64,000 nt of DNA, taken from Turbatrix aceti. Lineage: Eukaryota; Nematoda; Chromadorea; Rhabditida; Panagrolaimidae. How positions within the stretch are numbered: the stretch's first letter is position 1; each line of letters begins with the position of its first letter. The stretch is taken from contig OZ017768.1 in the NCBI GenBank assembly GCA_963969345.1, forward strand, positions 9,650,193 to 9,714,192, written 5' to 3'. The translations under genes and the position numbers were made by a program. Positions 1 to 64,000 of the stretch are shown here, one piece after another. The notes under the pieces were generated by a model that searched no databases, was not told the DNA's origin, and worked only from the letters and a program-made list of their open reading frames with translations.

Positions 1-1917
1 ACTCGTCGAACCATCAAAGAGGAAATCCTTCAGCAGCAAACACTCCCTGAAGTCCAACATTTCGGAATCCACTCGCATCACACTCACAAGCATGACCGAA
101 GGAAAGCACTACGCGTACTTTTACTTTAACGGTGACCCCGTGGCCGCTAGGAAATTCGAAGTTCGACCTGAATTAGACCAAAACAGAACATCTGAGCTGC
201 GGAAACTTGTCCAACTGAGCGCAGATAACATCTGTCGGTTTGTGGGATTCTGTAACGATGGCCCGATTGCCTACGCTGTCTATCGTTACTGCAGCCGGGG
301 CAGTCTGCATGACATTATCAGTCTCGAAAAGTACCCCATGGATGCCTTCTTCCTCCGATCAATTGCGATGGACATACTCGCGGGACTTATTTACCTGTCT
401 AAAGTTAGTTGCTGCAAAGGTCACGGCAGGCTGACCTCCAAGACCTGCATAGTCGACGACCGATGGACGGTCAAGTTGACCGAATACGGACTGCACGAGT
501 TTTTTAAAAATGAAAAAGTGTCTCGGAGAGAACTTTTGTGGAGGGCACCGGAAATGATCCGGGATCCAACGTTGCCGCCTAATGAGCAGTCAGATGTGTA
601 CAGTTTTGGCATTGTGTGCTCGGAAGTTTTGACAAAGCAAGCGCCTTTTCAAATTGATACTAATTTGGAAGCTTTGGACGGTAGATTTTTTTGAAATTTC
701 TACGTTTATTCAAAATTTTTAGAAACTCTCTACCGTATCAAGCGTGGTGGTGTTGCTGCTCCAAAGCCAGATTTGTCTAACGTACACATCCCAGAAATGC
801 CTGCTAACGTTTTGGGGGTGATAAAAGATTGCTTTATTGAAGATCCAAAGTTACGTCCTAATCTTCAAAACGTTTTATCCGTATTGAAAGAAAATGGTTC
901 AAAGTAAAGAACGTTAAAAAAAACTATTATGAACGTGTTATTTTTTAGAGTTGAAAGTCTGATGGACCACATATTTGCGATCGTAGAATCCTACGCTGAC
1001 ACCCTGGTCACCGACGTTGACCTTCGAACCAAGGAACTTACCGACGAAAAAAAGAAATCCGATTCTCTGCTTTACCGCATGCTTCCGAAGTTTGTTACCT
1101 CCAAAAACGATTTTCAATGCTCACAATTTTAGACAAGTGGTTGACAACCTAAAAGCCGGAAAACCAGTCGAACCGGAAAGCTACGAAAGCGTCACGGTAT
1201 TCTTCTCCGATGTCGTCCAATTTACTCCTCTCGCCAACAAATGTTCACCGTTGCAAGTTGTGCAGCTGCTCAACGACATCTATTCCCTCTTTGACACCAC
1301 AATCGAAGCGCACGACGTCTACAAGGTTGAAACCATCGGTGACGGTTACCTTTGCGTGTCCGGATTGCCTCATCGCAACGGCATAAACCACGCTTCGGTC
1401 ATCGCGAACATGTCACTGACTCTCATGGATAAGATTCGGCAGTTTCGTATTCTTCATTTACCCGAGGAAAGGATCGAAATTCGTATCGGTGCTCACTCTG
1501 GTCCGGTGACGGCCGCAGTGGTAGGACTGACCATGCCAAGATACTGTCTATTTGGTGATACTGTAAACACTGCGTCGAGGATGGAAAGTAATGGAAAGCG
1601 TATGTATCATTTTTTTAAGATCAAATACGGCTGATTTTTAACTTTTAGCTGCTAAAATTCAAATTTCATCGACAACGAACGAATTACTCACAAAAATTGG
1701 TGGCTTTATAACGGAACTTCGAGGTGACGTCATCATCAAGGGAAAGGGCGTCATGGAAACGTACTGGCTGTTGCGCGAGATAAAAGATGGCGAAGTGCCT
1801 GAAATCATTAATCGGGAACCGACCAAAAGTCCATATCTTCTGGATGTGATTTTGGAAAGCCAGCCAATGTACAACGCTTACCGGGGTAAAACATCTGCAC
1901 CTGCACTTCCTGTGTAA
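1..1917 (+). CDS. Receptor-type guanylyl cyclase, copy A (3' part only)
   Basis: This is the 3' part of a receptor guanylyl cyclase whose start lies before the window. Exons by comparison with the complete copy are 1-680, 723-903, 949-1089, 1133-1599 and 1649-1917. They encode the kinase-homology domain (HGRLTSKT and KLTEYG where active kinases have HRD and DFG), the dimerisation helix (LLYRMLPK) and the cyclase catalytic domain. The catalytic residues are present: Asp in FFSDVVQFT, Glu and Asp in KVETIGDGY, Cys in RYCLFGD. The product would make cGMP at the membrane. DNA is nearly identical to 7064-8980 at a constant offset of 7063, introns included; I saw only a few substitutions, one changing Arg to Lys (RIEIR against KIEIR). 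The identity ends about 25 bases after the stop codon. Confidence 0.93.
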
Positions 1918-2160
1918 AACAAGTGTTCATCAATGGACATAAGTCATTTGTTCGTAGTCACCGTAACGAACTGCATAACACTTTGCAATAAACAATTATC
2001 AATTTCCGTTCTTTTTCTCAAAATCCAAAAGTTTTGTTTCAAATTGTGTCATTAATAAATCGAAAAAAAACAAAGAAAAATTTATTTAACTTTCAAAAAT
2101 CAGTGTTTTTGGCAAAGTCACACCGCCTATTACTTCACACCTTAGCCTGCATGGCATTGA
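1918..2160. other. 3' flank of cyclase copy A
   Basis: This is AT-rich sequence with candidate poly(A) signals (AATAAA near 1988). The match to the flank of the second cyclase copy stops after about 25 bases, which places the duplication boundary here. I see no coding signal. Confidence 0.5.
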
Positions 2161-2164
2161 AAAA

Positions 2165-2272
2165 CTTTTTTCCCAAGCATTTGTGGATATGGACATAATT
2201 GTTCCCCCGACTATACCGTTCCTCGATGCTTTCATACAGCGTCAACGATTACAAGAACGTCAACGGCACTAG
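2165..2272 (+). pseudogene. Relic of the lectin-like gene, intron end plus start of exon 2
   Basis: Two blocks resemble the lectin-like genes at 13453 and 20320. The first matches the T-rich acceptor followed by AAGCATTTGTGGATA (compare 20597). The second, GATTACAAGAACGTCAACGG, matches the NYKNVDGTP coding stretch near 14277. The middle is shortened and the reading frame is not kept. It is probably a small duplicated scrap left near the cyclase genes. Confidence 0.5.
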
Positions 2273-2324
2273 GCATGAAAATGGTCTGCCGAAGCTTCGG
2301 CCCAGGCCTGGTTTTTTTTAGCGT

Positions 2325-2455
2325 TTTTATGTCCTTTCTGATCTCGAGGCGAAATAGATACTGTATCGTCGTGTCTTTCGTCATCGCTCATTGTCTCTCC
2401 ATTCACCGCATTCGTGATTGTCGTTGTTTAGTTGTTGGTGTATTTTTACCTCATT
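2325..2455 (+). repeat. Short dispersed repeat, copy 1 (pair at 3570-3690)
   Basis: The stretch TCCTTTCTGATCTCGA, then an almost constant block containing ACTGTATCGTCGTGTCTTTC and a TGTTTAGTTGTTRGTG tail, occurs here and again about 1.24 kb downstream. Neither copy has a convincing reading frame. Confidence 0.6.
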
Positions 2456-2760
2456 TTATCAACAATTGTGTTTTTTGTTGGCGAGTCGGAGGTTTGTTGT
2501 GCATTGCGTGCACACGAGTCCTCTCGCCAAGAATGTTGATAATGCGTGTTTCGCTTTTCTAACTAAACCTCGCTTGTCTTCTGTTTGTCCTCGCTGTATA
2601 GTCGTGTTGTTGTATATGCGACTAGTCAGGCACAGACAAGAGAACCAGGTTCCCTCATGTGATGTTATGGCACAGACGCTCGGGAATAATTATTTTTGAT
2701 CGGGGATAAAGACCATAATTGGTTACATCATTTCTATCTTTTTTTTTTAAGATAACCCAA

Positions 2761-3464
2761 GGTAATCTATAAAGCGATTTATAGACAAATTATAGACGCT
2801 TTATAGAGCAGAAATAGACAAATTTATACTATATTTTAGCCGTGGTTTTTTTGCGATCGTGGCAGATTCGCCACGTGTAGTTGTGTTGCTTTTGATTTTT
2901 TCCAGATCCTTTTCCAGACCTATTTTTTTGACTTTTTCCCTTTACATTTATTTCCTCTGTTTCGAACGCACCAGATCGGATACAATTTTTTTTATAAATA
3001 GATTTGTGAAAAGTATATGATAGGCGATGTTTAACGGATGTTTCGAAAGTTCCAAAACATAGCTCTGATATTTGTCGCATCTAGCATCCTCGCAGTAGAT
3101 CTTCAGTTTTTGCCCGCAAAAACTGAAAAAAATAGAATTCCGCACCCCAAAAACACTTATGTTGCGACACAAAATCACGAAATGAAGTCACACTGAATTT
3201 TTTTTGATAACAGTTGAAGTATAATTTCATGAAATGCAAATTGTTTTCAGGTTTAAAGACGGATTGCCAAAACGTTTTGTCATAACTTTATTTTCGTTTA
3301 GCTATTTTTTTATAGCTAACTCTCTTCTCTATATAGAGAAGAATTTTTTTGCAAATTTTTTTCATGTCTATATAACTTGTTCGCTATCTAAAACATAGTA
3401 TGTTTGGCTATAACTGCTCTATAAAATTTATAGAGTCTATAAACTCATAGATAGCAACTCTGCA
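2761..3464. mobile_element. AT-rich MITE-like element with imperfect terminal inverted repeats
   Basis: The left end (2761-2812) and right end (3413-3464) are imperfect inverted copies of about 50 bp built from TTATAGAC-type words. The inner edges, TTTATAGAGCAG at the left and CTGCTCTATAAA at the right, are exact complements. The interior has no supported gene. I could not identify a target duplication, so the outer limits are approximate. Confidence 0.4.
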
Positions 3465-3569
3465 GACGGATTTTTCTATTATCCGTGCACGCCTGTTGTC
3501 TTGATTGTGGGAGGAGTTATCATTTGTCCTGCTGCCTTAATGGTTGATTTCACTATTTTTTTGCTGTTT

Positions 3570-3690
3570 TTCCGTCCTTTCTGATCTCGAAGCCAAATAT
3601 ATACTGTATCGTCGTGTCTTTCGCCATCTGTATGTCTGCGCGATTGAGTGCAATCATAATTATTGGTGTTTAGTTGTTAGTGCATTTGAG
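3570..3690 (+). repeat. Short dispersed repeat, copy 2 (pair at 2325-2455)
   Basis: This is the second copy of the block described at 2325-2455, sharing ACTGTATCGTCGTGTCTTTC and the TGTTTAGTTGTTAGTG tail. It lies just upstream of the unrecognised gene at 3756, so it could be part of a copied promoter region. Confidence 0.55.
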
Positions 3691-3755
3691 AATGATATAT
3701 AACTGACCGCGTTTTCGCGTCTACAATTCGGTTGATTTTTTTTGTATTGTATTAG

Positions 3756-4591
3756 ATGGAAAAGTGGTCCTTCTTTATATCAAGCAGAAGGAACAATTTT
3801 TCCTGTCACACAGCAACGTCCACAATCGCATCACGTACATCGACGAGCAAGAAACCCCTCAAGGCTTCATGTTGTGTGTGTTTGCCGCAGAACGCACTGG
3901 CCGAACAGCAGAGATCAGAATAAAAATACCAAATTCGACGTTCAGTGATGAAGACCTCGCAGTTGTCAAGGGCTTTACGACGGACACAGTCGACGTAAGG
4001 TTTTTATACTTTTATTTTTTTGATGGTAATTTGTTTAGAGCTTCTGTTGGAGGGCAACCTGAAAACTGCAGCCGTCGCAACTTTGATCGAAAACCCCAGC
4101 CTCAAGAGCCTGGCCTACCTACCCCAATGGGTTTACGAAGATCCTGAACACATACTTCCGCGTATACCGGAAAGCCTTGTGTAATGTCATTGATTTTTTT
4201 CATTCATATTTTTTGTTTTTAGTCTCAACCTAAGCGATCCGTCCCCCACCACCACACTAAACTTTGAAGCACTGCGGTGCAGGAACACGAATTACCTGTC
4301 CGCCAAATGTCTGTCGTCGACGATATTCGGCAAGCATTTGCGCATCTCCTGCCACGCATCACACCAAGGGGCACCCTCCGCCTGCTGTTTGGGTCTTTTG
4401 GGGACCATCAGAAAATGTTACTTGAGATGCACGTTTTTGCGGGCGAACTCGGCATGACACGAACGCAGGTTGACGAAGCGATTGTCCACGTCTCGCTGCG
4501 ACATCACGAACCCATCAAAGATGCTAAGTACACATGCATGCACGGTATCGTCGACGAGCGGACTGTCTTGTTCGGATTTTGTCCTATGTAA
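3756..4591 (+). CDS. Unrecognised protein gene, probably frameshifted or incomplete
   Basis: I do not recognise the family. Exon-like pieces are 3756-3994, 4041-4180 and 4223 onward, joined by introns with GT donors and AG acceptors (the first acceptor is TTTAGAG before CTTCTG). The first piece starts right after a 3' splice site (TGTATTAG), so an upstream exon or a trans-spliced leader is implied. The translated middle contains LIENPSLKSLAYLPQWVYED. The third piece reads to a stop at 4455-4457, but a better protein-like frame, shifted by one base from about 4300-4330, runs to 4591 and contains RGTLRLLFGSFGDHQ. Either a base is lost or gained, or a small intron was missed. Confidence 0.4.
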
Positions 4592-4981
4592 TGATCATTT
4601 ACGCATCATGTTATTTACTGATCACAAAAATATCGGCAACACATCAACAATACTCACCACAGCAACGTCACCGATCATTATATTTGATTTTGTCAATGCT
4701 AACAATAAAAAACAAAACACAACACCTGGGGGTACGTCACTAAATATAGTACATTACGGATTGTATCATAGCATTTATCAATGTAAGTCTTCACTACTTT
4801 TAAAGTATGGAATAGGACGACAGTAAATGTCATGTGGTCGCTGACAGCGGGGTGCTGCAGCGTTGTACCCTTACATTACATTAAAGAATCCCTGCTTGGA
4901 AATACAATTTAAATGGCTAATGTAAGGACAAAAATGTTCATTTTTCATTTACTAACATTTATTTCTTGCCAATGAGTAAAA
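4592..4981. other. Intergenic region before cyclase copy B
   Basis: This 390-bp AT-rich spacer contains the 3' flank of the gene at 3756 (AATAAA at about 4705) and the unmapped promoter of the cyclase gene. I see no further gene. Confidence 0.4.
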
Positions 4982-7900
4982 ATGATTTATATTCTATTAC
5001 TTTTATTCGCCGCAAAATTTCTCAATCAGACTCAATGTCAAGCATCCGTGTTTACCGACCCATCCAGAACCAAAGAAGTTAAAATCGGAGTTCTCATTCC
5101 CGGATTTGGCGTCGATTTCATTCTTCTTGAACGCCTCGGCTATCCCCACGCGATCGGTGCGATCAGCGTGGCCATGGACCGTGTGCGAGAAGAACACCTC
5201 CTGGATGACTACAACTTTACTTTCTACACCCGCTTCGACGACTGTCGTGAAATCTACTCTGCCGGCTATGCTTCTGAGTTGATCGTTAAGGAAAAAGTCA
5301 ACGCTCTCATCGGCCCGGCCTGCAACCAAGCTGCTGTACTTGCTGGTTCGGTGGCAGCTTTCGGCAACGTTCCGATGATTGTCTGGGGTCTGTGCTCGAC
5401 GTCTATGCTTGGTGATCGGGAAAAGTATCCGACAACGCTCTCTATTGTTCATACGTCAAACATGGCTGCAGAATCCGTTGTCCAGGTTTTGAATCACTTT
5501 GGCTGGGAGAGATTCGCGTTTGTGTATGCATCTTACGCGGCTGACGTGCGAGATGTCGAGATGAGATGCGAGTACTTCAACAAGGAATTGACGCTTGCTG
5601 TTCAGAAAAATGGCCAAAAACTATTTATTTCTTTTTCACAGAAAATTTTTGATGTTAGCAGAGAAAGTTTGACCCAAGCTTTTCGAGCTGCTTCTAATTA
5701 TGCTAGGAGTAAGTTGGTCTTCTTATAAAATTTTTTAAATAAATATGTAAGTGATGCATTGCAGTAATCATTTTGTGTTTTAACACCGACGTAGACAAGC
5801 GACTTGCTTTTATTGCACTCAATGATGCCGGAATGAATACACCTGAGTATGTTCCTATTTTTATGGACACAAGTGCAAATGCCTATGCCCATAGGTTAAG
5901 GTTTGATAGCAATGTTGGTACGTCTATTTTTATTTCTTTCATTTTTATTTTTGTTTCTTTTTGAAAATTTTAGATCCACTTCTGGGAAGTACACCCTATT
6001 GGTACGGAGATGTGCCCGATGGACTCGATGAGTATGCAAAAGAAGGAGCCCAGTATACTTTATTTGTTAGTCTCTTGTATTTTAAAACAAATCTAAAATT
6101 TGTAATATTTAGGTTGATGTTACAGTCGGCAATTCACGTCCCAAATTGCAAGCATTTCTCGAAGCATTTGCAGATCGTGCAACTCAAGAACCGTGGAATT
6201 GTCCTAATTGTACGCTGGTTAATTACAACGTTAGTCGTACAATAAACTGATTTAATATAATTTTAATAATGAAATATTACGTGCGATTTCAGCTCGCCAA
6301 ATACGGTTATTATCTTTACGACGCTTTCTACCTTTATGCAAGTGTTCTCAACAAATCCCTGCTTCTGAATCCTGTTACCGCAACTACAGATGGGCGGCTC
6401 TTTACTTCCAAAGCCAAAGGCATTTACGAAGGATACATAAACAAATTAGTTATCAACTCTTACGGCACCCGGGATACCGTATTTACACTTTACGGCGTCA
6501 ATAGAAAAAAGCAAATTGAAGCGTATCTCACAATTGAATTTTACGAAAATATTCCTACTGTAATTCAGAACTACACAAATGCTGCAAAAACAATCTGGGC
6601 CATTCGTGGCGGGCAAAGACCCCGTGATACGCCCATTTGCGGTTTTAGAGGGGGCGCGTGCTCGGCTTTGATATGGATGGCGATGGCGCCCTATGTCTAT
6701 GCCGTTGCGGGATGTTTGCTGCTGGGATTAGCGCTTATTATTACTTATGGATTACAGTAAGTTTAGTGTTCTTTGCTGCAAAGGCATTTATACTTGAAAA
6801 AATAAGGCTTTGAAAAACTTTTTTAAAAACGGGTACCTAAATAATTAGTTAGTGTACAGTTTTTTCTAAATATGTATTTATTTATAATGCTAAATTTTTG
6901 TCATACATTTGTTAAAAAAAATTGGCCTTTTCGTTGGGATATTATTATTATTTTTTAAAACATCAACAAAGTTTACTGTGCAAAAAATTATATTAAAAAA
7001 TTTTAGCGCCAGAAAATTAGCAAAAGAGAAGTTAGATTCCCTTTGGCAAATCGCCAGTGTTGAACTCGTCGAACCATCAAAGAGGAAATCCTTCAGCAGC
7101 AAACACTCCCTGAAGTCCAACATTTCGGAATCCACTCGCATCACACTCACAAGCATGACCGAAGGAAAGCACTACGCGTACTTTTACTTTAACGGTGACC
7201 CCGTGGCCGCTAGGAAATTCGAAGTTCGACCTGAATTAGACCAAAACAGAACATCTGAGCTGCGGAAACTTGTCCAACTGAGCGCAGATAACATCTGTCG
7301 GTTTGTGGGATTCTGTAACGATGGCCCGATTGCCTACGCTGTCTATCGTTACTGCAGCCGGGGCAGTCTGCATGACATTATCAGTCTCGAAAAGTACCCC
7401 ATGGATGCCTTCTTCCTCCGATCAATTGCGATGGACATACTCGCGGGACTTATTTACCTGTCTAAAGTTAGTTGCTGCAAAGGTCACGGCAGGCTGACCT
7501 CCAAGACCTGCATAGTCGACGACCGATGGACGGTCAAGTTGACCGAATACGGACTGCACGAGTTTTTTAAAAATGAAAAAGTGTCTCGGAGAGAACTTTT
7601 GTGGAGGGCACCGGAAATGATCCGGGATCCAACGTTGCCGCCTAATGAGCAGTCAGATGTGTACAGTTTTGGCATTGTGTGCTCGGAAGTTTTGACAAAG
7701 CAAGCGCCTTTTCAAATTGATACTAATTTGGAAGCTTTGGACGGTAGATTTTTTTGAAATTTCTACGTTTATTCAAAATTTTTAGAAACTCTCTACCGTA
7801 TCAAGCGTGGTGGTGTTGCTGCTCCAAAGCCAGATTTGTCTAACGTACACATCCCAGAAATGCCTGCTAACGTTTTGGGGGTGATAAAAGATTGCTTTAT

Positions 7901-8980
7901 TGAAGATCCAAAGTTACGTCCTAATCTTCAAAACGTTTTATCCGTATTGAAAGAAAATGGTTCAAAGTAAAGAACGTTAAAAAAAACTATTATGAACGTG
8001 TTATTTTTTAGAGTTGAAAGTCTGATGGACCACATATTTGCGATCGTAGAATCCTACGCTGACACCCTGGTCACCGACGTTGACCTTCGAACCAAGGAAC
8101 TTACCGACGAAAAAAAGAAATCCGATTCTCTGCTTTACCGCATGCTTCCGAAGTTTGTTACCTCCAAAAACGATTTTCAATGCTCACAATTTTAGACAAG
8201 TGGTTGACAACCTAAAAGCCGGAAAACCAGTCGAACCGGAAAGCTACGAAAGCGTCACGGTATTCTTCTCCGATGTCGTCCAATTTACTCCTCTCGCCAA
8301 CAAATGTTCACCGTTGCAAGTTGTGCAGCTGCTCAACGACATCTATTCCCTCTTTGACACCACAATCGAAGCGCACGACGTCTACAAGGTTGAAACCATC
8401 GGTGACGGTTACCTTTGCGTGTCCGGATTGCCTCATCGCAACGGCATAAACCACGCTTCGGTCATCGCGAACATGTCACTGACTCTCATGGATAAGATTC
8501 GGCAGTTTCGTATTCTTCATTTACCCGAGGAAAAGATCGAAATTCGTATCGGTGCTCACTCTGGTCCGGTGACGGCCGCAGTGGTAGGACTGACCATGCC
8601 AAGATACTGTCTATTTGGTGATACTGTAAACACTGCGTCGAGGATGGAAAGTAATGGAAAGCGTATGTATCATTTTTTTAAGATCAAAAACGGCTGATTT
8701 TTAACTTTTAGCTGCTAAAATTCAAATTTCATCGACAACGAACGAATTACTCACAAAAATTGGTGGCTTTATAACGGAACTTCGAGGTGACGTCATCATC
8801 AAGGGAAAAGGCGTCATGGAAACATACTGGCTGTTGCGCGAGATAAAAGATGGCGAAGTGCCTGAAATCATTAATCGGGAACCGACCAAAAGTCCATATC
8901 TTCTGGATGTGATTTTGGAAAGCCAGCCAATGTACAACGCTTACCGGGGTAAAACATCTGCACCTGCACTTCCTGTGTAA
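4982..8980 (+). CDS. Receptor-type guanylyl cyclase, copy B (complete, 10 exons)
   Basis: Exons: 4982-5708, 5765-5917, 5974-6065, 6113-6229, 6293-6756, 7007-7743, 7786-7966, 8012-8152, 8196-8662 and 8712-8980. All phases join, giving about 1115 residues, normal for the family. In order: a signal peptide ([13 protein letters not shown]), an extracellular ANF-receptor-type ligand-binding domain (residues about 30-430), one membrane span ([19 protein letters not shown], about 500-518), a kinase-homology domain lacking HRD and DFG, a dimerisation helix, and a class III cyclase domain. FFSDVVQFT and GDGY supply the metal-binding Asp residues; Glu of KVETIGD and Cys of RYCLFGD fit guanine selection; [10 protein letters not shown] is the conserved final motif. 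It should convert GTP to cGMP at a sensory or other membrane. The ligand is unknown. Confidence 0.95.
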
Positions 8981-9116
8981 AATAAGTGTTCATCAATAGT
9001 CAATTGCTACCTGGTCGTTGTTACCGTAATCGAGGGTAAATGTTTTTTTGCAAATTTTATTATAGATAAATAAATACAATAGAACAGAACATCGGAGACA
9101 AAATGAAACTTTCAAA

Positions 9117-9651
9117 TCAGCGTTTCTTGCAGTAAGCCTGTCTTTTTTTCAAGTCAGCAAAGCCCCCAACTTGGCCATCAGGCTTCTGTGTAATAAGTGG
9201 AGTGCCTGTCTGCTCGGCTTTTACGGTGATGTAACGAACGAGATTGGCGACGGTGCGGCTTCCACCGAACTCGTCATCCGCAGACACGCCATTATGGAAG
9301 AGTTGAAGCGTTGGATACCAGTATATGTGGTGGCGCACGGCGAGTTCATTTTGCTCATCGCATTCGACAGATGCAAAGACTATCGTGCCGGGATCGTTGT
9401 GCGTAAAGAATTTCTCCGCCTTATGGAAGACTGGCTTGAGTCGCTGAGAGTAGTGGCACCATTTGGTGTAGAACATGACAAATACGTATTCATTTTCTGC
9501 TGAAAGCGTATGATTTGAAAATTGAGGAAAAATCTATGTTTGAACGCTTACCCAAAACTTGATCAATGTTCTCCAGTGTCAGGGTCACGACATCAGCATT
9601 GGCATGGACAAGGAAAATGATAAAGAAAGAAAAAAGATGACCAAGCATCAT
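9117..9651 (-). CDS. ERp44-like single thioredoxin-domain protein
   Basis: Two exons, 9651-9552 and 9499-9117, join in frame to about 160 residues. The start (9651, or the adjacent ATG at 9648) gives a signal peptide (MMLGHLFSFFIIFLVHANA), then a thioredoxin domain with VVTLTLENIDQVL, FYTKWCHYSQRLKP and a cis-proline segment, WYPTLQLFHNG. The active site is CHYS. A CXXS site and these neighbouring words are features of ERp44, the ER chaperone that retains secretory proteins through mixed disulfides. ERp44 has three thioredoxin-type domains and an RDEL-like tail. Here the protein stops after the first domain with a lysine-rich end, CKKR, so ER retention by that route is not expected. The gene converges with cyclase copy B. 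A decayed copy of the exon 1 region lies at 14936-15037. Confidence 0.8.
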
Positions 9652-10364
9652 GAACTGCAAGTCGACGAAATTGACTGGCAAAGTGATAGTTGCTATCAAT
9701 ATATGTGAATAGGTTTTTGGACCGCCCATTATGCACTTTACATTTTTGCCTTCACGATCTTGGAAAAATTTTTCTACCAACACCCATTGACTTCTTTGGC
9801 ATAATTGCTGCAATGCTGCCGATCACAGTGACAAAAGAAACCGTTATTTTCATCGCAGTACTTTTTGGGAACCTAAATGAGCAAAATTATCGGTTTGGCA
9901 AAAACGTTCTTCGGTTTGGCAAAAACGCTCTAAAAAAATCATTCAAAAAGTGTTGTGGCGCTTGCGGGCGTCACCATACGAAACGAAACTCCAAAACCGA
10001 GCGTCATGCCATGAATCAGCAATGAATCAGCAATGAAATACCGCCAGCAACCGCAAGCGCCAGACAGAACCAACTTCCGATGATGATTTTGCGATTTATT
10101 AAAACAACATCAAATATCAACGTTCTGCTTCTGTACAGATCATAAGTTATTCCTTTCGGAGTCCAAAATACAAAATTCTGATTGAACGTTTATGCTTTAA
10201 TCACTGCAGTGCACAAACAGTAATAAGAATTTTTGAAAGCTAATTTGGTGTCAGAAAAGAATATTATAAAGTGGGAAGTCTTTTAGCACCATTGAAAATT
10301 CCGTACTCTAAAACAAAAGATCAAAAAATAAAAACATGAAAGAGAACTGTCTGATAGAAGTCCA
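9652..10364. repeat. Upstream flank of the ERp44-like gene, partly duplicated
   Basis: No coding exon is supported here. The part from about 9969 to 10215 recurs at 15507-15713 (ATGCCATGAATCAGCAATGA, then AACCAACTTCCGATGATG and TCTGTACAGATCATAAGT). Together with the scrap at 14936 this shows that the whole 9.5-10.2 kb segment was once copied downstream. Confidence 0.6.
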
Positions 10365-10559
10365 CTCACAGAAAAATTTCAACAAGCAATATGTCGTCGA
10401 AAATTTTCCTTTGTGCTAAGCAATTATTTGTTTGACAGCAAGCAATATGAACGTTTCAACATGCGTATTGCTTTTTAGTAGGCAATAGTAAGCCAAAATT
10501 TGTTGCGCGCAACTAACTGTTCTTTTCTCGACGTCGATTTGGTACAGAATTTTGAAAAA

Positions 10560-11345
10560 TTGTATTTCGTTTCAAAATTGAGTTTTTTATGTGAAAATTT
10601 TTTTACAGACAGAAACGAATGTGCTCTATAGCCTGAAATGTTCAAACTTTCAGGATCCGATCAAAATTATTGAAAGTCAAGGGGGTATGGTAGAAAAATT
10701 GTAGCACATGAACCAAATGAGCTACAAATGCAGACAAAAGCGATTCTGAAGCACAACAAAATTCCCTAACTTCCTATTCACAAAAAAATGATACCATGTC
10801 AACTTACAAGTTTCTAAAAAATTGAAATTTCCGACAAAATTTGATATGAAAAATTTCTGATAAGAAAAATGAAAACGAAATGGACTCTATCGGCTTCAGC
10901 GTTCAATTTTACCTCGGGTCACAACTTTTCATAATTTTACATCGAAAACGCGCGTCGTGCTGATTTTTTTGCCGAACCCTACTTTCAAAATTTCTGAGGT
11001 CGAAAAACTAAAAAAAGTAGGGTCTAGAAAAAATTATGCACCTGCGCACAGAAGAGAGATAAAATTCTGAAATTTTCAAAGTGGATAAAAAAGATACTGG
11101 AGAATTCACTGGTATAATTCATGTTTGGATCAAGTTCCTAAAAAAGTCCTAAAATTATGTTTTTCGTGAAAATATCATTTTTTCTCATAGTTTTTTAATG
11201 GTAACAGTAAGAATAAAAATTATTGCTAGATAGAAAATTTTCTTGTGCGTCTAATGCTTAAAAAAACTGGGTTTCTAACTTTATTATTCATTGAGATACG
11301 ATTTTTCTAGTACACCCTACTCAATTTGTTCAAAAATGACAATTT
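10560..11345 (+). repeat. Three-copy 0.7-kb repeat, copy 1
   Basis: Anchors in the same order as in the copies at 17040 and 18060: GGTATGGTAGAAAAAT (10684), GCGATTCTGAAGC, a CCGAACCCTACTTT...AAAAAAAGTAGGG inverted pair (from 10974), AAATTCTGAAA, and TAGTACACCCTACTC (11308). The spacing from first to last anchor is about 624 bases, against 635-636 in the other copies. There is no long reading frame. It may be a non-autonomous element or a non-coding gene family. Confidence 0.65.
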
Positions 11346-11469
11346 TGTAAAACGGTAGTATACCCACTCGATAGACAAAATTTCATTTGACCACGTCCTA
11401 AAATTTCAGAAACATACGTAATAATTGACCAACGTTTTTGAATTTTAAAAATAATTAGTTTAATCGAAT

Positions 11470-12330
11470 TGTTCAAAACGCGCACACATGCGTCACATCT
11501 CGTTTTTGCAACTCCCGACGCGAAAATTTGGCAACGCGATCGGACGAGTTCGCAGTTCTCGGACTTGGAATTTTTTCTTGTTTTTTCTTCATTTTTATGA
11601 CTTTTGCTTCTATTTGTTGTTGTTTCGCTTGCTCTTCGACGTATATTTTGTGCTGCAACTACCCATGGACTACTATGAAGCGGCAGGATGACAGGACAGT
11701 GACTGGCAGCAACGTTGGTGAGTTTGGGGAGAGGGTGGGAAGATTTTTTGGGCTTTCAAATGACATTTTTTTGAAAAAATTCGTTGTATCGTGGCTTGGC
11801 CATGCTGCTGTTCTGATTTCGCTTGTTGATAGGTTCTTGAGGTTGGCGTTTGAGTTGGGGGAATACTAGGCTGATGATAGGTTACCGATATTGTCGATCG
11901 TCGGCGCTTCAGAACCGCATGCTTTGCCAAGTCACGGTAACTCGAAAATTGAAAACACATGTCATTTGTTAGTTGTTAATGATTTTTTTTGTATTCCAGC
12001 GATGTCTAATTTTCATCAGGTGAACCCTCATGTGATTTACGGCTGAAAAAAACGCTAAATATTTTTAGGCCATATTTTTTAACGTCTCCATCCGTTGTTG
12101 TGACATGGACGTTTTCGAGCAAAGACACCGGCTGCGAATTTACTTCTGCATCTCTTCTTTCGGTGAGTTTTATGTATTATTTTTCTTTCCATATCCAACG
12201 AATCTACTGACAACAACGTTTTTAGGCCACTTCCTCTCTGCCAACGTCTGTTCTGATCTCGGATTCTCTGCCAACGTCTGTTCTCATTCCGGGTCGATGA
12301 AAAACGCATCAGATCCCAAGGACTACTAAT
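11470..12330 (+). other. Possible spliced transcript downstream of repeat copy 1
   Basis: Splice-like signals and less AT-rich blocks occur here (for example around 11640-11720 and 12225-12300, the latter after TTTTTAG). A similar arrangement follows repeat copy 3 at 18957-19630. No reading frame is convincing. GCCAACGTCTGTTCT occurs twice in the last block. I cannot say whether this is a gene. Confidence 0.2.
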
Positions 12331-12742
12331 TCGGTTATACTCAACTCACGGCATGTTTGAAATACGTTTTTCTTGTCATTTTATGCATCATTTGTTGTAA
12401 TAATAATAAATACCGTACCTAAAACCGTGCCGAGGGGGGTGTAGGGGGCCAAAAAAGCAGCAACAGGAAGGGGGTTCGTCACGCTTTGCCAACGCTTTTC
12501 GTGCAGAGACCAACGCAAAACTGGCCGCAACGTTGTTTGCAGAACAGCAATTTATTGCAACATTGCTTTCCCGAAAGCAACGCTGATTTAAGGCAGCTAA
12601 CTTAGCAATATTTTGCTGTCCCGACATGAATTAATTGCTTTTCAGAAAGCAATGACCGAAATTATTTTTTTGTGAGCAATACAACGTTCAAATCAAAAAT
12701 CCAAATGCGTTTAGCAAAAAAATGTTTGCAAGTATGCATTTA

Positions 12743-12853
12743 AAATTTTTAGAAACTCTCTACCGTATCAAGCGTGGTGGTGTTGCTGCTCCAAAGCTAG
12801 ATTTGTCTACCATACACATCCCAGAAATGCCTGCTAACGTTTTGGGGGTGATA
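12743..12853 (+). pseudogene. Fragment of guanylyl cyclase exon 7
   Basis: The end of the preceding intron plus the first 100 or so bases of the cyclase exon starting at 7786 are present, with about four substitutions in the coding part (ACTCTCTACCGTATCAAGCG is exact). Because intron bases are included, it was copied as DNA rather than through mRNA. It lies inside a sequence that otherwise resembles 15748-15870, so it appears to have been inserted there or to have replaced a segment. Confidence 0.85.
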
Positions 12854-13129
12854 GTCGTATGTTTTCATGCCAGAACATAAAAGCCGAAACGTTGTTACAA
12901 GTAAAACTAAATGTGTTATCAAGGAAAGTCTTAAAAGTACCGAAAAATTAGGCAAGAAACCCGGCATACTATGTTCCGCTCCCCGTAATTTTTGGAAAAC
13001 GTTGCGCGCAACGTGCGAGCGCGCGCAGTCGCAGCCTCACTGTGCGTAAATAACGATCAGGTTGATTTTTTTTCACAGGCATTTTTTGTATTTGTGTTTT
13101 AACCAAGCCTATTAGAGGTTAGCCCAATT
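12854..13129. repeat. Repeat remnant related to 15790-15870
   Basis: AAAGCCGAAA and CCGAAAAATTAGGCAAGAA words match the stretch after 15850. No gene is seen. Confidence 0.35.
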
Positions 13130-13452
13130 TTATTATAATGGACTTTGGTATCAACATGAAATTGATACATCTGTTGCAAGTTTCTGTGCACATCATTTTT
13201 TCCATCAAAGCCCATGTAATGTTCTGTAAAATTTTTATTCGTTTCTGCAAAATTATTCGTTTCTGTAATAGCTTTCAGAAAAAATACATAAGGTCTGTAA
13301 AGGATAATGTGATGTCATGCAAAGAATATCCATAATACAGCCCCTCCTACATTTTCTGCTGCGTGCCGGGACTATTCGCTACACACAATCTTGCAAAAAA
13401 TTGTCGATATATACTGTGCCTTTTGTCAGTCGTGTCATATTCAAACTGAAAC
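13130..13452 (+). promoter_or_regulatory. Duplicated upstream region and TATA box of lectin-like gene A
   Basis: This region is similar to 20040-20319 upstream of gene B. The best-kept part is ACAATCTTGCAAAAAA (13382 and 20251), followed by a TATA-like ATATATA at 13405-13411, about 45 bases before the start codon. In gene B TATATAA is at 20276-20282 at the same distance. Because the sequences around are less similar than the exons, these words may be functional promoter elements. Confidence 0.5.
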
Positions 13453-14707
13453 ATGTATCAACTCTCTCTCATCTTCCTCTTTAGCGTTGTTGTCCAATTA
13501 TCGGCTGCGTTGTTAAACAAATGCCCCGATGACACTTACGTCGAAAAGGAATTCAATGGAATAAGAAAGTGTTACAAGATGTACAAGGCGGACGACATAC
13601 CTCATCGGTGTTCGCTCATTGACTACTGTCGCCCTCTGCACCCGGATGCCATTCCAACAACCATAAACTCGATTGAAGAACAAGAATTCATAAGTATGTT
13701 AAAAAAATTTTTGCTTTTTGATTCATTTTTTCCAGAGGCATTTGTGGATGCAGATTTAGTTACTCTTATTGGCGTCTATATTCCGTGCCCGCTACCACTG
13801 AACCCCAAAAATTTTGCAAATGTTGATGGAACTCCAATTCCTGCACCTATTGAAGTTATAAATAAAGGTGATGATTCATTCTTTGCAGTAATAGACCACC
13901 ATAGAACAGATGATCTTGAAACTCCAATACACCATGGCTGGTACAATAGATCTGTTTTGTGCGCTATCACAATAAGTTCTTCACCGTGCCCCGACAGCTC
14001 CTACGTTTATATGGAATTCAACGGCGTTGGTAAATGCTATAAAAATTATACCACGCTCTACCCCATTGATCGCTGCGATCTTATTAATGTCTGCCGTCCT
14101 TTGAACCCTGATGCCATTCCTGCAACCATCAAGTCGATTGAAGAACGCGAATTTATTAGTGAGTCAAACATGCCAGGGGCGTGACTTTAGCGTTTTTCAG
14201 AGACAATTGTGAATCCAAATGTGTATACTGCCATTGGCGTCAGCATTCCTTGCCCGCTACCATACAACGTCAAGAATTACAAGAACGTCGACGGCACACC
14301 GCTCCCTGCGCCTCTGGAAGTGACCACTGGCATTTGGCCAGACCAGTACATTGGCATGTTGTCGAACGGCAAAACCGATAACCTTTACCCGAATGATCCA
14401 ATGTTCCACGGCGACGTTTTATGTGAAATCTCAATCTTTTTTTTCTGTCCGCCGGGCACTTATCCCGATTCTCCCGATGGCATCATTAGAAAGGACACGA
14501 ATTGTGTTCAGTACGTCCCATATGTTCCAGGCTCTGTCAGTTTGTTTTTTAATAAAAAAAAAGATTTTTGTCTTTCAGACACCAGAAGCCACTTGTGCAA
14601 ATCTGAGTTCACAATACAGCTACAAGCCGCCTCCTGAAATTCCATGTTCTCTTCCAAAAACTATCGTGCATAAGAAACCGGCGCCGATGCCATATTGTCC
14701 CCTTTAA
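13453..14707 (+). CDS. Secreted two-domain C-type-lectin-like protein, copy A
   Basis: Exons 13453-13693, 13736-14158, 14201-14535 and 14579-14707 join to 375 residues. A signal peptide (MYQLSLIFLFSVVVQLSAA) is followed by two similar Cys-rich domains: CPDDTYVEKEFNGIRKCYK...INSIEEQEFI...GVYIPCPLP...NVDGTP...VLCAI, and again CPDSSYVYMEFNGVGKCYK...IKSIEEREFI...NVDGTP...VLCEI. The order C, FNG..CYK, SIEE.EFI, IG, DGTP, C follows nematode C-type-lectin (CLEC) domains, although the WIGL and Ca-binding words are weak, so carbohydrate binding is uncertain. The tail is proline- and cysteine-rich. The first intron is only 42 bp and can be read through without a stop. Confidence 0.75.
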
Positions 14708-14935
14708 CGGGATAATTATTTCGCAGCGTTGGAGTGCAACTGCATCTAATTGTATCAATCAGATGCAAGATAGACATCAATATACAATTTCACGTTTCAC
14801 ACTTTTACATTTACGAGCGTAGTGAGTCGAGTCGAGCCAAGCTTTGTGCTCGAGTTACGCGTGTTACCAATGACAATTCTATAAATCGATCCGTCCCGAT
14901 GCATTCATGCAGCAGCTTGCGTAAAACGCACATTC
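14708..14935. repeat. Duplicated 3' flank of lectin-like gene A
   Basis: This matches 21575-21830. It contains one copy of the CATCTAATTGTATCAATYAG word that is expanded to three in the other flank. No further gene is seen. Confidence 0.7.
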
Positions 14936-15037
14936 GTGTATGATTTGAAAAATGAGGAAACATTTATGTTTGAACGTTTACCTTAAACTTGCTCACTGTT
15001 TTCCAGTGTCAGAGTCACGACATCAGCATCGGCATGA
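14936..15037 (-). pseudogene. Decayed copy of the ERp44-like exon 1 and splice donor
   Basis: This is a close match to 9508-9612, covering part of the intron, the donor and the start of the coding exon (GTCACGACATCAGCATCGGC against GTCACGACATCAGCATTGGC). The GGTAAGC donor of the functional gene is changed and the start region is missing. Confidence 0.75.
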
Positions 15038-15125
15038 AATTGTGGAATTTAGCGTAAATTAACTACAAATATCATAGTTTTGACATAAACCGCTTGGAAT
15101 CCTCCGAGCCGGCTTGGTCGAGTCT

Positions 15126-15488
15126 AGGCATGTCAGAAAGGGGCCGACAACCCCCGGGGCCGCAGGCGACCCCGACCCCCGGGGGCAGGGGGCCGATTTA
15201 GGCAGACCCCCAAAGTCCCCTCAGGCCCCAAAGATTTTTTTCTTCTTGAAAGACCAAAAACAAGTTGGAAAATTTGATTATTTGGTTGTTTACGCTTACT
15301 TAAAGACCTCCCTATAGTGCTTATCCAATGAATTAAAAGTGATCCCAGTTTTGGTATAATTTTGTTTTAATTTTTTTGAATATCAAAAAACAATTTTGTG
15401 AAGGGGGCATAGGGGGGTCCGGGGGCCGGGGCCAAGAAGGGGGGCCGAGGGGACCAGGGCCCAAAACTTTATGCCCTCTGACATGCCT
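15126..15488. mobile_element. G/C-rich MITE with AGGCATGTCAGA inverted ends
   Basis: AGGCATGTCAGA at the left end is exactly complemented by TCTGACATGCCT at the right end. Just inside are G- and C-runs (GGGGCCGA..., GGGGGCCGGGGCC...) of opposite orientation. The element is 363 bp and separates the two halves of the duplicated ERp44-like segment. GGTCGA occurs outside both ends but there is no clean 8-bp duplication. A hAT-like origin is possible but unproven. Confidence 0.55.
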
Positions 15489-15506
15489 GCGGTCGACAAC
15501 TCTGAT

Positions 15507-15870
15507 ACGAAACGAAACTTCAAAACCAAGCGTGATGCCATGAATCAGCAATGAATCACCGCCAGCAACCGCAACAGCCAGGCAGAACCAACTTCCGATG
15601 ATGTATCAACGTTCTGCTTCTGTACAGATCATAAGTTATTCCTTTCGGGGTTCAAAATACAAAATTCTGATTGATCGTTTATGCTTTAACCTCTGCAGTG
15701 CATAAACAAGAACTGAAAACATGAAAGAAAATTACCTGATAAAGTCCAATACGGCGTTCAAATCTAAAATCCAAAATGCGTTTTGCAAAAAAAAAATATT
15801 TGCAAAAATACATTTAAAATTCACTAGATATGTTATTAACCAGAGTCTAAAAAAAGCCGAAAAATTAGTC
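15507..15870. repeat. Copy of the ERp44-like upstream flank plus repeat remnant
   Basis: 15507-15713 matches 9969-10215. 15748-15870 matches the pieces at 12685-12740 and 12890-12970. There is no gene. Confidence 0.6.
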
Positions 15871-15902
15871 CCGAAGCCAGAGTTGTTCAATTCGACAATT
15901 TT

Positions 15903-16068
15903 CAGCGCTCGCTCTGCTCGCGCTCTTTGAGCAATTCAATTTTCCGTGCTCGCTCTGCTCATGCTCTTTGAGTTCCTAAAATTTTCGCGCTCGCTCCGCT
16001 CGCGCTCTTTTATTCTCAGATCCTTTGCTCTTGCTCTGCTCACGCTCGTGAGTTGAGCAAGAGCGAAC
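15903..16068. repeat. Tandem CGCTCGCTCTGCTC repeat, block 1
   Basis: About three diverged units of roughly 50 bp, each with a core such as GCTCGCTCTGCTCGCGCTCT separated by TTGAGCAATTCAATTTT-like spacers. The core is partly self-complementary. A second block is at 16236-16385. Confidence 0.7.
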
Positions 16069-16235
16069 ATGGCTCACACAAAAAAAGTGAATTTTGAGCC
16101 AAAATTCAGTTCCTCACTAAAAGAAAGACCGTATACTCCTTGGAGATACCCCCAACATCGTGTTTTTGGTCGAAATTACCAGTATTTTAGTATTTGTAGC
16201 ACTAAATTTATAGTGAGCAGTGCTCATTTTAAAAA

Positions 16236-16385
16236 TTTCTCTTGCTCGCTCTGCTCACGCTCTTTGAGCAATTCAATTTTTCGTGCTCGCTCTGCTCATG
16301 CTCATTGAGCACTCCAATTTTTCGCGCTCGCTCCGCTCGCGCTCGTGAGCTGAGCAGGAGCGAGCAGTGAGCAGGAGCAATTTGG
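16236..16385. repeat. Tandem CGCTCGCTCTGCTC repeat, block 2
   Basis: These are the same units as at 15903, here ending in CTCGTGAGCTGAGCAGGAGCGAGC, which inverts the core and could form a hairpin. Confidence 0.7.
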
Positions 16386-16591
16386 TGAGCATCGAACAAC
16401 TCTGCCCGAAGCCCGGCTCGGCCTGTTTTGGCCCGTTTGAGTTTTTGCAAAATTCTGTGTATATGGCTCGGTGCCACACTGATGACACCTCAATGTACAA
16501 GTTTGCGATAAAATGCGCAGATGCAACTATGTTTGGCAAAGCTATCAACGTTGACCGGCGTCTATAGCATCCACGGCATACATGAACCTTG

Positions 16592-16735
16592 CACTGAGAA
16601 AAAATTTTTATGTCAGTTTTCAAAACTGACACTTTTTGTACAAAAAAACAGCCAAATTTTGGCTGTTTTCAAAACAGCCATTTTCTTGTCAGGAAAAACT
16701 GACATATTTCAAAAGCTCAGTTTTTCAAACTGGGT
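16592..16735. mobile_element. Left end of a CACTGARAAAA inverted-repeat element
   Basis: The end sequence CACTGAGAAAAAATTTTTATG is followed by palindromes built on TGTCAG...CTGACA and ACAGCCAAATTTTGGCTGT. An inverted relative ends at 19952. The two could bound one 3.36-kb element that includes repeat copies 2 and 3, or be two solo MITEs. Confidence 0.5.
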
Positions 16736-16892
16736 TGTTGAGGGTTTTATGTGGCATTCTGCATATGCAAATGTTTTCTTGTGTTCCCAGCATCGTTTAA
16801 AAAGTGGATTTATCATTTTTGGGTGAAAATGATAGGAGATAAGGCATCTGGTTTCAGCCGCGGCGAAAATGAAAAAAAGCCCAGCTTTTTCC

Positions 16893-16965
16893 AAAATAGC
16901 GATGCTGGTAGGGGGTAGGACTGTGAAGCTGAGGGTGTGCGGTTCGAGTCCCGCAATACGAAAAT
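16893..16965 (+). ncRNA. tRNA-like scrap with a Pol III B-box-like word
   Basis: GGTTCGAGTCC at about 16937 is a B-box match, preceded by a GGTAGGGG run where an A-box might be. The T stem pairs poorly and no acceptor stem can be built, so this is not a working tRNA. It may be a tRNA-derived SINE or a chance match. Confidence 0.2.
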
Positions 16966-17039
16966 TTTTTTTTATGGTGTTTTTCTATTGTATTCGGCAT
17001 TTCTAGTTTTTTGGCAAGCAAAAATACAAATGTTCGAAC

Positions 17040-17770
17040 AATTTTGATTGCCGAAATCGGCCAAAATTGTCGAATTTGAGGGAGGTATGGTAAAAAAATC
17101 GTTGTGAGTGAACCAGAAGAGCTAAAAATGTGGGGGACAGCAATTCTGAAGCGCAATAAAATTCTCTAACTAATTTTGAAAAAAAATATACACCTTGTCA
17201 CTTTGAAAGTTTCGAAAAAATTGAAATTTCCGAAAAAAATTAGGTTTTCGAAACTTTTTAGAACCCGAATCACAAAACTGATAGCACCATTGTATTCTGC
17301 GTTCATTTTTACCCCTGTGCCTAAATTTTCAAAAAAATGCATAACAAACGCGCCGTTTGTTGATTTTTTTGCCGAACCCTACTTTGAAAATTTTTGTTGC
17401 CTGGAACTCAAAAAAAGTAGGGTTCAGGAGAAATTATACACCGGCGCGTCGGAAAGAGAAAAAATTCTGAAACACCGCCCTTAGACGTAAAAGATGCTGC
17501 GGAATCTAATTTTGATATTCGTTTTTTGATCCGGTTTTGAAAATGTTTCGAAATTTTCGAAACAAAATTTTTGTTTCAAAAATTTAATTTTTTCTTGCAC
17601 TTGCTTAATCATTAAGGTTGGACTAAATATAATCGTTAGAAAGAAAATTTTGTTGCGCGTCGAATGCATTTTGGATTGGGTTTCGATCTTTATTATGTAC
17701 ATAAATATGATTTTTCTAGTACACCCTACTCAAATTTGTCACAAATGCCAACTTTGCAAAACGGGAATCG
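17040..17770 (+). repeat. Three-copy 0.7-kb repeat, copy 2
   Basis: Anchors are GGAGGTATGGTAAAAAAAT (17081), CAATTCTGAAGCGCAATAAA, CCGAACCCTACTTTGAAAAT with its inverse AAAAAAAGTAGGG, and CTAGTACACCCTACTC (17716). It lies in direct tandem with copy 3 at a spacing of 1024 bases. Confidence 0.65.
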
Positions 17771-18059
17771 CCTCATTTGAAAGACGATGCTCGATTCTAT
17801 TTGTACTAAAAAAAGAAAGACAATGGACAATAAACGCTCATTGTTTTGAATTTTTTAAATAAATTTAATTCAATCGACTTTTGTCCAGAGTTCCAAAGCG
17901 CACCAGACTGCCGAGGCTTTCGCATGTTGCGCGCGCGAGTCAATGCATTTTGAAGATGTGGATTTCGCACCAAGTTACAAAAAAATGTAACTCAGCCCAA
18001 AATTCAGTTTTTTTTATGAAATTTTGTTTACAGACAGTTTCAGGGGTGTTCTTTATGCT

Positions 18060-18790
18060 GACACAATTCTTTTTTTTAATTCGTTCGAAATTGACAAAAT
18101 CGAAGGAGGTATGGTAGAAAAATCGCGGCGCATAAACAAAATGAGCTAGGAAGGCAAACAAAAGCAATTCTGAAGCGAAACAAAATTCTCTAACTGATTC
18201 TGAAGAAAAATCTATACCTCATCACCTTAGAAGTTTTGAAAAAAATGAAATTTCTGAGAAAAATTAAGTTTTCGGAACTTTTTAGAACTCAATTTAAAAA
18301 ACTGAGTACGCCATTCGCTTCAGCGTTCATTTCTGCCCCGGACCCTAACGTTTCGCGTAAATGCATTTCGAACGCGATCCATGCCGATTTTTTTACCGAA
18401 CCCTACTTTGAAAGATTTTGGTGTTTGCTCAACAAAAAAAGGGAGGTTCAGGAGAAAATTTGCACTGGCGCGCGGAAAAAATATAAAATTCTGAAACAAT
18501 CGCTCCAGATGTAAAAGATACTGTAGAATGCGATGCCGATTTTAGTTTTTGGATTACGCTTCGAAAAAGTTTTGAGAATTCATATTTCAGGAAAATTTTT
18601 TGGAAGTTTGAGTTTCTCAGGCATTTGAAAATTATTATGAATCATGTACATATTTTTACTGGATAGAAAATTTTGTTGCGCTTCGAATTCATTTTTAACT
18701 GCATGCGTAACTTTATTTTTTACCAAGTAATGAATTTTCTAGTACACCTCCTTTAATTTTGTCAAAAATGAAAATTTTGAAAAACGCCAG
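18060..18790 (+). repeat. Three-copy 0.7-kb repeat, copy 3
   Basis: It has the same anchor order: GGAGGTATGGTAGAAAAAT (18105), GCAATTCTGAAGCG, CCGAACCCTACTTTGAAAG, AATTCTGAAAC and CTAGTACACC (18739). The right arm of the GTAGGG inverted pair is mutated. Confidence 0.65.
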
Positions 18791-18956
18791 TAGCCCAGTT
18801 CGAACGACAATACGTGATTCTATTTTGTCAAAACAAAAAATTTACAAATATCTATTCAAAAACCTAAGTTTTCGAATTTAGAAATAAATTTCGTCCAATT
18901 AATTTTACAAATAGCGCGTTCTGCGACTTTTCCGTTGTTGAGGTGTCTCAACACGA

Positions 18957-19630
18957 ATGTTGCGTCGCAGCGCTCGGCTTGATCAGCCCAACTTTGTTCT
19001 TTTTTTGTCTGTTTTTTTTTCTCGTTCGTGTTGTAATTGTTGTTTTTTTAGCGTGAATTGTTTTGGTTTTGTTTCAGACTCTTCCGGCGACACCCTCCAA
19101 GCATGTACAACCTACCGGCACCCTTATCCGAGCGAACCTTCCTCCACTGACGTAGGTTTTTGAATTTTTCCAAGTTTTGGGGCGGTTTCACTATTTTTTG
19201 TATACCAACCAAGTTTCAATCATTTTCTTTCCTTTTTATGCGATTGTGCCATGAGAGTTCTGCAAATTGTTAGGTAGGATTGCGCTGCGACAGCTGGGGT
19301 GCCAAGATTTGGCTTCACAATTGCAAAAAAAGGTGAAAAATGATTGAAGGGCAGTTGGCATCAAATTTTTTGATAAAAAATGGCTGGGGTTTTATTTTGT
19401 ATTCAGTAATTCTTCCAAGCTTTCAGATTACTTCACATAGCCTTCATACACTCTTGCCTGCATGCAAAATGTAAGTTTTTGGAAAAAAATTGAAAACCGA
19501 GCTAATTTTCTTGATTTTTAGGCCCAATCGGCTTCATCAACGGTCAAGGGGCAGCGGTGAAATCGACGTTGACGGCGACGACATGATGAACTCGACAACG
19601 GCTACTGCAAGCTCTGGCCTAACACGGTGA
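18957..19630 (+). other. Possible spliced transcript downstream of repeat copy 3
   Basis: Three blocks have exon-like composition and splice signals: 19078-19150 (after TTTCAG, before GTAGGT), about 19427-19471 (after TTTCAG, before GTAAGT) and from 19522 (after TTTTTAG). Joining them gives only short reading frames in any phase. The similar layout after copy 1 suggests a non-coding or decayed gene belonging to the repeat. Confidence 0.2.
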
Positions 19631-19821
19631 CACTCCAGAACAGAAACAGACGAGCAAACAGCTCCACAAGAACGACAAATTCCGCTGATTTTTTGTGTAT
19701 GCTTTTTTGTTGATTATTTGTTTGATAATGATAAATTATGATGTAAACTACGGTTTGAATGGCACAATAGGGGGTAATCAATGGCAAAAAGCAGGGCAAC
19801 GAAAAAGCGCGGGAAAAACCC

Positions 19822-19952
19822 ATTTGTCAGTTTTTGTGGCCAAATGTGTCAGTTTTAACAGCCAGAAATGTGTCAGAGAAAACTGTCGTTTTTGGAAATA
19901 GCACAAAAACAGCCAAATTTGGCTGTTTTTCCTGACATGATTTTTTTCAGTG
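19822..19952. mobile_element. Right (inverted) end of the CACTGARAAAA element
   Basis: This is the inverse of 16592-16735: ACAGCCAAATTTGGCTGT, then CCTGACATGATTTTTTTCAGTG. The lectin-like duplication begins shortly after it. Confidence 0.5.
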
Positions 19953-20039
19953 TGCGCATGTAAAATTATGTATATTGCGAACATAATGTTTGCAACGTTG
20001 TTCGTGGTTTTTGGCTTTTTTAATAGTATTGTCATTTCG

Positions 20040-20319
20040 TGGTATCAAGTTGATACATGGGATGTGATGGAAAAAATGATGTGCACGGAAATTTTCTGCA
20101 GATTTTATGTTCATAGTATCTGTTCAGGAAATTTTTATTGGGATCTCCAAAAAGTAATGACTTTCAGAAAAAAATTCATATGGTTTGTAAACGATAATGT
20201 GATGCCATGTAAAAAATACGTAACACAGCCACTCCTACATTTTTTGCAGCACAATCTTGCAAAAAAATTGCCATTATATAAGGTGCATGTTGTCAGTTGT
20301 GTTTTTTTCATACCAAAAC
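20040..20319 (+). promoter_or_regulatory. Upstream region and TATA box of lectin-like gene B
   Basis: ACAATCTTGCAAAAAA (20251) and TATATAA (20276-20282), about 38 bases before the start codon, match the arrangement before gene A. Confidence 0.5.
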
Positions 20320-21574
20320 ATGTATCAACTCTCTCTCATCTTCCTCTTTAGCGTCGTTGTCCAATTATCAGCTGCGTTGTTCAACAAATGCCCCGATGAC
20401 ACTTACGTCGAAAAGGAATTCAATGGAATAAGAAAGTGTTACAAGATGTACAAGGCGGACGACATACCTCATCGGTGTTCGCTCATTGACTACTGTCGCC
20501 CTCTGCACCCGGATGCCATTCCAACAACCATAAACTCGATTGAAGAACGAGAATTCATAAGTCCGTCTAACAACTTTTTGCTTTTTGATTGATTTTTTTC
20601 AGAAGCATTTGTGGATACAGATATAGCTGCTCTTATTGGCGTCTATATCCCGTGCCCGCTACCACGCGACCCCAAAAATTATGTAAATGTTGATGGAACT
20701 CCAATTCCTGCACCTATTGAAGCAATAGAGAAAGGTGATGATTTATTCTTTGTAGTAGTATACCACCATATGACAGCTGATCTTGAAACTCCAATACACC
20801 ATGGCTGGTACAATAGATCTGTTTTGTGCGCTATCACAATAAGTTCTTCACCGTGCCCCGACAGCTCCTACGTTTATATGGAATTCAACGGCGTTGGTAA
20901 ATGCTATAAAAATTATACCACGCTCTACCCCATTGATCGCTGCGATCTTATTAATGTCTGCCGTCCTTTGAACCCTGATGCCATTCCTGCAACCATCAAG
21001 TCGATTGAAGAACGCGAATTTATTAGTGAGTCAAACATGCCAGGGGCGTGACTTTAGCGTTTTTCAGAGACAATTGTGAATCCAAATGTGTATACTGCCA
21101 TTGGCGTCAGCATTCCTTGCCCGCTACCATACAACGTCAAGAATTACAAGAACGTCGACGGCACACCGCTCCCTGCGCCTCTGGAAGTGACCACTGGCAT
21201 TTGGCCAGACCAGTACATTGGCATGTTGTCGAACGGCAAAACCGATAACCTTTACCCGAATGATCCAATGTTCCACGGCGACGTTTTATGTGAAATCTCA
21301 ATCTTTTTTTTCTGTCCGCCGGGCACTTATCCCGATTCTCCCGATGGCATCATTAGAAAGGACACGAATTGTGTACAGTACGTCCCATATGTTCCAGGCT
21401 CTGTCAGTTTGTTTTTTAATAAAAAAAAAGATTTTTGTCTTTCAGACACCAGAAGCCACTTGTGCAAATCTGAGTTCACAATACAGCTACAAGCCGCCTC
21501 CTGAAATTCCATGTTCTCTTCCAAAAACTATCGTGCATAAGAAACCGGCGCCGATGCCATATTGTCCCCTTTAA
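20320..21574 (+). CDS. Secreted two-domain C-type-lectin-like protein, copy B
   Basis: Exons 20320-20560, 20603-21025, 21068-21402 and 21446-21574 give 375 residues at a constant offset of 6867 from copy A. The second domain and tail are virtually identical at DNA level. Most substitutions, many of them changing the protein, fall in the first half of exon 2 (for example PLPRDPKNYVN against PLPLNPKNFAN, and FFVVVYHHMT against FFAVIDHHRT). Intron 1 is also 42 bp but starts GTCCGT, a poor donor, and contains an in-frame stop, so it must be spliced for a full product. Function is as for copy A: a predicted secreted lectin-like protein. Confidence 0.72.
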
Positions 21575-21606
21575 CGGGATCATTATTTCGCAGCGTTGGA
21601 GTGCAA

Positions 21607-21683
21607 CTGCATCTAATTGTATCAATTAGATGCATCTAATTGTATCAATTAGATGCATCTAATTGTATCAATTAGATGCAAGA
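21607..21683. repeat. Expanded near-palindromic tandem repeat
   Basis: Three adjacent copies of a 24-bp, almost self-complementary word (CATCTAATTGTATCAATTAG...). The flank of copy A has one. This is a simple length difference between the two duplicates. Confidence 0.9.
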
Positions 21684-21900
21684 TAGACATCAATATACAA
21701 TTTCACGTTTCACACTTTTACATTTACGAGCGTAGTGAGTCGAGTCGAGCCAAGCTTTGTGCTCGAGTTACGCGTGTTACCAATGACAATTATATAAATT
21801 GATCCGCCCCGATGCACTCATGCAGCAGCTTCGTGTGCACAGTTAAGTTCTCCAAACTTCTGCTTCTACTCTTGGCAAATCACCTTCACCACTATCGCAA

Positions 21901-22143
21901 ATGCCGTGGTCGACAGCGTACAGGCGATTCAAGGAGCCGAAAGAGCTGTCACGCAAGCTCCTCGGTGAAATTGACATTCGTGATGTCATCAAGTTTTTTA
22001 CGCCAAAAGATAAAGTGCTTCAGCCACTAACGCCAAAAGAAGCGATAATATCTGGTGATACAGTTATCAGTACCCTTAGGCAACGCCACTGTCAGCTTCA
22101 GCGCGCACGAAACCCCCTAAATCGTATTTTTATTAAAGTGTGA
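21901..22143 (+). CDS. Small hypothetical reading frame
   Basis: This is an 80-codon frame with plausible composition (IDIRDVIKFFTPKDK, PKEAIISGDTVIS). It starts after the lectin-like duplication. I recognise no family and see no clear splice partners. It could be a lone exon, a gene fragment or chance. Confidence 0.25.
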   Translation: MPWSTAYRRFKEPKELSRKLLGEIDIRDVIKFFTPKDKVLQPLTPKEAIISGDTVISTLRQRHCQLQRARNPLNRIFIKV

Positions 22144-23024
22144 AAAAATCGGGATTGTGGGAAAAAATCGGAGTCAATACAAAAATGTGAAAAAATCGAA
22201 GTTGGAAAACTTGGGAAAGAATCATAGAGGAAAAAATCGGAGAGGAATTTTTCGGAGTATAGTGTCACTAAACCGCACGCAGCGACTTTTGGCGCGCTTT
22301 GCGTCCTTGTTGTTTTTTAACGCCCATTTTTATTTTGACGGTCATTCCCTGTTTTGGTCACCGGGACTGAATTGAATTGAAAATTAAAAACAAAAAACAT
22401 TTCAGAAGCCCAATCTCCAGAATCCGGCATCAGAAAAATTTTTCATAATATTTTTTAACAATCACTTAAGGGGTGCCTACAACTTTTGTTAAAAACATTT
22501 AAAGTTGGTTTTTCACGAGGTCGCCGGTCCAAAATCCTGTCACAGATTTAAAAATGCTAGCGTTGGCAAAAATTGTTGAATTTTGAAATTAAAAGTAGTC
22601 ACTTAGATATGGTAACACTGATTGGCAGTCTCATAAACTTTAGTATTGTGTTTTGGTCACCCTTAAAATTTCCGGATTTTAGCTTTGTTCAGTAGTTGTG
22701 CATGTATACATCTTGAATAAACAAACATAAAGTGGAAAATGGTCATCGATTGACCTTTGTTTGCATAGATGAATGAATACAAGTCAAAGTACGAAGAAAC
22801 GCACATCCCAAGCTTGCACCCGCGGGGTTCATCGAAGAGTTGTCCGTCAAGAGGATCGCACCTGAATTCGCAAAAAGCAAACAAGTCCGGGAGCCTAGTT
22901 CATACATGTGTAGGTAGTTCGTGACAGACAATGAGCTTGTAGCAGCTTGTAAAAATTTTTCTATATTTATATGTTCCTGAATCCTATTTATTATGGATAA
23001 GTAGCTGTGCCGTGCCGTGTCAAA
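22144..23024. other. Intergenic region before the SLC34-like gene
   Basis: It begins with imperfect repeats of GAAAAAATCGGAG-like words (22144-22260). The rest is AT-rich with no supported gene. Confidence 0.4.
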
Positions 23025-24920
23025 ATGCATCGAGTACGTCCTGTTCATAGAAAAAGAAAACGGGTAGCCGTTGATCAAGGAGCTAGGAATGAACTACTTA
23101 TTTCAAGATTAGCAGATATTATTTGGTTTTTCGTCAAAGTGGTACTTTTCTTATTTGCAGCTTATATCTTTCTTCTGGCTGTCGGCCTGCTCATGCGAGC
23201 ATGCCGTATCTACACGAACACTTCCATAGGCGACTGGATTACGCATAACAGATTTCTTTCCAACTCAGTTGGAGCAGCTTTTGTAGGCCTTATTGCAACA
23301 TTGATTCTGCAGAGTTATACCACGGTTGTTGCTGCTACGATTGCTTTTATGCCATCCCATGGTTGGTTTTCTGTACACTTTTTTGGATTTGCAAAATTTT
23401 GATAATTTGAGTAATTACACCCGACCAAGCGTATCACATCTTCCTGGGAGCCCAGATGGCAAAGGCAACCATCGATACCCTCATTACCGTATTCCACGCT
23501 GGACATCACAAAAACTTTGTCAAAATCCTCTCTTCCGCCATCATTATCGATATTGCCTCTTACATTGTATATATTATATTGGTCCCAGTCGAGCAGGTGT
23601 ACAACATTGTTGAACACTTTACGGAAGCCATCATCACACCGCTTACCGATAAAGCCAATGCCAATACCCTTAGGTGGATTACTCAGCCTGTTGTCAGCCG
23701 AGTCATTATGGTTAGTTTTTGTTGATTATAATTAATGACAAATAATTAATAAATAGTTTTTTACCTTTTAGCAAGCAGTAGTCATCATCGTTCCCGATGA
23801 ATACAGAAAACTGATCAATCAATGCCTCGATCCAAAAACGCTAGAACCCTTTGATTTTTGTCCGTTTAAACCGGAAAAAACTCAAGTGACTTGGGATGAT
23901 CACATTTTATTCGGCGTATTTTTTATAGTTTTTTTGGTTCTCATCAATATCAGTCAAATGATCGTTTTTACGCTTGTTGACAAAGCTTTCACGCACGCTT
24001 TTGCTGAAAAGATGCAGAACTTTGTGATGAGAAAATTACGTTGGTTTACACGATTTGCAGTTGATATTGGATTATGGATTTTTGGGATGCTGGCTGTTTC
24101 CAATCGTACGTGGTTTTTGAATAGCTTTATTACGCCTAAGACTATGTCAAACCCCCTGAAATATTTACATCTAAACCATTTCAGATGATGACAACGCCCT
24201 GCAAAAGTGCTCCTGCAGATCGACTATTTGAACTTGATAAGGTAACACTTCGAAAATTTTTACCTATGCTCTATGGCTGCCATATTGGAAGTACCTTCAG
24301 CGGCATATGGGCTGCTTTGGCTGCCCCAGCGGCTGATTTCCACCAGTAAGTTCATTTGAATTTTTGTTTCGGACACCTATAACTTTTCATCTTACAGTTG
24401 CTTTCTGCCAATTCTTTCGCAAACGTTTTTCAACATCCTTTGTTTTTTTATACTGTACAAGATTACGTGCCTCACTGAGTTAGTCTTGACGATAACACAA
24501 AATTTGAGTGAAAAAATTGCAAAGGTGAGAAAAGGATCTTTTTTAAATTTTTTATTTGAATATTTTTAGTACAAATGGATGGTTTTTGTGTTCACAACTG
24601 GAAACATCTTTATCGAACTTATGATTGCCCTTATCTCGACCTACGTACCTTACCAGGGATCCATTCCAATATTTCTTGGCATTATAGTCTTCTTCATGAC
24701 CATCTCCGCCATAACGATTATTCAACGCGAGAGTCCAAACTTTCTACCGCCTTTTCTGAGAACTTGGAATTTCCTACCACTGTGGATGCACTCACTTCGA
24801 CCGTATGATGACATTATTCAGTGCATATCTGATGAAATCAAGTGTCTGCAATTTTTTACCAGATGGAAACATCCGGAACATGACAAACACCAAAACGGAG
24901 TTCACGTTACTACAGTTTAG
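23025..24920 (+). CDS. SLC34-type sodium/phosphate cotransporter, degenerate
   Basis: Exons 23025-23361, 23430-23710, 23772-24095, 24185-24345, 24398-24524 and 24570-24920 give 526 residues. Landmarks of SLC34 occur in order: GLIATLILQSYTTVVAATI at the first QSSS repeat (QSYT here), the FLGAQMAKATIDTLI region, the LPVEQVYN-like VPVEQVYN helix, WITQPVVSRVIM, a Cys-containing loop, FLPMLYGCHIGSTFSGIWAAL for the second GxNIGT motif, and the FLPLWMHSLRPYDDII tail. Family members import phosphate with Na+ across the plasma membrane. The stretch that should hold the second QSSS repeat, between exons 3 and 4, is missing in my model, and the exon 3 donor (GTTTCC) is the least certain choice. Transport activity may be lost or altered. 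Confidence 0.8.
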
Positions 24921-26137
24921 TGTTTTTTTAGGAAAAATAAATACAAAATGAGGTATGAATTCGAAATCAAAATTTCGTTATTTGTCACGTACACTAGCGA
25001 CGAAACACGATACAACTTTTTGGGAAGACGAATACGTGAATCAACGAACGGCTTAGGTTGCGATCCATCTTTGTCTCGTACACCCACGTTAAAGTTTGTT
25101 TTATGCTTTACAATTCAGGATCTTGTACCTGGGAATAGAACAATGTTCACTCGTCAGCGATATGCCTGGACAAAACTAAAGAAAGTAGCATTTCTAACGT
25201 ATCTACATTTTTTTTCAACTTTATTAAAAAACAAGCCACAACAAAAAAAATCATAACACAAAAAAAATCTGTACCGTATAACCAATTGTTCATAGTAAAT
25301 CTTCTTCATGGACAAAAATGAAAAAAATGTATCCAAGGGCGATTCAAAGCATGAATGGGTGGTAAAGCTGCTGGCTGGTCTTTTTTGCATGCAAAAAACT
25401 GTTTTAAAAATGTTGCTTGTTTAGCTAACAAACATAAATACAAGCAAAAATAGTCATAATAAATGTTTTCTAATTATGGTGTTTTTGAAAAAAAAATATA
25501 GTAATCTTGGTCAACATCACATCACATACTGGCGAACGGAAGGAATGCCGACGGTGAAAGTAATACGCTCATGACGCGCGGATAGCAGTGCCAAGTGCCA
25601 GTCAACTTTTTGTTCAAGCATATACTGTAGGCATACAATCGATGGCAGAAGGACAGCTTCCGAACGGGTAAACAAGAAAAAACGATATGAGAAGGCGATG
25701 GTTTTGTGCTGGATGGAATGGGTGCCAGGTTGTTAATTTATGCAGGCCTGAAATGATTTTTTATTAGTGTTTGATCAGAAATGTTTTCCAAATATGTATT
25801 TTAGCGCCCTTTTTTGAATTCCAAATCCTCAACAAAGCAAGAAATCAAAAATACAGGGTCTCAAGAGGAAAATGTGTCACTGTTTAGACATGTTTTTAAA
25901 AAAAGTGTCTTAATCCAACGGACGTTTTTGTAAACTTAACAGTTTTCAAAAATGCCACACTTTTTTTTAAACCATCGGATTTGTCGTGTATTTTTCGCAG
26001 AAACATTCTCAAAAATCGAAAACAAAGTATCCACAGTAATACCCCACTTTTTTTACACTTCTTTGTGAACTTACAAAAATCAGAATAACCTCAAAATAAT
26101 TTTTCAGGCTTCATTATGCGTCAACAATTTACGCAAA
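24921..26137. other. Intergenic region between converging genes
   Basis: AATAAA at about 24937 is a likely poly(A) signal for the SLC34-like gene. The rest is AT-rich with runs of GTGTC and TTTTTCAAAA words resembling those in the long intron of the arrestin gene. No gene is seen. Confidence 0.4.
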
Positions 26138-28240
26138 TTAATGAACTTCTTCGGCTGCTGGTAAAGAATTTTCGTGATGCACAATCGTAGATTCCGTGGT
26201 CTTCTGAACCTCGACTCTCACGCCATTCTCATCCGTGTATTCATAAGATTCGACGGTTTTCTGGGTCTTGTTATCGCCATCTGTGTATTCTGTGACCTGC
26301 TTGACATGGCCATTGTGATGCTCATGTTCATGATCCTGTTTGTGCTCAGATTGAACGCTCGGTGACCGCTGGCCATCGGTTTCCGCTACCTGGACTGGGG
26401 CTTCTTGGGAAGTCGCTTCATCACCTGGCTGCTCAACGGTCGCCTTTTCAGGTGGTGGCGAACTCGACGGAGACGCATTTTCGTTGTGAACGATGACAAT
26501 TTCCTCTTTTCTCACAATTACCTGGTCCCCGTTGGGCAGTTCGCTGAACTCGGTAGTCCTGTTGAGTTCCACGTCGCCATGGGGAGTGACAGTCATCTGG
26601 TGAGTTTCGTCGCAGGTGATCGTAACGTCCGGCGCTGGATTGCTGACATAGACTGGGTATCGGGGTTCAAAGCGGAATGGCGAGTAAACAGGCTTCTTGT
26701 CAGCTTCATCGACTTCGTGGAAGTTCTGAAGTCCGCCGATGTAGGGTCTGAACTCGACTCCATGCTCGTAGAGTGGGATGGGATGGACGTTGATCGGGAC
26801 TTCGATGAGGACCCGGTTTCCAATGGACACCTGGAGGATGTACGAAATGTTTAGGAAGGCTTCTTTCCTCTGCTTGAACGTCAGAGTCGAAGGACTCTCC
26901 AACAGCTGAGAAGCCGCGACATTCGGCTCCAGATTGAGTTCCGGTGTTTGGACATCTGAAGGCTCAGGCTGGATGGTCGTCGGTGGCACCGGAGGGATCG
27001 TCAGGAAGTTGACGTTCTCAAGTGTTAGCTGAGATTTCGCCTTGATGACGTCATCTTTGTCCAGTTTCCGTAGAACCAAAGTTCTGTGATCAATCGTTGG
27101 CTTGCCTCCCTTCTTGGGCGTCTGTGCGGGAGTGCCATCTGCATTCACCGTAACCGGCTCGTCCACCCGGGCTACGGTATCGACAAGTCTGACTTCGATC
27201 TGGTCGACAATTTGTTTCGGATGTTTGTTGTTAACCGAAAACGAGCCAATCACCCTCTCACCCGGAGCGTAGGCAGTCTTGGGGAGTTTGAGTGACGCGA
27301 CAACCTTGCCCCGACAACAGCATGACCCAAATGACGTCACTTCCTCGATTTCAACAGGATCGGAGAGAGGTGGTAGGAGCTGGTGGAGTTCGGGTGGGGA
27401 AATAATCGTAAATCCCTTCTTGACGATGTACTGAGTCTAAAAAAAAAATTGAAAATGAGGTACTTCACATCGCGAGAATGAGATTGGACTGGTCTTTTTG
27501 GTGTTGAAGATGATTCGGAGTGCGAAAAAAAGTAGTCAAAGGTATAAAACCGGTTTTGATTTTTGAAAAATATATGCACACTTCAAAAAATTTTTTTGGT
27601 AAATTGAACACGTTTTTTTTAAAAGTCAGACTATTTGAACATTTTTTACAAACATGTCAGACTGCTCGGACACATTTGTGAAAAATTGTCAGACATATTG
27701 AGTTTTCAAAAAACGTAGACGGATAATAAATTTTTGTAATACGTCAGAATTTTTGGACATTTTGTCAAAAAAAACGTCATATTTGTCGTACACTTTTCAA
27801 AAAAGTGTCCAACTAAATGAACAACTTACAGGATCAATTTCATCGGTGATAAACGTCGCCCTTGCAAAGTAGCGAATAAAAGCCTGAGGACTTTCATAGC
27901 TTGTTGGACATCCTTTAGGCAACGGGCACTGGAAGGGTAGACGATACGTAAAGTTGGCAGCCCACGGAAAGTGACCAGGTTCGGTTCGTCCGGGTGGTCT
28001 TTCGAGTAACACAAAATCGCGATCAAAGTAGACCTTTTCAACCTCTGCACCTTTGGCGGAGTCTCCCAGCCAGCACGCGCGACCCTTGAATTGGATGCGG
28101 ATGGCTTTGATCGTGACCTTTTGCTTGAGGGTGACTTTGAGCGATCCAGTGACGAGTTCGCCTCCGTGAAAGACTGGCTCTTCTCCGGCATCGAATTCGA
28201 TGTCAAATTGTTCAAAGACTTCGCCCGGCGGCAGTGACAT
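26138..28240 (-). CDS. Arrestin-domain-containing protein
   Basis: Two coding exons, 28240-27830 and 27436-26138, join in phase to 569 residues. The start at 28240 lies 13 bases after a TTTCTTTCCAG acceptor, so a 5' UTR exon or a trans-spliced leader is expected. The arrestin N domain (residues about 1-170: FDIEFDAGEEPVFHGGELV, KAIRIQFKGRA, PLPKGCPTSYE) is followed by the arrestin C domain (about 185-345: APGERVIGSFSVNN, LTLENVNFLTIPPVPPT). The C-terminal 220 residues are acidic with His-rich and Ser/Pro-rich parts. Family members are membrane-trafficking adaptors; the PPxY motifs used to recruit Nedd4-type ligases are not present. The intron is 393 bp, long for this window, and filled with GTCAGAC/GGACA-like repeats. 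Confidence 0.9.
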
Positions 28241-31125
28241 GACGCTGAGCTTTGTTCTGGAAAGAAAATTATGATTAGGGAGAATTAAAAAAAAATCTAA
28301 CGGCACTGTTCGCGAGTATGAGAACACGAAGTAGCGGAAAAAAGTACAAAAATATGTATGTATATACAATCGTTCGCGTGAATAACAAAAACACCGGCAG
28401 AAATTCAAAAAATTCAAAACTCAAATATAAAAATTTGGATCATAAAAAATGTTTGGGGTTAATGACAAAAAAATCAAATGCTATCAAAAAATATTGATAA
28501 CAACGAAAACATCGATCTGTGATTCACTCAACCGGTTAAAACACCAATTCATTAACGAACAACAACAATGAAAAAAGTGTAAATAATGTGTGTCACATGA
28601 GGATAAAAACGTCAAATCTGACGGATGAATCCAGGATAAACAAAAGTTTCTTTAGTAACTTGAAAAAGTTTCTAAAAATATAAAACAAATGTTTCGTAAT
28701 TTCAAAATAAAAAAAACTTTTTGCATCGAGGAAGTATCCATAATCAATAAACAAATCCACAAAAAACATCCGGACATGCAATAATAAACTTAAAAAAAAG
28801 TATGCACGCACAATTTTCAGTTTACATCAATAAATACGTTTAACAAAAAAATTCTTAACGTAACAAAAAGGAAAACACATTTGCTTACGTCATGAAAAAA
28901 ATATTAAGTGAGTGCAAAAAGACGCATCCAAGGTGCGTTGTGTACGCAATCTTGACGTGTGCAAAAAAATCTTGCAAGAACAAAAAAAATAAAATATCTA
29001 TTTCAAAAGCTCAAAAGTATGAATAACGATGCATTGAAGGGGTAATTAATTTATAGTGCGAACGGAAACCACGCAATAAATAGTTCTGTGTGGTGTGCAT
29101 AATTATATGCGCTCAATTAAACGGACGTGTAATAAATAGTAGTATCATAAATCTGTCACGTCTACATCCATAAATATAGATTGGAATCCATTCAAAATTA
29201 TTTATTTACACTACCCAACTGCTCAAAAATTATTTTTTGTGAAGAGCAAAAATTTTTTTTCTGGAATAAAAAATCAGAAAACAACAACAATGGAAAAATG
29301 GTCCGGGTATTTTCTCGAGTGGCCGGTCGATCAACCTAGCAGGCAGTTAGCTGATTTTCGCACCAATGAAGAAGAAGAAGCAAGAATGAAGTACATCTCT
29401 TGACAACTTGGTCTAAATTGCTTCTTCTTCTTGTTTTCTTCTTCTCGCGTGTAAGCAAACAAATTGGCGGGAAAACAGGAAAACAACACGCCAAAAAAAA
29501 TTGTGCCATGACGACGAGCAAAACAGAGGGAACGCGGACGCAGTCAGGAAAAAATATATATAAAAGAGGGGGGATAGATGACCACGACCACCAAATGAGT
29601 CACAGAATTGAAGTAAGTGTGTGGTGTGCGCGCGTCTGCCTGCGCGGGGGGCGCCTGCTTGCTTGCGTTGCTGCGCCGTCGGTTGTCCGGCTAAAAGCGA
29701 GCTTTAGTGACGACTTTTAGCGCGCATATCCATCTATCTACCTGGCCAGACCCCCTCCCTCTGTCCTCTGTTCATCGGACCTACCAAAGCGGAAGAGGAT
29801 ATATCTATTAGATGGTATGTGCGCAAGTTGTTCTATGTGGATCGTCCTCGTGCTCGCGCAACCCAACCAACCTCCCCATTCCAGAGTCATCCCCAATTGA
29901 GCATGATGTAGGTAGTGTCATAAAAATGTTAGTCATTGAAAAATCAAAAAACCATAACCAAAAAAATCCAGTAAAAAATATATATCGTATATTTATACAT
30001 TACAAAAATCATCCAACGCGCAGCAAAGCAGCGGGAAGCGCATGTAAACAAATACGCATCTGGCTCGGCTTCGATTCCTGCCAGGTGTTTCTGTCAGACT
30101 GACAATTGAAGAAGCAGCAGAACAGACGGATCTGGGAATGGATAGAGAAACAGGAAGGAGGAGGATGAATACAATACGCGCGAGGAAAAGAAAAAAAATT
30201 GACTGTATACAATTACTTTCTTCGTTAATTTTTTTTAAAATTGAAACAAAGGTAGAAAAAAACAAAAAATTCAATCAGTTTGCGTCAATCAAATTGAACA
30301 ATCAACACTTTTTTTTAAATTTTCCGACGAACAAAAAAATAAACAATTAAGAATAAAAGCCAGAAAAAAACAAAAAATGGGGTGATCAACTCTATTCAGT
30401 CAGTCAGTCAGTTAGTCACTACGCACATGCCTGCCGGCAGTTCAGTTGATCGTATGGATGCAACACTAAACAAAAGAATCAGATCAAACGTCAGCCAATC
30501 AGCTATACATTCATCTGTTCTCCTGCGTAGTTCAAAAACATGTGCTGGCTTTGGGAAAAAAGAGGGATAGAAGCCGAAAACCAATACAAAAAAAAACTAA
30601 AAAAAACCGTAGGCCGAAGACTGAAGGATCGAACGCCATCCCTCTTTTTTTCTTGCGTTCACATGACCAACCGGCGACTAACTGCTTCCGTTTTAAAACT
30701 ATTGCAAAATGGAAAAAAAAATAAAACATATACACAAACGAGAGTAGAGAAAAAAATATGAAACACCTGTCAAGTGTTTTCATCTTTTTTTATTTGTGTT
30801 TATATTTATCACGGGTTTTTCTGAAAGATGACTACTGCGCACACAAAAATAATTTTGAAACGTATGTACAACGTTTCAAATAACCCTTTTTTTAGTAAAT
30901 TTTTTTTTAACGTTGAAAAAAAGTTTACCACAGAATTTTTAATCAAAGCCAGAAGTTATAAAAAAAAAACATAAAAAATAATGAAAATGAAAAACATGTT
31001 CGCTTGCACGGAACATCTTGGATCCAACGAACTGATGCTATTTTTATCAATTCGAAAAACGTGCCGTGTCGACCACAGATGCTCGATCGTTCTCGTTCGT
31101 CCGTGGAAAAAAATTCTTTAAATTT

Positions 31126-31153
31126 ATTTGTTTGCGTTTGTTCGCAAACAAAT
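31126..31153. repeat. Small perfect inverted repeat
   Basis: ATTTGTTTGCG and CGCAAACAAAT are separated by 6 bases. Flanking AT bases extend the pairing imperfectly. Confidence 0.8.
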
Positions 31154-32240
31154 TTAAAAAATAGGCATAACAGATTTTTAATAAAAAACTACAGTGTTTT
31201 TTTTGGAAAATTTGTTCTTTAAATTACATAGAACGAAAACGGCGTAAAAATCGATGTTTTGCAAAAATCGAGGTTTTTTAAAGTTCTAAAAATCAACAAA
31301 CAACATACCGATTGTCAATATTTTTAATACCCTCAAATTTCTTTAAAAAATCCGTATTTTTTTTGTTATTTTTAAACCCCCTTTATGGTATACTTTTCTC
31401 CGTTGCAGCATGTACTGCTGCTACTCCCGTCTGTCTTCCAAAACTAAACTCAATATCATTTCTTACTGGTCTACCCTGAGGGATTATCTCCTGTACCCAT
31501 CTTCGGCCGGTTGGTCTGTGGCATAAAATAACAGCATTCCAGAAGAAAATAAAATAACATACCCTGCAAAAAAAGTACGGCAATAACTAACTCATCCAAG
31601 AAGCAGCACCGACAAAAAAAGAAGATAGAAGACAAAACGACCTATGGATCCCCCTTTCGTCTCCTAAAAACCGATGTAAAGACACGAATGCAATTAGTCG
31701 AGAAAGCATCGATGTTAGCGGTCGTCCTGGGGCCGCTGTCCAAAAGAGGGAGTCGTCGACCCCCCTTCTCCTGCGTAGGGAAGGAGGGGGAGGGGGGCTT
31801 TGGTAGTGTCCCTAGGAATGAATTTGAATGCGGATAATGAGAAGAGAAAACAGTAAAAACAATCCCTAAAAGCGGTCCTTGCTCTCGCTGTGACATGACA
31901 ATTGTAATACCAGAAAAGCGGTGACAAACACCAGTTTGACATACCAGGCTACGTCATTGGACTACATACAAAACTTTTTACAAATGGAAATCGTAAAAAA
32001 AAATTATCGTAAAATGAATGGAAGAAATTAATTTCGGCATAGCAAAAAATATAAAAAAAGGCGGAAATTTTTTTTCATCACAAAAAAAGTTATCCAAATA
32101 CACATTGAAATTTATTTCATGCGTGCTTCGATGACTCACAAAATGATAAACAATTTCAAAAAAAAAGTATAAATTTTATTACTTTTTTTGACGTTGCTCA
32201 AAAATTCAAAAAAAGTAAAATTATGGTTTTTAGTCACTTT

Positions 32241-32288
32241 TTTTATTGTATGTATGAATAATAGAAAATATTCATACATACAATAAAA
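32241..32288. repeat. Perfect 20-bp inverted repeat with 8-base loop
   Basis: TTTTATTGTATGTATGAATA at 32241-32260 is exactly complemented at 32269-32288. It could form a hairpin in DNA or RNA. It has no coding context. Confidence 0.95.
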
Positions 32289-33287
32289 CTAGGGGTGTCG
32301 CAAATCATCCAGAAAAATATTTTTGTTAACCAAAAATTGTATTTAAATTTATAAAAAAATCGTTCCAATTTTTTGATGCCATAAATTTCATTTTAATATC
32401 TGTAAGCTTTGAAATCTTCAAAAAAAGCCGAAAAAGCTCAAGGGATTTGTTTCCAAACTTAGGATTACGTGACGTCTTTGACCTAAAGATGCGATATGAT
32501 ACACCAAAAAAAAACAAACAGTCACTGTTAGATAAAATTTATTTATATTTACTCGTTTGCGTAATTTGAGAAATTCAAAAAAAACTTCGCGTCGTTCAAA
32601 AATAGGTACGCTAAGTGCCTAAAATAATGCTAAAAAAAGAAGTGACATGAATTCCGTTTCTGTCCTCTTCTGGCAATGTCAAACATGGTAAATGACATTT
32701 TTTTTATAACGCATAAAACTTGATCAATTGTTTTCTGTGGTTTTGCTGGGTTTTGGAAATGTAGCATTTTTTAAGTACAAAAAAATATAAACTGGAGTGT
32801 CGACAATCGATCGATCCAGAACGGCACAAAAACATAAAAAGAACGCGAAGTTGTCACAAAAACGGCTAAAAAATGAAGCTAATAAACAAGTATGGAAAAA
32901 AAGGAAATGCAACGTTGTCTAGGTAACCAAACAGCCATAGCAGATGTTATTATCATAAAAATTCTCCTGCAAAAAAATTGTGGAAAAAAAACTGGCGGTA
33001 ATCCTTCTTCGACGACGGTGCAGTGCATCCATGAGCTATAAACAACAAAAAAATTTTTTGCCCGGCATATATTATGCAAGTGCATTTTAACAACCTCCAC
33101 ATAATCATTGCTCGCGTGCATGGCAAAGCTCTGTGAGCCTAGGGGGAAGCGGTATAGCATTCATTCCTTCCGACGGGTATGGCACAAACCGACGGGCAAA
33201 AAAATGAGAGAAAAAAATAGTCGCATGGTAGAACACGAATACGAACACGCGTATGTGGACGAAAAAGGAAGAGGGTTTGAAACAAGT

Positions 33288-33830
33288 AACAAAAATCCAA
33301 GTACAAAGACTTCCTGCGCTCACGCCAAGTCAAAATGGGGCTGAAACGGCGACTCATCGAGCAGTGCATAAAGCCAGCAGTCCTCTACGGCTGCGAAACC
33401 TGGGCACTCACCGACGCCGGAATCGAAACCCTCCAGCGGGGACAACGTCGCCTCGAACGTGCTATCTTAGAGGTGCGTTTGAGCGACAAAGTCCCATCCG
33501 AATCCATCCGGAAGCGCACCAAGCTCAAAGACTGGAACGAATCCGCCCGCCGCCGCAAGCAGAAATACGCCAAATCGCTCGCGACGACCGACGACGACAA
33601 CTGGGCAGTCCGACTGTCAGACTGGCGCCCCACAGAAGACTACGTGGAAGCCAAGCGACCGCTAGGACGACCACGCATGCGCTGGACCGACGACCTCGCC
33701 ATTGCCTACAACGCTTCTACCAAGGACTTCGATTTCAGACGGATTGTTTTTCTTTGATGACCCCTCTTCGTACGACCCCACTGATTTGTATAATCCCGTG
33801 TGTACGAGTAAGAGATAAATTGAAATTGAA
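33288..33830 (+). pseudogene. 5'-truncated RTE-type non-LTR retrotransposon (C-terminus and 3' UTR)
   Basis: The reading frame to 33757 matches the region after the reverse transcriptase of RTE-like elements: MGLKRRLIEQCIKP, VLYGCETWALTDAGIE, an arginine-rich stretch, RPLGRPRMRWTDDL. The catalytic parts are missing, as expected after incomplete reverse transcription. A short 3' UTR follows. The coding GC content is much higher than in the surroundings. It does not look recently disabled apart from the truncation. Confidence 0.85.
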
Positions 33831-36800
33831 CAAAAATCCATTGAATCTCATCCTCTGTTAGACACTTGGCACTTGGCTACTCGCTTTCAACCAAAAATCC
33901 CTGGGGCAGATAAGTGCAGTCAGTTGTGCCACAGTTACACAGGGTTAGGGTTCCCTTTTTTGCTTGAGCTGCGCTTTGTTTTGCCAGGGGCCAGGGGCGC
34001 TTCCCCATGGGATGCGGCCCCTGTTTTGGAGAAATCCGTGCGCGTACAGACGATGGATGCGTCATGTTAGCGTCCCTTCATCGACGATTGTCTTTTTTTT
34101 TGTTGAGCAAAGACTTGACGTCTAAAATTTTTTTTGCGGCAGAAGCAGTCGATTGATTTGCGTAAGTTCCGCCCTTTTGGGTTTGTTACCAAATTTTTAA
34201 TCCTCAGTTGAATGAATGATCGACGATGATAAAAAATAGAAAAAAACGAAAACAAACGGAAGACAAATTGCAAAAATTTCTCACTTAATTTTCCTGAAAA
34301 AATCGGCTTTTAATTAAAAAAAATTGTTCTCCCAAAAAATATCTGACACATTCCGAGATTTATTTTTAGAACCTACTAAAATTCACACTCATTCTGTCAA
34401 TCGTAATTAATCACACTTGGCACTATTTTTCTTCCCGTTCCTTCTTTTCTGCTTTTCCCGAACGTTTAACGGCTTTTAATGGAAACACCAGAAGTAAAAC
34501 GAAAGTACAAAACAGTATTTGACTAACAAAAGCTCTAAAAAACACATTTTTTTGCGATGCACGAAAAAAATTTCAATTACGTTCCAAAAAATTCAATTCT
34601 CTTTTTTTGAAAAAATGGGAGGGATAAAAAAAGAAAAAAAGAACTCAAACCGTTGAGGCGAAACTGACTCGTTTTTTTTTGTTGTCAATTTCTGCCTGTA
34701 AGTAGTCGTTAGTCACAGTATTGCTCGTTATTTTGACGAACGCTGTGCTAACATTTATTGAAAACAACAGGAAGAAGCAGTAAAATGCTAGTTTCTGTGA
34801 AATAAGAAAAAAAAGAAAACCTTGTTAAATACAAACAAATAAATGAGTTCAATTTTTTTCGAAAAACAAATATTTTTAATAAAAAAATTTTTAAAACCTA
34901 TATCTAAAAAATTATAAAAAATTTTAAAAGTAGAAATTTTTTATCTAAAAAACTTATGCGAATGTCTCGGCCCCCAAAAGAACTATTATTTTGTCTACCT
35001 GTTGGCACATTTAATTTTTGTACCAATACATATGTATTTTCAAAATGCACACGACCCCTGTTCAGAAATATCAATGTATGTACATTTTAGAAAATCTCTA
35101 AATTTTAAATTATTTATCAGTCTCTTTGTTTTGTTAAAAAAATTTTTTTTGGCCCCTGACAATTTTTTGGCGTTTATTTCATACTTTTACGTTTTTTTTT
35201 ATTTATGAGTATTACATTAAAAATCATGTGACCGTAAAAAATTGTATCTTGTGCGTCAGAAACAAATATGAAATTTAAATTTATCTTTTAAACTTTTTTT
35301 AGTAATTCGGGAAATGTGTATCTAATATAACGCACCATCACAGAAAACACAACGCGCCGTCCCCAACAAAGACAACCATGTTTTCTTCTCTCTTCCAACA
35401 TCTGGTTTGAAAAGGCAGTCCGAACAATTATCTAAGCAAAAAGCCAGTAAATGAAAGCCAAGTGCCCAGGAGGACGCGGAAAGAAGGGCGAGAAATGCGG
35501 GAAGCGTTCGCGGGATATACATCCATCTATATCTCGGCTAGTCAGACATTGGAAGCCTCTTTAACACCCGCAGGACAGATGCGAGCGAGGCCTGACAACT
35601 TTGTGACGCGAATGGAGACAAGACAGGGCAAAGCGGAGGGCAAGGAGCAGGAGGTTGGTTTTGGAGACTGATGGACGTCAATGACGGCGTGACTAATCGA
35701 CTGTTAGTTGAATAATGTCTTTTTGTTTTTGTTTGGTTGCGAGGGGTGTGGTTGGAGGAGTAAAAGACAAAACAAAACAATCAAAGACATTTTTTGTTTA
35801 AAAACTGAATTTTGGAATTTGAATCGGTAAATTAATTTTTTTTTTAATTTTTAAAAATATATTTCTGAAACAGAAAATCGAAAATTTTTCAAAGAGAAAA
35901 TAAATTTCGACATCCCGTTTTCCTTTCGAGACCAAACTTTTAACAAAATTTTTTGTTCTCCGAATTTATAAATATTTTTTATATTTGTTAAACAATTGAA
36001 AATCAATGCAGAAAAAACACAATAACAGTCCGGAACCACAAAAAAATCCCCAAACAACTTGAGTAAATAAAAATAAATTCCACTACCTGCATCGGGTAGT
36101 ATGTAAAAATAAATACATATGTATATCCAAGAGGTGTCCTTCTCCTTTGCATGTTATAAAAGAACAAATAATAGTAACCTTCTGCGTTCATGTGTACATA
36201 CTACAGGCAGCTGGGGTGGTAGGCGGACCGGTCCGTCTCATAAAGGAGCGTGTCGTTGTCGTCGTCCAGAAACCGCAGTTATAGAGTTTTCGGCAGCCAT
36301 CAGGCAGGGCAAACTCATTTAATTTGACGACCCGGTGAAAATAACCTCTCGGCGGCAGGCAGCGTGGTGGTTGGTGTTTTTCGGCGAGCAACGACCTCCT
36401 CCTCCTTCCTCTGGTCGACTTATTTCACTTCAAATTGGTATAGAAAGAACCTAGTCATTTCACGCGTTTTAACGAAAGCATGGAAGACTATGGAGGAACA
36501 TTAGTAATGAAATCTGAGAACAAAAAAAAAGATTTTTTTTAAATTCGGAACGCCGCAAAAAATAATTTTTTATCTTTAAATTCGGCCATTGAAAGCTAAA
36601 CAAACGGTCTCAAAACGAAAAACGCGGTTTCCCGATACAAAAATCGGATTTTTGTTGTTTTGTACTCACCACGACAATTTGAAAGACTGAACTTAAACAA
36701 AAGAAAAATATGGTGGTATCAACTGGAATTACATACTTCTGGCAGCGAGCCAAGCACTCAAAAAATTTTTGTAATCCATAAGCTTACCCCAAAACCCTGC

Positions 36801-39648
36801 ACTCTATTATCTATCTAAAATTCAAAACACATGAAATTGTTTTTGGGGAACAAAAAGAGTTTTCCTGGAATAAAAAAAAGAAAAAAAATTTTTTTGCAAA
36901 TTTATAAAACATGCACTGCAAAAAATATACCATGTATTTCTCATTATTTTGTTCCATTGAAATCCGGACAGATGTTTTCATGCAAAACAGTAAAAAAACC
37001 TACATATTTTTAAGCTTGATCACTAACAAGAAACCACTGAACAGCAAAAATGATTGTTAATTTACAATTCATCAATTCATCGCCCTGCTGTTAGAGTTCG
37101 CGTTGAAAATGCATAAAAATCAGGACAATCTCATCTGTCACCCTTGCTGTCAATTTTTATAGCTTACGGCACCCTCAAAGCCACCAGGAACAACAGTTGT
37201 CGACTTTTTTTTGGAGCCAATTTTTGCACCACCTCCGATGTTAGTGAACAACAATTACATACATATCTGCTTATTTCCCTGGGGACGAGGTGACATTACA
37301 CTACGGCAAACGAATATCAATTTTTTTTGGTGAGTAAAAAGTTGATACTATTTCTATGAACTTTATTTTCACAATGGATCATGGTTTCCCGCTGAAAAAT
37401 ATGTACACGCTGACAGGTGTTGCCCATTGTATTCGCCTCTTTTTTTTCACTCACAACAATTCAATTCAATATAATTCTCGACAAAAAAATGTTTATTTGA
37501 AGGTCAAAAAGAGTTCAAATCATTATGTGACATGACATGGTTCTGATTGATGTCAGGAGAAAAGAGGAGGAAAAAGGAACCACCAGCAAAAATAAAGGTT
37601 TGGAAAAAGTTGTTTTTTTTCAACTTACAGATGTCCAAATAATGACGTCATAATTTTTTTGCATAAAATTGTCACTTGCAAAAATCAAATATCAGGAAAA
37701 TATAGAAAAAGTGGTAAATGCATTTTTTTTAAATCAAAACTCCAGAAAAAAGTTTTTTTGTGCAATCCTAAAAAAATTATATGCATTTATAAAAATTATC
37801 AGCAGAAAAATTTGCAGCAAAACCCAAATTCGTCCTAAACCCTCTAATTCCACATATTTGGTTCAACTCCTTGAAACCAAACCAATCCTTTCAAAAGGTC
37901 AACATGTAATTAAATATTTACAATACCAAGCGTGTACAAATAAAAAGTAATACTTCATTATTTGACAAATTTAATGCGCGGAAAGAGAAAAATGTGTTCA
38001 CCAAAGCGAAAATGAGCATCAAAGAGAGCGACGACGACCACAACAACGATGATGATGACAACCGCTTATTCAAACATACAGAAGGGAGAGACAGACGCGT
38101 GGCGTCGTCGTGTATCCAAGGCCATTCAGGAAAAAAGGGGAACGGAGGCGAGTTGATCCCCCTCCCCTAAATATCCTGGTATTGCTTGCAATGCGGTGGG
38201 TGGCGGTGGCGAAACTGTTCTCCCTCCAGAGCATAATATTTATAATAATGATCAACTACTAGTAAATACATACTGCTTTCCGAGAGGGCAGTGAAAACAT
38301 ATGGATTATAGTAAAACCGCCAGCAGGAGAGGAGGTCATTCACACTGAATTCCGACAGAGGTGCAAAAAAAATTTTATGGACAATAGCAAAATTGCTGTA
38401 AAACCCATATCAGGCATTTTTAAAAATTTTTGTTCGCAAAGGGTACTAAACTTTCAATGTTACCCCAAATAAATTCAAATATTGTCAACTGAACCCAAGA
38501 AAGCAATTCATGAATCTTTTCTACTTAAGTCATAGGCCATGGATATAAATCTTTTGTCACCAATAAATTATCCCGCTTTCTTTTCGTTTTTTAATCTTTT
38601 TCATGGTTGTCAGAACAATCGTCGTAAAATCTCTCATTTTGCTTGATGAATGAATCGCTGTTTTCTGAGTTTCACAAAGCAGATTTTGTAAAATAATAAA
38701 AATATTCGCAAACAAAAATGTAAGTAAAACTATTTTCACAAAACTATTTTTTTATGATAATTTTATTAAAATTAAAAAATTAAAAAGTTTTTAAAAAACT
38801 AAAATCATGCCTAATAAATTGGATTTCAAAAATTTTTTTAACATTTTTAAAAATTTGAAAACAAAATCCCAAAGTTTAGGGAAACATCTGTTTCAAAAAA
38901 AAGGCAAAAATGTGAGCGGTTTTGTACCATTCACCAGCCATGATTGCATGAGTCAGAAAAAAAGTTTCGAACTGGCGCTGTTTTTACAGCCAGTCGTCGT
39001 CAAACTTGGAATGAGTCATAAAAAATGTTATTTTGAAAAATAAAATATTTCTGAGTCACCTTAAAAATATATTTTTATAAAACTCATATTGCCAACATCG
39101 TTTTTAAAGCAAAATCCTTTTTTTGATGATGGAAATACGCAATTGGTGGCTGTTCATTGATGATAATTTGTGAACAGTGTCAAAAATGCCATTTTTCGCA
39201 TCTTCGTGCCGTTGTGGTTTTCCGTAACTATGAAAAAAATCCATGCTCTAAATACTTGCACTTTGCAAAGGTCAGCAAAAACAAGCGATAAGCCGAAGCC
39301 CAAACCGAGTTGTTCTATTCCAATCACCAACATCGATAAGAAACGAGTATCTCTCTGCGTGCTGCCTGACTGTCTGACCTGTCTTTTTATGGCCTGCCGA
39401 TTAGTTGGTTTACTTACTGCTCGATTGCTTACTGCATTTGCAGACGCTCTCTGCAGTTGCAATCGCTTCCAATCGTGTTTATCAACCGTCGAAAGATATT
39501 GGCCTTGTTTTGACACCTCACTCAACAGCACAACGGTTTGGTCGTGTTTTTTTTGTATCGATTGTTGACGATTTTTTTTGGTTCCTGATAACTTTTTTTT
39601 TCATTTTTTTCAGTATTAACCTTTTTTATTTTTCCTTGGACGCCAACA
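33831..39648. other. AT-rich non-coding region upstream of the ABCG gene
   Basis: No gene is supported in about 5.8 kb. Less AT-rich islands are at 33870-34070 (with CAGGGGC...GCCCCTG inverted words), 35330-35700, 36190-36420, 38000-38200 and 39160-39560. The last lies directly upstream of the ABCG gene and may contain its promoter. The start codon at 39649 follows a T-run ending in CAG at about 39613, a possible 3' splice site for a leader. Confidence 0.4.
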
Positions 39649-42455
39649 ATGGAAGGCACGGACAAGGAACGACTCCTTGATCGGGATTCTGGCTCTGATC
39701 TGACCGCTTTTTCCGCGCACCTGGAACGAGCGGTATCCACGATTGCGTATCCGTCGATGAAATTGGCTTGGCATGATGTTTACGTTGAGGTTTGTTAATT
39801 CATGTAAAAAAAATTTGTTAAAAAAATTATTTCAAAAAAATACATTCCTATTGAGTTTAGAATGATTTTGTTTTTTATAATAAATTAGAGTTTTCAGCCC
39901 AAAAATGCCAAACACCCAAAAAGATCGATTTTTTCTCGAATCGGCAGTTTCGTCGGTGTTTCTTCTCCTCGGCGGCCCGAGACCACACCTCTCATCAAAC
40001 CGCAAGTCCTAATCGAGCGTCACTGCATCCTTGATCATTGTAAAAAAAATTTGCATATTTGCATTTTTTTATTTTTTCCATAATATTTTTTTTTCAGGCT
40101 ACGGTGTCGCCTATCCCGGTGAAGTCATGGCACTGATGGGAGCGAGTGGAGCCGGCAAGACGACCCTCATGAACGTTCTCGCCCAGAGAAATCTCGATAC
40201 CGTCAACGCAGCCGGCGCACTTCGTCTCAACGGAGTCCCAGCTTCGAAGACGACGATGAGAAAGCTGTCAGCCTACGTCCAGCAGGATGACCTCTTCATC
40301 GGGACGCTGACCGTCAAAGAGCATCTTACGTTCACGGCTTTGATGAAGATGGGCAAATTCTACTCGTCGGAAGAGAGGGCTGCCCGCGTCGACACTGTCA
40401 TGGGAGATCTTGGGTTGACAAAAATCGCGAAATCGGTTATCGGAAATCCTCGGCGACATATCAGGGGTATTTCTGGGGGCGAGAAGAAGAGGCTAGCTTT
40501 TGCTTCCGAGGTATGGTTTTTTGCATTTTTTTTGTTAAAAAATTACAAATTTTTTTCGAATTTATATAAAATGATTTCTTTTTCAAATTTTTATTGAAAA
40601 ATATTTTTATAATTTAAAAAAATTTAGAAAGCAAAAAATAAAAAAAAATTGATTTTTTTTATTAAATTTTTTTTTATTCGACAAAATTTTTTTGGTATTG
40701 AGAAAACAAAACAATTGGCCAATTTTTCTTACATTTTTTTTCAGATTCTGACAAGTCCCCCTCTTCTCTTCTGCGACGAACCAACCTCCGGCCTTGATTC
40801 CTTCATGGCAAGACAGACTATCATGGTACTCAAACAACTGGCCAAGAAGAAGAACATGACTATCATCGTGACGATCCATCAGCCTTCGAGTCCCCTTTTC
40901 GCCCTCTTCGATCGCGTCTGTTTCATGGCGGAGGGCAGAACTGCCTTTCTGGGCACCATACCAGAATGCATCCGATTTTGGAAAGAGTTTGTTTCTTTTA
41001 TAAAACTTTTCACGTATTTTTTTTCTTTTTTTTCCAGAACAAATAACCCGGTGCCAGAAAAATCCAATCCAGCCGACCACTTTATCACCTCGCTCGCCAT
41101 CCGACAGGGCAAAGAAGCTGTCTGCCAGCAAGCAGTGACCAACATTTGCAATCAGTTTGATGATAGCGAACTTGGCAAGAGTGTTAATCGCCTGGCTAGC
41201 GAAGGCAATCACCAAGGCATCAATGACGTTGAAGATACGTTTACAGGCAAACACAAGAACCAACGCCTGCCTCGATACCATGCTTCTTGGTGCCAACAGT
41301 TCTGGGGGCTCATGTATCGGTCGTTTATCGGAAATGCAAGAGATCCTGTCGCTATGCAAGTTCGGGTCTTCCAAACTGTTGTAAGTATTTTTTTTGTTAA
41401 AAATTTATTTGATGAAAAAAAATCATGCCATGCATTTTTGTATACATTTTATTGTTTGGCAAAAAATTACCAAACAAATTGTGGTTTTTAGTTAATGATT
41501 TTTTTGCAGCTTATAGCCTTCCTCGTCGGGCTAATCTACTACAATACAAACGTCTCACAGTCAACTGTCATGTCAATCAACGGTCTACTATTTGAGTGCA
41601 TCGCAAACATGAATTTTATGTTTCAGTTTACTACTGTAAATGTAAGTGATACCAGTTTATGATGATTTCTTTGTGGTTCACCAGATTATAATTTTTGAGG
41701 CATTATACTTTTGTCCTTTCCATTTGGGAATTATTGTGTGTTGTTTGAACCTCCAAAAAACTGAATAGAAATTTTTTCAACAATTTTTTTTTGGCCTACA
41801 GTATGCCAATTATTTTTATACAATATTTTTTGTTCAGATTTTCTGTGACGAACTCCCGACTTTCCTCCGCGAGCACCAAGCAAATCTCTATCGCGTCGAG
41901 ACCTACTTTCTGGCCAAGAATCTCGCTGAATCCGTTCAATACGTCGTCTACCCGTCTCTTTTCGCTTCGATCCTCTACTGGTTTGCCGGCCTCGTGCCAG
42001 ACGTCTCAGCATTCGGCATCTTTGCTCTTACCTGCGTGATGATCACCAATGTTGGCATCTCGATCAGCTATTTCATGTCCTGTCTCTTTGGCAACATCGG
42101 CGTCGCCATCAACGTCATGCCTGTCATCGTCATCCCACTCATGGCATTCGGAGGCTTTTTCATCAACATCAAGACCCTCCCGACCTACTTCCAGCCCATT
42201 GAGAAACTTTCCTACTTTGCGTACGGCTTCGAGATTCTCACAGTCAATGAATGGTCCCGCATTGACAATATTCCAGGCTGCAAGTCGAACACAACGGCCA
42301 CGTCTTGCTACGGAACGGGGGAAAATGTGATTAAGAGCCTCGGCTTTCACGAAGGAAATATCTGGCGTAATTTGATAATGCTTGCACTTCTCACCGTTGT
42401 TATCAGGTTTTTTGCGTACCTTTTTTTGTGGATTCGGACCAAGGTCAAGAAATAG
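39649..42455 (+). CDS. White-type ABCG half transporter
   Basis: Seven exons: 39649-39789, 39898-40039, 40098-40510, 40745-40986, 41038-41380, 41510-41641 and 41838-42455. The nucleotide-binding domain comes first, with Walker A GASGAGKT, Q-loop YVQQDD, signature ISGGEKKR, Walker B LLFCDEPTSGLD and the H-loop His of TIHQPS. The membrane domain follows, with six predicted spans, the conserved NPADHFIT linker and an extracellular Cys-containing loop before the last span. This NBD-TMD order is diagnostic of ABCG proteins, and the sequence style is that of White. These work as dimers moving small hydrophobic molecules or pigment and amine precursors across membranes; the substrate cannot be told. 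It ends KVKK just before the stop. Confidence 0.93.
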
Positions 42456-44058
42456 AGAGATTTGGTCTACTGGCAGTCATCCGTGATGATTAATTACTGT
42501 TTTTATGCTGTGTATTGTTAATAACTAAAAAATATAAAGAATCAAAAATTACGTCTAGGCAATCATCGCCTGTTCGTCGCCTCCTCAACATTTTTTAAGC
42601 ACGAAGTTGGCTCTAGGGGGCAAAAAAGTATTTTTGATGACTTTTACATGCCAAAGTAAGTTATCTGATTGTAATGACCATAACACATATATATGATACT
42701 TTATATGTACATAGTTCTTATTTTAAGTAACTGAATTTTTTACAATTACTACTGTTGATCAAAAAGCGCTCAAAAGTTTACCACAATTTCTATTTGGTTA
42801 ACTGTACCGTAACAATCATTTTCATACCTGCGCGCCTGCGTAGAAACCCCCTCCAAATTATTTCTTCTGTTTGTAACGTTTTTTCAATGTTCTATAATTT
42901 TATAACGATAGCTTTTTTTATTACACAGATGCATAGTATGTAATAAAATGTTCATACTACAACGCTATCAATCCAATGAAATTGTTCTTGCTAAACCTAA
43001 TAAATGCGCCGACACAGGTTAATTTTCGATCTCGTCTGAAAAAGTAAAGCCATTTATTTAGCTTACTTTCCGATCTGACTTTTTTTATATATTTTTTTTT
43101 TATAAAACAACGACAATATCTTTCATTTATTTTTGTTTTATTCATAAATATAACCATTTGTGAACAAAAATGGATAACGAATTAGTGACGTCGTAAAGTA
43201 GCGGAAACCAAAAGGAACTACCCTGTGCCGTCTGTATTGTAATGACTCTAACAAGTGCACAAATGGTGTTTTACCTTTTTTGTTTTGTAACATAGTACAT
43301 TTTTTTGTATTGTAGTATGCATACGCTTTCAAACAACGGAACATGTAATCGTAACATTAACCAAAAGTATGTCCATTTGAGTTTTACAGAGCTCTACAGA
43401 TTTTATATTTTTATCAGAAGTTGTTACTTGAAATAAACGTGTTTTTTTTGTAAAATCAATTTACGTGTATTACTAAAAGTAAAAAAACTTCTTTCCGTTC
43501 ACGCTGTTCTGGTTCCTTGTTCTTATTCCGATTAATTCCGATGTTTGTTATAAATCGGTTTATTTTTGCAAGAACATCAGAATTAAATATTTTTTATTTA
43601 TTTATGTACAGACACATATTGCGCAGAAGTATTACCTTCTTACAATCGGCAAAAACACGTTATAATCAATTTATCTCCGAAAACAAAAAAACCCTTTCAA
43701 TATATTAAGGGCGTGACCAAAACGGAAACTCCATTTGAATTTTCGAACCTTATTTGTGTTAATCAAACATTTATTTATATTTTTTTACATAAAGTTATTT
43801 ATCACATATATGTCGTGTACATATACATACATATGTCATAAAGGTCAAAACGTTTCAAAATTAAAATCATCCGACTGTCTTATTTTTTATGATTAAACGT
43901 TAGTATATGTATTTAATTAATTAAAAAATAAATTTGTTTTTTGCTCTTGATATTCACGTTTTTTGGAAGGAAGTTATGTCCGGCACCGGGTTTTTTTGGG
44001 GACGCACTATTTTATTTTTTTTTAATTTCGAAATTTATGAAATTGCATTTTTTAGACA
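42456..44058. other. Intergenic region between the ABCG gene and receptor gene 1
   Basis: AT-rich, with possible poly(A) signals of the ABCG gene shortly after the stop. No supported coding or RNA gene in 1.6 kb. Confidence 0.4.
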
Positions 44059-45186
44059 ATGCCTAACCAAACACAATGGCTTACCACACGCAAACCTTCA
44101 TTCTTGGTTGACGACATTCACCTGCTAGTATTCACTGTACTTATTATTCCCACAATTATTCTTTATATATTTATCTACATAACCATAAGGTTCTACCGTA
44201 AAATGTCAGTATTCGGATCATTTTTCTTCCAAACACTCGGCATACTTGCTATCAACAATTCAATTGGATGCTTGATGGCAGTACTGGTTGGATACTCATT
44301 TACGGCTACCATATTGACAAATGCCATTCGTCTGCTACCACGTGCGCACATTCTGATTACGTTTTCCATCTGGTTGACTTTCTACACCATGTATGTCGGC
44401 ATGCTGCTAAATGCGTGGCTAGCCGTCAATCGGTTTTCGATCATCGTTTTTCCCTTTATTTCGGAGCAAAAATGGAAACGTGCGCAGGCTAGCATTATTT
44501 GTGTCACATTTTTTGTTGCTTTACTGCTAACAATTAATATTTGGTTTGCGGGTTTTGAAATTCGGCCTGTTCGAACGAATGGCTCGGGTTTGGGATGGAA
44601 TCCAACGATTAAAACAGTATTTGGCGACCAGTACAACATTCAACTTGGACTCGTGTTGGTTCTTATCGTGTTAGAAAGCACGTCTAATGGCACATCGCTC
44701 TACTTTTTGCAAAAGTACAAAAAACAGCATTCAAACTACAGAATTCGTCGTGAAGACCTGAATTTATTTATTTGTACTTTAGTTATTTTTTCGACAAAGG
44801 TGGTCAACGCCATTGGACAGGTGAGTATTGAGCATTGAAATAAGGGGGTGGATTCGTGTGTTACGGTATAACATTTTGTTCACTACATCACGGTCTAATA
44901 AAATATATGTACGCCCGCATTAGAACCTTAATTTGGTTACAAGACTCCAAGAATCCAAAAAACACTGCAGAAGGTTTCTTCGAAAATTTGTACAGGTTCA
45001 CAGTACGCACAGTAATTTCAGGCAATGTGCCGTTTGCCAAGCGATAACATCTTCTACCATGTCAGCTTCATGATTGCTATCGACAGCTCAACCATCGAAT
45101 TGATCGCTCCTGCTTGGATTTTGCTAGCCGGTAGCAGCCAACTTCGTCGTGCACTGGTTCGGCATGTTGTTACCACCAGTATGTGA
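44059..45186 (+). CDS. Nematode-style seven-transmembrane receptor 1
   Basis: Exons 44059-44820 and 45022-45186 join in phase to 308 residues. Seven hydrophobic spans can be placed, the last in exon 2 (IELIAPAWILLAGSS). After span 3 comes LNAWLAVNRFSIIVFPF, a NRF...FP form of the DRY-position motif found in several nematode serpentine receptor families. A chemosensory role is likely from family resemblance; I cannot assign a class with confidence (Srg- or Srx-like are candidates). The gene is a paralogue of the interrupted gene at 54484/63133, sharing FGSFFFQ against YGSLFFQ, the NRF motif and the position of the intron after IIG/AIG. Confidence 0.85.
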
Positions 45187-45357
45187 TCATCGACATGATA
45201 CATTAGTTGTTTTGTTATTCAGATTGATTAGTTACAAATTTGATCAAATAAAACGGCGTCGCTGTTGGAGGTGGAGTACGGGCAGGGGTACCGTGATTCG
45301 GTTGCGATCGGACATTTGATCACAACCGTTGACCCCTCCGCCGAAATCATCATTAAA
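45187..45357. other. Junction between receptor gene 1 and mobile DNA
   Basis: It holds AATAAA near 45247 for the receptor gene, then higher-GC sequence that probably is the 3' UTR remnant of the minus-strand retrotransposon fragment. Confidence 0.35.
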
Positions 45358-46500
45358 TCATAATCCCGACAGGATCGCTCGCGACCACCTGATCGTTTCG
45401 CTGACCATAAGTCGTTTCATCAGGATCGCAAAGAACTGATTACATTTATGTAAGAAAATAATGGTGAAAAAATTCACCGCACAAAATGTAAAACAATTCG
45501 AGCAAAGAGATTTTTTGGGAAACATAGTCACTCGGGGAAAGAGAGATTTCAAGGGTTTGCAGAGATAAGAAGAGCCTACGACGAATGCATCGCAGAAGAC
45601 GTCAGTGAAGCCTTGATCTTTCAGCTTTTCGACGATGCCGGCGTACTTGTTCTTTTTCTCTAGCCTTGCAGCAGCGAATCCGCCCTGGTTGCCATCGAAG
45701 CAGACGGTGACATCCACGATGGTAACCGCCTTGTTTGCGTGATCAAGAATGACGATGTCCGGTCGGAGAGCACTGTCGCAGCCGCATTTCTGCCATAAAG
45801 CCAGCATGCTGTTGTCTAGTTTGATGGGGACGTCGTGACGTTGGGGAATGTGCCGAAGCCCGTAGGGATGTCGAGGTGTTGGTACGATTCGTCCTTGAGC
45901 AGCGTTCTGATGTTCGTTGATGGCGAACTGGGTGGCTGGACCCTGAGTCCGCTGATGCCGATGTGCGATGAAGCACATTTACGGGCATTGAACTCGAGTC
46001 CTGCCCTCTTTGCGACGTCGTAGATGGCGTTGAGCTGCGTTTGAAAGTTTTCTGGCGTTTCCGCCAGAAGGACGAGGTCGTCGGCAAATGCGATGACGTC
46101 TTGAAAGGTGTCGTGGGCGAAAACGCCGAGTTTCAGCTGCCGAACGACCCTTATCACGGGCTCGAGCGTCAGGTTGAAGACGATCGGCGAAAGCGGGCAG
46201 CAGCCCTGCTTGACTCCTCGGTTGATCGGGATCGGCGACGTCGTGCCGCGCAGTGTGTTGATTTGAGTCGAGCAACCGTCGTACAGCCATCAAACCGACG
46301 CTTTGCTCATGCCGACGATGACATCGTGCGGCACACTACCAAAAGCGTTGCGCAGGTCAAACCAGGCGATGCATCGGTGCGCACGACCTGGCGTTTTTGA
46401 TGACGGAATGAACAAAGTTGTGCTCGAGTAGATCGTGCATGCTGGTCGGTCGCAATAACAGCGAGCCGCGTGTAATGAGTTTTTGAAGCTAAAAAAATTA
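45358..46500 (-). pseudogene. Decayed R2-superfamily retrotransposon fragment B (reverse transcriptase middle plus endonuclease)
   Basis: Read on the minus strand this resembles the intact element at 48943. It has the catalytic block around CIAWFDLRNAFGSVPHDVI, then FAHDTFQDVIAFADDLVLL, then after an internal deletion LRPDIVILDHANKAVTIVDV of the restriction-like endonuclease and ILMKRLMVSETIRWSR at the C-terminus. The frame shifts several times, and unrelated AT-rich sequence interrupts the endonuclease end. It is a dead copy of the same family but not of the intact copy next door, because substitutions are frequent. Confidence 0.85.
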
Positions 46501-46743
46501 AATGAAAAAAAACACGGAAAGTTACAAAATTGAACCAACGACACAAAAATAAGCGCGACATAAAAAGTGAAAATAACAAACATTGCAGTGAGAATTTAGG
46601 AAAAAGAATTTTTTCCAATTTTTTCTTTCGCTTCGAAAGACAACAGGCTCATTGTAAAAACATACGAGTGCGTGCGCCGACAATAAAGATAAGAAAAAAC
46701 AGCACTATATTAGTAATTTACAAAAATAACGCCTTGCAGAAAC

Positions 46744-47530
46744 AAAATAAACCGATAAGAACAAATTAACTTTATTCGCCGTTTCAATGAGTCGTATCTT
46801 TGGGGTCCATCCAGTTGAGGACGTAGAGGAAGGTGGCATGTGAAATTCTGCCAACATAGTGCAGCTTTCAATATGTGTGTAGGTGGCAAGCGGGTTTGAT
46901 GGCAGCTCGGAGGACAAAGTTGTGCTCCAAGCCACTTTCGTAAAGGCGAAAGCATTTCTGGGCGGCGAGAGACGATGATTTCGCTCTGCCCATCCAAGAC
47001 TGATGACAAGATCTTGCCCATCGTGTCGCTCAGCGCAATCGGTCGCCAGTTCGATAGATCCTGAACGTCTTCTTTCTTGTAGATGAGGATCGTGGATGAT
47101 AGTTTCCACGACCCTGTGACGTACTTCAGGCGACGACAGGCGTTGAATATGGCAGCCAACAGGGTGCAGGACGGGTCGAGGGCGCGCCACTGACTGAGCT
47201 TATCGGATGCCGTCCGGTCTGGGCCGCGTTGGAGACTCGTTGCAGACGCCCAAAGATCTCGTCAGCGGAGAACGGCTTATCCAGGGGTTCGGGATCGTCC
47301 GGGTCGTCGTAGTCGATAGGGAGTGGAGGTGGCGGACGCTCTGCGGAGGTCGAGGGTCTAGAGTCGAAAGATCCTTCGTAGTGCTGGTGGACACAGGGAA
47401 TGTCCACTTCGCAATGCTCTCGGAAAGCTTTCTTGGAGTTCAGCCGGTAGAGCTTTTGGATGCGGCGCGCTTCGGCGGTATCGAATTCTGGCCCCGATCG
47501 TCTCCGGCGTCTTCTCAGGTTGTGGTTTCA
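46744..47530 (-). pseudogene. Decayed R2-superfamily retrotransposon fragment A with U2-like 3' junction
   Basis: On the minus strand: RIQKLYRLNSKKAFREH, a proline-rich linker, and the start of the reverse transcriptase (STILIYKKEDVQDLSNWRPIALSDTMGKILSS). An abrupt internal deletion then leads to the 3' end AATAAAGTTAAT, followed by TTGTTCTTATCGGTTTA. The last stretch is almost the same U2 snRNA sequence that follows the intact element (CTGTTCTTATCGGTTTA at 52859), so this copy also ended in U2 sequence. Confidence 0.8.
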
Positions 47531-47711
47531 ATATTTTTTAAAGTCCAGTTCTAAAAAATATCACATTATCGTTCAAAATTCAATGAAAAGACGAAAAAAA
47601 TCAATACACGATCAAAAGAAAGCGGAAAAAATCGAACACAACAAAACATCAGTTTTAACTTTTAACTTAAAAATTCACTCCGGCGTCTTAATTAAACCAA
47701 CTGTAAAACGA
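47531..47711. other. AT-rich spacer
   Basis: Nothing recognised between the retrotransposon fragment and the hAT-type MITE. Confidence 0.4.
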
Positions 47712-47719
47712 CCCGCACT

Positions 47720-48111
47720 CAAGGGTGTCAACGGGCCGAATTTTTGTCGGCCCGGCCCGGCCCGCTCGAGGTAAGGACCGGCCCGGCCCGGCCCGGGCCG
47801 GGCCGGCCCGCCTTTTTACCAAAGGGTAAAATTGAAGCAAAATTTACTAAAATTTTTTCAATTTGTCGAAAAATATGAGTTAAAAAGGTAAAAATACACG
47901 TTGTTATTCATAATGGGGGAGGATTACTCAAAATGAGCAAGTTTTTGGTTCATTTTTGACTGTTTTGAATAAATTTTGTTCTAAAATTTTCTTTTTTTTT
48001 TAAACCGGGCCGCCGGGCCGGGCCGACTCACCATCAGGCCCGGCCCGGCCCGGGCCGGGCCGGGCCGGGCCGCGGGCCTACCGGGCCGGCCCGGCCCGAT
48101 TGACACCCTTG
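47720..48111. mobile_element. hAT-type MITE with exact 8-bp target duplication
   Basis: Ends CAAGGGTGTCAA and TTGACACCCTTG are exact complements. The 8 bases CCCGCACT occur immediately outside both ends (47712-47719 and 48112-48119), the target length typical of hAT elements. The ends continue into G/C-rich GGCCCGGCCC-like repeats. The 392-bp interior is AT-rich without a transposase. The clean duplication argues for fairly recent insertion. Confidence 0.92.
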
Positions 48112-48119
48112 CCCGCACT

Positions 48120-48907
48120 AGCAGGTGATCCAAAACATGACTACAACTGGACAAACTTAATTCCGGATTTACATCATGAGTCATGACTAAAGACTAAAGA
48201 CTAACCCTTTATACCTTTATATTTGGAATGTCAAATATATGAAGCCGTTTGAATGGGGATGTACGTGTTACACTAATGTCATAAATTTAAGGGTGCAGGT
48301 GATTCATGCAACTTTTGCAAAAACGACCAGTGTTAAATTCTGACAGTATATTAGTATGATCAATTTTTTTTTACATTTATGGTTTATTGCAATGTACCAA
48401 AATCATACTATATTTGTCAGTGGTGTCACGGCACTCGAAAACTAGTCGCATGACATCAGATATAAAACGGGACCGCAGTGATCACTCATGTTGGTCAGGT
48501 TCTGGAGGGTAGGGTAAATTCAACGTCGAAATGAATTCTGCTATATCCTATTGATTAATTTGGCTTTTTTGTGTCGGTGCCCTGAACAGTGAGTGACCTC
48601 CCTGCGAGAAGGCAGCTGTTGCGCGATGCGCAGTGTTGGGGGCGGTGCGCGCGGGCGCACCACTATTGTACTTATGCGTGCGTGTTCGGATGTTTCGTGT
48701 CGAACAGGGTATGCCTCAACACGTGCATTCGCGTGTTTCTCGTTAATCGAGGGTTGCACGAGCACTAAAGCAACGACGGGACGCCCGACGAGAGGGGAAT
48801 GAAGTCGAGAAAGAGCGTTTTTCTTTCGTTTCCTTCGCGGTTTCTTGGATTCAAACGCGGTTTCCGACCCTCTAGGCATATTACGTGAAGCCTAAAATGC
48901 CTTAGGT
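48120..48907. other. Upstream region of the U2 snRNA gene
   Basis: No protein gene is supported. If the U2 locus was ever active, its proximal sequence element should lie about 50-70 bases before 48908, but I could not identify one. A GC-richer stretch (48590-48880) directly precedes it. Confidence 0.4.
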
Positions 48908-48942
48908 ATCGCTTCTCGGCCTCTTGGCTAAGATCAAAGTGT
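48908..48942 (+). ncRNA. U2 spliceosomal RNA gene, 5' part (interrupted)
   Basis: ATCGCTTCTCGGCCTCTTGG, then CTAAGATCAAAGTG, is the 5' stem-loop I region of U2. Sequence identity stops at the GTG before the branch-site-recognition GUAGUA. The remainder of the RNA is at 52857-53003, beyond a 3.9-kb retrotransposon. Because the branch-site-pairing bases are split or lost, this copy cannot make a normal U2. Confidence 0.92.
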
Positions 48943-48996
48943 TGCGTTACTCTCCCCGACGACTTCCACATCAATCAGAAGGCTACGAATCAAAAA

Positions 48997-51900
48997 ATGC
49001 AATCAGAATCGACGAGGGACAACGAGCACAGAGAGAGCGATCAGACAACGCGCACACCCATCTTCGCTTCGGGACCGTCAGCCATCATCGCACTCTGCCC
49101 GCTGCCGCTTGACCTACGACCAGTCTGTCCACTATGCGGGCGCAATCCTGAGGGTTTTATCAACTGGGGCGGCCTGACGCGTCACATCAAAACCTACCAC
49201 GCAACCTCTACCGTCAGCTTCCAGTGCAAGGAGTGCAATCATCCCGACAAAGACCAGAAGGCAGTCAACAGACATTGGGCGAAAGTTCACAACAGCGGTG
49301 TCCGTCCTCCTACGAAGGGTCAGGTAAGTCGTCAGAATACGGTAAGCGCTTCTTCTTCGGCCCGCAGCTCTGCTGCCCCCCCTTCTCCCCCCTCTGGGGC
49401 TTCCAGGCCAAGAACAACGACGACAAGAAGCGCGCGCAGAAACGATGGCCCGAGAAACCGTAATCCTCAGGTAAGTCACCCTTTACCCGGCATCTCTGCC
49501 GGGCCTAACCCACCCTGTAGGTCAACGGATCCGGTGCCATTCGCTGCCCAGCCACCAACAATGACATCTGCCCCATCCACGACAACGACGACAAGAAGCA
49601 CGCGCAGAATCGATGGCCCGGGAAACCGTAATCCCCAGGTAAGTCACCCCTTGCCCGGCATTTCTGCTGGGCCTAACCTCCCCTGTAGGTCAACGGACCC
49701 GGTACCATTCACTGCCCAGCCGCCTGCAATAACACCTGCTCCATCCGCGACGATTCCGCCACCGACGATCCCGACAATTGCGACACTCAATCGTTCCGGT
49801 AATCTCAGCCCGACGGGCTCTTCTTCAGCTTTCAGGATCGACGACGATGACATTCCTCTTGACGATCAGTGCCAATCTTCCCAAGCCGAGCCAGCTTCGC
49901 GTTCACAGCAGCCGGCGCGCCCCATGCTGCCTAACCTGTCAGGTTGGGTTGAGCGGTTCAACGCCATCACCAGCGCTGAGGAGTTGGAAGACGCGCTCAC
50001 CGAACTCACGGCCGAGCTTCCATGCCGTCCTCGACGACCAATGCGACGGCCACGACCCAGGACGCCCGACAACGAAGCAGCTGAGGCCAAACGACTCCAA
50101 TCTCTCTACCGTCGCAATCGGAAAGCTGCCATGCGAGAGGCTCTCGGCACGAAATCTGCCCAATGCGAAATCGAGGTAGGCGAGTTGCAACGTTGTTTTT
50201 CAGCCACGCTTGCCACTCCCGTTGTTCATCGGGATGCTGAACTTCCTCCAGTCACTCCTGACTTTGATGAGGCTCCCGACGACGCCGACCCGCTCTCGCC
50301 CATTTTCACGCCCGAGGAAGTCAAGGCCCGTCTTCAACGCTGCACCGACACCTCGCCCGGCCCGGACGGAATCGGCTACAGCGTGTGGAAGCGAGTCGAT
50401 CGCTCGGCGACTCTTCCATGCGCCATCTTCAACGCCGTCCGGCGGACTCGTCACATCCCTTCAACCTGGAAGAAGTCAACGACGATCCTGCTCTTCAAGA
50501 AGGGTGACCCAGAGGCGACAGACAGCTGGCGTCCGATCAGTCTGAGCGACACCATTGGTAAGTTGTTCTCATCCATTTTAGCTGCTCGCCTGTCGTCCTG
50601 GGCCACACGAAATGGGCGTCTGTCGCCCTGTCAAAAGGGTTTCACGAGCCACGAAGGTGCACTGGAGCACAACTTTGTGGTGCAAGCAGTCATCAAGAAC
50701 GCCCGGAGGTCGCACACCGAGGCAGCCATCGCCTGGCTTGACCTACGCAACGCTTTTGGCAGTGTGCCGCACGACGTCATTTTTGACACGTTGCGGTGGC
50801 ATGGCCTGAGTGAAGCGTCGGTCCGATGGGTCCGATGGCTGTACGACGGTTGCACGACCGAGATCAACACGCTGCGCGGCACGACATCGCCGATCCCGAT
50901 CAACCGCGGGGTCAAGCAGGGCTGTCCGCTCTCACCGATCGTCTTCAATTTGACGCTGGAGCCCGTGATCAGAGCCGTCCGGCAGCTGGAACTCGGCGTC
51001 TTCGCCCACGACACGTTCCAGGACGTGCTCGCCTTCGCCGACGACCTCGTCCTTCTGGCGGAAACGCCAGAAAACCTTCAAACGCAGCTGAACACCATCT
51101 ACGACGTCGCAAAGTGGGCAGGACTCGAGTTCAATGCCCGAAAATGTGCTTCATTGCACATCGACGGCAGCGGACATCGGGTCCAGCCCACCCAATTCGC
51201 CATCAACAACGAAAACATCAGAACGCTGCTCAAGGACGAGTCGTACCAGCATCTCGGCGTCCCCACGGGCTTCGGCACCTTCCCCAGCGCCACGGCGGCC
51301 ATCGACAGTATCAACGACGACCTTATCAAACTCGACAATAGCCTTCTGGCTCCGTGGCAGAAATGCGACGCCGTGAACACCTTCTTGGTGCCGCGGCTCT
51401 CATTTCACCTAAAGCTGGGGTCAGTGCCGAAGACGCCCCTCAAGTTGATCGACAAGACGATCCGTCGCCTGGGCAAGAAGTGGCTCTACCTGCCTCAACC
51501 AGCAAGCCCTGAGCTGCTGTACCTTCCCCTACAGGCAGGGGGAGTCAACTTTTTCCCGACCGCACCCCTTGCCGACATTTCCAATGTCGTCCAGGGGTTT
51601 CGACTCGCGACGTCGCCTGACTCCTCAGTTGCCGCGATGGCAACAACCGCTCTGCGCGCTGTCGTCAAGAAACGCGTCCGCCAGCCTCCAACTCAAAACA
51701 TGATCATCGACTACCTCAACGGCTCGACGGATGCGGTCTTCGGGCGGTCAACTGACATCGGTTCGATGTGGACGGCTGTCCGGACGTCTACCACCCAGCT
51801 TCGGAAGAAGATCGACGTCCGATGGCGCTACAGCGGACCCGCGCTCCAGCTTGTCATCGGCGGCAACTCGGCGTTCCGGAAAGAGGCGGAACGGCAGCTA

Positions 51901-52650
51901 CGACACGCCGTCAGGACTCAGCTCTACACGGCTCTCAGCAAAAAGCCTGAACAAGGTAAGGTTTTGGGTGTAACGGGGGCGGCCACTTGCAGCAACCACT
52001 TCCTCCGAGCCGGCAGCTTCACGCGCTTCGCCGAATGGCGCTTCATCCACCGCGCGCGGCTCGGCGTGCTTCCTCTCAACGGCAGCCGACGACATGGGCC
52101 TGGCAACAACACCGCCTGCCGCCGATGTGGCTTTGCCTACGAATCGGCGGCGCACGTGTTGAACCACTGCAGGCCTTCTCTCTGCACGATGACCAAGCGT
52201 CACAATGCAGTGCTGGAGCGTCTACAGAAGGCAACACGTCTTCCGGAAGGCGTCCAGACCTACGCCAACCAGCCCATACCAGGCTTCGACTCCTCGCTGC
52301 GGCCAGACTGGGTCATTCTCGACGACGCAAAGAAGGAAGCCACCATCATCGACGTCACCATTCCGTACGAGAATGGACCCGGAGCCTTTCTCTCGGCAAG
52401 ACGAGAGAAAGTGCGGAAGTACGACGCCCTGGCCCAGCACTTCCGAGACCGAGGATATGACGTCTTCAACGACGCCTTCATCGTCGGATCCCTTGGCGGC
52501 TACGATTCGCTGAACCGGTTTGTTCTACAGCGACTTGGAATACCACCAGGGTACGCGATTTTAATGAAACGGCTGATGGTTAGCGAGACCATCAGGTGGT
52601 CGCGCGACATCTACGTGGAGCACGTCTCTGGCATCCGCCAGTACTCGTGA
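48997..52650 (+). CDS. Retrotransposon protein: zinc fingers, reverse transcriptase, restriction-like endonuclease
   Basis: This is an intact 1217-residue frame. Two CCHH zinc fingers are at residues about 45-90 (CPLCGRN...H...H and CKECNHP...H...H). A proline/serine-rich linker with an internal duplication follows (HPLPGISAGPN occurs twice). Next is RLQSLYRRNRKAAMREAL, a word typical of the region before the R2-type enzyme. The reverse transcriptase shows DSWRPISLSDTIGKLFS, WLDLRNAFGSVPHD, QGCPLSP and the catalytic FADD (about 683). The C-terminus has the CRRCGF...H..NHC knuckle and a PD-(D/E)XK nuclease core in LRPDWVILDDAKKEATIIDV. No cysteine protease domain of the NeSL-1 type is seen. 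It should nick the U2 gene and copy its RNA there. Confidence 0.93.
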   Translation: MQSESTRDNEHRESDQTTRTPIFASGPSAIIALCPLPLDLRPVCPLCGRNPEGFINWGGLTRHIKTYHATSTVSFQCKECNHPDKDQKAVNRHWAKVHNSGVRPPTKGQVSRQNTVSASSSARSSAAPPSPPSGASRPRTTTTRSARRNDGPRNRNPQVSHPLPGISAGPNPPCRSTDPVPFAAQPPTMTSAPSTTTTTRSTRRIDGPGNRNPQVSHPLPGISAGPNLPCRSTDPVPFTAQPPAITPAPSATIPPPTIPTIATLNRSGNLSPTGSSSAFRIDDDDIPLDDQCQSSQAEPASRSQQPARPMLPNLSGWVERFNAITSAEELEDALTELTAELPCRPRRPMRRPRPRTPDNEAAEAKRLQSLYRRNRKAAMREALGTKSAQCEIEVGELQRCFSATLATPVVHRDAELPPVTPDFDEAPDDADPLSPIFTPEEVKARLQRCTDTSPGPDGIGYSVWKRVDRSATLPCAIFNAVRRTRHIPSTWKKSTTILLFKKGDPEATDSWRPISLSDTIGKLFSSILAARLSSWATRNGRLSPCQKGFTSHEGALEHNFVVQAVIKNARRSHTEAAIAWLDLRNAFGSVPHDVIFDTLRWHGLSEASVRWVRWLYDGCTTEINTLRGTTSPIPINRGVKQGCPLSPIVFNLTLEPVIRAVRQLELGVFAHDTFQDVLAFADDLVLLAETPENLQTQLNTIYDVAKWAGLEFNARKCASLHIDGSGHRVQPTQFAINNENIRTLLKDESYQHLGVPTGFGTFPSATAAIDSINDDLIKLDNSLLAPWQKCDAVNTFLVPRLSFHLKLGSVPKTPLKLIDKTIRRLGKKWLYLPQPASPELLYLPLQAGGVNFFPTAPLADISNVVQGFRLATSPDSSVAAMATTALRAVVKKRVRQPPTQNMIIDYLNGSTDAVFGRSTDIGSMWTAVRTSTTQLRKKIDVRWRYSGPALQLVIGGNSAFRKEAERQLRHAVRTQLYTALSKKPEQGKVLGVTGAATCSNHFLRAGSFTRFAEWRFIHRARLGVLPLNGSRRHGPGNNTACRRCGFAYESAAHVLNHCRPSLCTMTKRHNAVLERLQKATRLPEGVQTYANQPIPGFDSSLRPDWVILDDAKKEATIIDVTIPYENGPGAFLSARREKVRKYDALAQHFRDRGYDVFNDAFIVGSLGGYDSLNRFVLQRLGIPPGYAILMKRLMVSETIRWSRDIYVEHVSGIRQYS
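49440..49750 (+). repeat. Internal tandem duplication in the retrotransposon N-terminal linker
   Basis: A unit of about 170 bp is present twice in frame (49466-49560 and 49632-49725 contain the closest matches), encoding GNRNPQVSHPLPGISAGPN-like segments. Each unit begins with CAGGTAAGTC and has CTGTAG about 50 bases later, so it mimics an intron. Confidence 0.85.
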
Positions 52651-52856
52651 TCCACATCCATAAACTCGTCACACCCCAACGGCGTCATGCGATCTCAAGA
52701 AGCCTGGTTGAGTTACCCTTTTACCTTGTGCCCTCTTTTTCCAAAAAATTGTACGGTGTTCTATTTAACTCTCCCCGCTCTCTTGCTTCTCTCTCTTTTG
52801 TTTTGTTTGTCCTTTTTGCACGAACATGTTTCGTGAAGCATTCTCTAATAAAGTTA

Positions 52857-53003
52857 ATCTGTTCTTATCGGTTTAACCCCCGGTACGATATCTATTGATA
52901 TCATGGAGGTTATCAAATTTTTGGAACCTGATTGGTTGCAGGAGCTTGCTCCTCGCCAGTCGCGGGTCGACCCGGTATTGCACCTACCTCCGGGAACGGC
53001 CCA
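52857..53003 (+). ncRNA. U2 spliceosomal RNA gene, 3' part (interrupted)
   Basis: The sequence starts at ATCTGTTCTTATCGGTTTAA and runs through stem-loop II, the Sm site AAATTTTTGGA (about 52916), GGAGCTTGCTCC of stem-loop III and GGTCGACCCGGTATTGCA of stem-loop IV to GGGAACGGCCCA. With the 35 bases at 48908 the RNA would total about 182 bases, near the normal U2 length. It is a nematode-like U2 in the region after stem-loop II. Confidence 0.92.
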
Positions 53004-54483
53004 TCCCCTCCGGGGGAACCATTTAAAACAATTTGCCCTGAGGTTAAACCTCAAGTTCGGGATACACCCCAACTTAAGGTCAAAATCTCGATTTGCCGAA
53101 CCTGACATCTAACTCGCCGCTCACAAGCATTGTTTGTGCTGCTGCTTGTTGTTATCACAAGTTTGAAATTCGTACCATACTTTTTAATCACTGAATTACA
53201 CATAATTATCAAATAGACACTAACAAACAATAATTTTGTAATCAGTAAAAATTCCGATTTTCTTAACTTACTATAAGGTTTGTGCCTAGTGTCCAATGTC
53301 TTACGTTTCCATATAACGTTTCATACAATATTTGAATCAGTAAGATCTGTTGAAAATCCCATAGTGTTCTGTGATCATATCAGTAAAGCGTTTGAAATTA
53401 TCTGGCCTCTTATCTCTAAAACTCGAAGACAAAAGCCTAAGCAAATATTGTGTTTTGAACTTTTGATTACGATATTTTCTGTTGATAAGGTACATCTTGA
53501 AATTTGCAACAAATTATAATTTACAAAAAAAATATTAATTTTGAGCAATGTTACAATTTTTTTAAATAAAAGTTGGCAAAAATGCATATCACAATCCCTT
53601 TGGCTAAAAGTTGCGTCTGAGGGGTATCTACACGTATGCCAAAGCACAAATGTCGTACTCAATAAGGAACGGAGTCTATAGGTGATAACGATTTTCTTTG
53701 AAAAACTTGTAATATTTATTGCTCAAAATGTTTTTTTCCCGTTGCAATATTTGGCGTAAGTTTCCGATATCTGACTAAACCTGATATCAGAAAAACACTA
53801 GTTGTGCCCGCGGGCTAATTTTTGCATTTTTGGAATCAGCGGGTCCGAATTAGTATATCAGGACACGTTTTAGGACGATCTGAGAGTTGGCACTGATCTT
53901 CAGTTCTGCCTTGACAAAAAAACGGATCTAACGATAATCGCAAGCACGCCGCATGCTCTTGTGTAAACGTTTTCGCAGCGTACCGCTGTGCCGTCGTTGT
54001 CTGCTCACTATACTTACCGCTTTCTGGGTCACACACCGTTTGAGCGAGTGCTTACGCCACTAAAAAGTCAACTGCAAATAACAGATCCGTGCGCACTCGA
54101 GTGCATGAATGAATTCATCGCAAATGAAAAGCGGAAGTGTCTGTTCATGGTTTAGACAACAAGTTCTGAAAACGACTAACTGTTTCTCAGTATTCACGAA
54201 TTTTGTTTTCTAAAAAAATAAAATCAGAGTACATGCTGATTAATTAGTCAAATAAACATAGAAGTAAAAAATATATCCCCAGTGGTCTCATCATCGGTAT
54301 GCGCCAATTATCCCCTTTCATTAATGATAACATGATGTTGTTGACGCTTCCAATTCGTATCATGCCATTTTTATGGAAGCAAAAAAAATTGCCACAAGAT
54401 ATCGCCTTTTAAAAACATGTTAATGACTAGTTGAGCTCACAGTTGAGGCTTTGCCATCTGCGGAACTCCGGTGAAACTCAAAA
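53004..54483. other. Intergenic region between the U2 locus and receptor gene 2
   Basis: No supported gene. A U-rich or box-type 3' end signal for U2 should lie just after 53003 but is not recognised. The rest is AT-rich. Confidence 0.4.
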
Positions 54484-54605
54484 ATGCCTGCTTTTGATTG
54501 CGGAACCACTCAGTTGTTGATTGCTAACCTGGTTACTGTGCTTACAATTTTTCTCTACATAATTATAATTCAGGTGTTGAATAGATTCTCAAAAATATCG
54601 GCCTA
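54484..54605 (+). pseudogene. Seven-transmembrane receptor 2, first part (split by BEL element)
   Basis: The start codon at 54484 opens a frame with the first membrane span (LIANLVTVLTIFLYIIII) and a short basic loop. It is cut by the BEL element after the bases GCCTA. The frame resumes without shift after the element at 63133, so the empty allele would encode an intact receptor. The paralogue is at 44059. As it stands the gene is broken unless the element is spliced out. Confidence 0.85.
54601..54605 (+). repeat. Left 5-bp target duplication of the BEL element
   Basis: GCCTA directly before the left LTR is repeated directly after the right LTR (63128-63132). Because G also follows the left LTR, a 4-bp duplication (CCTA) with a one-base-longer LTR is an equal reading. 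Confidence 0.9.
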
Positions 54606-54827
54606 TGTCGCGGCGGCGGCAGATTTTGTTTTGTAATGTTTTTTCTTTTTCTGAGCATCGACGATGCGCTCTCGGCCGCGATCGTTCGATGCTTCAGTCG
54701 CCACAACAAGCCACTGTAGCTTGTTGCATTTTCTATTTCTGCTGTTTTTTTTGTTGAGGTTTTTCTAATAAAATTTTTTGTGATTCAAGGAGTTTGGACT
54801 TAGCGACGAGTCCAGCTCTTTTTGAAA
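54606..54827 (+). repeat. BEL element left LTR
   Basis: This 222-bp terminal repeat starts TGTCGCGGCGG and ends CTCTTTTTGAAA. It contains a GAGCATCGACGATGCGCTC palindrome, a poly(A) signal (CTAATAAAA, about 54767) and a T-rich stretch. I found no difference from the right LTR, which indicates very recent insertion. Confidence 0.95.
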
Positions 54828-54828
54828 G

Positions 54829-54846
54829 TGGGGGCTGAGCCACATT
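54829..54846 (+). promoter_or_regulatory. Primer-binding site of the BEL element
   Basis: TGGGGGCTGAGCC one base after the left LTR starts with the TGG that pairs with a tRNA CCA end. I did not identify the tRNA. Confidence 0.6.
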
Positions 54847-55045
54847 TTTGGTATTTTGTGATTCGGTCTTTTGGTCTTTTGGTTTTGGTCTTTTGGTTTT
54901 GTTAATCTTTTGTTGTTGGTATTTCGATTTTGGTACTCTCTTGGTTCTGGTATTTTGGTTTTGGTATTTTGGTTCTGGTATTTTGGCTTTGGTAATTGTG
55001 GTATTGGTATTTTGGTGTATCTGTGGTATTTGAATACGACTGGTC
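54829..55045 (+). repeat. Leader with TTTTGGT/TGGTATT tandem repeats
   Basis: The leader between the primer site and the start codon is made of many imperfect copies of TGGTATTTTGGT and TTTTGGTCTTTTGG words. It probably arose by replication slippage. It may contain packaging signals, which cannot be told from one copy. Confidence 0.75.
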
Positions 55046-58000
55046 ATGTCCGCTAGTGGGTCTATTCGTCGCCAATTAGGGCTTGAAATCCCCAGCGCGA
55101 AGCGAGTCATTGACCAATACAGTGCGCTAAAAGCTACCGCGGCCCAGCTACAGCAGTTGACCAAGGCACAGCTAGAAAAGCACGTGACGGATCTGCAAAA
55201 GGTCATAAAACGCCTGGAAGCACGCCAAACGGTCATGAATGGATACAAACAACAGTGGATGGAGTTGTATCAGCGCCTGGATACCGATGACGCCCGTGCA
55301 AAAGAAGATGCAGAATTCGACAAGCACACGGCGACAGACGGCTCTCTCGACATACTTGTAACTCTCCAACAAGCTATCGAGGGCGCATCGGAACAACTGG
55401 ACGACGCACAGCGACTGTATCACCCCCCTGTCGAACCCGAGTACATGCGACCGCAGAAAATTAAAATTCCTAAATTTTCCGGTGGCGCCGACAAATATTT
55501 GATTTTTTGGGATATTTTTTCTATCATGATTGACCAGACGGCTATGACTACTCTTGAAAAAGTCACGCATCTGACGGCAGCACTGGACGGTACGGCAAAA
55601 GACGCGGTAAAACACATTCGTCCGCATGCAGCTAACTACGAACTCATTAAATCAACCCTCAAAGAGAAATTTGGGAACGAGGATGATCGTATGAGACAAC
55701 TACATGCGATTTTGACCCGGCCGGTCCACGCTAAAACCGCCGAAGAAGTGCGCACCGCTTTTGATCGATTCCGTGCAGCTGTTTTTGAACTAACCGCGAT
55801 GAATCGCACTCCTGATGTTTATTTGACCCAAACATTGCTCCGCAACATGCTACCCGAGTGGGCACGTACCCAATTATTCTTGTACCGGAATATTACGGCA
55901 AACATGGCGCTCGACGACTTGTTTCCGGCAGTTCACGCTATATTGAAGACTGCCGTGGAAAACAGCAAAACGCTGGAGCCCGCCAAAACCGCAGCTCAGA
56001 AAGGGGCAAAGAAGGAAAACACTGATACTGTGGCAGCAGTCACTCAGTCGCAATCCCCTCAAGCTGCTAACAAAACGCCAATTGGTATTTGCGTTTTCTG
56101 TGATAAAAAGCACAACTCAGCTCAATGTCGTACGGTTACTACTTATGCAGCTCGTCAACAGGTTGCAAAGGACAAAAAGCTGTGTTTCAAATGCTTGAAA
56201 AGTGATCACTTGTATTCTGAATGCCGAAAGAAAATCACTTGCGCTCGTTGTTCACATAGTCACAACACAGCGTTTTGCAAGCAGGACGCAGTTGTTGCTG
56301 CTGTTACGCCGCTGCCGATGCCCCGTATGCAACCACCGGAAAACATTGTTTCCGCTACGGCCGCGCCTGTGCAAAGCAACGCAGTTTTGCTCAACACTCG
56401 AAAAGCTCCGGTGTACGGATCCGAAGGAATGCACAACATGCTCATCTTCTTCGATGATGGCAGTACGTCGACTTTCATTCGAAATGAAGACGCTAAAATC
56501 TTGCAACTAAGACCCTATGACACATGCAAGCTGACTACAGGAGTTTTTGGCAAAGACAAGGCAACATTGCAACGTGAATGCCCTATGTACAAGGTGGCAA
56601 TCCGCGCCCAAAACAATGATGTACTATGCATCACAGCACTGGGTATTGACCACATTACGCCACCGCTCGCAACCTTGACCAAGAACCCAGAAGAGCTGAT
56701 CAACGCCATGGGTACTGAAGTCCTTCAAGTTGAAGGCCAAGTTCCTCAAATTTTGATTGGCAGCGATCAACGCGCACAATTTTTCTGTGGTCGCAGCTAT
56801 CGTTTCCGAGAAAACCTTACGGTTCAAGACACTCGCATCGGCCCGGTCATTCATGGTCCAACTACTGCCGAATTCGTTGGCGCGGCTACTGCTGTTAATC
56901 TTACGGCAACTGTTGCTCCCAGTCTAGGGACATGGATCGAAGACGTCACAGCTCTCGACGCTATCGGAATTCCAGACAGTCCGCTAGCCAACGAACAACA
57001 GATGGCCAAAGAACATTTCACCGAAACGGCAAAGGTACTCGATCTCGAAGACGCTCGTATTCAAGTCTCATTACCATTCGTGGACCGCGAAAATGTTCCT
57101 CCGAACTTTCACAACTGTCAGAAACGTCTGGAGCAATTGTACCGGAAGCTTGAACGTGATAACTCTCTACAAGCGTGCCAAGCAATCATTGACGAGCAAC
57201 TTCGTGCCAAAATCATTGAAGAAGTACCCGCAGCCGAACTATTGAAGGAAGGACGGCACTATTTGCCTATTCGAATTGTGTCTACACCGACGAAAACTAC
57301 CACAAAAGTCCGTATGACTTTGGATGCGTCCACACGTGCCGGAAACGGTGCCAAGAGCTTGAATGATTGCCTACTCAGTGGTAAACCGGTGTTCGCTAAA
57401 CTGACCGATATTTTGCTCGACTCTAGATGTCATCCTATCGTCGTTACTTCGGATCTGGAAAAAGCCTTTCTGCAGCTCGAACTGGATCCAGACGACAGAG
57501 ACTTTGTTCGATTTTTGTGGCCGCGAGATTTGACATCACCACCTACAGGTGACAATATTGTCCATTATCGGTTCCTACGATTGCCGTTTGGTGTCAGTTC
57601 TTCACCCATGCTACTTTTGTACTCACTTGATTTGCTGATGGAAAAAATGGGTGAAGCGGATCCAGCCATTCGTCCGTATACTGACGAACTACGGCGCAAA
57701 ATCTACGTTGACAACTGCCTACAAGGATCCGACAATGCAGAACAAGCTATCTTGAAAGCCGAAGCTGCTCGGACACTTTTCGCACGTGTGCACATGAATT
57801 TGCGCGAATTTGCGAGTAATTCGTCAATCGTAAATGATCATTTTGGTACGTCGATCGAATGCATGAAACTACTTGGTATTACCTGGAATCTGCTGAACGA
57901 TACGTACTTGATCGGTTGGCGCAACCGCGAATTACCTCCTGCGACAAAACGTAGCCTCGTTTCACTACAACACGAAGTATTTGACCCGCTTGGATTAATC

Positions 58001-61000
58001 TGTCCCGCCGTGCTCCCGATTGTTCTGCAAGCCCAGCAGCTTTGGAAAAAAGGGTACGATTGGGACAAGAACGTTGACGCTGTGATTTACAACGAAATCG
58101 CCACTCTCGTTGCCGAACGTGAAGGACAATCTATCAGTGTTTCTCGTTACCCATTTGTCACCTGCGACGGAAGCACGTACGACTTGCATGTGTTTTGCGA
58201 CGCCTCAGGCAAAGCATACGGCGCCGCGGCATACATCGTACAAACTACACCGCAAGGTAAACGATCGGCATTGGTATTTGCAAAAAGCCGCGCGGTTCCG
58301 TTGACTCCACAACTGACTATTTGTCGCTTGGAATTGGTAGCTACTGCACTCGCTGGACAGATCACACGGTATTTGATCACCGCACTACCCTTTCCCATAC
58401 GGCGACAATTCATTTGGACGGATTCTACGACTGTACTACACTGGATACGCAGTGGCGAAGATAGCAACCGTTTTGTCAACAATCGCATTCGCAAACTCGA
58501 AGAAGTTGCTGCAAGTATTCGGTACGTACCTACTGCGATCAATCCTGCAGACGTTGCAAGTCGAGGATATAGCCCACGCGAATTGCGCGATCATCCGTTA
58601 TGGTGGAATGGACCGGCATTTCTGTGCAGCGATGACGAAGAATCGGACTGGCCTAGCAACCCAGCATCATCGACAAACGCTATCGGCGTTTACGCACAAG
58701 TCCAACCACCACTATCGACACCGGATGCGCCACAGCAGCCGTTTATTCCAATTACGGCTAGCAGTTGGATGACACTCATGATGCACATCGTGGTTTTAAT
58801 AAAATTCATTTACCACTGCAGTGAAACAGCGCGACGTTACTTGCCCAAGTCCAACGACAAAGCGGAATGGTTCCAAGCTGCCGAAAATTTCGCGTTGAGA
58901 CAAGCGCAAAGTCAAACGCCGCTTTCGACCGCCGAATATAAAACACTAGATGTTTTCGTCGACGAAGATGGTATTCAGCGACGCCGTACTCGGATTAAGT
59001 CTACCGATGGACATTGGCATGAACCCATTCTGCTACAATGGACGCGAGAAGTGGAACTGCTTATCTTGCATTTGCACAACATCCTCTGTCACGCCGGCGT
59101 CAATGCAGTGGTCAACGCCTTCCGCGCACGATTTACTATGCGTAAACTTCGGTCCGCGGTACAGTCTGTTATACGACAACAATGCCTGATTTGTCGCAGA
59201 TATCGTGCAAAGCCCTTTGCCTTACCGCCAATGCCGTTATTGCCTACTGAACGAGTGACGATGGCCCCTCCATTTGCCCACACCGGCCTCGACTACTGCG
59301 GACCGTTCACCATACGTCTTGCCGACGGCCCTCAAAAGGCGTGGGTATCGTTGTGGACGTGTCTGGTCACCAGAGCAGTGCACCTGGAAATGGTATTCGA
59401 TGCATCTACTGAGCAGTTTTTATTGGCATATCGCAGATTTGTTAGTCGACGCGGTCGCCCTCTTTCCGTGTTATCGGACAATGCCTCTATCTTCAAGACT
59501 GGACGTGACGTCATTCTGAAGACGCAAACCGCACTGGCACTCGACAAGACTCGTTGGCGGTTTATTACCGAACGCGCACCCTGGCATGGCGGTGTCTACG
59601 AACGTATTATCGGTGTGGTGAAGAAAGCGCTGAAACATGCTATTGGCCGCCGCATTTTACACGCCACAGAATTCCAGACGGTGCTCACGGAAACTGAATT
59701 CGTTGTCAACTGTCGGCCACTAGTACAGGCAAACGACGACGATGATCAAGTTTTACGGCCTATCGACTTCCTTCTTCCAGATGGTATTGCGGAAGCCCCT
59801 GTTGTTCGACCATTTGACGATGCGGAAGATCCAGACTACGTGCCTACAGTGTCGACAAGTGACGGGCTCTTACGACGTTGGCAACGCTTGCAGACAGTCA
59901 TTGACAAATTTCGCGTGCTGTGGCAACAACAATACCTCACGACTCTCCGAGACCGTATTGACCACCACGCTAAAGATGGAGCGGCACATTTTCGGCGACC
60001 GGAGGTGGGCGAAGTTGTCATCATCGAAAGTGAAGACAATTCACCCAAAGAGAACTGGAAGTTGGGAAAAATCGACGCGCTACAGCCAAGCAGTGATGGA
60101 GAAGTCCGAACAGTTATTGTCAAAACGGCTAATCACACTACTCTGAGACGATCCGTAAAGCACGTTTACCCTCTGGAAGTTCGGAACGAAGACTGTGGAC
60201 GAAAAAGAAACGTGCATTTGACGCCAGCTAAGACTATTATTGCTGCAATGATTCTGGCTATGACGATATCGTTGACGCATGGAGCCGAATGTGGCGAAAA
60301 GGCTGAAAAATTACCATGTTACCACGCGCCTAATTGCATGAACAGCGGATACGGAATATTCTTGGGTCAAGAGCTATGCTGGAAATTGTTGACGTGCCCT
60401 AAAGACAAGCATTGGCAGATGGGTCTCGGTTGCACAAAACCCTGCGAATGTCCTGAATGGTCGCATGGATGTTCTTTTGTCGAAGGCAGCGCCACTAAAA
60501 ATTCGACGACACGCAACGTCGAGGTGTTACGCATGCTACGAGAAAGCGAAGTAACTGATTGTTCGTTTCAACCTGATCCCACTTGTGCCGAAGAACCATC
60601 TGAAGGGAGCTTTCACATGATCCAACTATTCGACGGAAGCAAGCATCTTGTCAGAGAACTTCACCTCGAACACCGAGAAGTTCACGAAGACTCGATCATC
60701 TGCAAAGGCACCGGAGAAGTCGATGGCCCTCCAGAGTATTGCGCGCATCACGATTGTCACAGCGGCAACCACACAAGTCCCAGAATTTGCGTACCTTTCC
60801 CCCACGAATTGGTATTGTGGAAAACTCGCAATGTAGGCGTAGCGGTGAAGGCATGGGGTCTAGTGAAAAAGATATTCCACAAGCGATTGGAAACTCTACC
60901 TACTAAAGTTTACCTGATCAAATGTCGAGATGGCACAGTGTCGGTCGAAGGTGCAGAGATCCATGATCGAATCGAGATCACCATGAGAAAATGGACTTTT

Positions 61001-62875
61001 CTAATCCAGGCCAAGGAAATTGCGGAATTCAAACTACCCCGACCATTCCAAGCCAGTGATGAACGAGCCGACGTACGAATTACGCGTCATGGCAACGTCG
61101 TTCACCGAGAACAAGTAAATTGTTCCGCCATTGACTGGTGCGAGCAGATAACTTGTTATTGGTGCGCCGAACTCCTGGCCAACTACAAGTGCACCACTTG
61201 GGCGACATTCGCTATCGCCGCGACGATGGTTGGCATTATTCTCGGACTCCTGTCGTTTTTATGTTATCGCCGGACAACCAGGAAACGATTGGAAGTCACG
61301 CTACATGATGTGCGAAAGAAAGATGATGACTACTCCGCTGAAGAAGGAAAAAGTCAATGGCGTTACGAACGACGACGTCCAGACACGTATAAGATGCTGC
61401 CACTTTTATTAGCTGTGTTACTACAACCACTATTGGTGTCAACTTGCTCGGTGACGGACACATTCACAGCCGAGGCTCACGAGTGCACCATCAACGTTGG
61501 AGGTTTCAAGAAGTGCACGATCAGCAAGTCATTGTCAGTCACTCTGACTGAACTTGACGAAGCTTGCATCACTATACAAGACGACATGGCAAAACCGTTG
61601 ATGAATATCCAAATTGCGGCTACGGTTGTCCGAAGATGTCAAACAAATACATTGATGTTCACGCGACCTGTATCTATCAACGTCGTGTCGAACAAACGTT
61701 GCGCATCAGCAGGGTCATGCACTGGATCTACGTGTGCAGACGTCCTACCAACCACTCGATTGAATGAATTTGCCGCATACCAGGACTTCCCCGGATTTAC
61801 CGGCTGCCTGGAGTCCTGTGGATGTTGGGGTTGCGGTTGTTTCTTGTGCAGCTCAGCGTGCTTATTCTATCGTGTAATCGCCAAACCGATACACCCGACA
61901 GTGGAAATCTACGATTGCCCGGTATGGATTGAACGAACTATTGTTACGGTTTCCATGATAACGGCGCATGGTACTAATGCCGAAGAATTCGAACTAGAAA
62001 ATGGTCAAAACATCGAATTGGGCCGAGCCAAATTCAAGGTCGTGCGGATAACACCTACCATGGAAGTCGATCCCACGAAATTGGTTTTTATAACCGACGG
62101 AGAAAAAACGGCGACTATTTCGGAACAAGGCATCGCTGCGTCAAAGGTATTCGAGTGCCCTTCACGCGAACACTCCGACAGCGGTAACTGTACGCTTAAC
62201 ACAGCTGCATGTTTCTGTCAATCTGGTGGTGAAGCAGTACATTGCGCTTGCCGTGATAACCAGCTCCTGACGCACGAATTGCAGACTCATTCACTGCCGA
62301 TAAGCCTATCAACCCTTACTCTGCGAAACAACAAGGCCGAAGTGTTCTACACTATCCCCGCTACCGTTGATTTAAGCATCGAATTGGCTCAGATGCAAGC
62401 CGCGGTGCAAGTAGATTCCAATTCTTGCTCGGTCGAAGACGCCGTGGTTAAAGGATGCGCGAACTGCGTGGCTGGTGCCAAGACCACCATCAGTTGTCAA
62501 ACCAACTTCGGCAAGACATTGGCGTATTTCGAGTGCCCCGACGATGTACGATTCAGTGTGGTGTGTTCCGCAGCCGGCAGCAACTCAGAAGTACGGCTAG
62601 CCATTCCCCGCACGACCGTCAACTATCGCTGCAACGTCACTTGTCCGGCATCGAAGACGACCATGGTCATTCGAGGAGACTTGATGTACGTTGTAAAAGA
62701 TCCGGTCACCTCGGACACGCTGGAACCAGTCCTGGACTCACGCGGGGACCACGCGGCATCGTTTGTGCAGACGGCGTTATCCTTCCTGCAGAAAATCAAC
62801 GAGACGAGCCGCACGTTGACCCTCATTTTTTGTAGCATTGTTTTTGTAATTGTTTTAGTAATTCGTAAATTGTAA
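55046..62875 (+). CDS. BEL/Pao gag-pol-env polyprotein (single frame)
   Basis: 2609 residues without a stop. Approximate positions: Gag with coiled N-terminus and KIPKFSGG (about 1-340); Cys-His knuckles (349-415); aspartic protease with FFDDGSTSTF (470); reverse transcriptase (about 720-950) with SDLEKAFLQLELD, LPFGVSSSP and YVDN as the YVDD equivalent; RNase H (1045-1185) with CDASGKAYG, WTDSTTVLHW and NPADVASRG; integrase (1335-1600) with an H-H-C-C finger and DDE residues in GLDYCGP, SDNAS and the Glu of GGVYERI; then an envelope-like region (about 1720-2609). The last has hydrophobic segments near 1729-1748, 2053-2076 and 2118-2133 and a final anchor (2590-2609), with many paired cysteines. 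Its layout resembles phlebovirus-type Gn/Gc glycoproteins known from nematode BEL elements. Whether it functions is unknown. Confidence 0.94.
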   Translation: MSASGSIRRQLGLEIPSAKRVIDQYSALKATAAQLQQLTKAQLEKHVTDLQKVIKRLEARQTVMNGYKQQWMELYQRLDTDDARAKEDAEFDKHTATDGSLDILVTLQQAIEGASEQLDDAQRLYHPPVEPEYMRPQKIKIPKFSGGADKYLIFWDIFSIMIDQTAMTTLEKVTHLTAALDGTAKDAVKHIRPHAANYELIKSTLKEKFGNEDDRMRQLHAILTRPVHAKTAEEVRTAFDRFRAAVFELTAMNRTPDVYLTQTLLRNMLPEWARTQLFLYRNITANMALDDLFPAVHAILKTAVENSKTLEPAKTAAQKGAKKENTDTVAAVTQSQSPQAANKTPIGICVFCDKKHNSAQCRTVTTYAARQQVAKDKKLCFKCLKSDHLYSECRKKITCARCSHSHNTAFCKQDAVVAAVTPLPMPRMQPPENIVSATAAPVQSNAVLLNTRKAPVYGSEGMHNMLIFFDDGSTSTFIRNEDAKILQLRPYDTCKLTTGVFGKDKATLQRECPMYKVAIRAQNNDVLCITALGIDHITPPLATLTKNPEELINAMGTEVLQVEGQVPQILIGSDQRAQFFCGRSYRFRENLTVQDTRIGPVIHGPTTAEFVGAATAVNLTATVAPSLGTWIEDVTALDAIGIPDSPLANEQQMAKEHFTETAKVLDLEDARIQVSLPFVDRENVPPNFHNCQKRLEQLYRKLERDNSLQACQAIIDEQLRAKIIEEVPAAELLKEGRHYLPIRIVSTPTKTTTKVRMTLDASTRAGNGAKSLNDCLLSGKPVFAKLTDILLDSRCHPIVVTSDLEKAFLQLELDPDDRDFVRFLWPRDLTSPPTGDNIVHYRFLRLPFGVSSSPMLLLYSLDLLMEKMGEADPAIRPYTDELRRKIYVDNCLQGSDNAEQAILKAEAARTLFARVHMNLREFASNSSIVNDHFGTSIECMKLLGITWNLLNDTYLIGWRNRELPPATKRSLVSLQHEVFDPLGLICPAVLPIVLQAQQLWKKGYDWDKNVDAVIYNEIATLVAEREGQSISVSRYPFVTCDGSTYDLHVFCDASGKAYGAAAYIVQTTPQGKRSALVFAKSRAVPLTPQLTICRLELVATALAGQITRYLITALPFPIRRQFIWTDSTTVLHWIRSGEDSNRFVNNRIRKLEEVAASIRYVPTAINPADVASRGYSPRELRDHPLWWNGPAFLCSDDEESDWPSNPASSTNAIGVYAQVQPPLSTPDAPQQPFIPITASSWMTLMMHIVVLIKFIYHCSETARRYLPKSNDKAEWFQAAENFALRQAQSQTPLSTAEYKTLDVFVDEDGIQRRRTRIKSTDGHWHEPILLQWTREVELLILHLHNILCHAGVNAVVNAFRARFTMRKLRSAVQSVIRQQCLICRRYRAKPFALPPMPLLPTERVTMAPPFAHTGLDYCGPFTIRLADGPQKAWVSLWTCLVTRAVHLEMVFDASTEQFLLAYRRFVSRRGRPLSVLSDNASIFKTGRDVILKTQTALALDKTRWRFITERAPWHGGVYERIIGVVKKALKHAIGRRILHATEFQTVLTETEFVVNCRPLVQANDDDDQVLRPIDFLLPDGIAEAPVVRPFDDAEDPDYVPTVSTSDGLLRRWQRLQTVIDKFRVLWQQQYLTTLRDRIDHHAKDGAAHFRRPEVGEVVIIESEDNSPKENWKLGKIDALQPSSDGEVRTVIVKTANHTTLRRSVKHVYPLEVRNEDCGRKRNVHLTPAKTIIAAMILAMTISLTHGAECGEKAEKLPCYHAPNCMNSGYGIFLGQELCWKLLTCPKDKHWQMGLGCTKPCECPEWSHGCSFVEGSATKNSTTRNVEVLRMLRESEVTDCSFQPDPTCAEEPSEGSFHMIQLFDGSKHLVRELHLEHREVHEDSIICKGTGEVDGPPEYCAHHDCHSGNHTSPRICVPFPHELVLWKTRNVGVAVKAWGLVKKIFHKRLETLPTKVYLIKCRDGTVSVEGAEIHDRIEITMRKWTFLIQAKEIAEFKLPRPFQASDERADVRITRHGNVVHREQVNCSAIDWCEQITCYWCAELLANYKCTTWATFAIAATMVGIILGLLSFLCYRRTTRKRLEVTLHDVRKKDDDYSAEEGKSQWRYERRRPDTYKMLPLLLAVLLQPLLVSTCSVTDTFTAEAHECTINVGGFKKCTISKSLSVTLTELDEACITIQDDMAKPLMNIQIAATVVRRCQTNTLMFTRPVSINVVSNKRCASAGSCTGSTCADVLPTTRLNEFAAYQDFPGFTGCLESCGCWGCGCFLCSSACLFYRVIAKPIHPTVEIYDCPVWIERTIVTVSMITAHGTNAEEFELENGQNIELGRAKFKVVRITPTMEVDPTKLVFITDGEKTATISEQGIAASKVFECPSREHSDSGNCTLNTAACFCQSGGEAVHCACRDNQLLTHELQTHSLPISLSTLTLRNNKAEVFYTIPATVDLSIELAQMQAAVQVDSNSCSVEDAVVKGCANCVAGAKTTISCQTNFGKTLAYFECPDDVRFSVVCSAAGSNSEVRLAIPRTTVNYRCNVTCPASKTTMVIRGDLMYVVKDPVTSDTLEPVLDSRGDHAASFVQTALSFLQKINETSRTLTLIFCSIVFVIVLVIRKL

Positions 62876-62889
62876 GTCGTGGCATTCCC

Positions 62890-62905
62890 ATCTTTGAGGT
62901 GGGAG
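62890..62905 (+). promoter_or_regulatory. Polypurine tract of the BEL element
   Basis: GAGGTGGGAG directly before the right LTR is the expected plus-strand primer. Confidence 0.7.
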
Positions 62906-63127
62906 TGTCGCGGCGGCGGCAGATTTTGTTTTGTAATGTTTTTTCTTTTTCTGAGCATCGACGATGCGCTCTCGGCCGCGATCGTTCGATGCTTCAGTCG
63001 CCACAACAAGCCACTGTAGCTTGTTGCATTTTCTATTTCTGCTGTTTTTTTTGTTGAGGTTTTTCTAATAAAATTTTTTGTGATTCAAGGAGTTTGGACT
63101 TAGCGACGAGTCCAGCTCTTTTTGAAA
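62906..63127 (+). repeat. BEL element right LTR
   Basis: Same 222 bases as 54606-54827 with no difference found by eye. It is followed by the GCCTA duplication. Confidence 0.95.
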
Positions 63128-63132
63128 GCCTA

Positions 63133-64000
63133 TGGATCACTTTTTTTTCAAATCTACAAGACAATAGCATTTAACAACATTGTGTCAATTGTTCTGTTAA
63201 TTTTTACTAAATACATATTTTTGGCTCCTGTAACGCATCGTTGGTTATCCCGCCTAGCAAGTCAGAATTTTTCAATGTCATTACTTCTTTTTGCCAACTT
63301 CTGGACGCTTTATTCGGCCACAATTCTGACAACTTGCCTTACTGCCAACAGATTCATCGCAATTGTGTTTCCTAAAGTTTTGGAAGATTTGAAAAGTGGT
63401 TACCTGTACGCTGTTATTGTATCCTACACTGTTGCGTTTCTGCTAGCAATTGGTGTTTTATTTTCTGGATTTGTTGTTGCGATTGATACTGATAATGGCA
63501 GCGGTTATTCCTTGGTAGCAACAAAACCATTTTTTTTGACAGACCAGTCAGCAATTCAATTTTCGTTATTAGTGATCTTATTTTTATTCGAATTAGGACT
63601 GAATATGATGACGATTATATCGCTGCACCAACACGTAAAAGTACTTGGAATTGGCCAAATTCAGAAGCAGGAAATACACCTTTTTATATGTACGTTAGTA
63701 CTTTTTGTCGTCAAGTTTCTTCACATCATCGGACATGTAAGTTCTTAAAACAATAAGTTTCTTCTTTCTGCCAAGTGTTTTTAAACGTAGTATAATTTCT
63801 CGTCGTACCATACCATGGACGCCCACCCGGAAGTCCATTGTACGGAAATGAAAATGAAACCACAGATTAAGCATTTTTTTGTTTCTAACTGATTACTGCT
63901 ATCATTTGCCTAAAAACACAAAGCAGGTTTCTTCTCGTGTTTTCACCTTCCTATTTGACGTCCTCACGTCCTCTTCCCTTACTGCCCACACCTGTCTTAC
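63133..64000 (+). pseudogene. Seven-transmembrane receptor 2, remaining part (runs off the window)
   Basis: The receptor frame resumes right after the target duplication and reads to a donor at 63737 (ACATGTAAGT). The next exon begins at 63927 after AAGCAG and continues past the window end. Spans 2-6 and LTANRFIAIVFPKV (the NRF...FP motif after span 3) are clear, and the intron position matches the paralogue at 44059. Nothing except the BEL insertion looks damaged, which fits a recent loss. Confidence 0.85.

Follow-up and report, generated by a model that had tools for sequence, protein, structure and literature searches.

A U2 snRNA gene of the nematode Turbatrix aceti split by a probable Utopia-type retrotransposon, and host U2 genes that differ at its target site

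We analysed a 64,000-nt stretch of the Turbatrix aceti genome (GCA_963969345.1, OZ017768.1), called here the window, whose positions serve as the coordinates in Table 1. Within it a U2 snRNA gene is divided by a non-LTR retrotransposon lying in the sense orientation with respect to U2. The right half of the gene is recognised by Rfam (93.7 bits, E 1.9e-17), the match starting at 52824 since the model also aligns element bases, while the 35-nt left half scores under the cut-off (31 bits, E 2e-4) and is identical to intact U2 genes of the same genome; the first-pass annotation had correctly named the flanking RNA as U2. The position of the 3′ junction is uncertain by one A (52857). A genome search with the upstream region returned five matches, the region itself and four other loci of what we term class A, and the region is a weak match to the U1-type PSE.

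Table 1. Features of the split U2 gene, the inserted element and its older relatives in the window
Feature	Position	Strand	Basis
Decayed pieces of older related elements	45373..47491	-	60-81% DNA identity where alignable
Older 3′ junction, relic: ~10 bp element end + ~19 bp U2	46748..46776	-	One mismatch in 29
Upstream region of class-A U2 gene, candidate promoter	48697..48907	+	87-88% identity to upstream of four other class-A U2 loci
U2 snRNA nt 1-35, left half	48908..48942	+	Same as intact C1int and C2int up to ...AAAGTGT
U2-targeted non-LTR retrotransposon, 3,914 bp	48943..52856	+	Filled and empty sites compared at two further loci; both junctions recur in the window copy
Single ORF, 1217 codons	48997..52650	+	Frame intact; C1 copy differs at one residue
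CCHH zinc finger 1, aa 44-68	49126..49200	+	Motif scan; weak alignment with R2 N-terminal fingers
CCHH zinc finger 2, aa 77-98	49225..49290	+	Motif scan
Two 168-bp repeats, head-to-tail, 88%, in linker between fingers and RT	49414..49751	+	Self matches
Reverse transcriptase domain, aa 502-755, FADD aa 680-683	50500..51261	+	RVT_1 107.9 bits (cut-off 29.6), E 7.5e-31
C-terminal CCHC finger, aa 1041-1058	52117..52170	+	Motif and alignment with R2 proteins
PD-(D/E)XK restriction-like endonuclease core: PD aa 1103, IIDVT, REKVRKY ending aa 1142	52303..52422	+	Alignment with the endonuclease regions of R2 (9dou, 9nl3, 9nl2); pattern
AATAAA, extreme 3′ end of element	52847..52852	+	Read in sequence
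U2 snRNA, ATCTG to 3′ end, right half	52857..53009	+	Rfam RF00004; junction common to 4/4 preserved 3′ ends

Zinc fingers, reverse transcriptase (RT) and PD-(D/E)XK endonuclease had been proposed within an intact 1217-codon frame, and Pfam, motifs and alignments with R2 proteins bear out each of these assignments. The nearest solved proteins are those of R2 retrotransposons (E 3e-68). The fingers were called by motif, their Pfam matches falling under the cut-off. RNase H and protease families were absent among the matches in a Pfam scan of the protein, as was PF03372 (apurinic-type endonuclease), and extending the scan to E 10 gave no Myb match. The Myb domains of R2 are divergent, and a divergent Myb domain could escape Pfam.

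Searches of the 60 Mb, near-chromosome-scale genome, in which counts are lower bounds for repeats, found that all four well-preserved 3′ ends (C4, C1, C2:1112 kb and C2:1792 kb) meet U2 at one identical base, and that a fifth, decayed relic has its junction at that base too; random flanks, which would have spoken against the first-pass reading, were not seen among the preserved 3′ ends. Both full-length 5′ ends join U2 at ...GTGT and the preserved 3′ ends join it at ATCTG. Filled and empty versions of the same site (L010 vs L003, L011 vs L004) have flanks that are 98.5-99.9% identical over the aligned stretches beside it. In the C1 pair nothing but AGT is missing, between flanks that are 99.9% (1,163 bp) and 99.8% (925 bp) identical, and the same 3 bp are absent in the comparison of the C2 stub with its empty counterpart, placing the break in the branch-site-recognition region as the first-pass annotation had it. 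A 461-bp query from the 3′ end of the element recovered seven pieces, all within the loci described here and including the older upstream copy in the window. The C2 stub is 5′ truncated, and at its junction lies a short stretch of U2 in inverted orientation. There is no U2 to the left of the C2:1792 kb copy, and the 3′ end is missing from the C2:1787 kb piece. The U2 loci on C1 and C2 have also undergone duplication. Class-A loci have in common some 210 bp on the upstream side of U2 and some 110 bp on the downstream side, which looked like a mobile cassette carrying U2. This idea was dropped after alignment, in which the common flanks proved longer within the C1 pair and within the C2 set and the right edge fades; the pattern resembles duplications of older and more recent date in which the upstream region is conserved.

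Counting the intact U2 genes, as had been proposed, gave eight in the genome in addition to at least four disrupted ones (12 loci compared). All insertions found here lie in class A, where four of six loci are disrupted, and none of the six class B loci is, the classes being two lineages and the 12 loci not 12 independent events. Class B genes share a U1-type promoter element, keep promoter and structure, and differ in sequence at the insertion site. GTAGTA is altered in four of the eight intact genes. In the first 52 alignment columns, which the Rfam consensus marks as highly conserved, variation is seen in 7 of the 16 target columns and in 1 of the other 36 (p 6e-4, the 16 having been chosen after the site was seen), and the 5′ end of U1 is unaltered in 8/8 genes. 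SL1 genes matched the U1-type PSE model poorly in all six loci scored (-0.3 to 10.2), so that promoter scores alone cannot rank genes. The exact SL1 leader and splice donor are present in each of the six SL1-like loci read, with Rfam SL1 scores under the cut-off, and mark the host as a nematode.

The differences at the site may be unrelated to the element, with class B made up of ordinary U2 variants or decaying genes, and we consider this somewhat more likely than not, given that there are only 12 loci in two lineages and that the SL1 genes too fit the U1-type model poorly. It sits less well with the concentration of variation in the target columns (picked afterwards) of a conserved stretch, with the constancy of the U1 5′ end and with the maintained promoter and structure of class B. 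The class B changes are possibly repair scars or selected escape. A broader reading, which we offer tentatively and think somewhat doubtful, is that the element has shaped host U2. Class A would be susceptible through its exact target and class-specific promoter; class B, with its U1-type promoter, would carry varied cut-site changes, either left behind by faulty repair of cuts or retained for preventing insertion, changes in the near-invariant GTAGTA being tolerated via loose branch sites. Among the papers listed by literature searches on U2 variants and target-site escape, none was relevant by title and the start of its abstract, which is weak and not proof of absence. If the element has shaped U2, pressure from a site-specific parasite would be driving the evolution of an RNA gene held to be frozen, and class B changes due to escape or scarring would show host splicing being kept while the element survives, a proposition testable in a small worm genome. 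The same account would lead one to expect a uniform GTAGTATCTG in the U2 of species without U2-targeting elements but not in species that have them. How elements of this sort persist in a family of some ten genes is described as poorly understood by Kojima and Jurka (PMC4640811), and here a single genome provides a census: eight intact and at least four disrupted genes in two classes, twin loci with and without the insertion, and copies of the element that are apparently intact.

We are highly confident that the element is a recently mobile, U2-specific non-LTR retrotransposon of Utopia type encoding a restriction-like endonuclease (RLE). Such elements are already known; what is new here is the host, and what was unexpected is that several of its other U2 genes are changed at the target site. 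Utopia as described in PMC4640811 shares with it the RLE, a single ORF with N-terminal fingers, RT, C-terminal finger and RLE, a low copy number, and a U2 target at which the 3′ flank begins at human U2 nt 38/39 in both, a junction that substantiates the Utopia-like target put forward in the first-pass annotation. The ORF has two N-terminal fingers, where Utopia has one to three, followed by the RT, one C-terminal finger and the RLE, and the possession of a restriction-like rather than an AP endonuclease is likewise as in Utopia; absence of a Myb domain is given as a further Utopia criterion in PMC13188248. It differs in its 3-bp target loss, arthropod Utopia families being described as without target duplication and reptile families as having 20-bp duplications (PMC4640811), in its host, and in giving no Pfam match to RNase H or a protease. 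The first-pass annotation named no nematode example, which is outdated: Utopia is reported from Trichinella spiralis and Pristionchus pacificus (Kojima and Jurka 2015, PMC4640811). Compared by published description only, Utopia-1_PPac of P. pacificus also has no protease whereas Utopia-1_TSP of T. spiralis has an Ulp1-like one (PMC4640811). Keno has an identical 3′ junction in U2 (PMC4640811) but an apurinic-type endonuclease. R2, source of the top solved-structure matches, resembles the element in RLE, RT and finger architecture but targets 28S rDNA, whereas the element is flanked by U2 and has no Pfam Myb match.

In an RT tree the element groups with relatives from nematodes, a scorpion, a turtle and insects, and R2, the labelled outgroup, lies beyond a 100/100 branch. 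Its wider group includes Pelodiscus and Dendroctonus, and a neighbouring insect group holds Camponotus and Lasioglossum, all four being among the Utopia hosts or genera named in PMC4640811; as R2 is the sole labelled group in the tree, it is on these named organisms that the clade placement rests. The junction, the order of the domains and the RT tree agree with Utopia, and support for Utopia by descent is indirect. A protein search with residues 770-1217 gave 196 matches, and one based on the first 500 residues gave 15; no relatives were found among the viral contigs searched. An NeSL-type or other RLE lineage could instead have turned to U2 independently, making the element Utopia-like in action and not by descent. 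NeSL elements, described as close kin derived from Utopia, likewise have an RLE and nematode hosts (PMC4640811), no relative among the best 120 of the 196 matches bears the name Utopia or NeSL, and Utopia, NeSL and YURE are reported to cluster at only 60% bootstrap, with two Utopia/NeSL lineages in nematodes (PMC4640811). We nevertheless judge an independent origin unlikely. Nematode NeSL is described as carrying an N-terminal Ulp1-like protease (PMC4640811), whereas no protease was found in the element or in the seven nematode relatives scanned; the Utopia-listed organisms in and beside its tree group and the shared 3′ junction also favour Utopia. NeSL in the strict sense inserts into spliced-leader exons, and the preserved junctions here lie in U2.

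The two full copies (C4 and C1) both have intact frames, encode proteins one residue apart and differ at three positions over element and U2 halves, whereas their flanks differ at 29/211 upstream and 25/114 downstream columns (about 14-22%); near-identical copies in much more divergent flanks indicate that movement was recent, and to judge from the sequence the element may still be active. The second copy could in principle have come about by gene conversion between U2 loci or by duplication, as homogenisation or constraint keeps the bodies of U2 genes alike (0/190 differences between C1int and C2int, against 27/212 upstream and 20/100 downstream) and the C1 and C2 loci are duplicated, but this is quite improbable given that C1el and C1int have near-identical flanks, one filled and one empty, and that the truncation and inverted U2 piece of the C2 stub fit incomplete reverse transcription and are hard to obtain by conversion.

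For the retrotransposition that we favour, zinc fingers and RLE would recognise U2 DNA, the bottom strand would be nicked just 5′ of ATCTG to prime reverse transcription of the element RNA, and the top strand would be nicked 3 nt upstream of the bottom-strand nick, a stagger that would account for the 3-bp target loss. Transcription of the element would begin at the start site of the U2 gene itself. The first ATG downstream of U2 +1 is the start codon of the ORF (48997), which gives a leader of 89 nt. The U2 promoter and its Pol II cap could therefore serve the element, although the match of class-A promoters to the U1-type PSE is poor. R2 carries a ribozyme; here both a promoter of its own and an R2-style ribozyme would be dispensable, and the 54 nt from junction to ATG leave little room for one. 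An HDV-like ribozyme at the 5′ end was considered and dropped, no ribozyme family being among the three Rfam matches up to E 5.

A second family, fam2, is present at C1:5.87 Mb (46% at the amino acid level). Rfam found no U2 there, and by eye three of its 3′ ends are apparently followed by fam2 pieces.

The genome (59.9 Mb, 28 contigs; window at C4:9650193-9714192) carries a real, well-preserved, recently mobile and U2-specific retrotransposon. The first-pass annotation placed a complete element inside a U2 snRNA gene, and both its coordinates and its domain calls were borne out. One intact 1217-codon frame between the U2 halves encodes a reverse transcriptase (RT), two N-terminal CCHH fingers (motif-based, with Pfam finger scores under cut-off), a C-terminal CCHC finger and a PD-(D/E)XK core which aligns with R2 proteins. 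The right U2 part reached 93.7 bits against the Rfam cut-off of 46, while the left part (31 bits) fell below it.

Coordinates of features in the window
Feature	Position	Strand	Description
Decayed pieces of older related elements	45373-47491	-	2 kb upstream of intact copy; include the relic 3′ junction
Relic 3′ junction	46748-46776	-	Same junction as preserved 3′ ends, one mismatch in 29
U2 start	48908	+	First 35 bases end ...GATCAAAGTGT
Element 5′ end	directly after U2 nt 35	+	Begins TGCGTTACTC...
Repeats in linker	49414-49751	+	Two in-frame 168-bp repeats; nearby GTAAGT...TAG stretches look like short introns
Element 3′ end	3,914 bp on	+	Ends ...AATAAAGTTA; U2 then resumes as ATCTGTTCTTATC
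BEL/Pao-type retroelement	55046-62875	+	Intact 2609-codon frame; two pieces scanned: Peptidase_A17 E 4.7e-23; Phlebovirus_G2-like fusion-glycoprotein domain near end (Phlebovirus_G2 E 1e-63)

The window copy (C4) and a second full copy at C1:10.136 Mb (C1) differ at two positions in the element and one in the U2 halves, and their ORFs are one residue apart, whereas the upstream flanks disagree in 29 of 211 columns, including one end gap, and the downstream flanks in 25 of 114, including one gap. Because the element is nearly identical while the flanks have diverged, both insertions appear to be more recent than the U2 loci that hold them. A third copy (C2:1.792 Mb) shows 99.94% identity over 3,225 bp, a stretch that includes U2 bases, with 961 codons open; U2 sequence is missing on its left side, and the U2 3′ part that follows it is interrupted by ~2.2 kb of other DNA (ending at C2:1792270 and resuming at C2:1790098).

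To count U2 genes we searched the genome with patterns from either half. The 5′-half pattern (18 bases, ≤2 mismatches) gave 17 sites, 12 of which, with one mismatch, are U2; the remaining five, with two mismatches, were taken as chance, a reversed control yielding 10. The 3′-half pattern gave 12 exact sites and six with three mismatches (control 9), one of the six being the relic. Eight U2 genes are intact and at least four disrupted. The element is entered from a U2 5′ half at four loci (C4, C1, a stub at C2:1.112 Mb and a piece at C2:1.787 Mb with merely ~25 nt of U2) and followed by a U2 3′ half at four (C4, C1, C2:1.112 Mb and C2:1.792 Mb). Querying with the last 461 bp (to 52860) returned seven pieces, all in U2-joined loci or the window's older upstream copy, and the first 457 bp matched solely the two full copies. 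A protein search of the genome gave 37 matches. Three correspond to the copies at C4, C1 and C2:1.792 Mb and five to relatives that are divergent or decayed; the other 29 are RTs of 28-31% identity.

All four preserved 3′ ends join U2 at one base (...AGTTA|ATCTG). Both full copies, like the C2 stub, have the 5′ junction ...AAAGTGT|, and in the C2:1.787 Mb piece the join lies two bases before it. An empty twin of the C1 copy is found 0.85 Mb from it; their flanks match at 99.9% along 1,163 bp and at 99.8% along 925 bp, and AGT is all that the filled site has lost. The same three bases are missing from the C2 stub relative to its empty twin (flanks 98.5% over 405 bp and 99.8% over 467 bp, 84% farther out). 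The stub's 5′ junction holds a short inverted U2 piece, probably the type of error expected of incomplete reverse transcription. On the minus strand of C2:1783000-1791500 lies a mosaic of a U2 5′ fragment, a 94% element piece, a stretch of another family (~54% aa) and a 94% piece of the element 3′ region, which could have arisen by template switching.

These junctions are consistent with target-primed reverse transcription that starts where the bottom strand is nicked before ATCTG; if the top strand is nicked 3 nt farther upstream, the loss of AGT would be explained. The element lies in the sense of U2 and its own start codon is the first ATG after U2 +1, 89 nt down, thus RNA initiated at the first base of U2 is predicted to serve as a capped mRNA whose leader is U2 nt 1-35.

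Two classes are seen among the intact U2 genes, A (C1int and C2int) and B (six genes); they differ at 42-49 of 197 columns and score as U2 at 153.9 and 125-160 bits, respectively. C1int and C2int are identical across all 190 columns of their bodies and differ at 27 of 212 upstream and 20 of 100 downstream columns. Ten of 54 predicted pairs show double changes that preserve pairing; in one stem six pairs, plus a single other pair, score as broken in two rows, which are probably the class-A rows, and the stem break probably reflects a one-column alignment shift. Disruption affects 4/6 class-A and 0/6 class-B loci (Fisher p 0.03 one-sided, 0.06 two-sided, the loci not being independent), a count which leaves out the C2:1.787 Mb fragment and assigns disrupted loci to class A by flanks or U2 halves. 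A PSE model built on U1 genes (5 distinct sites from 8 genes) scored 20-26 in all six class-B genes and ~3 in C1int, C2int and C4, the class-A loci to which it was applied; SL1 genes scored just -0.3 to 10.2 (6/6 scored), which cautions against over-reading the class contrast. The class-A upstream region was found at five places in the genome, all class-A U2.

The class-A target site is ATCAAAGTGTAGTATCTG, and the exact 18 bases of the empty sites are kept, among the eight intact genes, only in the two of class A. Class-B genes (L001, L002, L005-L008) are changed at the branch-recognition or insertion site, where variation would not be expected: C5a and C2b carry ATCAATTGTGTAGTATCTG, C5c and C5d lack the final A of GTAGTA, C5e has T in its place and C5f is more changed. 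GTAGTA is thereby altered in 4/8 intact genes; the U1 5′ end is constant in 8/8. Within the first 52 columns, 7/16 target columns vary vs 1/36 others (p 6e-4, for a 16-column window picked after the site was seen). This class-B variation is compatible with scars, selected escape and plain drift alike, and together with the class split it is a reason for further study.

Residues 770-1217 retrieved 196 relatives, the best 120 of which include Plectus (55%), Panagrolaimus, Globodera, scorpions, insects and turtles. RT coverage was sufficient in 119 of 135 proteins (15 dropped for coverage, one without an RT match), giving with the window element, a second family (fam2) and three R2 references an alignment of 124 rows, 70 of which entered the tree with priority to named hosts, then the nearest unnamed. 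The window element groups with fam2 (100/98), then Panagrolaimus (97/86), then Plectus and scorpions (95/83), within a wider group adding Globodera, Dendroctonus and turtles (94/91), with insect elements adjoining; a 100/100 branch separates off the R2 references and five distant proteins. The tree retains some long branches and weakly supported forks. Utopia, defined by Kojima and Jurka 2015 (PMC4640811), has hosts that include Pelodiscus sinensis, Dendroctonus ponderosae, Camponotus floridanus and a Lasioglossum other than that of the tree. Tree and host names together support Utopia membership, short of proof because no tree row bears that name.

The first-pass annotation named no nematode example; Kojima and Jurka had already included Trichinella spiralis and Pristionchus pacificus among the hosts, making this element a further nematode case of an already known type. 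Among the papers listed from one open library, no later report on a nematode U2 element was recognised from titles or passages. As described in PMC4640811, Utopia inserts without target duplication in arthropods and with 20-bp duplications in reptiles; the 3-bp loss is another 5′-junction type. The tables of that paper for Phytophthora and Nasonia show more disrupted than intact genes, whereas here the ratio is reversed. The word 'promoter' is absent from the PMC4640811 text.

A Pfam scan of seven nematode relatives found no domains besides RT. The fam2 locus (L036, C1:5870000-5879900; 46% aa) contains successive 5′-truncated copies ending in AATAAATCA, at which U2 was not found. A Macrochelys (turtle) protein, P0016, shows four consecutive endonuclease-domain matches and probably represents several tandem 3′ ends of such an element. 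Among host genes, an arrestin-like protein has its nearest matches, of nine, in Halicephalobus (56%) and Panagrellus (58% over 74%). SL1-type leader genes match GGTTTAATTACCCAAGTTTGAG exactly and continue with GTAAAC in 6/6 loci read, with all 43 Rfam SL1 matches under cut-off. Leader and arrestin together point to a nematode host close to the panagrolaimids. SL1-like matches at C6:3376694-3393239 are evenly spaced at ~1,644 bp in a tandem array.
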